From Chitinibacter sp. FCG-7 (GTDB taxonomy: Bacteria; Pseudomonadota; Gammaproteobacteria; Burkholderiales; Chitinibacteraceae): a stretch of DNA of 64,000 nucleotides. Shown here in pieces: positions 1 through 64,000 of the stretch. Where the stretch lies: contig NZ_CP157355.1 in assembly GCF_040047665.1 (NCBI RefSeq), positions 1,240,001 to 1,304,000 of the forward strand, written 5' to 3'. The notes under the pieces were generated by a model, which was not told the DNA's origin, did no database searches, and was given only the letters and a program-made list of their open reading frames with translations. The stretch's first letter is position 1. Every line of letters begins with the position of its first letter. A program made the translations under genes and the position numbers.

Positions 1-822
1 ACCAGCCTGACCTTGATCCAGCAATTTGCGGAACATCTCAACGCCGGTACAAGTTGTCTTGATAGTTGGCACAATACCAACGATCTCGATCTCTTCACCC
101 ACTTTAACGATACCGCGCTCTACACGACCTGTTACTACAGTACCACGACCAGAAATTGAGAACACGTCCTCAACTGGCATCAGGAATGTACCGTCAACTG
201 CGCGCTCTGGCAGAGGAATGTAAGTATCCAAAGCTTCAGCCAAGCGGAAGATTGCTGGCTCGCCGTATTCGCCTTGATCACCTTCCAGTGCAGCACGCGC
301 TGAACCAGTGATGATTGGAGTGTCATCACCCGGGAAGTCATATTTAGACAACAGGTCACGAACTTCCATCTCAACCAGTTCCAACAACTCAGCGTCGTCA
401 ACCAGGTCAGCTTTGTTCATGAATACGATGATGTATGGAACACCAACCTGACGAGACAACAAGATGTGCTCGCGAGTTTGTGGCATAGGACCATCAGCGG
501 CAGACACAACCAGAATCGCGCCATCCATCTGAGCCGCACCGGTAATCATGTTTTTTACATAATCCGCGTGACCTGGACAATCTACGTGAGCGTAGTGGCG
601 AGATTCAGTTTCGTATTCAACGTGCGCAGTATTAATCGTAATACCACGTGCTTTTTCTTCTGGTGCGCTATCGATCTGTGAATAGTCTTTAGCTTCACCA
701 CCAAACTTGCGAGTCAACACAGTTGTGATCGCTGCAGTCAGGGTAGTTTTACCGTGGTCAACGTGACCGATTGTACCAACGTTAACGTGCGGCTTGGTCC
801 GCGTAAACTTTTCCTTAGCCAT
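1..822 (-). CDS. tuf: Elongation factor Tu (N-terminal part, cut by window edge)
   Basis: GTPase that delivers aminoacyl-tRNA to the ribosome in the cytoplasm. The reverse strand reads [20 protein letters not shown] and continues with the G1 motif GHVDHGKT, the effector-region motif RGITI, G3 DCPGHADY and G4 NKAD, all textbook EF-Tu. The start ATG is at 820-822 with a GAAGGA ribosome-binding site upstream. Only 274 of about 396 codons are inside the window; the rest of domain 2 and all of domain 3 lie to the left. It is directly downstream of tRNA-Thr and on the same strand as three tRNAs, the usual tRNA-tuf transcription unit. Many proteobacteria have two tuf copies; whether this is tufA or tufB cannot be told here. 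Confidence 0.98.
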
Positions 823-875
823 CGCTTTATTTCCTTCTCGAGAACTTGAAATAACAGAATAATGACACTACGAAT

Positions 876-950
<75 letters not shown>

Positions 951-959
951 ATTTGATTC

Positions 960-1033
960 TGGAGCGGGTGAAGGGAATCGAACCCTCGTCGTAAGCTTGG
1001 AAGGCTTCTGCTCTACCATTGAGCTACACCCGC
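960..1033 (-). tRNA. tRNA-Gly (TCC)
   Basis: The reverse strand has acceptor stem GCGGGTG/CACCCGC, D-arm AGCTCAATGGTAGAGC, anticodon loop CTTCCAA (anticodon TCC), T-loop GGTTCGATTCC and an encoded CCA. It sits only 9 bp from tRNA-Thr in the tRNA-tuf unit. Confidence 0.97.
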
Positions 1034-1083
1034 GCTTAGTACTTAAAATTCGTTTCTACCAAAACCCGCAACATATGGGTGTT

Positions 1084-1169
1084 TGGTGGGGGGAGAAGGA
1101 TTCGAACCTTCGAAGGCTGAGCCGCCGGATTTACAGTCCGGACCCGTTGACCGCTGGGGTAATCCCCCC
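1084..1169 (-). tRNA. tRNA-Tyr (GTA)
   Basis: The reverse strand gives an 86-nt class II tRNA with a long variable arm. The acceptor stem GGGGGGA pairs with TCCCCCC, the anticodon loop CTGTAAA gives GTA, the T-loop is GGTTCGAATCC and CCA is encoded. It is the first gene of the Tyr-Gly-Thr-tuf cluster. Confidence 0.97.
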
Positions 1170-1183
1170 CTTTAGAGACCCGC

Positions 1184-1212
1184 ATTATGGAGAGGATGGA
1201 CAACATCGTCAA
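1184..1212 (-). promoter_or_regulatory. Predicted sigma-70 promoter of the tRNA-tuf operon
   Basis: On the reverse strand TTGACG (1207-1212) and CATAAT (1184-1189) are separated by exactly 17 bp, followed by a GC-rich discriminator (GCGGGTC) as expected of a growth-rate regulated stable-RNA promoter. It lies 15 bp upstream of tRNA-Tyr and downstream of lgt. Confidence 0.7.
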
Positions 1213-1268
1213 ACATTTTCCACCCTAGCGCCATTTTTTTTCAATAAAGGCTTATTTCAAAAAGACAA

Positions 1269-2078
1269 TTAGGCCGCAACCGGTGATGAATTCTGTTTTG
1301 AAGCCCACCAATAGAGCAGCAAACCAGCCGTAATCATCGGCAAGCTAAGCAATTGCCCCATCGATAGATTCATCGCCAAGAGGCCCAGATAATCATCAGG
1401 CTCACGGGCAAATTCAGCAACAAAGCGGAAGAAACCATAGCCCAACAGGAATAAGCCGGAAGTCTGCCCCGCTTTGCGCGGCTTAGCTGAGTACATCCAT
1501 AAAACGATATACAGCAATACTCCCTCTAACGCGAACTGATACAGCTGCGATGGATGACGTGGCAAGCCATCGTGCGCCTGCGGAAAAACCATTGCCCACG
1601 GCATAGTGGCATCAGTTACTCGCCCCCACAGCTCACCATTAATAAAGTTGCCAATCCGGCCTGCAGCCAAACCCAAAGGCACCAAAGGCGCAATAAAATC
1701 AGTTACCTGTAAAAAGCTGCGGCCTGTTTTGCGAGCAAACAGATACATCGCCAGCAAAACGCCAAGAAACCCACCATGAAAAGCCATACCACCTTTCCAG
1801 ACCATCAGCACTTCAGCAGGATTGGCCAGATAGTAATCAAATTTGTAAAACAGCATATAACCTAGGCGCCCACCCAGAATTACCCCCAGCACACCATAGA
1901 ACAGCAAATCATCCATCTCACTGGTTTGCCAGCCTACAGGTTGCCCGCGCCGAATGCGCCAGCGCCCCATCAGCAGGAACATGACAAAGGCCAACAGGTA
2001 CATCAGACCGTACCAGTGAACGCCAAATGAGCCGTAAACATAAAAGGCTACGGGATCAAACTGCGGATGAACTAACAT
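1269..2078 (-). CDS. lgt: Prolipoprotein diacylglyceryl transferase
   Basis: Inner-membrane enzyme that moves diacylglycerol from phosphatidylglycerol onto the lipobox cysteine of prolipoproteins, the first step of lipoprotein maturation. The 269-residue product, normal for the family, starts [16 protein letters not shown] and has about seven hydrophobic segments. The Lgt signature is clear: HGGFLG, then [14 protein letters not shown] containing the conserved Arg, Asn and Glu. An ATG 20 codons further upstream would add a charged, non-family extension, so the start at 2078 is preferred. It diverges from ilvD with 168 bp between them. A lipoprotein that would use this enzyme is encoded at 22773. 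Confidence 0.96.
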
Positions 2079-2246
2079 GGCTTTCTGCTTTCGGTATCCA
2101 AGGTGGCTGCGATTATATCCGGCAATCCGCCCAATCACCCACCCTTGAGTACAAATTACAATTTACAAGCGCAGCGAAGCATGAAAGCCAAAGCAGGTTT
2201 TTTTGTTACAATTGCCACACAGCTTCAGCCACTTAGAGAAAACATC

Positions 2247-4106
2247 ATGCCTGTATACCGCTCCCGCACCACCACCCACGGTCGCAATATGGCCGGCGCT
2301 CGCGCTCTCTGGCGCGCCACCGGCATGAAAGACGGTGACTTTGACAAACCCATCATCGCAATCTGCAACTCGTTCACCCAGTTCGTCCCCGGCCACGTTC
2401 ACTTGCAAAACCTGGGTCAGCTGGTGGCACGCGAAGTCGAAAAAGCAGGCGGTGTAGCGAAAGAATTCAACACCATTGCTGTTGATGACGGTATCGCGAT
2501 GGGGCACGGCGGCATGCTGTATAGCCTGCCTAGCCGCGATCTGATCGCCGACTCGGTCGAATACATGGTCAACGCACACTGTGCTGACGCCATGGTCTGC
2601 ATTTCCAATTGCGACAAAATCACCCCCGGCATGCTGATGGCCGCCTTGCGCCTCAATATTCCGGTGATTTTCGTTTCTGGCGGCCCAATGGAAGCGGGCA
2701 AAGTGAACTGGCACGGCGAAACACGCAAGCTTGATCTGGTTGACGCCATGGTGGAAGCCGCCAACCCCAACGTGTCTGATGAAGAAGTTGACGCCGTTGA
2801 ACGCAGCGCCTGCCCGACCTGTGGCTCGTGCTCGGGTATGTTTACCGCCAACTCGATGAACTGCCTAACCGAAGCACTGGGGCTATCATTGCCGGGGAAT
2901 GGCTCACTTCTAGCCACTCACGGTGACCGCAAGCAATTATTCCTGCAAGCAGGTCGCACGATTGTTGAATTGGCCAAGCGTTACTACGAAGGCGAAGATA
3001 CTTCGGTATTGCCGCGCAATATCGCCACCTTCGAAGCCTTTGAAAACGCGATTGCACTTGATATCGCCATGGGCGGCTCGACCAATACCGTTTTGCACCT
3101 GCTGGCTGCAGCCAACGAAGCCGGCGTTGATTTCAAGATGCAAGACATCGACCGCATGAGTCGCAAAGTGCCTTGCCTATCAAAAGTAGCGCCAGCAACA
3201 CAGAAATACCACATGGAAGACGTGCATCGCGCTGGCGGCGTCATCGGCATTCTGGCCGAGCTTGACCGTGCAGGCCTGATTCACCGCGATGTACCGACGG
3301 TTCACGCCAAAACCCTGGGCGAAGGACTGGATCAGTGGGATATTGTTAAAAACTCAGCCGACAGCCTAGCGCACCTACTCTACCGCGCAGCTCCTGGCGG
3401 CGTCGCTACCACGATCGCCTTTAGCCAGAGCATGCGCTGGCCAGAGCTGGATCTGGATCGCGAAAACGGCTGCATCCGCAGCAAAGAACACGCGTACTCG
3501 CAAGATGGCGGCATTGCCGTGCTGTACGGCAATATCGCCGAGCGCGGTTGTATTGTTAAAACCGCTGGCGTTGACGAATCCATCCTGAAGTTCACCGGCC
3601 GCGTGCGTATTTTTGAAAGTCAGGACGACGCAGTAGCTGGTATTCTGGCCGATCAGGTGGTTGCCGGTGATCTGGTATTGATCCGCTATGAAGGCCCGAA
3701 AGGCGGCCCGGGCATGCAGGAAATGCTCTACCCAACGTCTTATCTGAAATCAAAAGGCCTAGGCAAAGAATGCGCCCTGTTGACTGACGGACGCTTCTCG
3801 GGCGGCACTTCCGGCCTGTCGATCGGCCACGTTTCACCAGAAGCCGCCGAAGGTGGCGCAATTGGCCTAGCGCAGGAAGGCGATCAGCTTGAAATCGACA
3901 TTCCAAACCGCACGATCAACCTGCTGGTTAGCGATGAAGAACTGGCAGCGCGTCGCGCAGAAATGGAAAGCCGCGGTAAGAACGCATGGAAACCCGTTGA
4001 TCGTCAGCGCTATGTGAGCGCTGCGCTGCGCGCCTATGCCGCAATGACCACCAGCGCCGACACCGGCGCGGTACGCGATGTATCGCAGGTCGAGCGCAAA
4101 GACTGA
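2247..4106 (+). CDS. ilvD: Dihydroxy-acid dehydratase
   Basis: Iron-sulfur enzyme that dehydrates dihydroxyvalerate and dihydroxymethylvalerate to the keto acids of valine and isoleucine biosynthesis. The 619-residue product starts [20 protein letters not shown]. It shows the family cysteines in [10 protein letters not shown]...[12 protein letters not shown] and [18 protein letters not shown], and the C-terminal [19 protein letters not shown]. Length matches the E. coli enzyme (616). The reading frame stays open for 48 codons upstream, including an ATG 22 codons earlier, but the family start is at 2247, preceded by AGAGAAAAC. No leader peptide with runs of branched-chain codons is seen upstream. 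A strong terminator follows at once. Confidence 0.98.
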
Positions 4107-4125
4107 TACCTGCAACACAAAACAC

Positions 4126-4151
4126 AAAGCGGCCTGCGGGCCGCTTTTTTA
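4126..4151 (+). terminator. Rho-independent terminator of ilvD
   Basis: AAAGCGGCC-TGC-GGGCCGCTTTTTT, a GC-rich hairpin followed by six T, 20 bp after the ilvD stop. Confidence 0.9.
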
Positions 4152-4161
4152 TTGCCTAGGT

Positions 4162-4179
4162 ATTGCCCTACAGGGCAAT
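4162..4179. repeat. Short perfect inverted repeat ATTGCCCT-AC-AGGGCAAT
   Basis: An 8-bp perfect inverted repeat with a 2-base loop lies between the ilvD and csp terminators. It is partly duplicated just upstream (ATTGCCTAGG), and the stretch 4160-4207 as a whole is framed by AGGTATT and AATACCC. Function unknown; perhaps a degraded member of the GGGTATA repeat family described in the findings. Confidence 0.45.
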
Positions 4180-4230
4180 TAGATATTGGCCTATAGAGTA
4201 ATACCCTGCATAAATTCTAAAATCTGCGCA

Positions 4231-4255
4231 ATAAAAAACCCAGCCTAAGCTGGGT
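4231..4255 (-). terminator. Terminator of the cold-shock gene
   Basis: On the reverse strand ACCCAGC-TTAG-GCTGGGT is followed by TTTTTTAT. It lies 26 bp past the csp stop codon. Confidence 0.85.
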
Positions 4256-4280
4256 CCTGAGCATCAGAGTCTGTAGTAAA

Positions 4281-4484
4281 TTACAGAGGCTGAATGTTTG
4301 AAGCTTGCTGGCCTTTAGGGCCGTTAGTCACTTCAAAGCTAACTTTCTGGCCTTCTTGCAGTGTTTTGAAACCGCTAGTAGTAATTGCCGAGAAGTGGGC
4401 AAACAAGTCTTCGCCGCCTTGATCAGGAGTAATGAAACCGAAGCCTTTTGCATCGTTGAACCACTTAACTGTACCAGTTGCCAT
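4281..4484 (-). CDS. Cold-shock domain protein (CspA family)
   Basis: Small RNA-binding beta-barrel protein that melts RNA structure and acts as an RNA chaperone. The 67 residues begin [20 protein letters not shown] and contain RNP1 (KGFGFI) and RNP2 (DLFAHF), the two nucleic-acid-binding motifs; length is typical. It is transcribed alone, with a long AT-rich upstream region (4485-4813) where a structured cold-shock leader would be expected, although no standard cold box was recognised. Bacteria usually carry several paralogues, so cold induction cannot be assumed. Confidence 0.96.
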
Positions 4485-4813
4485 CTTTAATTTACCTTAA
4501 ACTATAAAATTGAGCAGTCGCTCAAGTCCTACATCATACACAACTATCCATGTCGTGCTCGGTAAAAATTGGTTTTATTTCTATTTTTGTCGGCAAACGC
4601 AGCGCAAAGCCCGATAAATATTGACTTTGATGCCAGAAAAAACAGCCAGACGGTCGATATTTGTGCCACAAATCCGCTCAGCAAAGCCAAAAACGCGGCA
4701 AGTGCGCATTGAGCAATGATTTAAATCAACATCAACCACCATTTATCTGCCCCGCCTCAGCTTTGCGTCTATTCACCCGATAAGCTACTCAATACCCTCA
4801 TGAGGCCACTATC
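4485..4813. promoter_or_regulatory. Divergent intergenic region with an FNR-like palindrome
   Basis: This 329-bp gap between the csp gene (minus) and the unknown gene at 4814 (plus) has no supportable gene. It contains ATGATTTAAATCAA at 4716-4729, nine of ten matches to the FNR/ANR consensus TTGAT-N4-ATCAA. The rest is AT-rich sequence that could hold the csp promoter and leader. No clear -35/-10 pair was fixed. Confidence 0.4.
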
Positions 4814-5524
4814 ATGTCCTTACTTCCAGCACTCAGCACTCGCGATCTATTCGCCCAAAGTAGCAATCACATCGGCGAGCTTCAACGCAGCAATAAAGCT
4901 GCCGAGGGGAAAATCGACAAAACCGACAAAATCGAACAGCGCGTTGCCTTATTGCAAAAAGACACGCTCAAACTGGCCCAGGATTTCCTAGGACAATTTG
5001 CCAGCCAGCTGTTTGGCGACGCCGCCAAGGGGATGCAAATCAGCTTTGATCAGCTCGAACTGAGCGCCAGCAGCGAGGCAAGCATGAGTTTGTCGCGCAG
5101 CAGCGACGGCACCAGCAGCACCCGCTCCGCTAGCTTCAGCCTAAACGATAGCAGCAGCTTTACCGGGCGCGGCACCATTCGCACGACGGACGGGCGACAA
5201 TTTGAGTTCGAACTCTCGGTGACTTATGAATCACGCCAGCAGATGAGCTACACAGAGCAATCTACACGCAATAGCAGTCCAAATAGGGCAACACAGCCTG
5301 CGGATACCAGCACCGCACGCGGCATGGATTTCCAGGGCACAGCTGATGAACTACTAGATAGCATCAGCGCAATACCCGTGCAGCTACCCTTCAAACTCAA
5401 AGATCAAAATGGCGAAGAGCAAGTCATGGGTGATCTGGTATTGAAACTACTTAACCTTAGCGGTGGCGACCGCTTCTACGACTGGTTTGGCAACAAGGAG
5501 GCTAGAATCGACCAGAGCGCTTAA
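4814..5524 (+). CDS. Unknown 236-residue protein
   Basis: No family recognised. The protein starts MSLLPALSTRDLFAQSSNH, has a charged helical stretch (residues about 20-55, GKIDKTDKIEQRVALLQ), then a serine-rich section (about 75-120) and a predicted beta-rich part (FTGRGTIRTTDGRQFEFELSVTYE) ending in a conserved-looking tail (DLVLKLLNLSGGDRFYDWFG). There is no signal peptide or membrane segment, so it is probably cytoplasmic. The start at 4814 has only a weak TGAGG site upstream. It stands alone between the csp gene and the convergent folE-BLUF operon. Base composition is like its neighbours. A real gene is likely from codon pattern and length, but function is open. Confidence 0.75.
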   Translation: MSLLPALSTRDLFAQSSNHIGELQRSNKAAEGKIDKTDKIEQRVALLQKDTLKLAQDFLGQFASQLFGDAAKGMQISFDQLELSASSEASMSLSRSSDGTSSTRSASFSLNDSSSFTGRGTIRTTDGRQFEFELSVTYESRQQMSYTEQSTRNSSPNRATQPADTSTARGMDFQGTADELLDSISAIPVQLPFKLKDQNGEEQVMGDLVLKLLNLSGGDRFYDWFGNKEARIDQSA

Positions 5525-5563
5525 TTGCGCCGCTTTGAGCTACCGGATAAGCCAATCCAAATG

Positions 5564-5587
5564 AAAAAGGCGCTCCAAAGAGCGCCC
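5564..5587 (-). terminator. Terminator of the folE-BLUF operon
   Basis: On the reverse strand GGCGCTC-TTTG-GAGCGCC is followed by TTTTT. It lies 70 bp beyond the BLUF stop codon. Confidence 0.85.
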
Positions 5588-5656
5588 AAAAATGACTCCA
5601 GCATTGTGTAGCTTGAAATCACAGCAGCTTGGAACTGATTTATTTTCCAATCAGAT

Positions 5657-6076
5657 TCATTTGCCAATCGCCGCACTAGCAATCAAATCATCCAGCAGCA
5701 GCAGCACCATCGGGCCGCTCATCTCAAACGGGTTGAATTCATTGCGCGCCGAATATTTCAGCAGCAGCGCATGATTGACCTTGGAAATATTCACCTGGCC
5801 CATCGTCCAGTCGGCAAAATGGCGTTCGCTGATTTCTTCAAAATTGAGCAGCTCGACATGCTCGTGGCGCGGGTCGCGGATAATCACATTGTAAAGCGAC
5901 GATACCGCACTGCGGCTCCCTTCCAGCACCTGCACAAACATACCGGCGCTGTAACACAAGACGCCGGTAATGCCGATGGCCGGATTATTCTGGCGCGAAC
6001 TGCGCAACAAGGCATCGAGCAACTCCGCGTTTACCTCACCTGCGGCCCGGCTGGCATAAATCAAACGGACAAGCAT
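5657..6076 (-). CDS. BLUF-domain blue-light sensor
   Basis: Single-domain FAD-binding photoreceptor, 139 residues, starting MLVRLIYASRAAGEVNAELL. The key BLUF residues are all present with the exact spacing of AppA: Tyr7, Asn31, Gln49 (in MFVQVLEG), Trp90 and Met92 (in DWTMG). The light-driven Tyr/Gln hydrogen-bond switch should therefore work. There is no output domain; the last 40 residues form the usual capping helices, so it must signal through a partner protein. RBS AAGAGG sits 6 bases before the ATG. It lies 11 bp after folE on the same strand and ahead of a terminator, so the two are almost certainly co-transcribed. Confidence 0.95.
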   Translation of the reverse strand: MLVRLIYASRAAGEVNAELLDALLRSSRQNNPAIGITGVLCYSAGMFVQVLEGSRSAVSSLYNVIIRDPRHEHVELLNFEEISERHFADWTMGQVNISKVNHALLLKYSARNEFNPFEMSGPMVLLLLDDLIASAAIGK

Positions 6077-6087
6077 GCGAAACCTCT

Positions 6088-6795
6088 TTAACGTTGATTG
6101 TTAATCAGGGACAAAAACTCGCGGCGCAAATGCGTATCTTTCAAGAACAGGCCACGCATCACGCTATTGATCATTTTGGAATCGGAATCCTTCACACCAC
6201 GCCAGTGCATGCAGAAGTGATCAGCTTCCATCACAATTGCCAAACCATCTGGATTGACCTTGCTTTGCAGCAGATCAGCCACCTGCGTGACAGCCTCCTC
6301 CTGAATTTGCGGACGCGACATCACCCACTCGGCCAAGCGGGCATATTTTGACAGGCCAATCAGGTTGGAATGTTGATTGGGCAAAATACCGATCCACAAT
6401 TTGCCGATAATCGGGCAGAAATGATGTGAACATGCGCTGCGTACCGTAATCGGGCCGACAATCATCAATTCATTGAGGTGCTCGACGTTCGGAAACTCAG
6501 TCACCGCCGGTTGTTTAACGTAGCGACCACGAAACACTTCATTCAAATACATCTTGGCCACACGACGTGCGGTGTCCTGCGTATTGTGGTCGTGCTCAGT
6601 ATCAATCACCAGGCTTTGCAGCACGCCCATCATTTTTTCCTGCACTTCATCGAGCAATTGGGCCATTTCGCCTTCCTCGATAAAATCTGCAATATTGTCA
6701 TTGGCGTGAAAACGTCGCTGCGCCTGATGCAGGCGATAGCGAATTCGCTGTGATACGGGGATCGTTGTTGGGGCAGTCGAATCAGATTGACTCAC
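6088..6795 (-). CDS. folE: GTP cyclohydrolase I
   Basis: Converts GTP to dihydroneopterin triphosphate, the first step to tetrahydrofolate and other pterins. Zinc ligands are visible: Cys122 and His125 in SACSHHF and Cys195 in DHFCMHWRGV. The GVKD and SVMRGLF motifs near the C-terminus fit the class I enzyme. The reading frame extends 25 hydrophobic codons upstream, but a GTG at 6795 has AAGGA at ideal spacing and gives a 235-residue protein, closer to the usual 190-225; I chose that. The roughly 45 N-terminal residues before the conserved core are longer than in E. coli. It heads an operon with a BLUF photoreceptor. Confidence 0.95.
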   Translation of the reverse strand: MSQSDSTAPTTIPVSQRIRYRLHQAQRRFHANDNIADFIEEGEMAQLLDEVQEKMMGVLQSLVIDTEHDHNTQDTARRVAKMYLNEVFRGRYVKQPAVTEFPNVEHLNELMIVGPITVRSACSHHFCPIIGKLWIGILPNQHSNLIGLSKYARLAEWVMSRPQIQEEAVTQVADLLQSKVNPDGLAIVMEADHFCMHWRGVKDSDSKMINSVMRGLFLKDTHLRREFLSLINNQR

Positions 6796-6947
6796 AATAA
6801 AATCCTTGGCTGGGCACAGAGCGTGACAAAAAAACACTACGACACGGAATGAAATAAAGAAGTAGAGCAATGCTACTGATCAGTAGCGTACCATAAACTC
6901 GCGTGTTTGCTGAGCTTAATCGGCCTTGATGCGGTACAAGCGGCAAT

Positions 6948-6975
6948 AAAAAAGCCCGCTCAATGAGCGGGCTTT
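6948..6975 (-). terminator. Terminator after tRNA-Phe
   Basis: AGCCCGCTC-AAT-GAGCGGGCT hairpin; on the reverse strand it is followed by TTTTT. It is 9 bp past the 3' end of tRNA-Phe. Confidence 0.85.
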
Positions 6976-6983
6976 AAAATTTG

Positions 6984-7059
6984 TGGTGGCCAATCGCGGA
7001 ATCGAACCACGGACACGCGGATTTTCAATCCGCTGCTCTACCAACTGAGCTAATTGGCC
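6984..7059 (-). tRNA. tRNA-Phe (GAA)
   Basis: The reverse strand forms a 76-nt tRNA: acceptor GGCCAAT/ATTGGCC, D-arm AGCTCAGTTGGTAGAGC, anticodon loop TTGAAAA (GAA), T-loop GGTTCGATTCC and an encoded CCA. Confidence 0.97.
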
Positions 7060-7247
7060 ACTTTCTCACCGACGCAGGTCAGCGAGAAGCAGAATTAAAC
7101 ACCAGAGCGCGCGGTGCGTCAAATGTTTCAATTCAGATAAATTCATTAATTTGCCTAGTTCACTGATTTGATTCAGATAATATTTCCGAACATTTTAATG
7201 GGCTCTAGGTCAAAATGGACTCTTATTGATTGAAAAGGCAATTGGGC

Positions 7248-7727
7248 ATGGATGCAATTTGGTGGGTTTTAAGTATCGGTCTGATGCTGATGGGCGTGGC
7301 AGGGATTATTTTGCCGGTGCTGCCATCAACGCCGCTGGTCTTTGCTGGCATGTTGATTATTGCCTGGCAGCAGGATTTTCAAACCGTCAGTGGGTACACC
7401 ATGCTGGCGCTGGCGGCACTCGCTCTGATTGCCAGCGCACTGGACTATATCGCCGGGGCCATGGGCGCCAAGGCCGCCGGAGCGAGCAAGCAGGCCATCT
7501 GGGGGGCGACGATAGGCGCTTTGCTGGGGATTTTTGCCGGGCCATTCGGGCTGATTTTCGGGCCTTTATTCGGCGCAGCGGCGGGTGAGTTTTATGCGAC
7601 ACGCGCTGCGCTGCAAGCCGGTAAAGTCGGGCTTGCCAGCTGGATTGGCATGCTGGTTGGTACCATTGCCAAGGTAGGGATTGTCTTTGTGATGTTTGGC
7701 CTGTTCTGGCTGGCTTACCTGATCTAA
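7248..7727 (+). CDS. DUF456-family small membrane protein
   Basis: Unknown function. The 159-residue, glycine- and alanine-rich protein begins MDAIWWVLSIGLMLMGVAGI and has about four membrane segments, including the family motif LPVLPSTPLVFAGML near residues 20-35 and the glycine-zipper-like stretch GAMGAKAAGASKQAIWGA. An upstream in-frame TTG at 7230 is possible, but AAAAGG sits 9 bases before the ATG at 7248, so that start is preferred. The gene stands alone and converges on corA. Confidence 0.85.
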   Translation: MDAIWWVLSIGLMLMGVAGIILPVLPSTPLVFAGMLIIAWQQDFQTVSGYTMLALAALALIASALDYIAGAMGAKAAGASKQAIWGATIGALLGIFAGPFGLIFGPLFGAAAGEFYATRAALQAGKVGLASWIGMLVGTIAKVGIVFVMFGLFWLAYLI

Positions 7728-7736
7728 GCGCACCAC

Positions 7737-7785
7737 GGGTATAAGGCTGTAAAGCATACCCAAAAAGGCCTACAGCGCTATACCC
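7737..7785. repeat. GGGTATA-type inverted repeat between convergent genes
   Basis: GGGTATAAGGCTGTA (7737-7751) and TACAGCGCTATACCC (7771-7785) form a 15-bp stem with two mismatches around a 19-base loop. It fills the gap between the convergent DUF456 and corA genes, lacks a T tract, and belongs to the dispersed GGGTATA family seen at 12272, 32000, 50994 and 56372. Confidence 0.6.
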
Positions 7786-7786
7786 A

Positions 7787-8905
7787 TCAGACCGGATTAA
7801 TCCAGCGCCTAGACCAGAAGAACCAGCCCAAACTACCACCGAGCAAACCCATGACGCCCAGCACGGCAAAATACGCCCACGACCAGCGTAGTTCGGGCAT
7901 GTAATCAAAATTCATGCCGTAGATCCCGGCAATCAGCGTCAATGGGCTGAAAATAATCGTGAACACCGTGAGCGTGCGCATTTGTGTATTCATGGTTTGC
8001 GATTGCAGTGCCAGATAAATATCCTGCAAGCCCGATACAGCTTCACGCAGCGCTTCAACGCTTTCGATCAGTTGCACCGTATGGTCGTACACATCACGCA
8101 GATACAGCTGTGTTTCGTCCTTAAAAAAATCGGCATCGTCGCGTTGCAGCACATTGATCACCTCGCGCAAAGGCCACAAACCGCGCTTGAGCGATTGCAG
8201 CGAACGGCGTAAATGCTGCACTTCCTGCATCTGATCGGGATTTAACTGCTCGATGATTTCGTCTTCCAGCTCATCAACGCGCTCGCCGATTTGCTCAAGC
8301 ACCGAGAAATAGCGATCAACCACTTTATCGAGCAAGGCGTACACCAGATAGTCGCTGCCAAACTTGCGCAGCTGCGATTCGCCATTGCGAAGCGAGTCAC
8401 GAATGCTGGCAAACGTACCGGTTGGTTTTTCCTGAAAAGTCAGCAAAAAATTACGCCCGACCACCAGACTGATCTGTTCCGAATCAACCGAGCCAAATTC
8501 ATCCAGAAACATCAGCCGCGCGGTGATAAACAGATAACCGGGGTAGCTTTCAATCTTGGGGCGCTGCTGGGTATTGAGAATGTCTTCGAGCACCAAGGGA
8601 TGCAAATGAAAGCGCTTGCCGATCAGCTGCAGTTGCGCCAGATCTTCCAGCCCGTGCAGATTGAGCCAGTAATTGCTATAGGTAGGCTGAAAGTCGCGGC
8701 CTTGCTCCAGCGCGGTAAAGCGGGTTTCCAGAAATTCACCGTCATTCTGGCCAAATTCAATCAGCGTCGCCAACGTGGGCAGCGGGTCTGCGGCACCGAC
8801 GTATTGCAGCGAGCCTGGCGCAAGGCCAGCCTTGCTGGATTTAAGATGCGCCTTTATTCGGCGGCGATGGCCTGCACTTGTAGCGTCACGCCGATGTTTT
8901 GCCAT
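7787..8905 (-). CDS. corA: CorA-type magnesium/cobalt transporter
   Basis: Pentameric inner-membrane channel for Mg2+ (also Co2+ and Ni2+). The 372-residue protein has a large acidic cytoplasmic N-terminal domain, a long stalk helix, and two C-terminal membrane helices; the signature YGMNF ends the first helix (IFSPLTLIAGIYGMNF), followed by the short loop DYMPELRWSW and a terminal RR basic cluster. The start at 8905 has GAGGAAA upstream. Its first 17 codons overlap the end of ppx (52 bp), so translation may be coupled. Confidence 0.95.
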   Translation of the reverse strand: MAKHRRDATSAGHRRRIKAHLKSSKAGLAPGSLQYVGAADPLPTLATLIEFGQNDGEFLETRFTALEQGRDFQPTYSNYWLNLHGLEDLAQLQLIGKRFHLHPLVLEDILNTQQRPKIESYPGYLFITARLMFLDEFGSVDSEQISLVVGRNFLLTFQEKPTGTFASIRDSLRNGESQLRKFGSDYLVYALLDKVVDRYFSVLEQIGERVDELEDEIIEQLNPDQMQEVQHLRRSLQSLKRGLWPLREVINVLQRDDADFFKDETQLYLRDVYDHTVQLIESVEALREAVSGLQDIYLALQSQTMNTQMRTLTVFTIIFSPLTLIAGIYGMNFDYMPELRWSWAYFAVLGVMGLLGGSLGWFFWSRRWINPV

Positions 8906-10347
8906 GCAGTCGTTTCCTCAGTAAGCGCAAATGCAGTCAGCGGGTGCGCATTCAGCCAGAGCGCATCAATGGTCAGCGTATAGCCTTCACTCTGGCGCAC
9001 CAGCTCGAATTCGGGCGGGGTTTCGTCCAGCCGCGAACGATAAAACAGCACGGCCAGCCGCAAAGCCAGAATGGCGTCCCATTCGGCAGCGCTGACGCTC
9101 TCGCCCGATAGCTTGGTCAAGCTGCCAGCATGCGCCAGCACCAGACGCGACAACCAAAGCTGCTCACGGCGGGAAAAACCCGGCATGTCGGCATGCTGCA
9201 AAATATACGCCGAATGTTTGTGATAGCTGGCGTGGGCGATTGAGCGCCCCACTTCGTGCAATAAAGCCGCCATATGCAGATGACGGGCCAGCACAGCGTC
9301 GTCCGGCACGGCTTCGCCGCGCAAGGCCTCGAATAATTGCATCGCCATCGCGGTAACCCGGTTGGCTTGCAAGCCATCGACATGGTAGCGGCGCTGGAAA
9401 AAATCGACGGTGCGGTCGCGCACATCATATTGGGTCTGGCGCTGCATCAGATCGTAGAGCACCCCATCGCGCAAAGCGCCATAGGTGATATTCATCCGCT
9501 CGATGCCCAGCATGTCAAATGCCGCCTGCATAATGGCAAAACCCCCTGCCACCACAGCGCGTCTATCGTCACGCAAGCCGTTGAGCACCAGCTTGTCCAC
9601 ATGCCCGGCGGCCAGCATTTTCTCACGTAGGGCGGCCATGCCGGAACGGGTGATACCCAGGGGGGATAAATCGTTCAACTCAAGGATATCCGCCAGCGAG
9701 CGGGCAGTACCCGAGGTGCCAATCGCCCGCTGCCACTCGCTGGTGTGAAAATCGGGTACCAGCGGCAAAAATGCGCCCCGCGCCGCCAGCTCAGCCGTTT
9801 CCAGCCGCTCGCGGGTGATCACGCCATCAGGGAAGTAACGCATGCTCCAGCCCACGCAACCGAGCTGGATACTTTCAGTGCGGAAAGAGCGATATTGGCT
9901 ACCAATAATCAGCTCGGTCGAGCCGCCGCCTATATCAACCACCAAGCGGCGCTCGCGCGTATTGGGCAGGCTGTGCGCGGCACCGATATAAATCAGCCGT
10001 GCTTCTTCACGGCCAGCAATAATCTCGATCGGAAAACCCAGCGCCGCTTCGGCCAGGGGGAGGAAATAGGCCGAATTGCGCGCCACACGAAACGTATTGG
10101 TCGCGACCGCCCGCACGCATTGCGGCGGCAAGCCCGCTAGCCGCTCGCCAAAGCGTGATAAAGCGGCGATCAGCTCGGCAATTGCCGCCTCGCTCAGGCA
10201 GCCCTGCGCATCAAGCCCGGCGCCAAGGCGCACGGTCTCTTTCAGCGAATCGAGCGGGAATAAAGAGCCCTCAACCACACGGGCCACTTGCAGGCGAAAA
10301 CTGTTCGAGCCAAGATCAACGGCAGCGATGATCGAGTGATCGCTCAT
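8854..10347 (-). CDS. ppx: Exopolyphosphatase / pppGpp phosphohydrolase (Ppx/GppA)
   Basis: Releases orthophosphate from the ends of polyphosphate and may cleave pppGpp. The 497-residue product starts MSDHSIIAAVDLGSNSFRLQ. It has the sugar-kinase/Hsp70-fold phosphate loops DLGSNSFRL and VVDIGGGSTELI, the EEARLIYIGA segment, and a C-terminal HD-like domain (HMAALLHEVGRSIAH). Size fits Ppx (about 500) better than GppA. It is upstream of corA on the same strand and near phoU, consistent with a phosphate-metabolism cluster. Confidence 0.93.
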   Translation of the reverse strand: MSDHSIIAAVDLGSNSFRLQVARVVEGSLFPLDSLKETVRLGAGLDAQGCLSEAAIAELIAALSRFGERLAGLPPQCVRAVATNTFRVARNSAYFLPLAEAALGFPIEIIAGREEARLIYIGAAHSLPNTRERRLVVDIGGGSTELIIGSQYRSFRTESIQLGCVGWSMRYFPDGVITRERLETAELAARGAFLPLVPDFHTSEWQRAIGTSGTARSLADILELNDLSPLGITRSGMAALREKMLAAGHVDKLVLNGLRDDRRAVVAGGFAIMQAAFDMLGIERMNITYGALRDGVLYDLMQRQTQYDVRDRTVDFFQRRYHVDGLQANRVTAMAMQLFEALRGEAVPDDAVLARHLHMAALLHEVGRSIAHASYHKHSAYILQHADMPGFSRREQLWLSRLVLAHAGSLTKLSGESVSAAEWDAILALRLAVLFYRSRLDETPPEFELVRQSEGYTLTIDALWLNAHPLTAFALTEETTAWQNIGVTLQVQAIAAE

Positions 10348-10477
10348 GAAGGGGGTTGCTCCAAAATCTCAACAAATCGCCAGCATCTGCAGGCCAGAGC
10401 TGGCCAATGCTGAACAATTTCTGGATTATTTATTCTTTAGGTGCGTCAATTTACCGTAATCAGGCAAAAAAAACACG

Positions 10478-10510
10478 AAAAAAAGGGGCAATCAGCTTGC
10501 CCCTTTTTTT
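10478..10510 (-). terminator. Terminator of phoU
   Basis: AAAAAAAGGGGCAA-TCAGC-TTGCCCCTTTTTTT, symmetrical and T-rich on both strands. It lies 20 bp beyond the phoU stop. Confidence 0.88.
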
Positions 10511-10530
10511 ACTGCAACACCTGATTCAGA

Positions 10531-11244
10531 TCAGGCTTTGGCAATCGCATCGACTTCGGCTTGCGATTTGTGGCGTACATCACGCCCTTTCACCAGATAC
10601 ACCACATGCTCGGCCACATTGACCGCCAAATCGCCGATACGCTCGGTGGCTTTGGCAATCCACAGAATATCGAGCGTCAGCGAAATCGAGCGCGGGTCTT
10701 CCATCATCACGGTAATCAGCTGGCGTTGCAGCGCGCGGTATTCCTGATCAAGTTGCTCATCAGCGGCAATCACTTCTGCGGCTGAGGCCGAATCCAGACG
10801 GGCAAAGGCATCCAGTGCGCGCGTCAGCATGTCCAGCGCCAAGGTGGCGATGTGATTGACTTCCTGGAATTTGGGCACCTGCATCTTGCCGCTATCAAAA
10901 ATCGACTTGGCGCGCAGACAGATTTTGTGCGCCTTGTCGCCAATGCTTTCCAGATCTTCAACCGACTTGATCACCGTCATCACCAGGCGCAAATCCGATG
11001 CCGCAGGCTGGCGGCGGGCGATCATGTGCACGCACATATCGTCCAGCTCCAGGTGCATGGCATTGACCTTCTGCTCTTGCGCGATCACCAGATTGATAAT
11101 GCCCATATCGCCAGAAGCCAGCGCCTTCATGGACAGGCGAACCTGCTCTTCCACCAGGCCGGCCATCGCCATCACCTGGGTACGAATCGCGTTCAGATCC
11201 GCGTCAAACTGGGTAGAAATGTGTTCCGAGAAATGTTCAGGCAT
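10531..11244 (-). CDS. phoU: Phosphate signalling protein PhoU
   Basis: Two three-helix bundles that bind metal and link the Pst transporter to the PhoR/PhoB system as a negative regulator. The 237-residue product begins MPEHFSEHISTQFDADL and shows the duplicated metal-binding signatures (SVEDLESIGDKAHKIC and KATERIGDLAVNVAEHV). The ATG at 11244 has GGAG nine bases upstream; an in-frame TTG five codons earlier would destroy that site. No pst or phoBR genes are adjacent here. A strong terminator follows. Confidence 0.96.
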   Translation of the reverse strand: MPEHFSEHISTQFDADLNAIRTQVMAMAGLVEEQVRLSMKALASGDMGIINLVIAQEQKVNAMHLELDDMCVHMIARRQPAASDLRLVMTVIKSVEDLESIGDKAHKICLRAKSIFDSGKMQVPKFQEVNHIATLALDMLTRALDAFARLDSASAAEVIAADEQLDQEYRALQRQLITVMMEDPRSISLTLDILWIAKATERIGDLAVNVAEHVVYLVKGRDVRHKSQAEVDAIAKA

Positions 11245-11352
11245 GCGCAATAACTCCAAGATAATTGTCCAACACCTTAGCAGCTAAAGATGACAAAAAT
11301 ATTTCATTTCATCGCCCTACCCGCATTCCGGTGTGCAACTGCACAAAAGCTT

Positions 11353-11369
11353 CGCCTTTACCAAAGGCG
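11353..11369 (-). terminator. Possible weak terminator hairpin after rpiA
   Basis: CGCCTTT-ACC-AAAGGCG, a 7-bp perfect stem in the gap between rpiA and phoU. On the reverse strand it is followed by AAGCTTTTG, so the T tract is poor. Confidence 0.35.
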
Positions 11370-11424
11370 CGAGCGAAAACTTTTGTCTTGCCGCTTGATG
11401 CGCTCAATTGTAGTGCCGAATGCC

Positions 11425-12081
11425 TTACTTGATGGTTTTTACGCCGCTGGCCGTACCCAGTAGCAACACATCGGCGCGACGATGCGCAAAAATGCCATTG
11501 GTCACCACGCCGACGATTTGATTGAGCTTGCTTTCCAGCTCATTGGCTTGCGTAATTTTCAGGCCATGCACATCGATAATGATATTGCCATTGTCGGTCA
11601 CCACGCCTTCGCGGTAGGCCGGATAGCCGCCGAGTTTGACAATTTCGCGCGCCACATACGAGCGCGCCATTGGAATCACTTCCACCGGCAAGGGGAATGC
11701 ACCCAGTACGTCAACCAGCTTGGACTCGTCGGCGATACAGATAAATTGCTCCGCCACCGCCGCCACGATTTTTTCGCGTGTCAGCGCTGCGCCGCCGCCT
11801 TTGATCATTTGCAGCTGATGGTTGATTTCATCTGCGCCATCAACGTACACCGGCAGCTCGTCGATGGTATTGAGCTCGTACACCGGAATACCATGCGATT
11901 TCAGCCGCGCCACGCTGGCTTCGGATGACGAGACCGCACCTTTGATACGGCCTTTGATTTCGGCCAGAGCGTCAATGAAGTAGTTGGCCGTCGAGCCGGT
12001 GCCCACGCCCACAATACAATCATCAGGAATATACGCAATGGCCGCACGGCCTACTGCTTCTTTGAGTTCATTTTGAGTCAT
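11425..12081 (-). CDS. rpiA: Ribose-5-phosphate isomerase A
   Basis: Interconverts ribose 5-phosphate and ribulose 5-phosphate in the pentose phosphate pathway. The 218-residue protein has the phosphate loop [13 protein letters not shown], the catalytic block [27 protein letters not shown] (Asp and Lys conserved) and [10 protein letters not shown]. Length equals the E. coli enzyme (219). The start at 12081 has AGGAG five bases upstream; the 22-codon upstream extension is not conserved. Confidence 0.97.
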
Positions 12082-12420
12082 GGCAGCTCCTAGGTGAATG
12101 CCCGCAATTATATATCGCCGATACCGATTACGTACCAGCAGCATCATGACGCCGATTGTGCCGCCGTAGTGGCCTGAGTAACTTGCTGCGCATCAACTCT
12201 GCCGCAATTAGACTGCGGCCATGTGCCTCAGCGCCAACTACGTGCTGCTGACGCCGAACATACCCATTGATGTATATGCGTAAAAGACAATACATACATA
12301 GACTACAAGCATATACCCATAGGCCAATGCAATTGTGTACCTTGATCAGAGACTGAACTGTTGCTGTTGCCGCTGATTGGGCCTCGTTATACTAAATAGC
12401 CAATCTACCGAGCCGCCATC
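12082..12420. promoter_or_regulatory. Divergent rpiA/rarD intergenic region with inverted repeat
   Basis: No gene is supportable in this 339-bp gap. It holds GTATATGC (12272-12279) and GCATATAC (12309-12316) as an 8-bp inverted repeat flanked by ACCCAT and CCCAT, another GGGTATA-family element. A TATACT -10 box near 12390 with a poor TTGCCG -35 may serve rarD. Confidence 0.4.
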
Positions 12421-13296
12421 ATGAATTCAGGCCTACTCTCCGCCACGCTGGCCTATCTGCTCTGGGGTCTTTTTCCGCTGTATTTCAAAACCATCCAATT
12501 TATGCCAGCGGGCGAAATTGTTTTGCACCGCATCGTCTGGGCGCTGGCTTTTTTGCTGGGGATACTGGCTCTGCGCAAGCAATGGGCCTGGCTTGGGCAG
12601 CTGAAAAATCGCCGCTTGCTGGGTGGGTTTGCGCTGAGCGCCGTGCTGCTGTCGATTAACTGGCTGGTATATATCTGGGCGGCGAATTCAGGGCGTGTAG
12701 TGGACGCCAGCCTGGGCTATTTTATTAATCCGCTGATTAATGTGCTGCTGGGCGTGCTGATTCTGCACGAGCGGCTGCGCCCGGTGCAGTGGCTCAGTAT
12801 TGGAATTGCGGCAGCCGGTGTAGCCTGGCTCACCGTGGCAGCGGGTCAGCTGCCTTGGGTGGCGCTCACCGTCGCGACCACTTTCGGCATTTATGGCTTG
12901 CTGCGCAAAACGGCCAGCCTGGGTGCACTGGAGGGGCTCACACTGGAAACGGCAATTCTATTTCCGGTGGCGGTGTTGGGACTGCTGTTTCTGAGCGCCA
13001 GCGGCGGCAATCATTTCAACCATGCCCCATTAGGTATACAGATCAACGTCATGCTAGCCGGGCCCATTACGGCAATACCCCTGTTACTCTTTGCTGCTGC
13101 AGCGCGAAAAATCAGCATGACGCAATTGGGTTTATTGCAATATCTGGCACCGACCGTGCAGCTGATTCTAGCCATCTGGCTATGGCACGAACCCTTCGGG
13201 CCTGAACGGATGGTGGGATTTGGCCTGATCTGGATTGCCCTGATCATCTTTAGCGGCGAAAGCCTCTGGCAGCGGCAGGCCAGAATCGTTGCTTAA
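12421..13296 (+). CDS. rarD: RarD/EamA-family permease
   Basis: Inner-membrane drug/metabolite transporter family protein of unknown substrate. The 291-residue product begins MNSGLLSATLAYLLWGLFPL and has ten hydrophobic helices arranged as two EamA halves. RarD hallmarks are present: EIVLHRIVWAL, INWLVYIWAANSGRVVDASLGYFINPL and LGLLQYLAPTVQLILA. In E. coli rarD was linked to chloramphenicol sensitivity, but the physiological role is unclear. It converges on the marC-like gene with almost no gap. Confidence 0.93.
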   Translation: MNSGLLSATLAYLLWGLFPLYFKTIQFMPAGEIVLHRIVWALAFLLGILALRKQWAWLGQLKNRRLLGGFALSAVLLSINWLVYIWAANSGRVVDASLGYFINPLINVLLGVLILHERLRPVQWLSIGIAAAGVAWLTVAAGQLPWVALTVATTFGIYGLLRKTASLGALEGLTLETAILFPVAVLGLLFLSASGGNHFNHAPLGIQINVMLAGPITAIPLLLFAAAARKISMTQLGLLQYLAPTVQLILAIWLWHEPFGPERMVGFGLIWIALIIFSGESLWQRQARIVA

Positions 13297-13298
13297 GT

Positions 13299-13898
13299 TT
13301 AAAGTCCAGCCAGATAAGTCTTGATGCCATCGAGCAGCATTTGCACGGCAATCGCGGTCAGGATCAGACCCATCAGCCGTTCAAATGCCGTGGTCACCTG
13401 CTCGCCGAGTACTTGGGAGATTTTTTCGGAAAAAGCCAGCGTTAAGGCGCACACCAGCATGGTCAGCGCCAGCGCGCCCACCCAGAGCCAGATACGCTCC
13501 GGGTCACGCGACACCAGCAGCAATACCGTGGCCAATGCCGAGGGGCCAGCCAGCAGCGGAATTGCCAGCGGCACAATATAAGGCTCGCCCTGCTGCGCAT
13601 CGCCAAACACACCATCGGGATGTGGGAAAACCATGCGCAGCGCAATCAGGAACAAAATTACCCCGCCTGCAATGCCCAGCGATGTTTGCGAGAGATGCAT
13701 GACCTGCAGAAACTGGCGGCCAAACACCATAAACAGCAGCAAAACCCCAAAGGCCACGCTGACTTCACGAATAATCATGCGCCAGCGCCGCTCTTTGGGC
13801 ACCTGCTTCATCAGCGAGACAAAAAGCGGAATGCCGCCGAGCGGGTCGGTCACCAGCAGCAGCAAAATAAAAGCAGAAAGAAAAGTCGGGCTATCCAT
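13299..13898 (-). CDS. MarC-family integral membrane protein
   Basis: The 199-residue protein has six predicted membrane helices and the family features LLLVTDPLGGIPLFVSLM near the N-terminus and VPLAIPLLAGPSALATVLLL in the middle. MarC/YhgN proteins have no established transport function, and the old link to multiple antibiotic resistance was withdrawn. The stop codon is 2 bp from the rarD stop. Confidence 0.9.
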   Translation of the reverse strand: MDSPTFLSAFILLLLVTDPLGGIPLFVSLMKQVPKERRWRMIIREVSVAFGVLLLFMVFGRQFLQVMHLSQTSLGIAGGVILFLIALRMVFPHPDGVFGDAQQGEPYIVPLAIPLLAGPSALATVLLLVSRDPERIWLWVGALALTMLVCALTLAFSEKISQVLGEQVTTAFERLMGLILTAIAVQMLLDGIKTYLAGL

Positions 13899-13961
13899 GC
13901 CACGAGTTTAACGACAGCGCCCGGTTCGCCATATACGGGAAATCGGCGAGTGATGCGGCCA

Positions 13962-15005
13962 TTACAAGCCGAGTTGTGAGCCGACCAGACGTATCTGGCT
14001 GCGACTCATCAATTGCTGGATCTGGCGTAGCTGTGCAACCGACATTTTGCTACTCGCCTGCTGCTGATCATGCAGCAGATCGCTGTAATACGGCAGCGTC
14101 GCCGAAAGATTGCCCTGCTGCAGATACCAGCCGAGCAAGGCCTGATTGCAGCGGCGCTCCAGTGCGGCCTGACTGCCTTGCCGCGCCAGTTGCAAAGCTT
14201 TGAGCAAAACCTGCTCGGCGCTGGCATCGCCCATCTTGAACAACACTTCGCCCAAGGCAGTGAGCGCGTGCGATTTGCCCCATAGATTGTCATTCTGCAC
14301 GTTCAGCTCGTAAGCCGTTTCCAGCTCGATCCGGGCTTGTGCATAGTGATGCTGGGCACCGTGCACCAAACCACGGTAATACACCACCTCGGCTGACCAG
14401 ATTTTGTTGGTAATGGTGGCTTCAAGCAGTTTTTCTGCTTCGTCGATGCACTGCATGGTGTAGCTGTAACGCTGCAGCCGGAAGGCGTCGCTGGCGATAT
14501 TGAGCAGCGCTTCGCAGCGGCGCTCGTCGTGATTGATTCTGCGCGCCATTTCCAGCGCCAGCTCGTTGAATTTCAGCGCCGAGTGATAGTCGCCAAAGCC
14601 GATATACACCTGGCCTATTCCCAGATAAACCCGAATGCACAATTCGCGATCATTGATCTTGCGCGCGATCTGCAGCGCAGATGACCAGTGATCCAGCGCG
14701 AGCAAGGGTTCACCGGATAGCAGGTGCGATGTGCCTAGCAGAATCATGGCCTCGGTTTCATCGTGCGGAGCAGGCACTTTGCGAAATTCGGCAATCGCCG
14801 TTGAAAACGCCATCTGCGCCTTGTGATGTTCGCTGATATGCTGCCAAGCATGCCCCAGAATCACCGAGGCCAGCGCCATTGCCCGCACATTGCCGTGCGC
14901 CGATTTAAGCAATTCCAGCGCAACAAAAGGCGATGGTGGCGAGCCGCAATGAGACTCTCTGGCAATGGTTTCCAGCTCCAGAATCAAACGCTCATCGACC
15001 GACAT
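13962..15005 (-). CDS. TPR-repeat protein
   Basis: The 347-residue protein is built almost wholly of tetratricopeptide-like helix pairs (for example DYHSALKFNELALEMARRIN and HHYAQARIELETAYELNVQN), spanning roughly residues 35-310. No enzymatic domain, signal peptide or membrane segment is visible, so a protein-binding scaffold in the cytoplasm is likely. Its ATG overlaps the stop of the upstream gene as TAATG, implying translational coupling and a shared function with the TPR-GGDEF protein. The repeats of the two proteins look related, as if one arose from the other by losing or gaining the GGDEF part. Confidence 0.85.
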   Translation of the reverse strand: MSVDERLILELETIARESHCGSPPSPFVALELLKSAHGNVRAMALASVILGHAWQHISEHHKAQMAFSTAIAEFRKVPAPHDETEAMILLGTSHLLSGEPLLALDHWSSALQIARKINDRELCIRVYLGIGQVYIGFGDYHSALKFNELALEMARRINHDERRCEALLNIASDAFRLQRYSYTMQCIDEAEKLLEATITNKIWSAEVVYYRGLVHGAQHHYAQARIELETAYELNVQNDNLWGKSHALTALGEVLFKMGDASAEQVLLKALQLARQGSQAALERRCNQALLGWYLQQGNLSATLPYYSDLLHDQQQASSKMSVAQLRQIQQLMSRSQIRLVGSQLGL

Positions 15006-16303
15006 TAGAGTTCTCCATCCCAGCTGATTTCATTCATTTCCTTGCGCTGTGCCAGAAATAGCGCCAGATTGGCCCGCAGCTGGAAAATATCACGCGTTTC
15101 TCCAGGCTGATAATACGCCCCGCCAATACTAATGCCCAAAGGCTCGGGCAAATGCCCCTGCTCCAGCGTGCTCATATGCTGCTGCACCCGCGCCATCATC
15201 TCTTCGATCTGCTGCTTGGGCATATCCAGAACCAGCAGCTCGAATGCGCCGGTGCCCGATGTCATCAAAATGGCGTCAGCCGGGCATTCGGCCTGCAAAA
15301 TCTGGGCAATCTGGATATATATCAGCAGTGCCGCTTCCTTGCCCAATACCTCGCTGATGCTGGCATACAGATCAATCCCGATGCTCAATAGGCACACGGG
15401 TTTGCCGCCTTCGGCCTGCCGCAGTAAAGCATCCCAGCGCATCGAGAAATAACGGGGGTTATACAGGCCAGTAATTTCATCCCGGAAACCCACGGTTTCC
15501 AGCTGCTGCACCTGCTGATGCTGAGCCGCATTTTTCTCGCGCAGCAGCTCGATCTCGATTTCATTGGTGATTTGCTGCAATTTGAATTCGATTGCCGATA
15601 GTCGGCGTGGTTTGTGCTGAGTGGGCAGGGCACCACCAGCCAGCGCCAGTGCTTGCCCGAAATAATCAGCGGCCTGTGCTTCGTGCCCCACAATTCGACA
15701 GGCGCGCCCCAGCTCGATCAGCATTTGCTGGCGATCACCTTCGAGCAGGTGCAAATGTCGACAGGCAATCTCGATGGCGCGCACCAGGCGCTCATCCTCA
15801 ACAGCAGGTCGCTGGGCATACAGTTGCAGCAAAGCCAAGCTGCAATGCGCCTGCGCCAGATCATCATCGGCATACAGCTCGATAGCCAGCTCAAGCGCCA
15901 CACGCGCCTGCGCATAATCGCCCAGATGCGCATGAATCTGGCTAATCAGCTCTTGCAAAATAGGGCAGCAGGCAATATCGGGAAAATCATGCGCCTTGTG
16001 CAAGGCACGCAGCGCCAGATCGGGCTGCGACAAATCAATCAGATCAAGGCCAAGGTGCAATTGCAGCAGGCTTTGCAAATACCGGTCATTAGCCGATAGC
16101 TGTAGCGCATGCGTATGCATCGCCAGAGCTTGCTCGATTTGGCCAGCCTGCCGAATCTGCGCGCCCAGCACGGCCCAGTATTGCACTTCTTCATACAGGC
16201 TTGCTGCTGCTTGCAAGCCAGCCAGCCAAACCTTGACCGCACTTTTCAAATGCCCCTTCCGCGCCAAGGCCAGACCTTTGTCCAATTGTTGCTGCTGATT
16301 CAC
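15005..16303 (-). CDS. TPR protein with degenerate GGDEF domain
   Basis: Residues 1-235 are TPR-like helices; a short coiled-coil (FKLQQITNEIEIELLREKN) then leads into a diguanylate-cyclase fold starting at DEITGLYNPRYFSMRW. Where an active cyclase has GGDEF this protein has GTGAFELL, and the metal-binding IDxFK region reads IGIDLYASI, so catalysis is unlikely. It may instead sense c-di-GMP or GTP or act as a scaffold. The frame is open upstream into a terminator hairpin; GTG at 16303 with AAAGG six bases upstream is preferred (432 residues). ATG at 16324 is an alternative. Coupled to the following TPR gene. Confidence 0.85.
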   Translation of the reverse strand: MNQQQQLDKGLALARKGHLKSAVKVWLAGLQAAASLYEEVQYWAVLGAQIRQAGQIEQALAMHTHALQLSANDRYLQSLLQLHLGLDLIDLSQPDLALRALHKAHDFPDIACCPILQELISQIHAHLGDYAQARVALELAIELYADDDLAQAHCSLALLQLYAQRPAVEDERLVRAIEIACRHLHLLEGDRQQMLIELGRACRIVGHEAQAADYFGQALALAGGALPTQHKPRRLSAIEFKLQQITNEIEIELLREKNAAQHQQVQQLETVGFRDEITGLYNPRYFSMRWDALLRQAEGGKPVCLLSIGIDLYASISEVLGKEAALLIYIQIAQILQAECPADAILMTSGTGAFELLVLDMPKQQIEEMMARVQQHMSTLEQGHLPEPLGISIGGAYYQPGETRDIFQLRANLALFLAQRKEMNEISWDGEL

Positions 16304-16324
16304 GCTACACCTTTCAGTTCTCAT

Positions 16325-16353
16325 AAAAAAAGCCCCGCGAGCGGGGCTTTTCT
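16325..16353 (-). terminator. Terminator of gltB1-gltD1
   Basis: AAGCCCCGC-GA-GCGGGGCTT; on the reverse strand the hairpin is followed by TTTTTT. It is 14 bp past the gltD1 stop and immediately upstream of the TPR-GGDEF start. Confidence 0.9.
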
Positions 16354-16366
16354 TACACACAGATGA

Positions 16367-17919
<1,553 letters not shown>

Positions 17920-20900
17920 TCAATCTTTCAACAAGGCATCGAGCTTGGCGACTTTTGGTTTTACCAACCAGAAGTAATCCACGGCTTCGTCAAAGTTCGC
18001 CAGCAGCTCAGCCGCTTTGCTAGAACCTGTCAGATCAGCGTGCGCTTTGATCTTGTCTTTCAAGAACGCACGGATCGCGCCGTAGGCTTCGCCATTGATC
18101 AGATTGGTATCAATCAGCTCGTTGTTGTAGCGATAAGCGAATTTCTGCGTTGGATCGTAAACCAGTGCAAAACCACCCGTCATACCCGCGCCGAAGTTGT
18201 AACCGGTTTCACCCAGTACCACCACGCAGCCGCCCGTCATGTATTCACAACCGTGATCGCCCACGCCTTCAACAATCGCTGTCGCGCCCGAGTTCCGCAC
18301 CGCGAAACGCTCACCGGCCATACCTGCAGCGTACAACTCACCACCGGTCGCGCCGTATAGACACGTGTTACCAACAATGGTGGCTTCGTGTGAAGCAAAC
18401 CCGCTGCCTTTTGGTGGGTAGATGACGACTTTACCGCCGTTCATACCTTTACCGACGTAGTCGTTCGCGTCACCGGCCAACTCAATCGTCAGACCTTTAG
18501 CATTCCAAACGCCGAGCGATTGACCCGCAGAGCCGTTCAGTTTGATGTGCAATGAGCCATCCGGCAGACCCGCTGCACCGTGTGCTTTAGCGATCTCGCC
18601 TGACAAACGTGCACCAATCGAGCGATGGATATTGCGTACATCGTATTCAAAGCTTTGCTTAGTACCGGCTTTGATACCTGCCAATGCGTCACGCACCATT
18701 TCTTCCGCCAACTCGCCTTTATCGAAAGACGGGTTGCTCGCTTCAACGCAGAAACGCGGAACTGAATCAGGCGTCGTGCCTTGGCTAAGCAAGGCATTCA
18801 TCGCCAATTTTTTCTGCTTCTCGGTTGCGCCTTCGATCAGACCCAAGAGTTCAGTGCGGCCAACCAGATCTTCGAATTTACGAATACCCAGGCTTGCCAT
18901 CAACTCGCGAGTTTCTTGTGCGATGAAGGTGAAGTAATTGACGACCATTTCTGGCAAGCCGATGAAGTATTTGCTGCGCAGTTTGATTTCTTGCGTTGCA
19001 ACGCCGGTCGCGCAGTTGTTCAAGTGGCAAATCCGCAAGAACTTACAACCCAAGGCCACCATCGGGCCAGTACCAAAGCCGAAGCTCTCAGCACCCATGA
19101 TCGCCGCTTTCACAACGTCCAGACCGGTTTTCAAACCACCGTCGGCTTGAACGCGAACGCGGCCGCGCAGACCATTGGCACGTAATACTTGCTGCGCTTC
19201 GGTCAGACCTAACTCGAACGGCGAACCTGCGTATTTTACAGAGGCCAGAGGCGACGCGGCAGTACCACCGTCGTAACCAGAAATCGTGATCAAGTCAGCG
19301 TAGGCTTTCGCTACACCGGCGGCAATCGTACCCACGCCTGGTTCGGCAACCAACTTGACCGAAACCAGGGCAGCAGGGTTGACCTGTTTCAAGTCAAAAA
19401 TCAGCTGCGCCAAATCTTCAATCGAGTAAATATCGTGGTGCGGTGGTGGCGAAATCAGGCTGATGCCTGGTTTGCTGTGACGCAGTTTCGCGATCAATGG
19501 CGATACTTTATCGCCTGGCAGCTGGCCGCCTTCACCCGGTTTTGCACCTTGGGCCACTTTAATCTGCAGCACTTCAGCGTTCACGAGGTAGTGCGGTGTA
19601 ACACCGAAACGACCTGAAGCTACCTGCTTGATTTTCGACATTTTCGGCGTGCCGTAGCGAGCTTCATCCTCACCACCTTCACCCGAGTTCGAGCGCGCGC
19701 CCAAACGGTGCATCCCTTCGGCCAAGGCTTCGTGCGCTTCTGGGCTCAAGGCACCCAGCGACATACCGGCCGAATCAAAACGCTTCACAATGCTTTCGAG
19801 CGGCTCAACTTCATCAATCGAGATTGATTTCGCTGGATCGATCTGTAGCTCCATCAAGTCGCGCAACATCGCGACTGGGCGTTTGTTTACCAAGTCGGCG
19901 TATTGTTTGTACGCTTTGTAGTCGCCGTTCTGGACTGCTTTTTGCAGCGCCATCACCACGTCTGGGTTGTAAGCGTGGTATTCCTCGCCGAACACGTACT
20001 TGAGCAAACCACCTTGCGCCAATGGACGCATTGGGTTGAATGCCAGCTTGTTCAATTTAGCTTGGTCTTCTTGGAAATCGCCGAAGTTCGCACCAGAAAT
20101 ACGCGAAACGGTGCCGGTTAAGCACAGATCGATGACTTCTTCACCAATACCCACGCCTTCAAACAATTGCGAACCACGGTAAGAAGCAACGGTCGAAATA
20201 CCCATCTTCGACAAGATCTTCATCAGACCTTTGTTGATCCCTTTGCGGAAATTGTTCGCTGCTTTTTCGAGTGTCGACTCGATTTGACCCATATCGATCA
20301 ATTCTTTGATCGTTTGGTAAGCGAGGTACGGTACAACCGCCGTCGCGCCGTAGCCGATCAAACACGCAAAGTGGTGTGGATCGCGCGTGGTCGCGGTTTC
20401 AACGATGATATTGGTTTTGCAACGCAGGCCAGCGTTGATCAAGCCATGGTGAACTGCACCGACGGCAAACAATGCAGGAATCGGCAAGCGACCTTTGGCA
20501 ATGTTTTTATCCGACAGCACCACAATCACCGTGCCGTTATTCACGCTAGCCAGCACGTCGGCAGTCAATTGCTCAATTGCAGCTTTCAGTGTGGTCGTTG
20601 CGGCGTCAAAACAGATTTCAAAACGTGCTGATTTGAAGTCCGGATCGTTTTGACCAACGATGGCGTCGAACTTATCGGTCGACAACACTGGCGACGTCAC
20701 TTCCAAGCGCTTCGCGTGGCTTGGGCCGTCTTCAAACAGATTGCGCTCTGGGCCGAAACACGTATTCAGCGACATCACGATCGCTTCACGGATCGGGTCG
20801 ATCGGCGGATTTGTTACTTGCGCAAATTGCTGGCGCAGGTAATCGAATGGTGAACGTACTTTTTCGCTCAACACAGCCATTGGCGTGTCGTCACCCATCG

Positions 20901-22365
20901 AGCCAATTGCTTCCTGACCATCCGCAGCCAAGACGCGCAAGATCTGATCGCGCTCTTCAAACGACAACTGGAATTGTTTCTGGTAGGTCAACAGCGTTGC
21001 CTTATCCATTTCTTCCAGTGGTTTGTTGTCCTCAGCCATTTCCAAGTGTGTCGCATGCTCTTTGAGCCATGCGCGGTAGGGCTGCGCCGATTTCAGGTTG
21101 TTATCGATGGTTTCGGTATCGATAAACTCGCCGGTTTTCAGGTTAACGGCAACGATCTGACCTGGTTTCACGCGGCCTTTTTTCGCCACTTCTTCCGGTT
21201 TGTAGCCCCAAACGCCGATTTCGGAGGCGATGGTGATATGACGATCTTTGGTGATGACATAACGCGCAGGACGCAGGCCATTGCGGTCGAGCGCACAACC
21301 GGCGTAGTCGCCAGCGGCCCAAACGATACCGGCCGGGCCATCCCATGGTTCCATGTGCAGCGAGTTGTATTCGTAAAATGCACGCAGATCGCGGTCGTTC
21401 GAATCCACATTCTGCCAAGCTGGTGGCACCAGCAAACGGAAGGCGCGGAACACGTCAACGCCGCCGAGTACCAGGCTTTCGAGCATATTGTCCAGACTCA
21501 TCGAGTCCGAACCGTTGGTTTGCACGATAGGACGAATCGCGTCCATATCGAGTTGTTCGCTGCGCATGATCGCTTCGCGCGCTTTAGCCCACGCACGGTT
21601 ACCGGTCAGCGTGTTGATCTCGCCGTTGTGCGCGAGGAAGCGGAATGGCTGCGCCAGTTTCCATTGTGGCCAGGTATTGGTCGAGAAACGCTGATGGTAA
21701 ACCGCCAGACTTGAAGCGAAACGCTCGTCTTTCAAGTCGAGGTAAAACACTGGCAAGTTGTCTGGCGTAACCAGACCTTTGTAGGACATCACGTACGGGT
21801 TCAGCGTCGGGATGTAGAAATCTTTGTCGCCCGCATTGGCTTTTTCAGCCAAGCGACGCGCTTGATAGAGTTTGCGGGCAAATTCGATCTCGGCCAAACC
21901 GGCTGGCGCATTAACGAAAATCTGCTTAATCGATGGCAATGAAGCCATCGCCGCTTCGCCGAGCGCATCCAGATTCACTGGAACGTCACGTACGCCTGCT
22001 ACAGTCAGGCCTTGGCTCTCTACTGCGGCCACCAGATTGGCGATTGATTTTGCACAGGTATCTGCATCCAGCCCAGAAAAAACAAGGCCTGCAGTAAATT
22101 GCTCTGCCAGGGTATAGCCATTGTCTGCGGCGACTGCTTGCAAAAAGCCAGTTGGCTTGCGGAACAATAACCCGCAGCCGTCACCTGACTTGCCATCGGC
22201 GGCTACGGCACCGCGGTGAGTCAAACAGGCCAGAGAATTAATCGCAGTCGATACCAGCCAATGCGACGGTTTATCATCCATCTGCGCGATCAAACCGAAG
22301 CCGCAGCTATCTTGCTCGAACTCTGGGCGGTACAACGTGCCTTCTAACCAGCTTTGTCTATCCAT
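17920..22365 (-). CDS. gltB: Glutamate synthase large subunit, copy 1
   Basis: Makes two glutamate from glutamine and 2-oxoglutarate. Domains in order: class II glutamine amidotransferase (nucleophile Cys21 in EQDSCGFGLIAQ, exposed by propeptide cleavage), central domain, FMN-binding synthase domain ([38 protein letters not shown], and the 3Fe-4S cysteines in GCKFLRICHLNNCATGV) and the C-terminal beta-helix with GxxGG repeats. It has 1481 residues, as in E. coli. Start ATG 22365 is likely; GTG at 22368 is also possible, with AAGG eight bases upstream. A predicted promoter and inverted repeat lie upstream. Confidence 0.96.
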   Translation of the reverse strand: MDRQSWLEGTLYRPEFEQDSCGFGLIAQMDDKPSHWLVSTAINSLACLTHRGAVAADGKSGDGCGLLFRKPTGFLQAVAADNGYTLAEQFTAGLVFSGLDADTCAKSIANLVAAVESQGLTVAGVRDVPVNLDALGEAAMASLPSIKQIFVNAPAGLAEIEFARKLYQARRLAEKANAGDKDFYIPTLNPYVMSYKGLVTPDNLPVFYLDLKDERFASSLAVYHQRFSTNTWPQWKLAQPFRFLAHNGEINTLTGNRAWAKAREAIMRSEQLDMDAIRPIVQTNGSDSMSLDNMLESLVLGGVDVFRAFRLLVPPAWQNVDSNDRDLRAFYEYNSLHMEPWDGPAGIVWAAGDYAGCALDRNGLRPARYVITKDRHITIASEIGVWGYKPEEVAKKGRVKPGQIVAVNLKTGEFIDTETIDNNLKSAQPYRAWLKEHATHLEMAEDNKPLEEMDKATLLTYQKQFQLSFEERDQILRVLAADGQEAIGSMGDDTPMAVLSEKVRSPFDYLRQQFAQVTNPPIDPIREAIVMSLNTCFGPERNLFEDGPSHAKRLEVTSPVLSTDKFDAIVGQNDPDFKSARFEICFDAATTTLKAAIEQLTADVLASVNNGTVIVVLSDKNIAKGRLPIPALFAVGAVHHGLINAGLRCKTNIIVETATTRDPHHFACLIGYGATAVVPYLAYQTIKELIDMGQIESTLEKAANNFRKGINKGLMKILSKMGISTVASYRGSQLFEGVGIGEEVIDLCLTGTVSRISGANFGDFQEDQAKLNKLAFNPMRPLAQGGLLKYVFGEEYHAYNPDVVMALQKAVQNGDYKAYKQYADLVNKRPVAMLRDLMELQIDPAKSISIDEVEPLESIVKRFDSAGMSLGALSPEAHEALAEGMHRLGARSNSGEGGEDEARYGTPKMSKIKQVASGRFGVTPHYLVNAEVLQIKVAQGAKPGEGGQLPGDKVSPLIAKLRHSKPGISLISPPPHHDIYSIEDLAQLIFDLKQVNPAALVSVKLVAEPGVGTIAAGVAKAYADLITISGYDGGTAASPLASVKYAGSPFELGLTEAQQVLRANGLRGRVRVQADGGLKTGLDVVKAAIMGAESFGFGTGPMVALGCKFLRICHLNNCATGVATQEIKLRSKYFIGLPEMVVNYFTFIAQETRELMASLGIRKFEDLVGRTELLGLIEGATEKQKKLAMNALLSQGTTPDSVPRFCVEASNPSFDKGELAEEMVRDALAGIKAGTKQSFEYDVRNIHRSIGARLSGEIAKAHGAAGLPDGSLHIKLNGSAGQSLGVWNAKGLTIELAGDANDYVGKGMNGGKVVIYPPKGSGFASHEATIVGNTCLYGATGGELYAAGMAGERFAVRNSGATAIVEGVGDHGCEYMTGGCVVVLGETGYNFGAGMTGGFALVYDPTQKFAYRYNNELIDTNLINGEAYGAIRAFLKDKIKAHADLTGSSKAAELLANFDEAVDYFWLVKPKVAKLDALLKD

Positions 22366-22772
22366 CACAACGGAACCCTTAAAAGCCAAAAAACAAACCC
22401 ACTAGGGATTGACCCTAGTCAAGCGAAAGGGCTTGATTCTAGCTTTTAAGGGTGCTAAACGCAACCCAAGACCCCGCCTGCTAGACAATCGGGGATATCC
22501 CTGAAAGCAAAAATTACCAAGGCTTCACGCCAAGTAAGCCAGATTTAAACGCGTCTTAAAGTTCACCCTGCTCACAGCACTCTTGTGGCGCATTCAAACG
22601 CAAACACAGCATCGCAGGCGATCGCTCTGTGCATTGATGAAATTGCAAAAAACAGACTGCATATCATGATCAGCACTGCACATCGTCAGCGCCCGATACG
22701 AAAGTCGCATACACGCGGATTGATCTTATCTACGATGGAAATACAGGAAACGACTTGACGCAGGGGGTTAAT
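22366..22772. promoter_or_regulatory. Divergent control region of gltB1 and the lipoprotein gene
   Basis: No gene is visible in these 407 bp. On the reverse strand TTGCGT (22459-22464) and TAGAAT (22436-22441) are 17 bp apart and could drive gltB1. Between that promoter and the start codon lies a perfect inverted repeat, ACTAGGG-attga-CCCTAGT (22401-22419), placed where an operator or a leader hairpin would act. The half nearer the lipoprotein gene shows nothing definite. Confidence 0.5.
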
Positions 22773-23336
22773 ATGCAAACCCACCAAATCATCATGGTAT
22801 GCAGCTGTGCAGCCCTGAGTGCCTGCACCTCGCTCTTGCCGCACACTGAATCACAAAGCCGCGCGCCCTGGCCTGACTACCCGAGCGCCGAGCTGGCTTT
22901 TTCCCGCGTTGACACGGAAAAAACGACGCTCACACAACTACACGAGATGGGGATAGATCCGAAAAAAACGCCCAATATCCTGCTATTGAGCCATGCGGAC
23001 TTAATGCGCAGACTGGCACTCAGCGGCGGAGGCGACCCCACTTTGCTTGCCCCGCAAATCCAGAATTGCATTAAGCAGCCGACGGCCTGCTTTGCTTATG
23101 AAATCGAGCAGCGCAGCATCAATCGCCAGCGCGATGGCAATTTTTTGCTCGATTTTCTTGGTTTCAAACGCAGAACCGCTATCTCGGGCTGGCAATTTAA
23201 CGCCATCTTTATCATCCAAGGCGATTTGGTTGTCTACAAGCTCTGGAGCGGCACGCCCAGCATTGAAAGTGTCGAACAGGAAACAACACCGCTAGGGCCT
23301 TTGCAAAACTTCAGTCCATCCATCTTGGGTTTTTGA
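22773..23336 (+). CDS. Small putative lipoprotein
   Basis: The 187-residue protein starts MQTHQIIMVCSCAALSACTS, a short signal sequence with lipobox LSAC (Cys18), so it should be lipidated by Lgt and anchored in a membrane. The mature part has an N-terminal Ser/Pro stretch, a helical section containing two cysteines (IQNCIKQPTACFAYEIEQ), and a beta-rich C-terminus (WQFNAIFIIQGDLVVYKLWSG). No family recognised. AGGGGG lies five bases before the ATG. It separates the two glutamate synthase operons and is transcribed against them. Confidence 0.78.
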   Translation: MQTHQIIMVCSCAALSACTSLLPHTESQSRAPWPDYPSAELAFSRVDTEKTTLTQLHEMGIDPKKTPNILLLSHADLMRRLALSGGGDPTLLAPQIQNCIKQPTACFAYEIEQRSINRQRDGNFLLDFLGFKRRTAISGWQFNAIFIIQGDLVVYKLWSGTPSIESVEQETTPLGPLQNFSPSILGF

Positions 23337-23348
23337 GCGTACAAAACA

Positions 23349-23550
23349 AAGCCCGCATTTGCAGGCTCGGATTGATGACAAACCCCACTCGCGAAGCGAG
23401 GCTCCCCTCAAGGAGGGGACGGGAGGGGTGGAATAAAACATAAAGGCTGCAAGTACAAGGCCTTATTTCTTAGGCTCGGCTTTGCCGAGACTTGAAAATC
23501 GTGCCCTCCCCACTTTGTCAGCAGCCTGAGCCCGCATTTGCGGGCTTTTC
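23349..23550. repeat. Cluster of small palindromes ending in a terminator
   Basis: The stretch contains CTCGC-gaa-GCGAG (23389-23401), CCCCTC-aag-GAGGGG (23404-23418) with a following GGGAGGGG, CTCGGC-ttt-GCCGAG (23475-23489), and AGCCCGCATTTGC occurring twice (about 23350 and 23529). The second copy forms AGCCCGC-att-TGCGGGCT plus TTT and can terminate the lipoprotein gene. It looks like nested REP-type intergenic repeats. Confidence 0.55.
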
Positions 23551-23551
23551 A

Positions 23552-23872
23552 TTAGCGTCGTTTCGACGCTTCACTACGCTCGATGGCAATCGCAATCAAA
23601 TAATGCACCAAATCCCTATCGTGACCGATCACTTCAACGCAGGCGTGACGCAGACGATCAACCAGGAATTTCTCCGGTGAGTCAATCACGCGCTTAAAGC
23701 GGTTATATTTAAATTTTGCATCACCCACGATTTCTTCCAGCTGCGCCAAACGCTCGGGCTGATTATTGCGCAAACGATAGAGCTTGCTTTTGGCCGCCAC
23801 TTTGCGGTCGTGATTCGGACGCAAGATAACGTGCCAGTCTGCGGGTACTTCGGGGTTTACTTGCTCGCTCAT
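23552..23872 (-). CDS. Small unknown protein, 106 residues
   Basis: The protein begins MSEQVNPEVPADWHVILRPN and is rich in Arg/Lys and Glu (RKVAAKSKLYRLRNNQPERL), mostly helical, with no membrane segment or known motif. AAGGA seven bases upstream of the ATG at 23872 supports the start; the 38-codon open extension upstream runs back through the gltD2 terminator and is unlikely to be used. It may be an RNA- or DNA-associated protein on composition alone, which is weak evidence. It is transcribed in the same direction as gltB2-gltD2 but after their terminator. Confidence 0.7.
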   Translation of the reverse strand: MSEQVNPEVPADWHVILRPNHDRKVAAKSKLYRLRNNQPERLAQLEEIVGDAKFKYNRFKRVIDSPEKFLVDRLRHACVEVIGHDRDLVHYLIAIAIERSEASKRR

Positions 23873-23942
23873 CTTCAATCCTTCGTCATCCAGCCAATTC
23901 AATCGTCCGATTATACGGCTAATTAAGGCGCGTGCCTTGGCA

Positions 23943-23976
23943 ATAAAAAAAGCCGGCAGGATTGCCGGCTTTTTTA
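23943..23976 (-). terminator. Terminator of gltB2-gltD2
   Basis: AAAAAAAGCCGGCA-ggat-TGCCGGCTTTTTT, a strong hairpin with T tracts on both strands, 20 bp past the gltD2 stop. Confidence 0.92.
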
Positions 23977-23996
23977 CCCGATCCAAAACTAGTCGC

Positions 23997-25460
23997 TTAG
24001 CGCGGCAAAGTACTAGTGCCCATCAGATAGGCATCCACTTCACGCGCAGCTTGGCGGCCTTCGCGGATCGCCCAGACGACCAAAGATTGACCGCGGCGTA
24101 CGTCACCGGCTGCAAACACTTTGGCGACGCTGGTTTGGTAGCAACCCGCACCATCGGTCGTCGCCTTGGCATTGCCGCGGGCATCTTTTTCGACACCGAA
24201 GCTGTCGAGCAAGCTGGCCACTGGATTGGTGAAACCCATCGCCAAGAATACCAGATCAGCTTTCAGCTCAAACTCGCTACCCGCAACCGGGGTAGGCTTG
24301 CCGTCAACCCAATCCAATCGCACCAGTTTCACCGCTTTAAGCACGCCGTTTTCGCCGACGAACTCTTGCGTTTGCACCGCGAAATCGCGCTCAACGCCTT
24401 CTTCGTGACTGCTCGACGTACGCAGCTTGACCGGCCAGTAAGGCCAAACCAGCGGTTTGTCTTCGACTTCCGGCGGGATCGGCATCAGTTCGAGCTGAGT
24501 CACACTCGCCGCGCCATGACGGTTACTGGTCCCCACGCAATCGCTGCCTGTATCGCCGCCGCCGATGACGACCACATGCTTGTCCTTGGCATTGATCGGG
24601 TTAGCTGCGCCACCGACGTTTTGCTTGTTTTGTGCGATCAACAATTCCAACGCGAAATGCACGCCTTTGAGCTCACGCCCCGGCACAGGCAAATCGCGCG
24701 GCACTTCGGCGCCACCGGCCAAAATCACCGCGTCGAACGCTGCTTCAAGCTCGGCTGGCGTGACAACGGTTTTCGCGTCATTAACAATACCTTTAGGTAT
24801 ATCACTAGAGCCAATGACTGTATTGGTCTTGAAGGCAATACCCTCGAACTGCATTTGCTCCAGACGGCGATCAATCACTTCAGCTTCGAGTTTGAAATCA
24901 GGAATACCGTAACGCAGCAAGCCACCCGCCGCGTCATTTTTCTCGAATACGGTCACCGAGTGACCCACGCGAGCGAGCTGTTGTGCAGCGGCCAGACCCG
25001 CCGGGCCAGAGCCAACAATGGCAACCTTCTTGCCCGTTTTGACTTTGGCAGGCTGTGGCACGACCCAACCGTTATCCCAGCCTTTGTCGATGATTGCGCG
25101 CTCGATGGACTTAATACCGACCGGATCAGCATTAATACCCAGCGTACAGGCTGCTTCGCACGGCGCAGGGCACACGCGGCCAGTAAACTCGGGGAAGTTA
25201 TTGGTCGAGTGCAATACAGTCAGCGCGTTTTGCCAGTCTTGCTGGTACACCAGATCGTTAAAATCGGGGATCACATTATTGACTGGGCAGCCGTTATTGC
25301 AGAATGGAATACCGCAATCCATGCAGCGCGCGCCTTGCAATTTGGCTGCAGCGTCATCGAGTGCAGGTACAAACTCGCGGTAATGCGTTAAGCGTTGCGC
25401 CACTGGCTCGTAGCTATCTTTGACGCGCTCGATTTCTAGAAAACCTGTTGGCTTACCCAT
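23997..25460 (-). CDS. gltD: Glutamate synthase small subunit, copy 2
   Basis: Second NADPH-dependent beta subunit, 487 residues, starting [20 protein letters not shown]. It has the cluster cysteines [20 protein letters not shown] and [12 protein letters not shown], the FAD fold [15 protein letters not shown] and NADPH fold [12 protein letters not shown]. It belongs to the longer GltD type found beside 1500-plus-residue GltB proteins. Its ATG overlaps the gltB2 stop (TAATG), so subunit synthesis is coupled. Around residues 220-235 ([13 protein letters not shown]) it seems to carry an extra loop encoded by a palindrome, ATACCTTTAGGTAT at about 24785-24798, possibly repeat-derived. Confidence 0.95.
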
Positions 25461-28400
25461 TATGCGATCTCCTTCTGGGCAGTTTGCACTTTGGCTGCCG
25501 CCATTTCTTTCAGTGCACGACGATATTCGTTCGGGAATACTTTTACGAAAGCAGCACGGCTTGCTGACCAATTTGCCAAAATCTCGGCGGCGCGCACGCT
25601 GCCAGTCAAGGCAGCGTGTTTTTCGATCAAGGCTTTGAGCTGAACTTCATCAGCCACGCCATTGTGGAATGGAGACTGCTCGATGTTCTTGGCTTGCTCA
25701 TCGCTCGCCACGACTTGCTCCAACGCCACTTGCGCCATATTGCAGCGGCTAGCAAATACGCCTTCCGGGTCGTAAACATAAGCAATCCCGCCCGACATCC
25801 CCGCCGCGAAGTTGCGGCCAGTATTGCCCAGCACCACCACCGTCCCGCCAGTCATGTATTCGCAACCGTGGTCGCCTGTTCCTTCAACGACTGCGGTTGC
25901 ACCGGAATTACGCACCGCGAAACGCTCGCCGCCAACGCCAGCGAAGAACGCTTCACCGGCAATCGCACCAAACAGCACGGTATTGCCGACGATAATGTTT
26001 TCCCATGTTTTACCGACAAAGCTGGCGTCAGGACGAATCACAATTCGACCACCCGACAGGCCTTTACCGACGTAATCATTGCCTTCGCCAGTCAGCGTTA
26101 TTGTGATACCCCGGGCGAGGAATGCCCCGAAGCTCTGTCCTGCCGTGCCTTGCAGAGCAATACCTATGGTATTTTCTGGCAACCCGGCATGACCATAGCG
26201 GCGCGCCACTTCACCCGACAGCATCGCGCCCACGGTACGGTTGATGTTTTTCACTGGCAGGCTGATTTGCGTAACTTCACCGCGCTCAAGCGCCGGTGCA
26301 GCTTGTTTAATCAGCTCTTGGTCAAGGGCTTTATTCAGGCCGTGATCTTGCACTTCAGCGTGCAGGCGAGCCACTTCGGCAGGTGCTTTGGGCTGGTAGA
26401 AAATCTTGCTGAAATCAAGACCCTTGGCTTTCCAGTGCTCAACGCCAGCTTGTTTATCGAGCAAATCAGAGCGACCAATCAAATCGTCAAACTTGCGGAT
26501 CCCCATTTGCGCCATGATCTGGCGTGCTTCTTCGGCGACGAAGAAGAAGTAATTCACCACATGTTCAGGCTGACCTGAGAAGCGTTGGCGCAGGACTGGA
26601 TCTTGCGTTGCCACCCCGACCGGACACGTATTGAGGTGACACTTGCGCATCATAATGCAACCCTCAACGACCAGCGGCGCAGTCGCAAAACCGAACTCAT
26701 CGGCCCCGAGCAAGGCGCCAATCACGACGTCGCGACCCGTTTTCATTTGGCCATCGACCTGCACACGAATCCGACCACGCAATTTATTCAGCACCAGCGT
26801 TTGCTGGGTTTCAGCCAAACCGAGTTCCCACGGCCCGCCTGCGTGCTTGATCGACGATTGCGGCGAAGCGCCAGTGCCGCCGTCATGACCGGCAATGACC
26901 AGATGATCGGCTTTGGCTTTGGAAACACCTGCCGCCACGGTACCCACCCCCACTTCGGCAACCAGCTTGACCGAAATCGAAGCAACAGGATTGACGTTTT
27001 TCAGATCGTGAATCAGCTGCGCCAAATCTTCGATCGAGTAAATATCGTGGTGCGGTGGTGGAGAAATCAGGCCAACACCCGGCACCGAGTGACGCAACTT
27101 ACCGATGTACTCGGAAACCTTGTGACCTGGCAGCTGGCCACCCTCACCCGGCTTCGCGCCTTGTGCCATCTTGATCTGGATTTGATCGGCATTAACCAAG
27201 TATTCAGTCGTCACGCCAAAGCGACCCGAAGCAACCTGCTTAATCGCTGAGCGCAGGCTATCGCCTTCTTTGAAGGTATAGTCACGCTCAATGCGGTTTT
27301 TACCGATCACTTCAGACAGCGTTTGTCCGGCCTGCAGCGGTTTGAAGCGCGTTGCATCTTCACCACCTTCACCGGTATTTGATTTACCGCCAATGCGGTT
27401 CATCGCAATTGCCAGCGTTGAATGCGCTTCGGTCGAAATCGAGCCGAGCGACATCGCGCCGGTGGCAAAACGTTTCACGATGTCAGCGGCAGATTCAACT
27501 TCTTCGAGTGGTACTGGTGCGCCGGCCGATTTAATTTCAAACAGGCCACGCAAAGTCAGATGACGTTTGCTCTGATCATTAATCAGTGCGGCATATTCTT
27601 TGTACGTTGAGTATGAATTGCTGCGCGTTGCGTGTTGCAACTTGGCGATGGAATCCGGCGTCCACAAATGGTCTTCGCCGCGGGTGCGGAAGGCGTATTC
27701 GCCACCGGCGTCGAGCATATTGGCCAGCACTGGATCGCTACCAAACGCAGCGGTATGCAGGCGCACGGCCTCTTCGGCCACTTCAAACAGACCGATACCC
27801 TCAACATTGCTCGCGGTGCCGGTGAAGTATTTCTTAACAAAGGCTTTTTGCAGACCGATCGCTTCGAAAATCTGCGCGCCGGTGTAGGACATGTAAGTCG
27901 AAATACCCATTTTCGACATCACTTTCAGCAAGCCTTTGCCTACGCCTTTGATGAAGTTTTTCTGGTATTTGCTAGCCAGTTCAGCATCACCGCCATTTGA
28001 AGAAGCCAGATCAGCCAAGGTTGCGAGCGTGAGGTAAGGGTAAACCGCTTCCGCGCCATAACCGCCGAGCAGCGCAAAGTGGTGCGTTTCGCGCGCCGAG
28101 CCGGTTTCAACCACCAGACCGGTGCTGGTGCGCAAGCCGCGTTTGACCAGATGCTGGTGTACTGCAGAAGTTGCCAGCAGCGCGGGGATCGCCACGTGTT
28201 CGGCATCCATTTTGCGATCGGACACAATCAGGATATTCGCGCCGGACTTCACTGCATCCTCGGCTTCAGCCACCAAGGATGCCAAACGCGCTTCAACGCC
28301 GTTTTTGCCCCAAGCGGCGGGGTAGCAAATATCCAGCTCGTGCGAGTAGAACTTACCGCTGGTGTATTGGCCGATATTGCGGATTTTCTCGAATTGCTTG

Positions 28401-30118
28401 GTGCTTAAAATTGGCTGCGCCACTTCCAGACGGATCGGTGGATTGATGTCGGTTGTACCGAGCAAGTTCGGTTTCGGGCCGATAAACGACACCAGCGACA
28501 TCACCATATCTTCGCGGATTGGATCGATTGGCGGGTTGGTTACCTGCGCAAACAATTGCTTGAAGTAGTTGTACAGCGGCTTGTCTTTGCGCGACAACAC
28601 GGTCAACGCCGCGTCGTTGCCCATCGAGCCGGTGGGTTCTTCGCCATTCTTGGCCATTGGCTCAAGAATGAATTTGATGTCTTCTTGCGTGTAGCCAAAC
28701 GCTTGCTGCTGATCAAGCAAGGCGTGAGAAGTAAGGTGTGAGGCGGGAGTGAGCTCGTCACCTTCAATGTCATCCAATTTGACGCGAATTTTGTCGATCC
28801 ATTCGCGATACGGCTTGGCGTTGGACAGACTGTCTTTCAGCTCTTTGTCGTCGATGATACGGCCTTGCTCCAAGTCGATCAGGAACATTTTGCCCGGTTG
28901 TAGGCGCCATTTTTTATTGATGCGATCTTCTGAAATTGGCAACACACCAGATTCAGATGCCATCACGACCAGATCGTCGTTCGTGACGAGATAACGTGCT
29001 GGGCGCAGGCCATTACGATCGAGCGTCGCGCCGATTTGACGACCATCGGTGAACGCAACGGCAGCCGGGCCATCCCATGGCTCCATCATTGCAGCGTGAT
29101 ATTCGTAGAAGGCGCGACGTTTTTCGTCCATTTCGCTGTTCTTTTCCCATGCTTCAGGGATCATCATCATCATCGCTTGCGCGAGTGAATAGCCGCCCAT
29201 CACCAGTAATTCGAGCGCATTATCAAAAGACGCCGAATCGGATTGATTTGGATAAATCAGCGGCCAGATTTTATCGATGTCTTTGCCGAGCACAGGCGAG
29301 CTAATCGCTTTTTCACGCGCGCGAATCCAGTTCACATTGCCGCGCAGTGTGTTGATCTCGCCGTTGTGCGCGATATAGCGGAATGGATGCGCCAGATCCC
29401 AGGTCGGGAAGGTATTGGTCGAGAAGCGTTGATGCACCAAGGCCAGCGCCGAGATACAGGCAGGGTCTTGCAGATCGAGGTAATACTCACCGACTTGATC
29501 AGCCAGCAACAAGCCTTTGTAGTTCAGCGTACGCGCCGAACAAGACGGAATGTAATACTCGCCACCGTGCTTGAGTTTCAGCGCGCGAATCGCGTGCGAA
29601 GCGCGTTTGCGGATGATGTAGAGCTTGCGTTCCAGCGCATCGGTAACCAGCACATCATTGCCGCGACCGATGAACAGCTGACGAATCACCGGCTCGGTAG
29701 CTTTAATCAGCGGCGACATTGGCATCTCGCGATTCACCGGCACATCGCGCCAGCCCAACACAACTTGTTTTTCCGCGCGGGCTGCGCGCTCGATTTCTTC
29801 TTCACAGGCGGCACGGGCGGCAGGCTCTTGCGGCAGAAAACACATCGCCACGCCGTAATCACCCACTGGCGGCAACACAATACCCTGGGTAAGCATCTCT
29901 CTGCGCAGCAATGCATCCGGGATCTGGATCAAGATACCTGCACCATCACCTGCCAATGCATCGGCACCGACGGCACCACGGTGATCGATGTTTTTTAAAA
30001 TAAGCAAACCTTGCTCAATGATGCTGTGGCTCTTCTGGCCTTTGATATGAGCGACAAAGCCCACACCACAGGCGTCGTGTTCGTTGGCGGGATCGTACAT
30101 CCCCTGCATCGTTTCCAT
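25460..30118 (-). CDS. gltB: Glutamate synthase large subunit, copy 2
   Basis: Second GltB, 1552 residues, starting [20 protein letters not shown] with amidotransferase nucleophile Cys17. The synthase domain has [41 protein letters not shown] and the cluster region [24 protein letters not shown] lies seven bases before the ATG. It is of a different type from GltB copy 1, with different N-terminus and spacing, so this is not a recent duplication. Residues 456-468 ([13 protein letters not shown]) look like an in-frame insert encoded by the same GTGTGAGG-type repeat that occurs between genes elsewhere in this window. Confidence 0.96.
28717..28761 (+). repeat. Heptamer-like repeat inside the gltB2 coding sequence
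   Basis: GGCGTGAG (28721), GGTGTGAGG (28735) and GGAGTGAG (28746) are the same words as in the spacers upstream of purH (46738) and prfA (55161). They stay in frame on the reverse strand and encode a Thr/Ser/His/Leu-rich segment. Confidence 0.55.
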
Positions 30119-30505
30119 GACTCATCCCTTTGAAAATCGCTCAAAAACCAAGTGCTTTTATGTCGCGGCTAGTTTGCCAGATTTAGGTGATTACCCGTAC
30201 AAAACTTCCAGAAACCTTAATTTAAATCAGGCTCGGCTACTTTTTGGCAACGATGGACCAGCCCGAATCAGCGACAGTTTCGCAGAAAAAGCTGACATCT
30301 GCTGACATCTTATTTCGCCATGACAATTGATTGTTCATGTCTTATACAGATACAGGCTTGCAGCTTTTATGCATGTCGGCGAAAGCATGCGCGATGGTAC
30401 AAAAAACCAACACAAGTCGCTGATCGCAATTCGCCGTTGAGCACCCAACAGTAAATTAGAGAATACTAATTATGCTGCGCAAATAATTACAGGAGAGGGG
30501 ACAGC
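30119..30505. promoter_or_regulatory. Divergent region between gltB2 and the chemosensory operon
   Basis: No gene is visible in 387 bp. A perfect tandem 10-mer, GCTGACATCT, occupies 30291-30310. On the plus strand ATGACA (30320-30325) and TATACA (30343-30348), 17 bp apart, could be the promoter of the chemosensory operon with a leader of about 150 nt. No sigma-28 flagellar promoter was found. Upstream, TAATTTAAATCAGG near 30220 resembles half of the TGATTTAAATCA palindrome seen at 4717 and 62648. Confidence 0.4.
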
Positions 30506-31600
30506 GTGAAAACAGATCAAATTCGTCAGCTTGGCATCGGGATACTCAATCTGATTGCCGTGGCTTTGCTGGCATCAACATGGTGGCATGGCCTGATACT
30601 GGGGGCGATTATCCTGCTGCTCCTTTTAGCATTTACTCCCAGCTCAACCAAAGAAGAAGACATTGTTCGCATCGAGCACGCCCCTGTGCCCCCCATCCAC
30701 AGTGATTTACCTCCGCTGATGGTCGATGTACTACCGCTCTGGAAAAGAAATCTATCCCTCGCCCGTTCGCAAAGCCAGGAAGCCATCGACTCGCTCGCTA
30801 TGCGTTTTGGCAATATCAATCACGGGCTAAATGAAACATTGCAACTGGCATCGGGCAGCAGTGGCGGTCAGGTCATCACAACCATCCAGAAGGCCGAACA
30901 GGGTCTGGGCGGAATTGTCTCGGCGCTGGAGCAAATATTGAAGGACAGGGAAACACTGCTCAGCGAGATCGAAGGTCTGGGACAATTCAATACCGAACTC
31001 AAACAGATGGCCACGTCGGTCGCAGAAATTGCCGCACAAACCAATCTGCTCGCGCTTAATGCCGCCATTGAGGCCGCCCGCGCTGGCGAGGCCGGACGGG
31101 GGTTTGCCGTGGTCGCCGATGAAGTACGCAAACTCTCGACCCAATCGGGCGAAACCGGCAAGCACATCAGCAGCAAAGTTGAATCGATCAACGCCACCAT
31201 TCAGGGCGCATTGGCTTCGGCGCAAAGGCTGTCGCACAGCGAAGCACAAATGATAGGCAACTCCAAAACAACAATCAGCGAAGTCATTGCCGATTTTCAT
31301 CAGGTGGCAGTCGAGCTGGGCACCACCATCGAGCAGCTCACCAATGAAGGGCGCGCGGTTGAACATGAAGTGCAGGATGTGATTATCAATCTGCAATTTC
31401 AGGATCGCGTTAGCCAGATCATGGATCACATCGAACGCGATATCGAAAAACTGGCCGATCTACTGGCCCGCCAGCAGGCGCTACCCGATCGCCAGCAATG
31501 GCTGAACGAGCTGCATAAAACCTACACCACCAGCGAGCAACGCCAGGCACATACCGGGCAAAAAGCGGCAGCCACCACCACTTCAATCGACTTTTTCTAA
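30506..31600 (+). CDS. Methyl-accepting chemotaxis protein without a periplasmic domain
   Basis: The 364-residue protein begins [20 protein letters not shown] and has two closely spaced membrane segments (about 10-26 and 29-43) with almost no periplasmic loop. A coiled-coil signalling domain follows, with the hairpin tip [37 protein letters not shown]. No HAMP domain is evident, so the input is probably intramembrane, cytoplasmic, or from a partner. It ends in TSIDFF rather than the CheR/CheB-binding NWETF pentapeptide. GTG start at 30506 with AGGAGAGG upstream. First gene of the chemosensory operon. Confidence 0.92.
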
Positions 31601-31629
31601 CCTCAGCCACTTATTCAGGAATAGCGAAC

Positions 31630-31998
31630 ATGGCCAAGACCATTCTTATTGTTGACGATTCATTCAGCATGCGACAAACCGTCAGTATCGCGCTCAAGGG
31701 CGCGGGTTACGAGGTAGTAGAGGCCAGCGATGGCAAAGATGCACTGAGCAAACTGGATGGCCGCAAATACAATCTGATCATCTCCGATGTGAACATGCCC
31801 AATATGGATGGCATCAGCTTTGTCAAAGCAGCCAAGCTGCTGCCCAATTACAAATTCACACCCATCATCATGCTCACCACCGAAGGTGACGACAGCAAAA
31901 AACAGGAAGGCAAAGCAGCTGGCGTACGCGCCTGGGTGCTCAAGCCTTTTCAGCCCCCGGCACTGCTCGACGCGATCTCCAAGCTCATCATGGCCTAA
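31630..31998 (+). CDS. CheY-like single-domain response regulator
   Basis: The 122-residue receiver domain has Asp9/Asp10, phospho-acceptor Asp53 (LIISDVNMPNMDG), Thr83 and Lys105, all conserved. It has no output domain, so it probably relays phosphate from the CheA of this operon to a motor or to the other receivers. It lies 29 bp after the MCP gene and 62 bp before the STAS gene. Confidence 0.93.
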   Translation: MAKTILIVDDSFSMRQTVSIALKGAGYEVVEASDGKDALSKLDGRKYNLIISDVNMPNMDGISFVKAAKLLPNYKFTPIIMLTTEGDDSKKQEGKAAGVRAWVLKPFQPPALLDAISKLIMA

Positions 31999-31999
31999 C

Positions 32000-32048
32000 G
32001 GGTATATTCATACAAACCAATAATAATAAGTCATAGCGACATATACCC
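32000..32048. repeat. GGGTATAT inverted repeat within the chemosensory operon
   Basis: GGGTATAT (32000-32007) and ATATACCC (32041-32048) frame the whole gap between the cheY and STAS genes. Same arms as the copy inside feoB at 50994-51042. Confidence 0.6.
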
Positions 32049-32060
32049 ACAGGAGCGAGA

Positions 32061-32390
32061 ATGAGTACGCCATCCAGCCCGCCCCCAGAAACGGCCGCGA
32101 TTCAGGCCAATCACAGTTTGACTATTTTTGAAGCCGCAGAGCAGAAAACCGCGCTCCTTACTGCGTTATCAAATAGCAGCGAGAGCCTGGAAGTCAATCT
32201 TTCCGGTGTTGATGACATTGACAGCACCGGTATCCAGCTCTTGCTCTTTCTCAAACAGGAAGCGCAACGCCAGCAAAAAACCATGGTGTACACGCACCAC
32301 AGCCCGACAGTACTGGGCGTCATTGAATTGCTCAATCTGGCAGCTCAACTGGGCGACCCCCTACTGATGCCCCGAGGAGAAACAGCATGA
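32061..32390 (+). CDS. STAS-domain protein
   Basis: The 109-residue protein has the STAS (anti-sigma-factor antagonist) fold, with the conserved loop VDDIDSTGIQLLLFL around the Ser/Thr that can be phosphorylated in SpoIIAA-type proteins, and a C-terminal VIELLNL helix. STAS proteins occur in several chemosensory operons next to cheA, where they probably bind or tune the kinase or array; the exact role here is inference. Its TGA overlaps the cheA ATG (ATGA). Confidence 0.9.
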   Translation: MSTPSSPPPETAAIQANHSLTIFEAAEQKTALLTALSNSSESLEVNLSGVDDIDSTGIQLLLFLKQEAQRQQKTMVYTHHSPTVLGVIELLNLAAQLGDPLLMPRGETA

Positions 32391-34579
32391 ATCTGGACGC
32401 GGCTCGCGCAGCGCTGGTCGAAGAAGCGCGTGAACTCCTGGTAGCGATGGAAGACGCCTTGCTGCAAATCGAGGCTGGCACGGGAGGGCCGGACGGCATC
32501 AACGCCATTTTTCGCGCCGCACACACCATCAAAGGCTCGGCCGGCCTGTTTGCTTTTGACAATGTCGTCAGCTTTACGCATATCGTTGAAAGCGTGCTTG
32601 ATCGGGTTCGCAATGGCAAGCTGGAAATCGACGAAGCCATGCTCTCGCTGCTGCTGAAGTCGGGCGACTATATTGCGACGCTCGTCGACGCCATCGAGCG
32701 CAATACCGAACAGGAAGAGCCCAATCCGGCGCTACGCTCAAAACTGGAAGCCGAGCTTAAAAGCTACCTGGATACGCCACCCGTAGCGCAAACCGCACTG
32801 GAAGCGGCCGAGCCAGAACCTGCCGCCCAGTTCGAAATCGACGAAGGCGAGCGTGTGAGCAGCGACAACTGGCATTTGTCGCTGCGCTTTAATGAAGATG
32901 TACTGCGACAGGGACTCGACCCGCTGTCGTTTATCCGCTACCTGTGTACGCTGGGCCAGATTGTCCATTTGCACACCATCAGCGAGCAAATTCCCGACGC
33001 TGAGCATTACGATGCAGAAAGCAGCTATCTGGGTTACGAAATCGATTTTGAATCGGACGCGACCCGCAGCCAGATCGAGGGCGTCTTTGAATTTGTCCGC
33101 GAAGAAAGCCAGATCCGCATTTTGCCGCCGCACAGCAAAATTGATGAATATATCCAGCTGATCGACAGCCTGGCCGAGCCTGCCGGGCGGCTCGGCGAAA
33201 TCCTGATTCATGGCGGTGCGCTCAGTGAAAGCGAGCTGGAACGGGTGCTCAATCAGCAGCAGGAGCAAGACAGGCCACCGCCGCTCGGCACCATGCTGGT
33301 CGAACAGCAAATGGTGCCGCCCAATGTGGTTTCAGCCGCGCTGAGCAAACAAAAGCAAAGCGAAGAGAAACGCAGCCACGAGCAGAAATTTATCAAGGTT
33401 GAAGTTGGCAAACTTGATCAACTGATCGATCTGGTTGGCGAGCTGGTCATTGCCGGCGCGGGTGCCAATCTGGTTGCCAAGCAAAAATCGGTCAATGCCT
33501 TTGAAGAAGCTGCGCAATCGGTATCGGTACTGGTTGAGCAAATTCGCGACGCGGCGCTCACCTTGCGCATGGTGCCGATTGGCGAAGTATTCCAGCGTTT
33601 TCCTCGGGTGGTGCGCGAGGTGTCGCGCGATCTGGGCAAGGAAATCGAGCTGGTCATTACCGGCGCAGAGACCGAGCTGGATAAATCCATGGTCGAAAAA
33701 TTGTCCGACCCCTTGATGCATATCGTGCGCAATGCCATGGATCACGGGCTGGAATCAACCGAAGACCGCATTTTGCTGGGCAAACCTTCGTGCGGGATTA
33801 TGCGGCTGAATGCCTTTCATGATTCGGGCAGCATCGTGATTGAAGTCTCCGACGATGGTCGCGGGCTCAATCGCGAACGCATACTGGCCAAAGCCATCGA
33901 ACGTGGGCTGATTACCGCCGAGCAGCACTTGTCGGACAACGAAATCTACCGCCTGATTTTCGAGCCGGGTTTTTCTACCGCAGAAAAAGTCACCAATCTG
34001 TCGGGGCGTGGCGTCGGGATGGATGTCGTCAAAAAGAATATCGAAGCACTTCGAGGCGAAGTTGAAGTCGATAGCACGCCTGGACACGGCGCAACCATCC
34101 GTATCCGGCTGCCGCTGACACTGGCGATCATTGATGGCTTCCAGGTCATGGTCAATGGCTCGGTCTACGTGATTCCGCTGGAGATGGTGATTGAATGCGT
34201 GGACCTCGTGCATCAGGATTACCGGCACAACATCATCAAACTGCGCGGTGAACCGCTGCCCTTTATCCGTTTGCGCTCGCTATTTGGCCACCCGCCTTCA
34301 GCAGCACAGCAGAGAGAAAGTCTGGTCGTTGTTCAATACGGTTCACAAAGAGCAGGACTGGTCGTCGATCAGCTACTAGGCGAATTTCAGGCTGTCATCA
34401 AACCACTGGGGCTGTTATTTCAGCATATGAAGGGCATTGGCGGCTCCACCATTCTGGGTAACGGGCAGGTTTCGCTGATTCTGGATATTCCGCACCTGAT
34501 CCATATGACCAGCCAGCGGGAAATGCCTCCAGTGCTCGCTGCAAGCAACACCGAAGTATCAGAAAAAATCAATCATTAG
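32387..34579 (+). CDS. cheA: Chemotaxis histidine kinase CheA with an MshEN-like linker
   Basis: Kinase core of the chemosensory array, 730 residues. HPt domain 1-105 with phospho-His46 ([12 protein letters not shown]); a P2-like receiver-docking domain at about 160-248; dimerisation about 333-410; ATPase 435-580 with [20 protein letters not shown] and GRGVGMD; CheW-like domain 585-710. Between docking and dimerisation domains, residues 268-291 ([20 protein letters not shown]...) and 299-322 ([20 protein letters not shown]...) form two tandem 24-residue units matching the MshEN c-di-GMP-binding pattern; the second has lost its leading Arg and its Gly. If functional, kinase activity would be tuned by c-di-GMP. 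Confidence 0.95.
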
Positions 34580-34608
34580 AATTCAAAACATTTGTGGGGG
34601 AATTGAAC

Positions 34609-36249
34609 ATGCAATGGTTTTATCAGCTACGCCTTAATACAAAACTGGTCAGCACGTTTTTAATCGTAGCCGCACTGACCTTGATTCTGGGCGCTTACGC
34701 TTATGTGCAAATTGACAAAATAAGCGGCATGCTCAGCTCGACGTATAACGATCGCCTGATTCCGATTCGTGATCTGGGGGAAGTCAAAAGCTATCAAATT
34801 CAAAACTATCGTCGACTTTATGTGGCAGTGGCACTGAATGAAGCTGAGTCAATTGCAGACCAGAAAGAGAAAATTGCACTCGACAAGAAAAATAGTGACG
34901 AGTTATTTGCCACTTATAAAAAAACGCTACTAGCCCCCGAAGAAGCTCAACTGATTCCTGTTTTTGAGCAGCAATACAGCAAGGTCAATGCGGCTACAGA
35001 TAAAACACTGGAGCTACTGGCTGCTGGCCAACATGCCGAAGCAATCCACCTGATGCGGACAGAAACCAAGCCCCAGTTTGACCAGATGCTGGTGACACTG
35101 CAAAACCTGATCAAAATCAACACCGACGTTGCCGATCAGACCAACAAAGCCAGTGAAGCAATTACCGCCAGCATCAGCAAAACCATGATTATCATGATGT
35201 TGTGCGCTTTTGCGCTGGCCATCGTGATCGGGCTGTGGATTACCCGCCTGATTGTCAAACAGATCGGTGGCGAGCCTGCTCTGGTCGTCGATACCTTGAA
35301 AAAAATCTCCGAAGGCGATTTAACGGTGCAAATCCAGCTGCGTCCGAATGATCAAAGCAGCTTGCTATTCAATACCCAGCAAATGGTCAGCAAGCTGACC
35401 AGCGTGATGGGTGAAGTGAGCGATACGGCCAATGCTCTGGCTTCGGCGTCCGAAGAAGTTTCTGCCTCGGCGCAATCGCTAAGCCAGAACGCCTCCGAGC
35501 AAGCGGCCAGCGTGGAACAAACCAGCGCGGCAGTCGAAGAAATTTCTTCAACCGTTTCGCAAAACTCGGACAACGCCCGCGTCACCGATGGCATGGCGAG
35601 CAAATCATCCAACGATGCCGTCGAAGGTGGTGAGGCAGTCAAAGAAACTGTGGCGGCCATGCGGCAAATTGCCAAAAAAATCGGTATTGTTGACGACATC
35701 GCCTATCAGACCAATCTGCTGGCGCTCAATGCAGCGATTGAGGCTGCGCGTGCTGGCGAACACGGCAAAGGCTTTGCGGTTGTTGCCGCCGAAGTACGCA
35801 AGCTGGCCGAGCGCAGCCAGATTGCCGCACAGGAGATTTCCGAAGTGGCCAGCAGCAGCGTAACCCTGGCCGAAAGAGCAGGCACGCTGCTGGATCAAAT
35901 GGTACCGGCAATTCGCAAAACGGCCGATCTGGTGCAGGAAATCAGCGCTGCATCGCGCGAACAAACCAATGGCCTTGACCAGATCAACTCTGCCGTTGGT
36001 CAACTGGCCAATACCACGCAAATGAACGCAGCAGCCTCGGAGCAACTTTCGTCCACTTCGGAGGAAATGAGTGCGCAAGCCATCCAGCTGCAGGAAATGA
36101 TCCGCTTTTTCCGTCTGAACAATGCCGCACACAAGCGGGTATTGCCATCCAAACAGAACGTAGCTCGCAGCAGCGTTGGCGGAGGCCGGGTTTCCATGCT
36201 GGACTCTGGTCATGACGCGGTGGATGAAGCGAATTTCTCGCGCTTTTGA
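34609..36249 (+). CDS. Methyl-accepting chemotaxis protein with four-helix-bundle sensor
   Basis: The 546-residue receptor starts [20 protein letters not shown]. The first membrane helix is at about 12-32, a periplasmic four-helix-bundle ligand domain (4HB_MCP type) runs to about 185, and the second membrane helix is near 190-212. HAMP follows ([21 protein letters not shown]), then the signalling domain with tip [43 protein letters not shown]. The C-terminus (DEANFSRF) is not a standard CheR tether. GGGGGAA lies before the ATG at 34609; an in-frame GTG five codons upstream would consume it. Confidence 0.95.
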
Positions 36250-36261
36250 TTGGAGAGCATG

Positions 36262-36819
36262 ATGGGCAGCTTACTAACGCAAAGCATGGCAAGATCCACA
36301 GTCCGTGCAGAAGAAACACCGCAGGGCAAACAATTTCTGACCTTGACGCTGGGTGGTGAAATATTTGCCATCCCGATCGAGAATATTCGCGAAATCATCG
36401 AGTTTTCCGGCCTGACCGAAATCCCGCTGATGCCTGATTTTCTGCGCGGCGTGATTAATTTGCGCGGCTCGGTCGTGCCGGTGATTGATCTGGCTGCGCG
36501 CTTTGGCCGCAGCAATACACAGATTTCTCGCCGTACCTGCATCGTCATTCTGGAAGTCAGTCAGGAAGAAAACGTACTGGCGCTAGGAGTCATGGTGGAT
36601 GCAGTCAATGAAGTGCTGAGTATCGAGCCCAGCCAGATCGAACCTGCGCCCAATTTTGGCGCGCAGATTCGCGCCGATTTTATTGATGGCATGATCAGTC
36701 TGGGTGAGCGCTTTGTAATTGCGCTCGATATCCAGCGTGTGCTGGCTGTTGACGAAATGTCCAGCCTGATTGGATTGGCGGGCAGCTCGTCGCCTGACAA
36801 TGCGGTGACTGCTACATGA
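36262..36819 (+). CDS. cheW: Chemotaxis coupling protein CheW
   Basis: Adaptor joining receptors to CheA. The 185-residue SH3-like protein has FLTLTLGGEIFAIPIENIRE and the hallmark LRGVINLRGSVVPVIDL. Two adjacent ATG codons (36259, 36262) follow GGAGAG; the second has better spacing. The stop overlaps the cheR start (ATGA). The N-terminal 25 residues before the fold are longer than in E. coli CheW. Confidence 0.94.
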   Translation: MGSLLTQSMARSTVRAEETPQGKQFLTLTLGGEIFAIPIENIREIIEFSGLTEIPLMPDFLRGVINLRGSVVPVIDLAARFGRSNTQISRRTCIVILEVSQEENVLALGVMVDAVNEVLSIEPSQIEPAPNFGAQIRADFIDGMISLGERFVIALDIQRVLAVDEMSSLIGLAGSSSPDNAVTAT

Positions 36820-37685
36820 TTTTAAGCCCGATGAAAACAACGCGCCAAACCGCCAAAGTAGCAACAAGTCAGCAAACCCTTGACGTAAGCGATGCTGAAA
36901 TGGCGCTTTTTCGTGATTTTTTCCAGCAAAAAATCGGTATCTATCTCAGTAGCAGCAAAAAGTCATTGCTCACCAGCAGGCTGGCATCGCGGGTTCACGA
37001 ATTGGCGTTACCCAGCCTGCGCGCTTACCACGAATTTCTGCTCAGCCCAGGTCAAGAGGCCGAGCAGCAAAGAGCGATTGATCTGATCACCACCAATGAA
37101 ACTTACTTTTTTCGCGAAGAGGAGCATTTTAGGTATCTGGCCCAGCATATTCTGCCGCGCAAAGCCGCCCAGAACGATTTTCGGATCTGGTCTGCCGCCA
37201 GCTCGACAGGCGAAGAGGCCTACTCGATTGCCATGCTGCTTCACGCACAGCGCAATCCGCAGCCGTGGCATATCGAGGCTTCCGACATCAGCACCCGTGT
37301 TCTGGCTTACGCCAAACGCGGGCTTTACCCTTTGCACCGGGGACAAAAAATCCCGCCGGATTACCTGAAAAACTATTGTCTGCGTGGCAGTGATGCCTAC
37401 GAAGGGCATCTGCTGGTCCAGCAAGCGGTGCGGGATAGCGTGCATTTTTCGCAAAAAAACCTGCTCAACTTGCCCAAAAGCACGGGTTTGTTTGATGTCA
37501 TTTTCCTGCGCAACGTACTGATCTACTTTGACCCGCCCACCAAGGCACAGGTTATCCAGAATGTTTGTCGGCATCTGAAACCCGGCGGCTGGCTGTTGAT
37601 CGGCCATGCGGAAACGCTCAATGGTCTGGATGGCAATCTGCAGCTCAAGGCATGCGGCCCTTCCATCTATCAGATCGGGCCATGA
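36816..37685 (+). CDS. cheR: Chemoreceptor methyltransferase CheR
   Basis: Uses S-adenosylmethionine to methylate receptor glutamates. The 289-residue protein has the N-terminal helical domain (LFRDFFQQKIGIYLSSSKK), TNETYFFRE, the AdoMet-binding ASSTGEEAYSIAMLL, DVIFLRNVLIYFD and LKPGGWLLIGHAETL. Start and stop both overlap neighbours as ATGA, so cheW-cheR-cheD are translationally coupled. Confidence 0.96.
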   Translation: MILSPMKTTRQTAKVATSQQTLDVSDAEMALFRDFFQQKIGIYLSSSKKSLLTSRLASRVHELALPSLRAYHEFLLSPGQEAEQQRAIDLITTNETYFFREEEHFRYLAQHILPRKAAQNDFRIWSAASSTGEEAYSIAMLLHAQRNPQPWHIEASDISTRVLAYAKRGLYPLHRGQKIPPDYLKNYCLRGSDAYEGHLLVQQAVRDSVHFSQKNLLNLPKSTGLFDVIFLRNVLIYFDPPTKAQVIQNVCRHLKPGGWLLIGHAETLNGLDGNLQLKACGPSIYQIGP

Positions 37686-38191
37686 GCGCGCGTCGACTGA
37701 TTTTGAATGTGGGCGACTGGTATCTGGGTCGGGAGTATGACTTTATTGAAACGCTGCTCGGTTCTTGCGTTGCCGTCACGTTCTGGCACCCGCAAGCACG
37801 ACTGGGCGGCATGTGCCACTACCTGCTGCCCCGCCGCCCAAAGGAGCACAGCGGACAGCTTGCAGATACCAGGTACGGCGATGAAACTCTGCAACTGATG
37901 CTAAAACGGATCAAAGCGCTGGGTTTTCATTGGCCCGATTTTGAAATCGGGCTCTACGGTGGTGGCCGCATTTTCCCGGCCGAACCGGCGACAGAATCGA
38001 TAGGACGGCAGAACACGCAATTTGCGCTGGATTACTTCAAGCAACTCAAGCTGGGTATTGCCCGCAAAGACATTAATGGCAAAGGCTACAGGTATATACG
38101 TCTGAATGTATACAAGGGAACGATAGACATGCTGCGCGACAAGAAATTACTGGGCTCAAGCCATGCAGCCGCCAAAGAGTCAGAACAATGA
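37682..38191 (+). CDS. cheD: Chemoreceptor glutamine deamidase CheD
   Basis: Converts receptor glutamines to glutamates and in some species tunes CheC or CheA. The 169-residue protein has the catalytic triad with normal spacing: Thr24, Cys29 (LLGSCVAV) and His46 (GGMCHYLLP), plus [11 protein letters not shown]. coli lacks CheD, so this is a more complete adaptation system. Starts at the ATGA overlap with cheR. Confidence 0.95.
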
Positions 38192-38270
38192 AACCGCATT
38201 TACGCAGCCTAGGCCTGCTCGCCAGCGCTCAGCACAACAAAAAAACCATCGCCCGCAAAGAGGCACAGAC

Positions 38271-39356
38271 ATGACCATCAAAGTAATGATCGTAGACGAC
38301 TCATCGGTGGTGCGTCAGGTCATGCAGGACTTGTTGCTCAAGCATCGCGATATTGAAGTGATCGGCACGGCGCCCGACCCGATTTTTGCCATGAGCAAAA
38401 TGCAGAACCAGTGGCCCGACGTCATCTTGCTGGATATTGAAATGCCCAGGATGGACGGTATTACCTTTTTAAAACAGATCATGAGTACACGGCCAACACC
38501 GGTGGTAATTTGCTCAACGCTAACAGAACGCGGAGCCGACATTACCATTGAGGCAATGGCCGCTGGCGCGATCAGCATCATTACCAAGCCCACACTGGGC
38601 TTGCGCGATTTTCTGCAGGAAAGCGCCAATCAGCTCACCTCGGCCATTCGCGAAGCAGCAATGGCCAAAGTAGGCATTGCACGCGCTCGCCCCAGCACCA
38701 GCGCAATCAGCCAGGAAAGAATGAACGCCCCCAAGCTGACCGCCGACGCGATTATGGACGCGCCAGTGAACAGCCAGCATCTACCCACCACCGAGAAAAT
38801 TATCGCCCTGGGCACGTCAACCGGCGGCACGCAAGCGCTAGAGCAAGTTCTTACCGCTCTGCCCGCCACCTGCCCGGGCTTGGTTATCGTTCAGCATATG
38901 CCGGAAAAATTCACGCAAAGCTTTGCCAATCGCCTCAACAACCTGTGTGCGATTGAAGTATTTGAAGCCAAAAACAACGACCGGATTGTGCCTGGCCGTG
39001 CTCTGATCGCCCCCGGCGGCAAGCATATGCTGGTCAAGCGCAGCGGCGCGCAGTATTACGTTGAGGTCATTGATGGCCCACTGGTATCGCGTCATCGCCC
39101 ATCGGTCGATGTGCTGTTTCGCTCAGTAGCCAAAAACGCAGGTAAAAATGCCATCGGCATCATCATGACCGGCATGGGCGACGACGGCGCGCGCGGCATC
39201 AAGGAAATGCACGACACCGGCGCAGTCACGTATGCGCAGGACGAAGCCAGCTGCGTGGTATTTGGTATGCCCAAAGAAGCCATTGCGCTGGGCGGCATCA
39301 AGCAAATCGTCAGCCTAGACAAAATTTCACAGGTTATTGAGCAATATGGCCGCTAA
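38271..39356 (+). CDS. cheB: Chemotaxis methylesterase CheB
   Basis: Receiver-controlled esterase that removes receptor methyl groups. The 361-residue protein has a receiver domain with Asp55 as phosphate acceptor, a linker of about 45 residues, and the esterase domain with Ser183 (LGTSTGG), His209 (VQHMPEKF) and Asp305 ([11 protein letters not shown]), spaced exactly as in E. coli CheB. The open frame upstream of 38271 runs through cheD and is not used. Confidence 0.96.
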
Positions 39357-40602
39357 TACCGAGTTGTCGAACAAAAGCATTCTGATCGTCGACGATAGCC
39401 CGCTGCAACGCAGCTTTGCCGTCGAAATGTGCGAGAAGCTGGGTATTCGTTTGATTTTTCAGGCGGGCAACGGCCTTGAGGCACTAGAGCTACTGGCACT
39501 GCTGAAAAAGCAACCCGACATCATGATGGTCGATCTGGAAATGCCGGATATGGATGGCGTCGAACTGATCCAGAAATTGCAGGAATTGCATTACCAGATT
39601 CCGCTGATTATCGCGTCAAGCCGCGAAGAAAGTCTGATCAGCAGCGTCAGCACCATGATTACCACATTGGGGCAACCCTTGCTTGGCAGTCTGCGAAAAC
39701 CAATCAACCCGGCACAATTGCTCGCCAGCTTGAATGGTTTAAGCCAGCTGCAACGGCAACCGCATCACAAGCATTCGCCGATCACCGCGCAGCTTCGGCA
39801 GGAAGACCTGATCGAAGCCATTGCACATGGCCAGATTGTTCCTTTTTTTCAACCCAAAGTCGATGTTGCAACAGGGCTGATCAAAGGTGTCGAAGCGCTC
39901 GCGCGCTGGCAGCACCCCGAGCTGGGTCTGATTGCACCGGACTTTTTCATTCCGCTGGCAGAAAAGTCCGATCACATCATCCGCCTGCTTACGCTAGCGA
40001 TTGCCGAACAAACCATCCGGCAATGCGCAGCGTGGAATCAGCGCAGCCTGCATTTAAGCTACGCCATCAATCTGTCGCCGCGCCTGCTCAGCTCGATCAA
40101 TTTTTTCCAGGAAATCACCAAAATCCCGGCGCTGCATGGGATATCGAACGAACAGATTACCTGGGAAGTCACCGAAAGTTCGGTCGTCAATAATCTCGCC
40201 GCTGCATTGGGCACATTGGCCAGACTCAGGCTAAAAGGCTTTGGCCTGTCGATTGACGACTACGGCACGGGTTTTTCATCCATGCAGCAACTGGCACGCA
40301 TCCCGTTTACCGAGCTCAAAATTGACCGCTCGTTTGTCAACGGCGCTTGCCAGCAGCAAAACCTGTCGATCATTTTGCAATCGGCCATCGACATGGCGAA
40401 CCGGCTGGGCATGTCGACCGTCGCTGAAGGCGTTGAAACGCAGCAAGACTGGCGTTTATTACAACAATTTGGCTGCGAAATTGCCCAAGGTTACTTTATT
40501 GCCAAACCCATGCCGGCAGCCGAATTGTTTACCTGGCTCAAAGGGCACAATCAACGCCTCTCGGAGTTGAGAGCACCAAGCCATGTCGGCAAACCCGCCT
40601 AG
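39346..40602 (+). CDS. Response regulator with EAL c-di-GMP phosphodiesterase domain
   Basis: 418 residues: receiver domain (phospho-Asp63 in [12 protein letters not shown]) followed by an EAL domain from about 150. Motifs needed for c-di-GMP hydrolysis are present: [15 protein letters not shown] (EAL at 183-185), [25 protein letters not shown] and LKIDRSF, so the enzyme is probably active. ATG at 39346 overlaps cheB by 11 bp. As part of a chemosensory operon it is a likely phosphorylation target of CheA or the downstream hybrid kinase, linking environmental sensing to c-di-GMP turnover. The layout resembles VieA without its DNA-binding domain. Confidence 0.93.
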
Positions 40603-40613
40603 CCAGGCCTGCC

Positions 40614-43391
40614 ATGTTGCGAAAAGCGGCAAAAAACAGCAATCTGGAGCTCATCATCATCACGATCCTGGTGGTGAGCGCAGTCTTGTCAGCCACCGGG
40701 TTTTATAACTACACCCAGAAAAAAACCGCACTGCTCAATGAAAGAGCGATTGCCAGCAACAGCATCCTGAATCGCCTGTCCATCTCCCTGCCTAGCGCGA
40801 TCTGGGGTTTTGACGAAAAAACTGCACGTGGCATTACGCTATCGGAAATGGACAACCATTTTGTCGATTCAATCGCCATCGATACCGATTCATTCAAGAT
40901 GATAGAGCTGACCCGTAGCGCCGACGGCAAGATCCGGGATGGCTTCGGGCACATCGGCGCAGCCAAGCAGCTCAAGACATTTGAAATCACCTCTACGGCT
41001 TACGGCACGATAGGCACGATCCGCTTACTGATCAATAACGCCGACATTGAGCAAAAGCTGGGTGAAGAAGCCAAATTTGTTATCGTGCAAATGCTGGCGC
41101 TCAATCTGCTGCTGATTTTCTTTTTGGGTATTGCCTACTATTTTCGCCGCAACAGCCAATTGGCTGAAGACGCCAATCAGGCCAAAAGCGCCTTTCTGGC
41201 CAATATGAGCCATGAAATCCGCACCCCGATGAATGCCATTATCGGTTTGGCCAATCTGGCATTACGCAGCGATTTAAGCCCGCAGCAGCGCGACTATCTG
41301 CAAAAAATCCATTCAGCTGGCCTCTCCTTGCTCGGCCTGCTCAATGACGTGCTCGATTTATCCAAAATCGAAGCCGGTAAAATGCCGATCGAGAATATCA
41401 GTTTTAATCTGGACGACGTGATGGCTCACGTCGCAACGATGACGCAAAACAAGGCCAACGAAAAAAATCTGGAATACCTGTTACAGATTCAGGCCGACGT
41501 GCCAACGACCTTATATGGAGACCCAACCCGTTTGGGGCAGGTACTGATCAATCTGGTCAGTAACGCCATTAAATTTACCGAGCAAGGCGAAGTTCACATT
41601 AGCTGCAGCGCCCGCTTTCCCGCCCCCAATCAGGTCAAACTGCGGTTTACTGTCCGTGATACCGGCGTTGGCATGAGTACCGAGCAATGCGCCAGACTAT
41701 TCAGACCGTTTAGCCAGGCCGATGAATCAACAACCCGCCGTTTTGGTGGCACAGGGCTGGGTTTATCGATTTGCAAGCGACTGGTAGAACTGATGGGCGG
41801 CGATATCTGGGTCGAGAGCCATCCCGGACAAGGTTCAACCTTCAGCTTTGACTGCACTTTTGGCGTTGCCGAGCAACAGACGTCCATCCTCGGCTTACCC
41901 GGTAATCTGGATGGCATGCGTATTCTGGTGGTTGACGACAATGCCGCAGCCCGCGAAATTTTGTCCACCGCACTGCGCGCCTACTCCTGCCGCGTTGATA
42001 CGGTGGCTTCAGCCTGCGAAGCGCTGGCGGCCATCAAGATGGCCGAACAGACAGCGCCGTATTCGCTGGTTTTTACCGACTGGATCATGCCGCAAATGGA
42101 TGGTATTGAATTGATCAGGCAGATCAAATCAGGGTTTGGCGCAGCGCCAAAAACGGTACTGGTCACCGCTTACGATACCAGCACCATGCACAATAGCGTC
42201 GATCAGGCCGATGCCATTTTGCCCAAACCGGTGAACCCGTCTGCACTATTCAATACGCTGCTCAGCCTGCTACACACGCCAAACCAGCCTGCCCCGCCTA
42301 TTAGCGAGCAGCTACCCAATCTGTCTGGCGCGCATATCCTGCTGGTAGAAGACAACGACATCAACCGGCAAATCGCCACCGAATTGCTGCAGGCCAGCAG
42401 AGCTCAAGTCAGCATTGCCCACCATGGACAAGAAGCGCTAGATAAAATCCGTACCGCTGCACCAGATTATTACAGTCTGGTGCTGATGGATTTGCAGATG
42501 CCGGTTATGGACGGGCATCAGGCCAGCCAGCTGATACGGCAGGATCACGCCTACGATCATTTGCCGATTATTGCGATGACCGCGCATGCCTTTGCCGACG
42601 AAAAAGAGCGCTGCCTCAAAGAGGGCATGAATGATCATCTGTCCAAACCCATAGACCCCGAGCGCATGTTCCGGGTACTACAGCAATGGCTCAAGTTCTC
42701 GCCGTCCCAGCACCAGCCCGGCCTGCAGCTCGAGGCAGCGCCAGCATGGCTCAATCGCTTAACCCAGCTCGATACCGAGCGGGCGCTGGAGCGTGTCGCG
42801 GCTAATCACGGGCTGTATCTGGATTTGCTGCAGCGCTTTGCACGCACCCAGCTCAATAGCGCCGCCGAGATACGCCAAGCCTTGGCCAGCCACGACACAT
42901 CATCTGCCTTGCGCCTGGCACATACCCTGAAAGGCGTGGCTGGCAATATTGGTGCCGGGCACGTCCAGAAACAAGCGCAGCGGATCGAGGAGCGCTTGCG
43001 CCAGCATGGTACAGAGACCCGACTCGAGGCTGATCTGGAAGCCGAACTGGAATCTTTTCTAGAAGCCGAACTGGCAGAGCTGGAGGCACGACTTGGCGCA
43101 CTGGCTCAAGACATGCTTGGCCTGCCAGCCAACGAAGCATTGCAATGGGATCACCGCACGGAGGAAGAGACCATCGGCATTTTGCAGCAGCTTGCAAGCA
43201 TGCTGGAGCGGCAAGACGGCGAATCGGGCGATTACTTCAGATCAATCGAAGCCAGGCTGGGGCTGTTATCAGCCGACACAGTGGCCCAAATACATCACTA
43301 TATTGAACAATACCAATTTAAAGCCGCGCTGACGCTCGTTATTAGTGCGCAGGACAACCTCTCTAATTACGATGGAAAGGCACAAGAATGA
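40614..43391 (+). CDS. Hybrid sensor histidine kinase
   Basis: 925 residues in the order: membrane helix (about 12-31), periplasmic sensor of about 120 residues, membrane helix (about 156-177), HisKA (His200 in SHEIRTPMN), HATPase ([27 protein letters not shown]), receiver 1 (Asp489), receiver 2 (Asp626), HPt (His770 in [14 protein letters not shown]) and a C-terminal helical tail (about 853-912). A Glu/Leu-rich segment with an internal duplication ([19 protein letters not shown]) follows the HPt. This is a complete phosphorelay in one chain. Its tail resembles that of the next protein. Stop and next start overlap (ATGA). Confidence 0.95.
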
Positions 43392-44122
43392 GCAATACGC
43401 TAGAGAGACAGACCATTCTGATTGTCGATGACACGCCCGATGTCCTGAGCTTGCTAACGGCCTTGCTGAAAGACAATTACAAAACCCAGATTGCGACCAA
43501 TGGCGTGAATGCACTGGAAATACTCACCAAACCGCCCTACCCCGACCTGATTCTGATGGATGTGCTGATGCCGGAAATGGGCGGCTATGAAACCTGCCAG
43601 CGGATTCGGGAAACGCCCAGTCTGGCCGATATTCCAATTATTTTTCTCAGTAGCATTTCGGAAAATCAGGACGTTGCGATGGGGCTGGCACTGGGCGCGA
43701 CCGATTTCATTGTCAAACCCATTTTTCCGGCGATCCTGCTCTCGCGCGTCGCGGTACACCTGAGTCTGCGACGGAAAATCCAGCTGCTTGAAGCCGAAAA
43801 CCAGCAATTGCGCGCCAGCCTTGACGTCGCATCGGGTTCAGCCAATGAAGCAGCCAGGACAATAGAAGATGAAGCGATCACGCCTACCACACCAGCTCTG
43901 GCTGAGCCAGCCAGCGCCAATAGCCCGATTGCCTTGCTGCGCCAGTTTGCCCGCCTGCTTGATCAGCAAGACGCGCTGGCAGATGAATTTCTCACCCAGT
44001 ACCAAAAACCACTGGCACAAATCATTCCGTCCATTGTGCTGGAACAGGTTTTACTGCATCTTGCTGCAGGTGCCCCGCTCAAGGCCAAAGCACAATTGAA
44101 CGAGCTATTTCATTTGCCTTGA
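43388..44122 (+). CDS. Response regulator with unusual helical tail
   Basis: 244 residues: receiver domain with Asp58 ([13 protein letters not shown]) and KPI motif, a helical linker ([13 protein letters not shown]), an Ala/Thr-rich spacer, then a helical domain at 180-241 with no recognised DNA-binding or enzymatic motif. The tail matches the C-terminus of the adjacent hybrid kinase in pattern (I-LLRQ-A-LL-QQD ... V---L). It is the likely cognate partner of that kinase and the last gene of the operon; its stop is 6 bp from the convergent hemF stop. Confidence 0.9.
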
Positions 44123-44128
44123 AATACC

Positions 44129-45142
44129 TTAAAGCCAATCGCGATGCGGCAAGAAATCGGTGTATAGCGCAGCCTCCGGGCTGCCCGCCTCGGGGTGATA
44201 GTCGTAGCGCCAGTTGGCCACTGGCGGCATCGACATCAGGATAGATTCGGTGCGCCCACCGGATTGCAGGCCAAACAAAGTACCGCGATCCCAGACCAGA
44301 TTAAATTCGACATAACGGCCACGGCGATAAGCTTGCCAATCACGTTCACGCTCACCATATTCGCAATCGCGCCGACGCTCGACAATCGGCACATAGGCTT
44401 TCAAAAAAGCGTCGCCCACCGATTGCAGCATTGCCAGCGAGCCGTCAAAGCCCAACTCGGAAAAATCATCAAAGAAAATGCCGCCGACACCGCGTGCTTC
44501 ATTGCGGTGCTTCAAGAAGAAGTATTTATCGCACCAGTCTTTGAATTTGGGATACAGCTCACCACCAAATGGATCAAGCGCGTCTTTGCAGCTTTGGTGG
44601 AAATGTCGCGCATCATCTTCGTGACCGTAATAAGGCGTGAGATCCATGCCACCACCAAACCAAAAAACCGGCTGCGATTGCGGGTCTGCGCCTTCGTTGG
44701 TTTCGTCGCGTGCTCCTTGCGGTACTTCCTTGTACCGTTGCGTCGCACTCTCCTCACCGCCTTGGCTCGATCCCGCACTCTTTGCCGGTTCATTTTCAAT
44801 CGGCTTGGCGATAAAGAAACGCACATTCATATGCACCGTCGGGATGTAGGGATTGCGCGGATGCAGCACCAGCGACACCCCCATTGCCTCCCAAGCACGG
44901 CCTGCCAGCTCGGGGCGATGTGCGCTGGCCGATGGCGGCAGTTGCGCGCCCATCACATGCGAAAAGTTCACCCCGCCGCGCTCGAATAATGCACCGCCTT
45001 CAATCAGACGGCTAATCCCGCCGCCGCCCTCCGGGCGATCCCAGCTGTCGGTACGAAAGCATTGACCATCGAGGTTTTCCAAGGTGGCCACAATGTTTTG
45101 CTGCAAGGTCAGCAAATAGTCTTTCACAGCAGTGATATTCAT
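44129..45142 (-). CDS. hemF: Oxygen-dependent coproporphyrinogen III oxidase
   Basis: Aerobic step of heme synthesis, coproporphyrinogen III to protoporphyrinogen IX. Family blocks are intact: [67 protein letters not shown] and [33 protein letters not shown]. At 337 residues it is about 38 longer than E. coli HemF. The extra length is one polar insert at residues 114-155, between NVRFFIA and VFWFGGG, encoded by DNA containing a perfect hairpin CGGTAC-ttcctt-GTACCG (44720-44737). The start at 45142 lacks a strong ribosome-binding site. Confidence 0.95.
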
Positions 45143-45319
45143 AGCGTTTGTCCGCAGGCAACGATCGAAGGTGGCAGCATGATACCTGCCGCATCGTTCG
45201 CGCTCCAGCCTTGCGCTGTTGTACAAAAAAATGAAGCGACGTATTGCCCGCAAATCAAAGCCCGATCTGGCCCGCATGGCCATACCGCGGCTGGTATTTT
45301 GAATACCCCTTCTTTCTGA

Positions 45320-45348
45320 TTGCCTATTTTTTAGTCAGGCGGTACAAT
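45320..45348 (+). promoter_or_regulatory. Predicted sigma-70 promoter of dusB-fis
   Basis: TTGCCT (45320-45325), 17-bp spacer, TACAAT (45343-45348), followed by GC-rich CCGCGCC as in stringently controlled promoters such as the fis promoter of E. coli. The rest of the 295-bp hemF-dusB gap shows no gene. Confidence 0.65.
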
Positions 45349-45437
45349 CCGCGCCTTCCCTGATTCCCCCATGAAAGCGAGCGTCAAATCGGCCCGAAAG
45401 ACCCCTCTTTCCTGACGTTTTGGTGTGCACCCCGACT

Positions 45438-46475
45438 ATGCAAATTGGCCCCTATCAGCTCAAAAATAATCTGATCGTCGCGCCGATGGCCGGGGTGACG
45501 GATAAGCCATTTCGCCAGCTTTGCAAAAAATTTGGCGCGGGCCATGCCGTCTCCGAAATGATCACCAGCGATCAATCGCTGCGTGCAGCCAAAAAATCGC
45601 TCAATCGTGCCAATTTTGATGGCGAGCTCGCGCCGATTTCCGCTCAAATCGCCGGCTCTGATCCTGCCGCGTTGGCCGAGGCCGCGCGCTATCAAGTCGC
45701 CAATGGTGCGCAAATCATCGACATTAATATGGGCTGCCCGGTGAAAAAGGTCTGCAATAAGCTCGCCGGCTCGGCGCTATTACAGGATGAAAAGCTGGTC
45801 GGCGAGATTCTTGATGCCGTCGTCGACGCGGTAGAAGTCCCTGTCACGCTTAAAACCCGGCTTGGCTTTGCCAATGGCGCCGAAAATATCATCCGCGTCG
45901 CCCAACGCGCCGAGCAAGCTGGCATCGCCGCCTTGGCGATTCATGGCCGCACGCGCGAAGACATGTATAACGGCGATGCGCGTTACGAGCTAATCCGCGC
46001 CGTCAAACAAACGATTTCAATCCCAGTAATCGCCAACGGCGACATCGATAGCCCGCAAAAAGCGGCGCACGTCCTCAACACCACCGGTGCTGACGCCATT
46101 ATGATTGGCCGCGCTGCGCAAGGCCGCCCGTGGATTTTCCGCGAAATCGCGCATTACCTTGCCACAGGGGAAGAACTCCCCGCGCCGCAAGTGATCGAGA
46201 TTCGCGATGTATTGCTCGGGCATCTGGACGATTTATACAAGTTTTACGGTGAATACTCGGGCTGCCGCATCGCCCGCAAGCATATTGCCTGGTACACCAA
46301 AGGCCTGCACGGCAGTAATGAATTTCGGCAGGCGATGTATGCCGAGGACAGCACCGCTGCGCAAGCGGCATTTACCCGCCAATTTTTTGACCACTTGCTG
46401 CAGTTTGGTGACCGATTGCAATACAACTCAGGCTTGCAATACCAAGAAATTAGCGCTGTCGTTGACGCGCAATAA
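45438..46475 (+). CDS. dusB: tRNA-dihydrouridine synthase B
   Basis: FMN enzyme that reduces uridine to dihydrouridine in the tRNA D-loop. The 345-residue protein starts MQIGPYQLKNNLIVAPMAGV and has VTDKPFRQLC, the catalytic-Cys motif INMGCPVKKVCNKLAGSALL, TLKTRLGF, HGRTREDMYNG and ANGDI. Start ATG 45438 is chosen from family alignment. The dusB-fis pairing is conserved across beta- and gammaproteobacteria. Confidence 0.97.
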   Translation: MQIGPYQLKNNLIVAPMAGVTDKPFRQLCKKFGAGHAVSEMITSDQSLRAAKKSLNRANFDGELAPISAQIAGSDPAALAEAARYQVANGAQIIDINMGCPVKKVCNKLAGSALLQDEKLVGEILDAVVDAVEVPVTLKTRLGFANGAENIIRVAQRAEQAGIAALAIHGRTREDMYNGDARYELIRAVKQTISIPVIANGDIDSPQKAAHVLNTTGADAIMIGRAAQGRPWIFREIAHYLATGEELPAPQVIEIRDVLLGHLDDLYKFYGEYSGCRIARKHIAWYTKGLHGSNEFRQAMYAEDSTAAQAAFTRQFFDHLLQFGDRLQYNSGLQYQEISAVVDAQ

Positions 46476-46497
46476 AAAAACAAAAATAGGAAGTTTT

Positions 46498-46737
46498 ATG
46501 AATGCATCCACCGATGTGATTGCAATCGCGATTAAAGAATCGCTGGCGCAATACTTCAACGATCTTGATGGTGAGCCACCGAGCGCCTTGTACGACATGG
46601 TGCTGGGCCGGATGGAAAAGCCTTTGCTGATCGAAGTACTGGAACGGGTTGGGGGTAATCAGACCCAGGCCGCAGAAATGCTGGGCATTAACCGCAATAC
46701 CCTGCGTAAAAAATTACAAACCTACGACTTGCTGTGA
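46498..46737 (+). CDS. fis: DNA-binding protein Fis
   Basis: Nucleoid-associated regulator that bends DNA and activates stable-RNA promoters. The 79-residue betaproteobacterial form carries the C-terminal helix-turn-helix VGGNQTQAAEMLGINRNTLRKKL, with Asn, Thr and Arg contacts conserved. TAGGAAG lies before the ATG at 46498. It is 22 bp downstream of dusB, as in other proteobacteria. A repeat-rich spacer follows. Confidence 0.97.
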   Translation: MNASTDVIAIAIKESLAQYFNDLDGEPPSALYDMVLGRMEKPLLIEVLERVGGNQTQAAEMLGINRNTLRKKLQTYDLL

Positions 46738-46821
46738 GGCGTGAGGAAAGAGGTGTGAGGTGTAAAAACCGCCACGCCTTACTCCTTACCCCTCACTCCT
46801 CACATTCAACAAGGAAAAACG
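46738..46821 (+). repeat. GTGAGG/CCTCAC inverted repeats between fis and purH
   Basis: GGCGTGAGGAAAGAGGTGTGAGG (start 46739, words GCGTGAGG and GTGTGAGG) on the left faces CCTTACTCC, CCCCTCACTCC and CTCAC on the right, with an A-rich loop. The transcript could form a long hairpin just before the purH ribosome-binding site. Confidence 0.65.
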
Positions 46822-48384
46822 ATGAGCAAAATCACTCGTGCGCTGATTAGCGTATCTGACAAAACTGGTGTTCTTGAATTCGCCCAGGCGCTGGCTGCGC
46901 AAGGCGTTGAAATTCTATCAACTGGCGGTACCGCCAAATTGTTCGCCGACAACGGCGTTCCGGTAATTGAAGTCGCCGATTACACCGGCTTTCCAGAAAT
47001 GCTCGATGGCCGCGTGAAAACGCTGCACCCAAAAATCCACGGCGGCATCTTGGGCCGTCGCGATCTGGACAGCCACGTTGACACGATGAAAGAGCACGGT
47101 ATCGGCAATATCGATCTGGTGTGCGTGAATCTGTACCCATTCGAAGCGACGATCGCTAAACCAAATTGCAGCTACGAAGACGCGATCGAAAACATCGACA
47201 TCGGTGGCCCAGCCATGGTGCGCTCGGCAGCGAAAAACCACGCTCATGTGGCGATCGTGACCGATGCGGCTGACTACAGCGAGCTGATCGCTGAAATGCA
47301 AGCCAACGACGGCGGCTTAACTTTAGCAACGCGTAAAAACTTGGCGAAAAAAGCCTTCAGCCACACTGCAGCCTACGATGGCGCAATTTCAAACTACCTC
47401 ACCGCTTTGACTGCCGACGGCGAAAAAGCGGCTTACCCTAACCGCCTGAACTTGCAATTCGAAAAAGTGCAAGACATGCGTTACGGCGAAAACCCACACC
47501 AGTCTGCTGCGTTCTACCGCGACCTCGATCCAGCTGCGGGCAGCTTGGCCAACTACAAGCAACACCAAGGTAAGGAATTGTCTTACAACAATATCGCTGA
47601 CTCGGACGCCGCTTGGGAATGCGTGAAGCAATTTGAAGAGCCAGCTTGTGTGATCGTCAAACACGCCAACCCATGTGGCGTGGCGGTAGCGAAAGACCTT
47701 TACACCGCGTATCGCACGGCATTTACCACCGACACGACCAGCGCTTTCGGCGGCATTATTGCGTTCAACAAGGTCGTTGACGTTGACACACTTGAAGCTG
47801 TTTCGGCGCAGTTCCTCGAAGTGCTGATCGCACCGGGCTACACGCCGGAAGCGTTGGCACTGGTAGCGAAAAAACAGAACGTGCGCGTATTGGAAGTGGC
47901 GATTGAAAGCGGCGAAAACCGTTTTGATCTGAAACGAGTGGGTGGTGGTTTGCTGGTACAAACCCCAGACGTACACGCTTTGACTTTGGCCGACTTGAAA
48001 GTGGTGACCAAGTTGCACCCGAACGATCAACAATTGAAAGACCTGCTGTTCGCCTGGAACGTGGCGAAATTTGTAAAATCGAACGCGATTGTGTTCTGCG
48101 GTAAAGGCCAAACGCTCGGCATTGGCGCGGGCCAAATGAGCCGTGTGGATTCAACCAAAATCGCTGCGATCAAAGCGCGCAGCGCTGGTTTGGAATTGCG
48201 TGGCTCGGTAGCGGCGTCAGACGCCTTCTTCCCGTTCCGCGACGGCGTGGATGTAATCGCTGAGAACGGTGTTTCGGCGATTATCCAACCGGGCGGCTCT
48301 TTGCGTGATGAAGAAGTGATTGCAGCAGCGGATGAGCATGGCATTGCCATGGTGATGACCGGCATTCGTCACTTCCGCCACTAA
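46822..48384 (+). CDS. purH: Bifunctional AICAR transformylase / IMP cyclohydrolase
   Basis: Last two steps of purine synthesis. The 520-residue protein starts [20 protein letters not shown]. The IMP cyclohydrolase domain is 1-200 ([45 protein letters not shown]). The transformylase domain follows ([35 protein letters not shown] and the C-terminal [13 protein letters not shown]). AAGGA lies before the ATG. It is followed by purD after a 420-bp repeat region, so the two may not be a simple operon. Confidence 0.98.
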
Positions 48385-48399
48385 AATTATCGGCTGCAA

Positions 48400-48700
48400 T
48401 GCGTTTGGACTTCGTCATCGGATCGCTCGTGTACTCGACGTACACGTCGCAATCCGATTCCTTGCCCATCCGCATTTCGCTCGCTAATTAAGATTTTTGG
48501 CTGCGCGCCGCGCTGGCTTTGTCGCTACGCGGCTCGTGTACAGTATGTGCACGTCGCCACTAGCTTCGCACCAGCACAGCGCTCGCTCAAGAATTTAAAT
48601 GGAAATAAATGCGTTTGGGCATCGCCCTCGGATCGCTCGTGTACTTAGAGTACACGTCGCAATCCGGTTCCTTGCCTGTACGCATCTCGCTCGCTAATTG
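48400..48700 (+). repeat. Three related hairpin units between purH and purD
   Basis: Units at 48400-48490 and 48610-48700 align without gaps over 91 bp at about 85% identity. Each centres on a hairpin, CGTGTAC-N5-GTACACG, inside a longer imperfect stem CGGATCGC/GCAATCCG; the 5-base loops differ (TCGAC, TTAGA) while the stems are kept. A diverged middle unit has CGTGTAC-AGTAT-GTGCACG at 48535-48552, where T-G pairing keeps the stem. The hairpin starts are about 107 and 103 bp apart. Confidence 0.8.
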
Positions 48701-48765
48701 ATTTGGCTACGCGTTAGAAATCTAAATCATTTAATTGGCTTGTGCGTGTCGAGCTGCGGGGTTTT

Positions 48766-48795
48766 CACCTCACACCTCACACCTCACACCTCACA
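48766..48795 (+). repeat. CACCTCA heptamer run before purD
   Basis: Four perfect tandem copies of CACCTCA, ending 9 bp before the purD start with AGGAAAAACC between. The same heptamer in another phase lies between gltD1 and gltB1. Confidence 0.85.
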
Positions 48796-48804
48796 GGAAA
48801 AACC

Positions 48805-50079
48805 ATGAATATTCTGGTCATCGGCTCTGGCGGCCGCGAACACGCGCTGGCGTGGAAGCTGGCGCAATCGGAACGCGCGAGCAAAGTTTTTGTTGCGCCG
48901 GGCAATGCGGGCACTGCGCTCGACAAAACGCTCACCAACGTCAATATCACCGATATTGCGGCGCTGGTGGAGTTTGCCAAAACCGAAAACATTGTGCTCA
49001 CCGTGGTTGGCCCGGAAGCGCCCTTGTCGCAAGGCGTGGTCGATGCTTTCCGCGCCGCAGGCCTGAAAATCTTTGGCCCGACGCAAGCCGGTGCACAGCT
49101 TGAATCATCCAAAGACTTTGCCAAAGCGTTTATGAAACGCCACGGCATTCCCACTGCCGATTACGAAACCTTTGCCGATGCGGCTAAAGCACACGCCTAC
49201 ATCGACGCCAAAGGCGCGCCGATTGTGATCAAGGCCGACGGTCTGGCGGCTGGTAAAGGCGTGGTCGTGGCCATGACTTTGACCGAGGCACACGACGCCG
49301 TTGATGCGATGTTGTCCGACAACAAGCTCGGCGACGCTGGCGCGCGCGTGGTAATTGAAGAATTCCTCACCGGCGAAGAAGCCAGCTTTATCGTGATGGT
49401 TGACGGCAAAAACGTGCTGGCGATGGCATCAAGTCAGGATCACAAACGCCTGCTTGATGGCGACGAAGGCCCGAACACCGGGGGTATGGGCGCGTATAGC
49501 CCGGCGCCAGTGGTGACGCCGGAGATACATGCCCGGGCATTGCGCGAAGTGATTATTCCTACCGTACAAGGCATGGCCAAAGACGGCATCGAATACACGG
49601 GCTTTTTGTACGCTGGCCTGATGGTGTCTGAAGATGGCAGCCTGAAAACACTGGAATTTAACTGCCGCTTTGGCGACCCGGAAACGCAGCCGATTATGTT
49701 GCGTTTGAAATCCGATTTCGTCACGCTGATCGAACACGGCGTGAATGGCACGCTCGATCAGATCGAATGCGAGTGGGATCGACGCGTTGCACTGGGCATT
49801 GTGATGGCCGCGGCCAATTATCCGGAAACACCGCGCAAAGGCGATGTCATTACTGGCTTGCCGGGCGAGCTGGAAGACGGCCACGTTTTCCACGCTGGTA
49901 CAGCGCTGAACGCCGATGGCCAGCCTGTCACCAGCGGTGGCCGCGTACTGTGTGTGACCGCCTTTGGCGACAGCTACAAAATGGCGCAGAAACGCGCGTA
50001 TGAGATTCTGGAAGGCATCCATTTTGACGGTGCACAATATCGCAGCGACATCGCGTGGCGCGCCATCAACCGCAAATAA
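48805..50079 (+). CDS. purD: Phosphoribosylamine-glycine ligase
   Basis: ATP-grasp enzyme joining glycine to phosphoribosylamine early in purine synthesis. The 424-residue product starts MNILVIGSGGREHALAWKLA, with GPEAPLSQGVVDAFRAAGL, KADGLAAGKGVVVA, the ATP-grasp block VIEEFLTGEEASFIVMVDG and the metal-binding LEFNCRFGDPETQPIM. Start at 48805 follows AGGAAAAACC. The frame stays open upstream through the heptamer repeat, but that peptide is not part of the family. Confidence 0.98.
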   Translation: MNILVIGSGGREHALAWKLAQSERASKVFVAPGNAGTALDKTLTNVNITDIAALVEFAKTENIVLTVVGPEAPLSQGVVDAFRAAGLKIFGPTQAGAQLESSKDFAKAFMKRHGIPTADYETFADAAKAHAYIDAKGAPIVIKADGLAAGKGVVVAMTLTEAHDAVDAMLSDNKLGDAGARVVIEEFLTGEEASFIVMVDGKNVLAMASSQDHKRLLDGDEGPNTGGMGAYSPAPVVTPEIHARALREVIIPTVQGMAKDGIEYTGFLYAGLMVSEDGSLKTLEFNCRFGDPETQPIMLRLKSDFVTLIEHGVNGTLDQIECEWDRRVALGIVMAAANYPETPRKGDVITGLPGELEDGHVFHAGTALNADGQPVTSGGRVLCVTAFGDSYKMAQKRAYEILEGIHFDGAQYRSDIAWRAINRK

Positions 50080-50099
50080 TGCATTTAGCAACATCCATC

Positions 50100-50123
50100 A
50101 AAGCGGCCTCGGCCGCTTTTTTT
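50100..50123 (+). terminator. Terminator of purD
   Basis: AAAGCGGCC-TC-GGCCGCTTTTTTT, 20 bp past the purD stop. Confidence 0.9.
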
Positions 50124-50165
50124 ATGTCTGCCATTCACGCACAACGTGACACAAGCAGCAAATCT

Positions 50166-50179
50166 TAATCCAGATCAAA
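50166..50179. promoter_or_regulatory. FNR/ANR-like site upstream of feoAB
   Basis: TTAATCCAGATCAA matches TTGAT-N4-ATCAA at nine of ten positions. It lies about 80 bp before feoA. FNR activation of feoAB is known in E. coli, which makes the site plausible but not proven. Confidence 0.4.
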
Positions 50180-50231
50180 CCTGCGCAAAACAAGATTGAT
50201 TTTCAATTAGCACAGGTAGATGATTTGCAGA

Positions 50232-50250
50232 CTTAATGAAAATCAGTCTC
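50232..50250. promoter_or_regulatory. Possible Fur box before feoA
   Basis: CTTAATGAAAATCAGTCTC matches the 19-bp Fur consensus GATAATGATAATCATTATC at 14 positions. It ends 7 bp before the feoA start, a typical repressor position for ferrous-iron uptake genes. Confidence 0.4.
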
Positions 50251-50257
50251 GCTTATC

Positions 50258-50524
50258 ATGAATCTCGCTCAACTCCCCCACGGCCAATATGCTCAGGTTT
50301 GCGCTTTGAATCTTCCCCCCGAGCTGGCACAACGCCTTGCGGCGCTGGGCTTGCGGCTCGATAGCACGGTGACAGTGCTGCGCCGGGGCTGGCTGGGTGG
50401 CCCCTTGCAATTACGCGTTGGCGGCACCGAGCTGATGCTGCGCCGCGATGCTGCGCAAGGCATTGAAGTTCAACTTTTGAATCGTAATGTACCGCTGGGC
50501 GTGATTGCCGAGGTGGCAGCATGA
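50258..50524 (+). CDS. feoA: Ferrous iron transport accessory protein FeoA
   Basis: Small cytoplasmic SH3-like protein needed for FeoB function. The 88-residue product contains LPHGQYAQVCAL, RLAALGLRLDSTVTVLRRG, LQLRVGGTELMLRRDAAQGIEV, the usual FeoA pattern. Its stop overlaps the feoB start (ATGA). Confidence 0.92.
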   Translation: MNLAQLPHGQYAQVCALNLPPELAQRLAALGLRLDSTVTVLRRGWLGGPLQLRVGGTELMLRRDAAQGIEVQLLNRNVPLGVIAEVAA

Positions 50525-52293
50525 AACGCATCGCGCTGGTTGGCATGCCCAATACGGGCAAATCGACTTTATTTAATCGCCTGACCGGCGGAACGGCACG
50601 CGTCGCCAACTGGCCGGGGCTCACCGTTGAGTTGGCTTCAAGCCGGATTCTGCTCGGCGCGCAAATGGTGCAGGTGTTCGATCTGCCGGGTATTTATGAT
50701 CTGACCGGCGGCGCGGAGGACGAGCAAGTTGCGCAGCGTTTTTTAAGCGAGGCCAAACTCGACGCCGTGGTGCTGGTACTCAACGCCTGCCAGCTTGATC
50801 GTCAGCTGGCGCTGGCTTTGCAGCTCAAAGCACTTGGCGCGCCACTGATCATTTGCCTGAATATGCATGATGAGGCCAAACGCGCTGGAATCAGCATCGA
50901 CGTCGCCACACTGAGTACAGCGCTGGGGGCGCCAGTGCAATTGCTCAGCGCCAAATATGGCCAAGGCCTTGCCGAGAGCAAGAAAGCCATTGAGGGTATA
51001 TTCAGCCAGGTAGCAGAACAAATAGACTTCAACCATATACCCCATACAAACGATTCAAGCATCTTGCACGCACAGGAAAAGCAGCTGTTTGATCGCTGCG
51101 TGCAGCAAGCGCCGACACTCAACGAGAGCGCAACGGCCAGACTGGATCGCTTCGTCTTGCATCCATGGCTGGGTTTGCCGCTGTTTGTACTGATGATGCT
51201 GACCTTGTTCCAGCTCACCTACGCCATCGGTACGCCATTGCAAGATTTGCTCGAAGCGGGCCTCACCTGGTTTAAAGACAATGCACTCGTTCCCGCCACC
51301 GCGAGCCTGCCTTCATTCTGGCAAGGCGTTATCATCAGTGGGCTGTTTGACGGCGTGAGCACGGTGCTGACCTTTGCGCCGATTATCTTTTTATTCTTCT
51401 GCCTGATGTCGGTCATCGAAGATTCGGGCTATTTCGCCCGCGCCGCTTTTATGATGGACGGGCTGATGAGCCGGATGGGGCTCGATGGCCGTGGCTTTGT
51501 CATGCTGATGATGGGTTTTGGTTGCAATGTGCCGGCAATTATGGGAACGCGCGTCATCCGTGATCACAAGGCGCGACTGCTGACGATGCTGACAATTCCA
51601 TTCTCACTGTGCTCGGCGCGGCTACAGATTTTCCTGTTTTTAAGCGGCGCGCTCTTTAGCCCGACACATGCGCCGTGGGTCGTGCTCTCGCTGTATCTGG
51701 CCAGTATCCTGATCGCGATGTTCACTGCGGTGCTGTTCAAATCAAAATTCAAATCGAGCGAGCCTTTTGCGCTGGAATTACCACCGTATCGCCTGCCGCT
51801 GCTGACCCATATCTGGCGGCGCGGCTGGGGCGAAGCACGCGACTTCCTGCGTCTGGCCACAACGATGATCGTACTCGGCGTCGTGCTGGTCTGGCTGCTG
51901 ACCAATTTCCCCAACCCGCAACACAGCTACGCAGCGATCATTTCCGATTTTCTCGCGCCGGTGCTGCGCCCAATTGGGATTGAATCAACGCTGTCGATTG
52001 CGCTGATTTTCGGCTTTGTCGCCAAGGAAGTGGTACTTGGTGCACTGTCGGTCATCACCGGCCACGAAGGTGCCGCGCTGGCCACCCAGCTCTCGCACAC
52101 ACTGGACCCCGTTTCGGCGTACAGTTTTATGCTGTTCTCGCTGATTTATATTCCGTGCGTGTCGGCGATTGCCGCGATCAAGAAAGAATCCAAATCCAGC
52201 CTCTACACCGCGTTTTCGATGAGCTGGTCGCTGGGTTTGGCGTGGATGGTGTCGTTTGTGTTTTACCAATCCGCGCGCTTATTGGGGTTCTAA
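50521..52293 (+). CDS. feoB: Ferrous iron transporter FeoB
   Basis: GTPase-coupled Fe2+ permease. The N-terminal G domain has G1 GMPNTGKST, G2-region ANWPGLTVE, G3 DLPGIYDL and G4 NMHD. The membrane part has the two inverted Gate motifs, including FLFFCLMSVIEDSGYFARAAFMMD with GFGCNVPAIMGTR, and FGFVAKEVVLGAL. At 590 residues it is shorter than E. coli FeoB (773) but near the compact betaproteobacterial form. The stretch at residues 158-174, joining the G domain to the membrane part, is encoded inside a GGGTATAT...ATATACCC inverted repeat (50994-51042), possibly an element tolerated in the linker. Confidence 0.95.
   Translation: MKRIALVGMPNTGKSTLFNRLTGGTARVANWPGLTVELASSRILLGAQMVQVFDLPGIYDLTGGAEDEQVAQRFLSEAKLDAVVLVLNACQLDRQLALALQLKALGAPLIICLNMHDEAKRAGISIDVATLSTALGAPVQLLSAKYGQGLAESKKAIEGIFSQVAEQIDFNHIPHTNDSSILHAQEKQLFDRCVQQAPTLNESATARLDRFVLHPWLGLPLFVLMMLTLFQLTYAIGTPLQDLLEAGLTWFKDNALVPATASLPSFWQGVIISGLFDGVSTVLTFAPIIFLFFCLMSVIEDSGYFARAAFMMDGLMSRMGLDGRGFVMLMMGFGCNVPAIMGTRVIRDHKARLLTMLTIPFSLCSARLQIFLFLSGALFSPTHAPWVVLSLYLASILIAMFTAVLFKSKFKSSEPFALELPPYRLPLLTHIWRRGWGEARDFLRLATTMIVLGVVLVWLLTNFPNPQHSYAAIISDFLAPVLRPIGIESTLSIALIFGFVAKEVVLGALSVITGHEGAALATQLSHTLDPVSAYSFMLFSLIYIPCVSAIAAIKKESKSSLYTAFSMSWSLGLAWMVSFVFYQSARLLGF
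50994..51042. repeat. GGGTATAT inverted repeat inside feoB
   Basis: GGGTATAT (50994-51001) and ATATACCC (51035-51042) are 33 bp apart, the same arms and the same inter-arm distance as the intergenic copy at 32000-32048. Confidence 0.55.
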
Positions 52294-52305
52294 AATGGCT
52301 CACAC

Positions 52306-52339
52306 AAAAAGCCCGTTAGTGAATGCTAACGGGCTTTTT
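52306..52339 (+). terminator. Terminator of feoAB
   Basis: AAAAAGCCCGTTAG-tgaatg-CTAACGGGCTTTTT, 13 bp past the feoB stop. Confidence 0.92.
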
Positions 52340-52438
52340 GTACTTGATTACTGCTAATATCTGATTGCATCTCTCGATCAAAGCGATGAGTCTACCCAAA
52401 AAGAGCGGCCGTTCTTTCCACCCAAAAGGTAAACCAGA

Positions 52439-53743
52439 ATGAGCAAACCATTACACAGAATTGTGATTGTCGGCGGTGGCGCAGGCGGTCTTGAACTGGC
52501 CACCAAACTTGGCCGTGAACTCGGTGGCAAGAAAAAGGCCAACATCATTCTGGTCGATGGCTCACCGACGCATATCTGGAAACCGCTGCTGCACGAAGTG
52601 GCCACCGGCGCGCTCAATACCGGCGAAGACGAAGTCAATTACTTTGGCCATGCTTACCGTAATGGCTATCAGTTTGAATTTGGCTGGATGCAAGGCGTTG
52701 ATCGCGAGCGCAAAACCATCACGCTGGCCGCAGTGCGCGATGCGCAGGGCGATATCCTCACCGGCGAGCGCGAAATCTGCTACGACACACTGGTACTGGC
52801 ATTGGGCGCGATCGCCAACGACTTTGGCACGCCAGGCGCGCAGGAACACTGCATGTTCCTGAATACGCCCAGCGATGCCGAGCGCTTGCGGCGCCGGATT
52901 CTGGATTTGTCATTTGCCGTCGGCGCCAGCGGCCACGGTGCAAGCAAGCTGACCATCGGCATTGTCGGCGGCGGCGCCACCGGTGTCGAGCTGGCCGCCG
53001 AAATCGACCACACCATCCGCGAGATGCATAACTACGGCGCCAATCTAAGCCCGGCGCAGCTGGAAATCACCATTATTGAAGGCGCGCCACGCATTCTGTC
53101 CGGCGCGCCCGAATCACTATCACACTACGCCACCGAAGCGCTGGCGCAGCGCGGCATTATGGTCGCGTGCAATGCGCGCGTGGCCGCAGTCTCAGACAGC
53201 GGCTTTACGCTGGCCGACGGCCAGCAGCTCAAGGCGATGATCCGCGTCTGGGCCGCTGGCGTTAAAGCAGCAGACTGGTTATCCGGCCTGGGTCTGGCGA
53301 CCAATCGCAATAATCAAATCGAAGTGACCACCTGCCTGCAAACGCAGACCGACCCGAATGTGTTTGCCATTGGCGACTGCGCCGCGGCCAGCGACGGCGA
53401 AGGCGGCCCGCAGCTGGCGGCCACCGCGCAGGTTGCCCACCAGCAAGCCAGCTGGCTGGCTGACGCGCTGATCAGAAAGCTCAATGGCCGCGAGATCACG
53501 CCTTTTGTCTTCAAGCCACAAGGCATGATGGTCTCATTGGGCAAGCACACCGCCGTTGGCAGCCTGGCCGCGATTGTCGGCCCGCAGCGCAATTATTATG
53601 TCGAAGGCCGCGGTGCAAAGCTGATTTATGCCTCGCTCTACCGCCTGCATCAGGCCGCCGTCCACGGCTGGGTGCTCGCAGGGCTGTTGTGGATAGGCGA
53701 CAAGCTGCGCCGGGTTGCCCGCCCAACGCTGAAACTGCACTAA
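52439..53743 (+). CDS. ndh: Type II NADH dehydrogenase (NDH-2)
   Basis: Single-subunit, non-proton-pumping NADH:quinone oxidoreductase on the inner face of the membrane. The 434-residue protein has the FAD fold IVIVGGGAGGLELATKLG, NAD fold IGIVGGGATGVELAAEID, the FAD-binding VFAIGDCAA, and a C-terminal amphipathic region (YRLHQAAVHGWVLAGLLW) for membrane attachment. It is monocistronic behind the feoB terminator. Related pyridine nucleotide-disulphide reductases exist, but order and length fit NDH-2. Confidence 0.92.
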   Translation: MSKPLHRIVIVGGGAGGLELATKLGRELGGKKKANIILVDGSPTHIWKPLLHEVATGALNTGEDEVNYFGHAYRNGYQFEFGWMQGVDRERKTITLAAVRDAQGDILTGEREICYDTLVLALGAIANDFGTPGAQEHCMFLNTPSDAERLRRRILDLSFAVGASGHGASKLTIGIVGGGATGVELAAEIDHTIREMHNYGANLSPAQLEITIIEGAPRILSGAPESLSHYATEALAQRGIMVACNARVAAVSDSGFTLADGQQLKAMIRVWAAGVKAADWLSGLGLATNRNNQIEVTTCLQTQTDPNVFAIGDCAAASDGEGGPQLAATAQVAHQQASWLADALIRKLNGREITPFVFKPQGMMVSLGKHTAVGSLAAIVGPQRNYYVEGRGAKLIYASLYRLHQAAVHGWVLAGLLWIGDKLRRVARPTLKLH

Positions 53744-53890
53744 GCCCAAAGGGGTAAGGCTTTTGCCGTGACATTCGTCACCAAAGGCCTGATTTCAGGG
53801 TAAAATAGCGCTCTTTTGTCTTTCATTTGCTTTGCTATCCGGCTTTTCGGCGGCAAAGCCGATGCACTCTTGCAGCGATTATCCGGCACC

Positions 53891-55144
53891 ATGAATCTCG
53901 TCGTTTTAGGGCTTAACTACCAGACTGCGCCTGTCGCAGTACGGGAGCGGCTTGCCTTTAATCCGGACGAGATGAACGTCGCGCTGGCCGAGCTGGTGAG
54001 TCTGAAAGGCGTGTTTGAAGCCGCGATTGTCTCTACCTGTAATCGCACCGAGCTGTACTGTCACGCCCGCGATTTGGATGCAGTGAAGTATTGGCTGGCA
54101 GAAAATCGCCATCAAGACCTACAGAGCATTACCCCCCACCTGTATATTCATCAAGGCACCGAAGCTGCGCGGCATGCGTATCGCGTCGCCTGTGGACTCG
54201 ATTCAATGGTGGTGGGCGAAACGCAGATTCTGGGCCAGCTTAAAGACGCCGAGCGCACCGCGCGTGAAGCGGGCACGCTGGGCACGCTACTCAATGGTGT
54301 TTTCCAGCGTGCTTTTTCCACCGCCAAGGAAGTCAGAACCCGCACGCGCATCGGTGCGGCCTCCGTCTCGATGGCAGCAGCGTCAGTTCGGCTAGCCGAA
54401 CGGATTTTCCCGACCATTGCCGAGTGCAAAGTGTTATTTATCGGTGCGGGCGAAATGATCGCGCTCTGCGCCACGCATTTTGCCGCCCAGTCCCCCTGTA
54501 AGATGGTAGTTGCCAACCGCACGCTGGAACGCGGCCAGGAATTGGCCAGCGAGCTGGGGGGCGAGGCGATTTTGCTCAGCGATTTACCCGAGCGCATTCA
54601 CGAATTCGACGTGGTGGTGACATCGACCGCAGCACCGCTGCCTATCGTCGGCAAAGGCATGATCGAGCGCGCACTCAAGCAGCGCCGCCGTCGGCCGATG
54701 TTTATCGTCGATCTGGCGGTGCCGCGTGATGTGGAAAGCGAAGTGGGCGAATTGGCCGACGCCTATTTGTACACGGTCGATGATCTGGCGCAGGTGGTAC
54801 AGGAAGGCATGGCCTCGCGCAGCATGGAAGTGAACAGCGCCGAAACAATGATCAGCGAAAAGGTCAAAGAATTTGACAGCTGGTTAGCCAGCCGCGCCGT
54901 GGTGCCCACCATCCGCGATTTGCGTGATCATGCCGACCGCATCGCCCGCAGCGAAGTACAGCGGGCGCAGAAAAAGCTCGCCAATGGCCAGGACCCGCAA
55001 CTGGTACTGGAGCAGCTGGCGCAGCAGATCAGCAATAAATTCCTGCACGCCCCGCTGGCCGCGCTCAATGGCGCCCCCGCCGACGAACAGGAGGCACTGG
55101 TCAATCTGGTGCGCCGCCTGTACCGCCTGCAGGATATTGATTAG
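53891..55144 (+). CDS. hemA: Glutamyl-tRNA reductase
   Basis: First committed step of C5 heme synthesis: reduces Glu-tRNA to glutamate-1-semialdehyde with NADPH. The 417-residue protein starts MNLVVLGLNYQTAPVAVRER and has catalytic Cys50 (STCNRTELY), the tRNA-binding HAYRVACGLDSMVVGETQILGQ, NADPH fold VLFIGAGEMIALCATHF and the C-terminal dimerisation helix. It runs into prfA, the classical hemA-prfA order, though prmC does not follow here. Confidence 0.97.
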   Translation: MNLVVLGLNYQTAPVAVRERLAFNPDEMNVALAELVSLKGVFEAAIVSTCNRTELYCHARDLDAVKYWLAENRHQDLQSITPHLYIHQGTEAARHAYRVACGLDSMVVGETQILGQLKDAERTAREAGTLGTLLNGVFQRAFSTAKEVRTRTRIGAASVSMAAASVRLAERIFPTIAECKVLFIGAGEMIALCATHFAAQSPCKMVVANRTLERGQELASELGGEAILLSDLPERIHEFDVVVTSTAAPLPIVGKGMIERALKQRRRRPMFIVDLAVPRDVESEVGELADAYLYTVDDLAQVVQEGMASRSMEVNSAETMISEKVKEFDSWLASRAVVPTIRDLRDHADRIARSEVQRAQKKLANGQDPQLVLEQLAQQISNKFLHAPLAALNGAPADEQEALVNLVRRLYRLQDID

Positions 55145-55283
55145 ATATTGATTAATCAGTGAGGCGTGAGGTGTCAGGATATATCCCCAAGCGCCAACGT
55201 CTTGAAGTCATAATTTCGGGTGATGAGCAGGTGATTTGAGGTTTTCTCCTCACACCCACTCCTCACTCCTCACCGGAACAACA
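55145..55283 (+). repeat. hemA-prfA spacer with GTGAGG and CCTCAC repeats
   Basis: GAGGCGTGAGGTGT (about 55161) on the left faces CTCCTCACACCCACTCCTCA (from about 55246) on the right; GGATATATCC near 55178 is a further palindrome. The right arm ends just before the prfA ribosome-binding site. Confidence 0.65.
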
Positions 55284-56363
55284 ATGAAACCATCAATCCT
55301 CGCCAAACTGGCGCAATTGGCCGACCGGCTCGAAGAAGTGGGTGGCCTTTTGGCTTCCGAAGAAGCCACCCGCGATATGGATCAATATCGCAAACTGAAC
55401 CGCGAATTTAGCGAGCTGACGCCGGTGGTCGAGCTATGGCACGAATTTAACCGCATTAACGCTGATCTGGCTGATGCGCAAGAGATGCTGGCCGACCCGG
55501 AAATGGCTGAAATGGCGGCCGAAGAAATCAAAGACGGCAAGGCCAGACTAGAGCAACTTGACCTCGATCTGCAAAAAGCCTTGCTGCCGAAAGACCCGAA
55601 CGACGAGCGCAATATTTTTCTGGAGATCCGCGCTGGCACGGGTGGCGACGAATCGGCGCTGTTTGCCGCCGACCTATTCCGCATGTATAGCCGCTATGCC
55701 GAGCGCAACCGCTGGCAGGTGGAAATCATGTCGGCCAATGAATCCGATCTGGGCGGCTACAAGGAAATCATCGCGCGCATCGTCGGCCTTGGCGCGTATT
55801 CCAAGCTCAAATTTGAGTCCGGCGGCCACCGTGTACAGCGCGTACCGGCGACCGAAACACAAGGCCGGATTCACACCTCGGCGTGTACCGTGGCGGTGAT
55901 GCCGGAAGCGGATGAACTGGAAGAGGTGAATATCAACCCGGCCGATTTGCGCATTGATACTTTCCGCGCCAGCGGCGCGGGTGGTCAGCACATTAATAAA
56001 ACCGATTCGGCCGTACGCGTGGTGCATATCCCGACCGGCATTATCGTCGAGTGTCAGGACGATCGCTCACAGCACAAAAACAAGGCGCGCGCGCTGGCCG
56101 TACTGTCGGCACGGATTAAAGATGCGCAACTGCGCGAGATCCAAAGCAAGGAAGCGGCCGAACGTAAATCACTGATCGGCTCGGGTGATCGCTCCGAGCG
56201 CATCCGCACCTACAATTTCCCGCAAGGGCGAATGACCGATCACCGGATTAATCTGACGCTGTATAAACTCGACTACATCATGGACGGCGATTTGACTGAG
56301 CTGACACAAGCCTTGATCAATGAGCATCAAACCGAGCTACTGGCGCAATTGGGCGACGCGTAA
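55284..56363 (+). CDS. prfA: Peptide chain release factor 1
   Basis: Reads UAA and UAG stop codons and triggers peptide release. The 359-residue product starts [20 protein letters not shown] and contains the stop-codon-reading PAT motif ([15 protein letters not shown]) and the catalytic GGQ ([16 protein letters not shown]). Start 55284 follows CCGGAACAAC. Confidence 0.97.
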
Positions 56364-56371
56364 TTAACATA

Positions 56372-56418
56372 GGTATATGGCTAAAAGCCAAATCTGAATT
56401 GAGTTTCAGCCATATACC
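56372..56418. repeat. GGTATATGGCT inverted repeat after prfA
   Basis: GGTATATGGCT (56372-56382) and AGCCATATACC (56408-56418) are a perfect 11-bp inverted repeat, followed by C to give ATATACCC. It is the best preserved copy of the GGGTATA family in the window. Confidence 0.7.
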
Positions 56419-56444
56419 CAATAGCACCTCAATCTGAACCAGAT

Positions 56445-56478
56445 AAAAAAAGCCAAGTCTCAAGACTTGGCTTTTTTA
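56445..56478. terminator. Bidirectional terminator between prfA and the STAND ATPase gene
   Basis: AGCCAAGTC-tcaa-GACTTGGCT with A7 on the left and T6 on the right. On the reverse strand the loop contains the TGA stop codon of the STAND ATPase gene, so the last five codons of that gene form one arm of the hairpin. Confidence 0.9.
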
Positions 56479-59447
56479 TTCAGAAATGCACCGAACTCGC
56501 GCCGAATTTGTGCCGAGATACCTGCCGCCCCCCATAGATCGTAGTGCTCGATGGCCAGCTTGAGCATCTGGCGGGCGTGGTGAAAATGGTGCCGCCCCAG
56601 CAGAAAGCGACCATAGTGCAGGGCCGCCATGCCGTATTCATGGTGATGCTGGTTCACCCGGGCGGCCTCGATTGCGGCGTGGAAATAGTGCTGCGCCTCG
56701 TCGTACTGCTGTCTGGCGCTGGCAAACTGAGCTTGCAGCAAAGCGAGCGGGCTGGCAAACATGCTCGGGTTTTGTGCGGCCCAGCCTTTCAGGCGAGCGA
56801 TGGCACGCGTGATCTGCCGCCGCCACCACCAGCCCCGCCGACCAGGTTCCAGGCAAAGATTGAGCGCAGACAGATAGCGGTATTGCGCCTCAAGCACCGA
56901 GCCCCGAATCGATTCCAGATACGGTCTGGCTTGCGAGAGCGCATCGCTCGCGGCCTCGCTGGCGTGACAAAAGCTCGCCATATACGCCGTAAGCAAATAA
57001 TAGTTGAACAGATTCAGCGCATCGCGCCGACGATACAGCTCGGTCAGCGAATCGGCAGAAAACTGCCCGCCTTCGCACAACCACGGCTGCGCATCGGCGG
57101 CGTGTACCAGATTGTGCAAGCATTGGCGAAACACGGCCGACATCGGCAACAAGTGCTGCTGGCGAGTGTGGCGCAAATCTTCGTCGATTTTGGCCGCTTC
57201 TTTTGCCAGATGGGGCAGCGGGCTGCCATTCAGTAGCGAATGCCCGATGTAAAACATATGGGCGTAGCCGGCAAACTCGAAATCACCATAAGAATAGGCA
57301 TTCTGTTGCCAGCGCCACAGATCGGGCAGCAATTGCTGCAGATTCTGCCGCCAAGGCTGAACCAGCCCCAAATCCAGAATCGGTACGCGGTGCCGCTGCC
57401 TTTCGCTAGACTGCGCCTTGGCCATTTGATTGGCTTTTTCTGCGACAGCAAAAGCCGCGTCATACCGGGCAAAAACATTGAGCATCATCGCCGCGCAAAT
57501 TTGTGCGCCAGCCGTCATCGGCCCTGCCCCATATTGGCGCGAGAGTATCAATTGCTTGAGAGTAATGGCCGCCAGCAGCCGTGGGCGGGCAAAAAAACAG
57601 GGGCCAAACAGATCAGCAAAAATTTGCTGCGCGGCTTCGATATTCGGCCTCGCCGCATCGGTATCGGCTTTCTGCTCTACCGGATCATCTGAATCAATAC
57701 CCGGATCAGCATCGGTTTTTTGCTTGCCAGCAGCGTATTGCCACCATGCCCATTGCAGCAACAGGCTAAGCAGCTGCGGCGTGCTGCCGCTCATCGACAT
57801 TTTCATGCCCAGCGATTTGAGGCCCAGCTCGGCGGCGGCAAAGGCCAGCGGATAGTCATGCCCCAGCAGCGCCAGACGCAGCTGCGTACTGGCCAGCATG
57901 GCCGTGAGGCGCGGGCTGGCTGCGGCAGACAGATTGTTCAGCAGCACGGTAGCGTCTTGCAGTTGCGCGGGCTCTTGCCAGCTGGCACACCAGATTTCGA
58001 CAATCTGCTCGCTGAGCTGCGGCTGCTCGCTCCAGACCGATTCGCCCAGCAAGGCCAGCAATTGCTCCAAGATCTGCCCAGCGTGCATGGGGCTGCCCTG
58101 CTGTACGGCTTGCGCGGCAACGTCGAGCGATTGGTGGGCAAAGCGGATTTTGTCCTGGGGCGTCATCAACTGCCCGGCTTGCTGCGCATGGCGCAGCGCC
58201 TGCAGAACAAAATTGGGAAACTTCATCATCCGCTGCGCCAGACGTGCGTGCAGATCGGCTTCGGTTTGCTGCTCGAAAGTATGCTGCGCCAGACGCAGCA
58301 GATGCGGGTGCACAAAGCGCCAGATATCGCCTGATAGCACCTCGATCAAGCCCTGCTTTTGCGCCAGATACAGATGCTCCTGTACCGCACTGGTACTCAG
58401 ATAATCGTGCAAAAGCCGGGCATCAAACTCCATGCCGATCAGGCTGGCGCTTTGCAGGATTTCCAGCCCGGTTTCGGTCAGCGAGAGTAATTGCTCACGA
58501 AAATAAGCCTCGGCCTCGGGCGTGCGCAATTGCAGTGAAATCTGCTGGATACGCTGCTGCCATTGCGATTCGGGCACCACGCCCAGCAAATTGTGTGCAG
58601 CCAGGCTATCGAGCAAAAAGCGACACAGCTGCAAATTGCCCTGACAGGTTTGCTGCAAAAAAGGCGCAATTTCTGCTGCCAGCCGCGGGTTCAGGTTTTG
58701 CTCTTCGATCAGCCAGGCGACGGTATCGCGCACGCTAAACGGCGCCAGCGGAAAGACCTGGCAATGCGGCAAGGCTTTCCAGCGCTGTGTCGCGGGCAAA
58801 TGCTCATCACGCACACACAACAGAAACATCAGATACGGGCTGCTGCGGTGTTCAATCAGATAATCAAGCAGCGCCAGCGCATCCTGATCGAGCAAATCCA
58901 CATCGTCGATAATCCAGACCAGTGGCTTGAGTTGCTGGCTGGCATAAACCAGCAGCTCGCCCACCAGCAGATGCAGGTGCAGCGCCAGCGATAAATCAAT
59001 ATCGGTATCAATCTGCTGGATCAGGCCCAGGCGGCGCGACAGCTCCAGCACGGCCTCCTGCCCGCTCAATCCGGGATTACCCAGCTGGCGCGTCAGCGGC
59101 TGGCTGAGCTGGCTTAAACCAAGCAGCAGACTATCGAGCGGTTTGCTCCAGTTGAGCGATTCAATCCGGCTTTCAATCAGCATGCCGCCGCGCTGGCGAA
59201 CAAAGGGCAATAAATCATGCGCCTGCTGGGTTTTACCCGAGCCGGGCTCGCCCACCAGCATCACCAGCTTGCTGCCTCCGGCCGATGTTTCGGCCAGCGC
59301 AAAGCGCAGCTCGCTACTCACCACGCGACGATCAAAAAGTCGCGGGGCAGGCTGCGTCTGGGCTGGATGCACCGTGGCGGATTGCGGCTGAACTGACAAG
59401 ATTAGACATTCTCGAGTTATTTTCGAGATTGTCGCTGATTTAGCCAT
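56460..59447 (-). CDS. Large STAND-type ATPase with TPR-like C-terminus
   Basis: 995 residues. An AAA_16/STAND nucleotide-binding domain spans about 35-300, with Walker A GEPGSGKT (66-73) and Walker B WIIDDVD (178-184), followed by a winged-helix-like region and a long array of helical repeats to the C-terminus. This matches the sensor half of MalT-type regulators or of large kinase-AAA-GAF fusions, but there is no LuxR helix-turn-helix, kinase or other output domain. It may signal through a partner or work by itself as a scaffold. ATG at 59447 is a working start without a good ribosome-binding site. A 6-bp inverted repeat TCTCGA-N7-TCGAGA (59410-59428) lies in the first codons. Confidence 0.82.
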   Translation of the reverse strand: MAKSATISKITRECLILSVQPQSATVHPAQTQPAPRLFDRRVVSSELRFALAETSAGGSKLVMLVGEPGSGKTQQAHDLLPFVRQRGGMLIESRIESLNWSKPLDSLLLGLSQLSQPLTRQLGNPGLSGQEAVLELSRRLGLIQQIDTDIDLSLALHLHLLVGELLVYASQQLKPLVWIIDDVDLLDQDALALLDYLIEHRSSPYLMFLLCVRDEHLPATQRWKALPHCQVFPLAPFSVRDTVAWLIEEQNLNPRLAAEIAPFLQQTCQGNLQLCRFLLDSLAAHNLLGVVPESQWQQRIQQISLQLRTPEAEAYFREQLLSLTETGLEILQSASLIGMEFDARLLHDYLSTSAVQEHLYLAQKQGLIEVLSGDIWRFVHPHLLRLAQHTFEQQTEADLHARLAQRMMKFPNFVLQALRHAQQAGQLMTPQDKIRFAHQSLDVAAQAVQQGSPMHAGQILEQLLALLGESVWSEQPQLSEQIVEIWCASWQEPAQLQDATVLLNNLSAAASPRLTAMLASTQLRLALLGHDYPLAFAAAELGLKSLGMKMSMSGSTPQLLSLLLQWAWWQYAAGKQKTDADPGIDSDDPVEQKADTDAARPNIEAAQQIFADLFGPCFFARPRLLAAITLKQLILSRQYGAGPMTAGAQICAAMMLNVFARYDAAFAVAEKANQMAKAQSSERQRHRVPILDLGLVQPWRQNLQQLLPDLWRWQQNAYSYGDFEFAGYAHMFYIGHSLLNGSPLPHLAKEAAKIDEDLRHTRQQHLLPMSAVFRQCLHNLVHAADAQPWLCEGGQFSADSLTELYRRRDALNLFNYYLLTAYMASFCHASEAASDALSQARPYLESIRGSVLEAQYRYLSALNLCLEPGRRGWWWRRQITRAIARLKGWAAQNPSMFASPLALLQAQFASARQQYDEAQHYFHAAIEAARVNQHHHEYGMAALHYGRFLLGRHHFHHARQMLKLAIEHYDLWGAAGISAQIRREFGAFLNKKAKS

Positions 59448-59552
59448 AATTTGCCATGCTCGGGCGTAAAAACAGCACAAACACCACGCCAGCGTATTGG
59501 TCAACCAAACGTCAACAGAGCCCGAGTTTTTAAAACATCAGAGGAATGGCTT

Positions 59553-59561
59553 TGATATAAT
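59553..59561 (+). promoter_or_regulatory. Extended -10 promoter before the RNB nuclease gene
   Basis: TGATATAAT, a perfect TATAAT with an upstream TG; no good -35 at 16-18 bp. It lies 38 bp before the start codon. Confidence 0.45.
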
Positions 59562-59599
59562 TGCCGGTTTTGGCCTTGGCGCAACGGTTGATAATCGCG

Positions 59600-61450
59600 A
59601 TGAATGTTTTTTACGAGGAAGATGGCAGCTTTAAAGTCGCCAGCATCAATGATGAGCAGGCTGCCAGCATGCAAGTGGAAGACGCACGCGGCAAACGCAG
59701 CAAAATCAAAACCGCCAATGTGCTACTGCGTTTTGATCGCATCAGCCTCGACGATTTTTTCAAATCGGCACAGAGCCTCGCCGCCGAAGTTGATGTCAAT
59801 TTCCTGTGGGAATGCTGCGGGCAAGATGAATTTGGCTTTGCCGAAATTGCCGCCGAATACTTTGGTGCCAACCCCAGCCTGACCCAGCAAGCCGCCGCGG
59901 CCATCGCGCTGCATACCGCGCCGATGTATTTTTATCGCAAAGGCAAAGGCCGCTACAAAGCTGCACCCGAAGAAAACCTGAAAGCGGCGATTGCCGGACT
60001 GGAGCGCAAAGCGCGTGAAGCCGAGCAAATGGCTGCGTGGGAAGCTGATCTTCTGGCAGGTATCTTGCCACAAGCCTTGCAGGAAAAGATCTCTAGACTA
60101 ATACATCGCCCCGACAAAAACAGCCTCGAATACAAAGCACTGGCGCAAGCGGCTGAAAGCGCACAAACATCAACGCTGCGCTTGCTAGAAAAAGTGGGCG
60201 CAATTCCCGACGTGGCGCAATATCATCTCGACGGCTTTTTGGTCGAGCATTTCCCCAAAGGTCGTGGCTTTCCGGCGACCGAGCCCGTGTTTGCGCCTGA
60301 AGATTTGCCGATTGCCGATGTGCAAGCCTTCTCGATTGACGACGCGAGCACGACCGAAATTGACGACGCATTCAGTTTGAAAAAGCTCGCCAACGGCAAC
60401 TGGCAAGTCGGTATCCACATCGCCGCACCTGTACTCGGTATTTTGCCAGGCTCAACGCTAGATCAAGTCGTACTCGATCGCTTGTCGACCGTGTATTTCC
60501 CCGGCGACAAAATCACCATGCTGCCCGACGACGCAGTCGAAGTATTCACATTGCAAGAAGGCGCGGCGCGCCCGGCGGTGTCGATGTATCTGGAAGTCTC
60601 GCTCGGCTACGACATCATCAGCCATCGCTCGCTGATCGAGCGCGTGCCCGTGGTCGCCAATCTGCGCCATCACGATATCGAGCCGTATTTCAATGAAGAC
60701 ACCGTCGGCAAGGAGGGCGAAGACTATCCGTGGAAAGCCGAGCTGACGCTGCTGTGGAATCTGGCTGGCGCGCTCGAAGGCCGTCGCGGCAAAGCCGATC
60801 AGCCGCAGCAACAACGCCTTGATTACAGTTTTTATATTGATCGGGAAGAAGGCCAAGCCGAGCGCGTCCGCATCGTACCGCGCAAACGTGGTGCGCCAAT
60901 GGATAAACTCGTTGCCGAGCTGATGATTCTGGTCAACAGCCTGTGGGGAGCGAATCTACGCGATGCGCAAATCGCCGGCATTTATCGCTCGCAAGGCGGT
61001 GGCCGCGTCAAACTATCAACTCAACCGACTGCGCACGCTGGCCTCGGTGTTGATTGCTATATGTGGTCCAGCTCGCCGCTGCGCCGCGCGGTCGATTTCA
61101 TCAACCAGCAACAACTGGTGGCGATGATACGCAATGAAAAGCCGCGCTATCAGAAAAATGACGCCGAGCTGTTTACCGCAATTTCGTCGTTTGACGCCGC
61201 GTACGCCGCTTATGCCGATTTTCAGGACAAAATGGAGCGCTACTGGTGCATCCGTTATCTAGAACAAGAGAATATGCGCGAATTCACCGCGCAAGTGATC
61301 AAGGAAAATCTGGTGCGCGTTGATGGCATGCCTCTGGTCTTGCGCGTGGGCGGCCTGCCAGAACTCCCGGCTGGGATGACAGTCTCACTACAGCTGATCA
61401 AGGTTGATTATCTGGAGCTGGCCGTCGAAGCCCGGATCGCCACCATTTAA
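59600..61450 (+). CDS. RNB-domain exoribonuclease (RNase II/R family)
   Basis: Hydrolytic 3'-5' exoribonuclease. The 616-residue protein has the RNB catalytic block FSIDDASTTEIDDAFSL with the Mg-binding aspartates, followed by WQVGIHIAAPV, VYFPGDKITMLP, the conserved MDKLVAELMILVN, and YMWSSSPLRRAVDFINQQQL. The N-terminal 230 residues do not look like the two cold-shock domains of RNase R and resemble a distinct betaproteobacterial subfamily. The C-terminus is short, with a minimal S1-like end. ATG 59600 is preferred; ORF extension upstream is not conserved. Confidence 0.9.
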   Translation: MNVFYEEDGSFKVASINDEQAASMQVEDARGKRSKIKTANVLLRFDRISLDDFFKSAQSLAAEVDVNFLWECCGQDEFGFAEIAAEYFGANPSLTQQAAAAIALHTAPMYFYRKGKGRYKAAPEENLKAAIAGLERKAREAEQMAAWEADLLAGILPQALQEKISRLIHRPDKNSLEYKALAQAAESAQTSTLRLLEKVGAIPDVAQYHLDGFLVEHFPKGRGFPATEPVFAPEDLPIADVQAFSIDDASTTEIDDAFSLKKLANGNWQVGIHIAAPVLGILPGSTLDQVVLDRLSTVYFPGDKITMLPDDAVEVFTLQEGAARPAVSMYLEVSLGYDIISHRSLIERVPVVANLRHHDIEPYFNEDTVGKEGEDYPWKAELTLLWNLAGALEGRRGKADQPQQQRLDYSFYIDREEGQAERVRIVPRKRGAPMDKLVAELMILVNSLWGANLRDAQIAGIYRSQGGGRVKLSTQPTAHAGLGVDCYMWSSSPLRRAVDFINQQQLVAMIRNEKPRYQKNDAELFTAISSFDAAYAAYADFQDKMERYWCIRYLEQENMREFTAQVIKENLVRVDGMPLVLRVGGLPELPAGMTVSLQLIKVDYLELAVEARIATI

Positions 61451-61455
61451 AAAAT

Positions 61456-61487
61456 GTAGGTCGGGTTAGCATAGCGTAACCCGACAT
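61456..61487. repeat. TAGGTCGGGTTA palindromic repeat
   Basis: GTCGGGTTA (61460-61468) and TAACCCGAC (61477-61485) form a 9-bp perfect stem. From memory, very similar TAGGTCGGGTTAGC...GTAACCCGAC elements are scattered in many beta- and gammaproteobacterial genomes. Confidence 0.65.
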
Positions 61488-61520
61488 TCAGCAGGCCAGC
61501 CTGCCATGAAGGACCACCCC

Positions 61521-62105
61521 ATGCAGCCCAATCGTCGCCTTAGCGATTTTCTGCCATTGAAGTTTGCCAACGGGCAGGAAATCAAGCAATTCTCCAAACC
61601 CTGCGTTTCCTGCGGCACCATGCTGCACGCCAAAGACATGAATGGCGTTGCGCGGCTGGTTGAAGACCATATTGCCATTGCCGCCAAAGCGCATTGCCAT
61701 TCCTGCGGCGCTGACTTTGGCGTGGCTTGCGTGATCAATTCGCAAAAGCAGGTCAAACGCGTGGTGTTGCCGCGCCTGCTGTTTAACTGGTATTTGCGCA
61801 GCTTGCCGCTGCAAGAGCGCGAAACCGCCCCGCAAGCCATGGTGCGCAATCTGCCTCTGCCTGAGGAGCGGGACGCGCGCGAAGACGCTGCCGAGCTGGC
61901 TCGAATGACACCGCCTGCCAGTAGCATGCAGCCGCGCGAGATTATTCGGGCGACAGAAACTCTGGGCCGTTTTCAGGAAAAACCCATTCCGGCCTGGCTG
62001 ATTCTGGATGGCACCCGCTTTGAATTTGACCGCATCGCGCCAGACGCCAGAACCCAGGAAGGGGAATATTTGCTCGATGGATGTTTGATTTATCGCGCGA
62101 GCTGA
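61521..62105 (+). CDS. Unknown protein with a zinc-ribbon-like N-terminus
   Basis: The 194-residue protein starts MQPNRRLSDFLPLKFANGQE. Two CxxC knuckles (KPCVSCGTM at about 28-36 and AHCHSCGADFGVAC at about 59-72) could bind zinc. The rest is charged, with no known motif, ending EGEYLLDGCLIYRAS. AAGGA seven bases before the ATG at 61521 supports this start over the one at 61506. It lies 70 bp downstream of the RNB nuclease gene on the same strand and may be co-expressed. Function unknown. Confidence 0.78.
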   Translation: MQPNRRLSDFLPLKFANGQEIKQFSKPCVSCGTMLHAKDMNGVARLVEDHIAIAAKAHCHSCGADFGVACVINSQKQVKRVVLPRLLFNWYLRSLPLQERETAPQAMVRNLPLPEERDAREDAAELARMTPPASSMQPREIIRATETLGRFQEKPIPAWLILDGTRFEFDRIAPDARTQEGEYLLDGCLIYRAS

Positions 62106-62116
62106 TGCACTTTCGC

Positions 62117-62144
62117 TTGGCTTTTTGATGCAAAGTTTTATAAT
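62117..62144 (+). promoter_or_regulatory. Predicted promoter of panD
   Basis: TTGGCT (62117-62122), 16-bp spacer, perfect TATAAT (62139-62144), 42 bp before the panD start. Confidence 0.6.
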
Positions 62145-62185
62145 CGCGCCTATCTTTTGGGTCACGCCCCAAGCGGGAGAACACC

Positions 62186-62566
62186 ATGCAACGCAATATG
62201 CTTAAATCCAAACTGCACCGCGTTACTGCAACGCATGCCGAATTGCACTACGAAGGCTCGTGCGCCATTGACGAAAACCTGCTTGAAGCGGCCAATATCC
62301 GCGAATACGAAGCAATTGATATCTGGAATATCAATAATGGCGCCCGTTTTTCGACCTACGCCATTAAAGGCCAACGTGGCTCGGGCATTATTTCGGTCAA
62401 TGGCTCAGCCGCTCGCCACGCCCAGGTGGGCGACTTGCTGATTATTGCCACGTTTGCCGATTACAGCGATGACGAGCTGCACAATCACAAACCATCGCTG
62501 ATTTATGTAGACAGCAATAATCGCATTACTCACAGCAGCAACGCGATTGCAACACAAACCATATAA
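62186..62566 (+). CDS. panD: Aspartate 1-decarboxylase
   Basis: Pyruvoyl enzyme that makes beta-alanine for pantothenate and coenzyme A. The 126-residue proenzyme starts [20 protein letters not shown] and has the self-cleavage site Gly24-Ser25 in YEGSCAID, plus Lys9, Tyr58-region STYAIKG and NGSAARH. Length matches E. coli PanD (126). It stands alone between its own promoter and terminator; panB and panC are elsewhere. Confidence 0.97.
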
Positions 62567-62584
62567 GGTCTTCACCGTACGTCG

Positions 62585-62611
62585 AAAAACCCGCTTTCAA
62601 GCGGGTTTTTT
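62585..62611 (+). terminator. Terminator of panD
   Basis: AAAAACCCGCTT-tc-AAGCGGGTTTTTTATT, 19 bp past the panD stop. Confidence 0.92.
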
Positions 62612-62646
62612 ATTGCTTTCAATCTGCAAAAGCAGCGAATAAACAA

Positions 62647-62660
62647 CTGATTTAAATCAG
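62647..62660. promoter_or_regulatory. TGATTTAAATCA palindrome upstream of the chitin-binding gene
   Basis: CTGATTTAAATCAG is a perfect 14-bp palindrome; the 12-bp core is identical to that at 4717-4728. It fits the FNR half-sites at eight of ten positions. It lies about 170 bp before the secreted protein gene. Confidence 0.4.
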
Positions 62661-62828
62661 CATTTAAAACTCCAGCCGCTCACGCGTCGCCAGCAAAGGT
62701 GATGCAAATAACAAAGCCCGCTTTTGGCACATCACTAATTCCTAATATTTCTGGTAAATTCGCGCTGCTGTATGCCAGACACATGAACAGAAACTTGTGC
62801 GCAAACAAAAAATAGCTCTGGAGGAGCA

Positions 62829-64000
62829 ATGAATTTCTTTTCTAAAGCGGGCCTCGTGGCCGCAATCATCGTCCAAGCTGGCGTTGCTCACGCTGCCACA
62901 GAATGGAATAACAATACCGTATACGCCGAGCCTGGCCAGATTGTGAGCTATCAGGGGCAACTGTATACCAACGGCTGGTGGACCAAGGGCGAAAACCCGG
63001 CCAGCAGCGGGCCATGGGGTGTATGGCGCACAGTCAGCGGCCAAGTCGCTGCAACCAGCGCGCCGACTGCTGCACCAAGCAGCAAACCGACTACGATCCC
63101 AACCCTGACAGCCAGCCCTAAACCTACTGCCAGCGCAGCCCCCACCAGTACACCTATCAGCACAGCGGGCAGCACGGCCAATGCGTGGAATCCAGCCACC
63201 ACCTATGCCGAGAAAGGCAATGTCGTGAGTTATCAAGGCGAGCTGTATCGTAATGAATGGTGGACACGCGGTGACGTGCCAAGTGCATCGGGCGCTTTTG
63301 GCGTGTGGCGCAAAATCAGTGCGGCCACTGCAACACCGACTGCAACAGCCAAGCCTGTCGCGACGCCTGCCCCAACTGCAGCACCAACCGCAGCCCCGAC
63401 TGCCACAGCCAAACCAACGGCGACGCCAGTGATCACGGTCAAACCTAGCCCGACACCTGTCGTCACTGCTGCACCCACAGCAACGCCAACGCTCGCACCA
63501 ACGGCCACGCCTAAACCAAGCGCAACGCCCGCCCCGGTTGGCAGCCTGATTCCACCACGCAGCCTGACACTGGAACAGCCAGGCGATATTGGCACCCTGC
63601 GCGCCGCGCAGCTGCGCAGCTTTAACCACTCTCCATTCCAATCGACGGGTTACTGGGTGCAGCCTGGCGATGTACTGCTGGTGAACTACAGCTACACCGG
63701 TAGCACGCCGAACAAACAGCCGGAAATCTGGCTGCACAATATCGACGATGACACCTGGAACTACGACACCGCGCAAAAAGTGAAGCTCAATGTCGGTAGT
63801 AACAGCATTGTGTCCAACGTGAAAGCCGCCGTGTACGTTGCCGCCTTCAATACGCCAACCAATGGCGAACTCAAAGTCGAGCTGGCTTCGGGTGGCCGCG
63901 TGATGCCGCGCTTTGTATTGGGCCAGCACACGCAGGACGACTGGCTCAAAATGCTCAGCCAGAATGGCGATGCGCCGTACGCCGAGCTGGTTAGCACACG
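62829..64000 (+). CDS. Secreted chitin-binding protein, probable M60-like metalloprotease (cut by window edge)
   Basis: 390 codons are inside the window. The signal peptide MNFFSKAGLVAAIIVQAGVA is cleaved after AHA (residue 22). Two CBM5/12 chitin-binding modules follow, at about 23-68 (TEWNNNTVYAEPGQIVSYQG, ending GPWGVWRTVS) and 118-163 (NAWNPATTYAEKGNVVSYQG), each with the surface aromatics of the fold. They are joined by Ala/Pro/Thr linkers (about 72-117 and 165-238). From about 240 the pattern GYWVQPGDVLLVNY, NSIVSNVKAAVYVA, GRVMPRFVLGQHTQDDWLKM and APYAELVS fits the N-terminal part of the M60/enhancin peptidase family; the HExxH site would lie beyond the window. GAGGAG precedes the ATG. 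Confidence 0.85.
   Translation, partial: MNFFSKAGLVAAIIVQAGVAHAATEWNNNTVYAEPGQIVSYQGQLYTNGWWTKGENPASSGPWGVWRTVSGQVAATSAPTAAPSSKPTTIPTLTASPKPTASAAPTSTPISTAGSTANAWNPATTYAEKGNVVSYQGELYRNEWWTRGDVPSASGAFGVWRKISAATATPTATAKPVATPAPTAAPTAAPTATAKPTATPVITVKPSPTPVVTAAPTATPTLAPTATPKPSATPAPVGSLIPPRSLTLEQPGDIGTLRAAQLRSFNHSPFQSTGYWVQPGDVLLVNYSYTGSTPNKQPEIWLHNIDDDTWNYDTAQKVKLNVGSNSIVSNVKAAVYVAAFNTPTNGELKVELASGGRVMPRFVLGQHTQDDWLKMLSQNGDAPYAELVST

Follow-up and report, generated by a model that had tools for sequence, protein, structure and literature searches.

Known links between c-di-GMP and chemotaxis involve either PilZ adaptors, with MapZ acting on receptor methylation and YcgR at the motor, or control of a phosphodiesterase by CheA, and the question raised by this locus is whether a CheA kinase may bind the messenger itself. 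A c-di-GMP-binding domain built into the kinase, if real, could let the messenger set the gain or the state of an entire chemosensory array. In the 64,000-nucleotide stretch of Chitinibacter sp. FCG-7 DNA analysed here (the window), cheA is the open reading frame at 32387-34579 of the forward strand. It encodes 730 amino acids, with Hpt (residues 8-102), MshEN-type linker (268-322), P3 dimerisation (334-391), HATPase (441-578) and CheW-like (584-706) domains in succession; all except the linker are in CheA order and over their Pfam cut-offs, and the protein matches the PDB CheA 6s1k at E 2.1e-115.

The linker domain of CheA

An earlier note on this DNA had described two MshEN-like motifs of 24 residues in the linker, at residues 268-291 and 299-322, and had named a profile search, a structure comparison and a survey of the motif residues as checks. 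The motifs lie exactly there, and the three checks agree with the description. In an hmmscan of the protein, the MshEN-type NCBIfam profile NF053729 ('c-di-GMP_motif') matched residues 268-322 over its cut-off (40.8 bits against 38) and over its whole length (positions 1-53 of 53; E 1.4e-10), while the Pfam scan gave no linker match over cut-off and no profile match for the P2 domain. By sequence, the best solved structures for the linker were T. thermophilus PilF (6f8l, E 5.5e-8) and V. cholerae MshE (5htl, E 0.0015). The AlphaFold model of the 75-residue linker is a four-helix bundle (pLDDT 86.6), and its ten best Foldseek matches in the PDB are N-domains of PilF, MshE and PilB; the domain at 33188-33352 of the forward strand, with its four predicted helices, thus has the MshEN_N fold according to the model and to its Foldseek and VIA matches. 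Moreover, the ligand-contacting residues are largely kept among the listed CheA homologues.

The linker directly precedes P3. In the predicted models, the last MshEN helix (53-74 of the linker model) leads towards P3 by way of a charged helical connector (residues 323-333; 33353-33385, forward strand), after which the H-kinase_dim domain (PF02895) begins (33386-33559, forward strand). A longer model of residues 260-402, with helices at 53-73 and then 81-108, was weak (pTM 0.38) and was not relied on for the placement of the MshEN domain relative to P3.

It is hardly conceivable that a linker without order, or with a repetitive sequence, resembles the two motifs by chance alone. Such a reading could draw on the missing Pfam match and on a six-frame NF053729 search of the own genome, which listed one MshE/PilB-type ATPase and lacked this CheA, although the CheA protein is over the hmmscan cut-off; nevertheless, it is already contradicted by the profile match over its whole length, by the presence of both motifs in 105 of the 123 listed homologues and by the confident four-helix model. 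Taking sequence and predicted structure together, the CheA linker is an MshEN-type domain. NF053729 likewise matched all 52 CheA linkers of an alignment (A1, the window's included) at E of 0.001 or less, and DUF4388 matched 18 of the 52 at E of 0.01 or less (best 2.3e-5).

The pairing of MshEN with CheA is already known since 2016, and the window CheA adds a member with a divergent second motif. An association of MshEN with 'chemotaxis protein kinase CheA' was stated from a database search, and on its function the accessible text says 'potential involvement of c-di-GMP' and nothing further (Wang et al., 2016, PMC5013675); the window CheA falls into this architecture class. In the accessible portion of a later paper, MshEN seems to be involved in chemotaxis, most such proteins being uncharacterised (PMC8669469). 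We found no experimental study of an MshEN-CheA in the open-licence literature, judged mostly from listings, and the available portions of PMC10333796, PMC10519070, PMC12564702, PMC10212136, PMC7288161, PMC12943098 and PMC5812497 do not describe a c-di-GMP-binding CheA.

Ligand contacts and the divergent second motif

The MshE complex, as far as the accessible text of its report goes, provides the reference for the contacts: Gly11 and Gly40, the residue after each, Gln32 and Gln61 make polar contacts with c-di-GMP, Arg9 and the Leu residues 10, 25, 29, 39, 54 and 58 stack on the bases, and Gly18 and Gly47 form turns (PMC5013675). In the same text, ligand stabilisation was lost in G11L and G40I, changes of hydrophobic contacts cost more than tenfold, and changes of Arg9 or Gln32 cost at most fivefold. 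In CheA, motif I (residues 268-291; 33188-33259, forward strand) equals the consensus at Arg268, Leu269, Gly270, Gly277, Leu284, Leu288 and Gln291. It is followed by a spacer of seven residues (292-298; 33260-33280, forward strand), as in PilF GSPII-C and against five in MshE, and by motif II (299-322; 33281-33352, forward strand), which keeps Leu300, Gly301, Leu319 and Gln322 and has Pro299 for MshE Arg38, Gln308 for Gly47 and Val315 for Leu54. The relaxed published pattern fits motif I as it stands, and motif II only if Gly, Ala or Ser is not demanded at position 10.

Position by position, the four hydrogen-bonding sites (MshE 11, 32, 40 and 61) are occupied by Gly270, Gln291, Gly301 and Gln322, and the hydrophobic contacts (10, 25, 29, 39, 54 and 58) by Leu269, Leu284, Leu288, Leu300, Val315 (in place of Leu) and Leu319. 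The Arg expected at both motif starts (Lys or Leu in the extended consensus, as given in the available part of PMC11731258) is found as Arg268 and replaced by Pro299, and of the turn glycines (18 and 47) the first is kept as Gly277 and the second is Gln308. Because of these Arg, turn-Gly and spacer departures, we do not file the linker as a strict-consensus c-di-GMP-binding MshEN (Wang et al., 2016).

Among known structures with sequence similarity, the alike features of MshE (PDB 5HTL) are the two 24-residue motifs, the four-helix bundle, the Gly and Gln positions and a canonical motif I, judged from the accessible text (PMC5013675); besides the spacer and the three substitutions in motif II, the CheA domain differs in being followed by P3 and not by MshEN_C, and in lying inside a kinase, where that of MshE is N-terminal in an ATPase. 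GSPII-C of T. thermophilus PilF aligns without gaps over 60 residues (CheA 266-325 to chain 302-361), and both proteins have Pro at the start of motif II (PilF 335) and Val at the Leu54 position, whereas GSPII-C has Gly where CheA has Gln308 and possesses a third motif. The available part of the PilF report describes binding of two c-di-GMP, GSPII-C having the weaker KD (324 nM in the full-length protein, 460 nM in 1-482) and departing from the consensus at Pro335 only (PMC11731258). Since the gapless alignment puts Pro at 335, the seven-residue spacer and the Pro are common to CheA and a reported c-di-GMP binder with a KD of about 324-460 nM.

The earlier note was right that the second motif has lost the Arg and one Gly, to which Val315 has to be added, and had supposed that binding could be weak or lost. 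Its concern over the Arg is lessened by the Pro-bearing binder GSPII-C and by the at most fivefold cost of Arg9 changes in MshE, and by analogy the lost Arg need not be fatal. The concern over the Gly stands, Gln308 being a real uncertainty for c-di-GMP binding, with no tested parallel seen for it. Within GSPII-A, according to the accessible part of PMC12002112, Ser for Arg and Ala for the third-position Gly together abolish binding, the Gly-to-Ala change costing about tenfold and Leu-to-Ile at two positions 2.4-fold.

Conservation was followed in 123 full-length CheAs (120 listed of 8000 scored, the own protein included, and three more), aligned with MAFFT regardless of motifs. The 105 proteins counted above as having both motifs fill 22 or more of the 24 positions in each, and Gly270, Gln291, Gly301 and Gln322 are all intact in 101 of these. 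After dereplication to 44 rows, each of the four hydrogen-bonding residues is kept in 42, Pro299 in 27 and Gln308 in 26. Some natural homologues, L024 for one, carry Gly where the window CheA has Gln308. Motif II is broken in the remaining 18 of the 123, four of them named Silvimonas and one Herbaspirillum; 17 of the 18 also lack the Gly or Gln of motif I, and one (P0096) keeps both. Silvimonas sp. JCM 19000 has a protein (P0099) with both motifs kept. A search for relatives of residues 250-335 yielded only 10 CheAs from 166 candidates, probably because exact words in common are few.

A wider set joined the 123 proteins to 78 loci in 201 overlapping CheA rows (80 loci had been kept of 583) and contained the motif pair in 158 rows, 73 after dereplication. 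In these 73 rows, motif II has Pro for Arg in 33 and keeps Gly47 in 20, and the spacer measures one residue in 14 rows, seven or eight in 30 and up to 22 elsewhere, two rows at 30 being mis-paired (P0086, P0096). Alignment A1, which reaches down to 19% identity to the window's linker and was picked by a score rewarding Gly and Gln, has invariant Gly11, Leu14, Gly42 and Gln63 (fragment numbering) and Gln32 at 90% or more; the pair finder rewards Gly and Gln, so that counts from A1 and the 73-row set are partly circular, and the 123-protein full-length alignment is free of that selection. In 16 loci (L053-L058, L060-L067, L069 and L073), labelled Nitrospirota, Myxococcota and, once, Treponema, with one bearing no label, a single residue separates two MshEN motifs of the CheA linker, several of them near-canonical, where the usual spacer is 5-8.

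These counts bear on a second reading, in which the linker keeps the MshEN fold, has lost nucleotide binding and acts as a structural spacer or protein-docking module, like the non-binding N-domains of GspE/PilB; we regard this as rather unlikely. The divergence of motif II in the lineage, with 33 Pro and 20 retained glycines in 73 rows, speaks for it, as does the cited homologue XpsE, which lost binding (PMC5013675, accessible text), and the fold matches include N-domains of X. citri PilB bound to PilZ. Its weak point is that Gln at the two ligand-phosphate positions would serve no evident purpose in a spacer or dock; 42 of the 44 dereplicated homologues nevertheless retain Gln291, the same number retain Gln322, and the cited non-binders lost just such positions, G40L and Q61V among others in XpsE (Wang et al., 2016, PMC5013675) and H33 and R62 in PilF GSPII-A, as far as the available text goes. 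Two further residues, Glu283 (33233-33235; 44 of 44) and Lys321 (33347-33349; Lys in 38 and Arg in 5 of the 44), are near-invariant and are not MshE contacts. They could offer the docking surface of the non-binding reading, and more generally are a possible CheA-specific interface, compatible by sequence with binding and structural readings alike.

Direct sensing of c-di-GMP by CheA is the best reading and a likely one, because the profile match, the sequence, the predicted fold and the conserved ligand contacts all indicate an MshEN-type domain; that the linker binds c-di-GMP with some regulatory effect on kinase output we consider fairly probable. In hand are the domain, its predicted fold, its position beside P3, the kept hydrogen-bonding residues and the receivers and REC-EAL gene nearby, from which we infer the binding, the allosteric effect and its route. 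The P2-P3 linker would bind one c-di-GMP per protomer between the two motifs, and the ligand would clamp the four-helix bundle; through the long last helix towards P3, this may alter how the dimerisation core is arranged with the P1 (substrate) and P4 (kinase) domains. The cellular c-di-GMP level could in this way tune the kinase output of this one array among the four CheA-type kinases of the genome. A precedent for MshEN as an allosteric switch on an unrelated enzyme is the c-di-GMP-activated glycosyltransferase NfrB of E. coli, in which, according to the accessible text, the domain is C-terminal, unlike the CheA linker (PMC8669469); the NCBIfam NfrB model matched the CheA linker weakly, far under its cut-off.

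The chemosensory gene neighbourhood

From the MCP-signal gene to a hybrid kinase, all neighbours of cheA lie on its strand. Upstream are an MCP-signal-domain protein (PF00015; 30506-31600), a cheY-type single receiver (PF00072; 31630-31998) and a STAS-domain protein (PF13466; 32061-32390) whose gene overlaps the cheA start by four bases; a STAS-domain gene has the same place before cheA in many MshEN-CheA loci. Downstream follow a chemoreceptor with Pfam-type 4HB_MCP_1 and MCPsignal domains (34594-36249), cheW (PF01584; 36250-36819), cheR (PF01739; 36816-37685), cheD (PF03975; 37565-38191 as the longest ORF, the true start being probably later), cheB (PF01339, PF00072, NF001965; 38163-39356 as the longest ORF), a REC-EAL gene (39337-40602) and a hybrid histidine kinase with HisKA, HATPase, two receivers and Hpt by domain matches (40614-43391).

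The REC-EAL gene, third after cheR as the earlier note had it, has a TTG start at 39337 and an internal ATG at 39346. Its product is a candidate c-di-GMP phosphodiesterase (EAL 225.9 bits against a cut-off of 31.3) with the REC-EAL architecture of P. aeruginosa RocR (PDB 3SY8), to which it aligns over 12-403 (E 1.3e-56) with the E, N, E, DD, K and E columns kept. We take these columns to be the catalytic residues of EAL phosphodiesterases. RocR itself is not known to lie in a che operon of this type.

In this context, the earlier note had proposed a special case of direct sensing, in which CheA binds c-di-GMP and the adjacent REC-EAL protein closes a dedicated feedback loop, and this stronger version we hold to be improbable. 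The RocR-like gene with its EAL, DD, K and E columns is real, and its receiver domain could be phosphorylated by CheA; should that phosphorylation switch REC-EAL on, a CheA activated by c-di-GMP would create a negative feedback, the effect on the kinase being conceivable with either sign. Across loci, however, EAL does not go with MshEN: in the 60 loci (out of 78) whose sequence extends 8 kb or more to the right of cheA, counted regardless of relatedness, a same-strand EAL gene follows cheA in 10 of the 41 that have MshEN and in 8 of the 19 that lack it (Fisher p 0.23, opposite to the claimed direction), and we dropped the idea of a general MshEN-EAL coupling. Silvimonas, Herbaspirillum and Formivibrio loci (L007, L008, L009, L052) have the EAL gene without MshEN, Methylomonas loci (L033-L035, L038, L040, L041; L035 being from Methylomonas sp. 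LW13) carry MshEN and lack any EAL match within the locus, and the c-di-GMP pool is fed by many other enzymes. The REC-EAL protein is a plausible output of the array and is not evidence for the sensing domain. The P. aeruginosa CheA-Pch system likewise couples CheA to a c-di-GMP phosphodiesterase, with the difference that CheA controls the enzyme and that no c-di-GMP-binding CheA domain is described in the accessible text (PMC10212136).

Distribution and history of the domain

Chitinibacter belongs to Neisseriales, and the closest protein among the matches listed, 98% identical, is named Chitinibacter sp. GC72. The own genome has four H-kinase_dim matches (CheA-type kinases); two of the other three kinases match the MshEN-P3 profile from position 51 or 63 of 144 only, and so are without most of MshEN. 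The family was represented by 43 genomes, own included: in 22 an MshEN-P3 match above 150 bits begins within positions 2-6, in another four (among them the decayed L091) a match of 95-105 bits begins within positions 7-14, and the best matches of the remaining 17 are below 90 bits and start at position 55 or later. A strong match was present in two of the six genomes of the genus, and in an even class-wide draw of 143 genomes (own included) ten had a match of at least 138 bits from positions 2-6. Domain-less CheAs, 47-48% identical, occur in three genomes of the same genus (L086-L088) and may or may not be orthologues. Further afield, MshEN-CheA loci are labelled Pseudomonadota, Nitrospirota, Spirochaetota and Myxococcota; those of Myxococcota come from MAGs with Deltaproteobacteria in their titles.

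The linker was left out of a tree of 79 CheA cores (55 from proteins with MshEN, 24 from proteins lacking it), built by a quick method with SH-aLRT only, several long branches and a midpoint root. On it, presence of the domain requires 10 changes, of which starred branches force at least five, whereas shuffles need 20.9; MshEN is present on both sides of the midpoint root. An early origin in the CheA lineage with repeated loss fits this tree, the direction of change being our own reading. More broadly, there may be a whole lineage of chemosensory kinases in which the MshEN clamp is the P2-P3 connector and c-di-GMP, as a ligand, regulates CheA itself allosterically, ahead of all the response regulators in the array. 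The domain would probably be early in this lineage and have been lost many times; this wider proposal is tentative and stands slightly below an even chance.

Four loci may serve as natural loss controls. In L007, L008 and L009 (Silvimonas terrae and two Herbaspirillum loci) the gene order and the EAL gene are kept and the linker is broken, with remnants of motif I, and the CheA of the family member L091 has a linker broken likewise, again with motif I remnants. Another genome of the family (G016) holds two MshEN-CheA copies (L093, L094), each about 71% identical to the window's. Finally, the MshE/PilB-type ATPase of the own genome (L001, named by sequence), sole NF053729 match of the six-frame search, has a five-residue spacer, Leu at both motif starts and Lys for Gln at the end of motif II.
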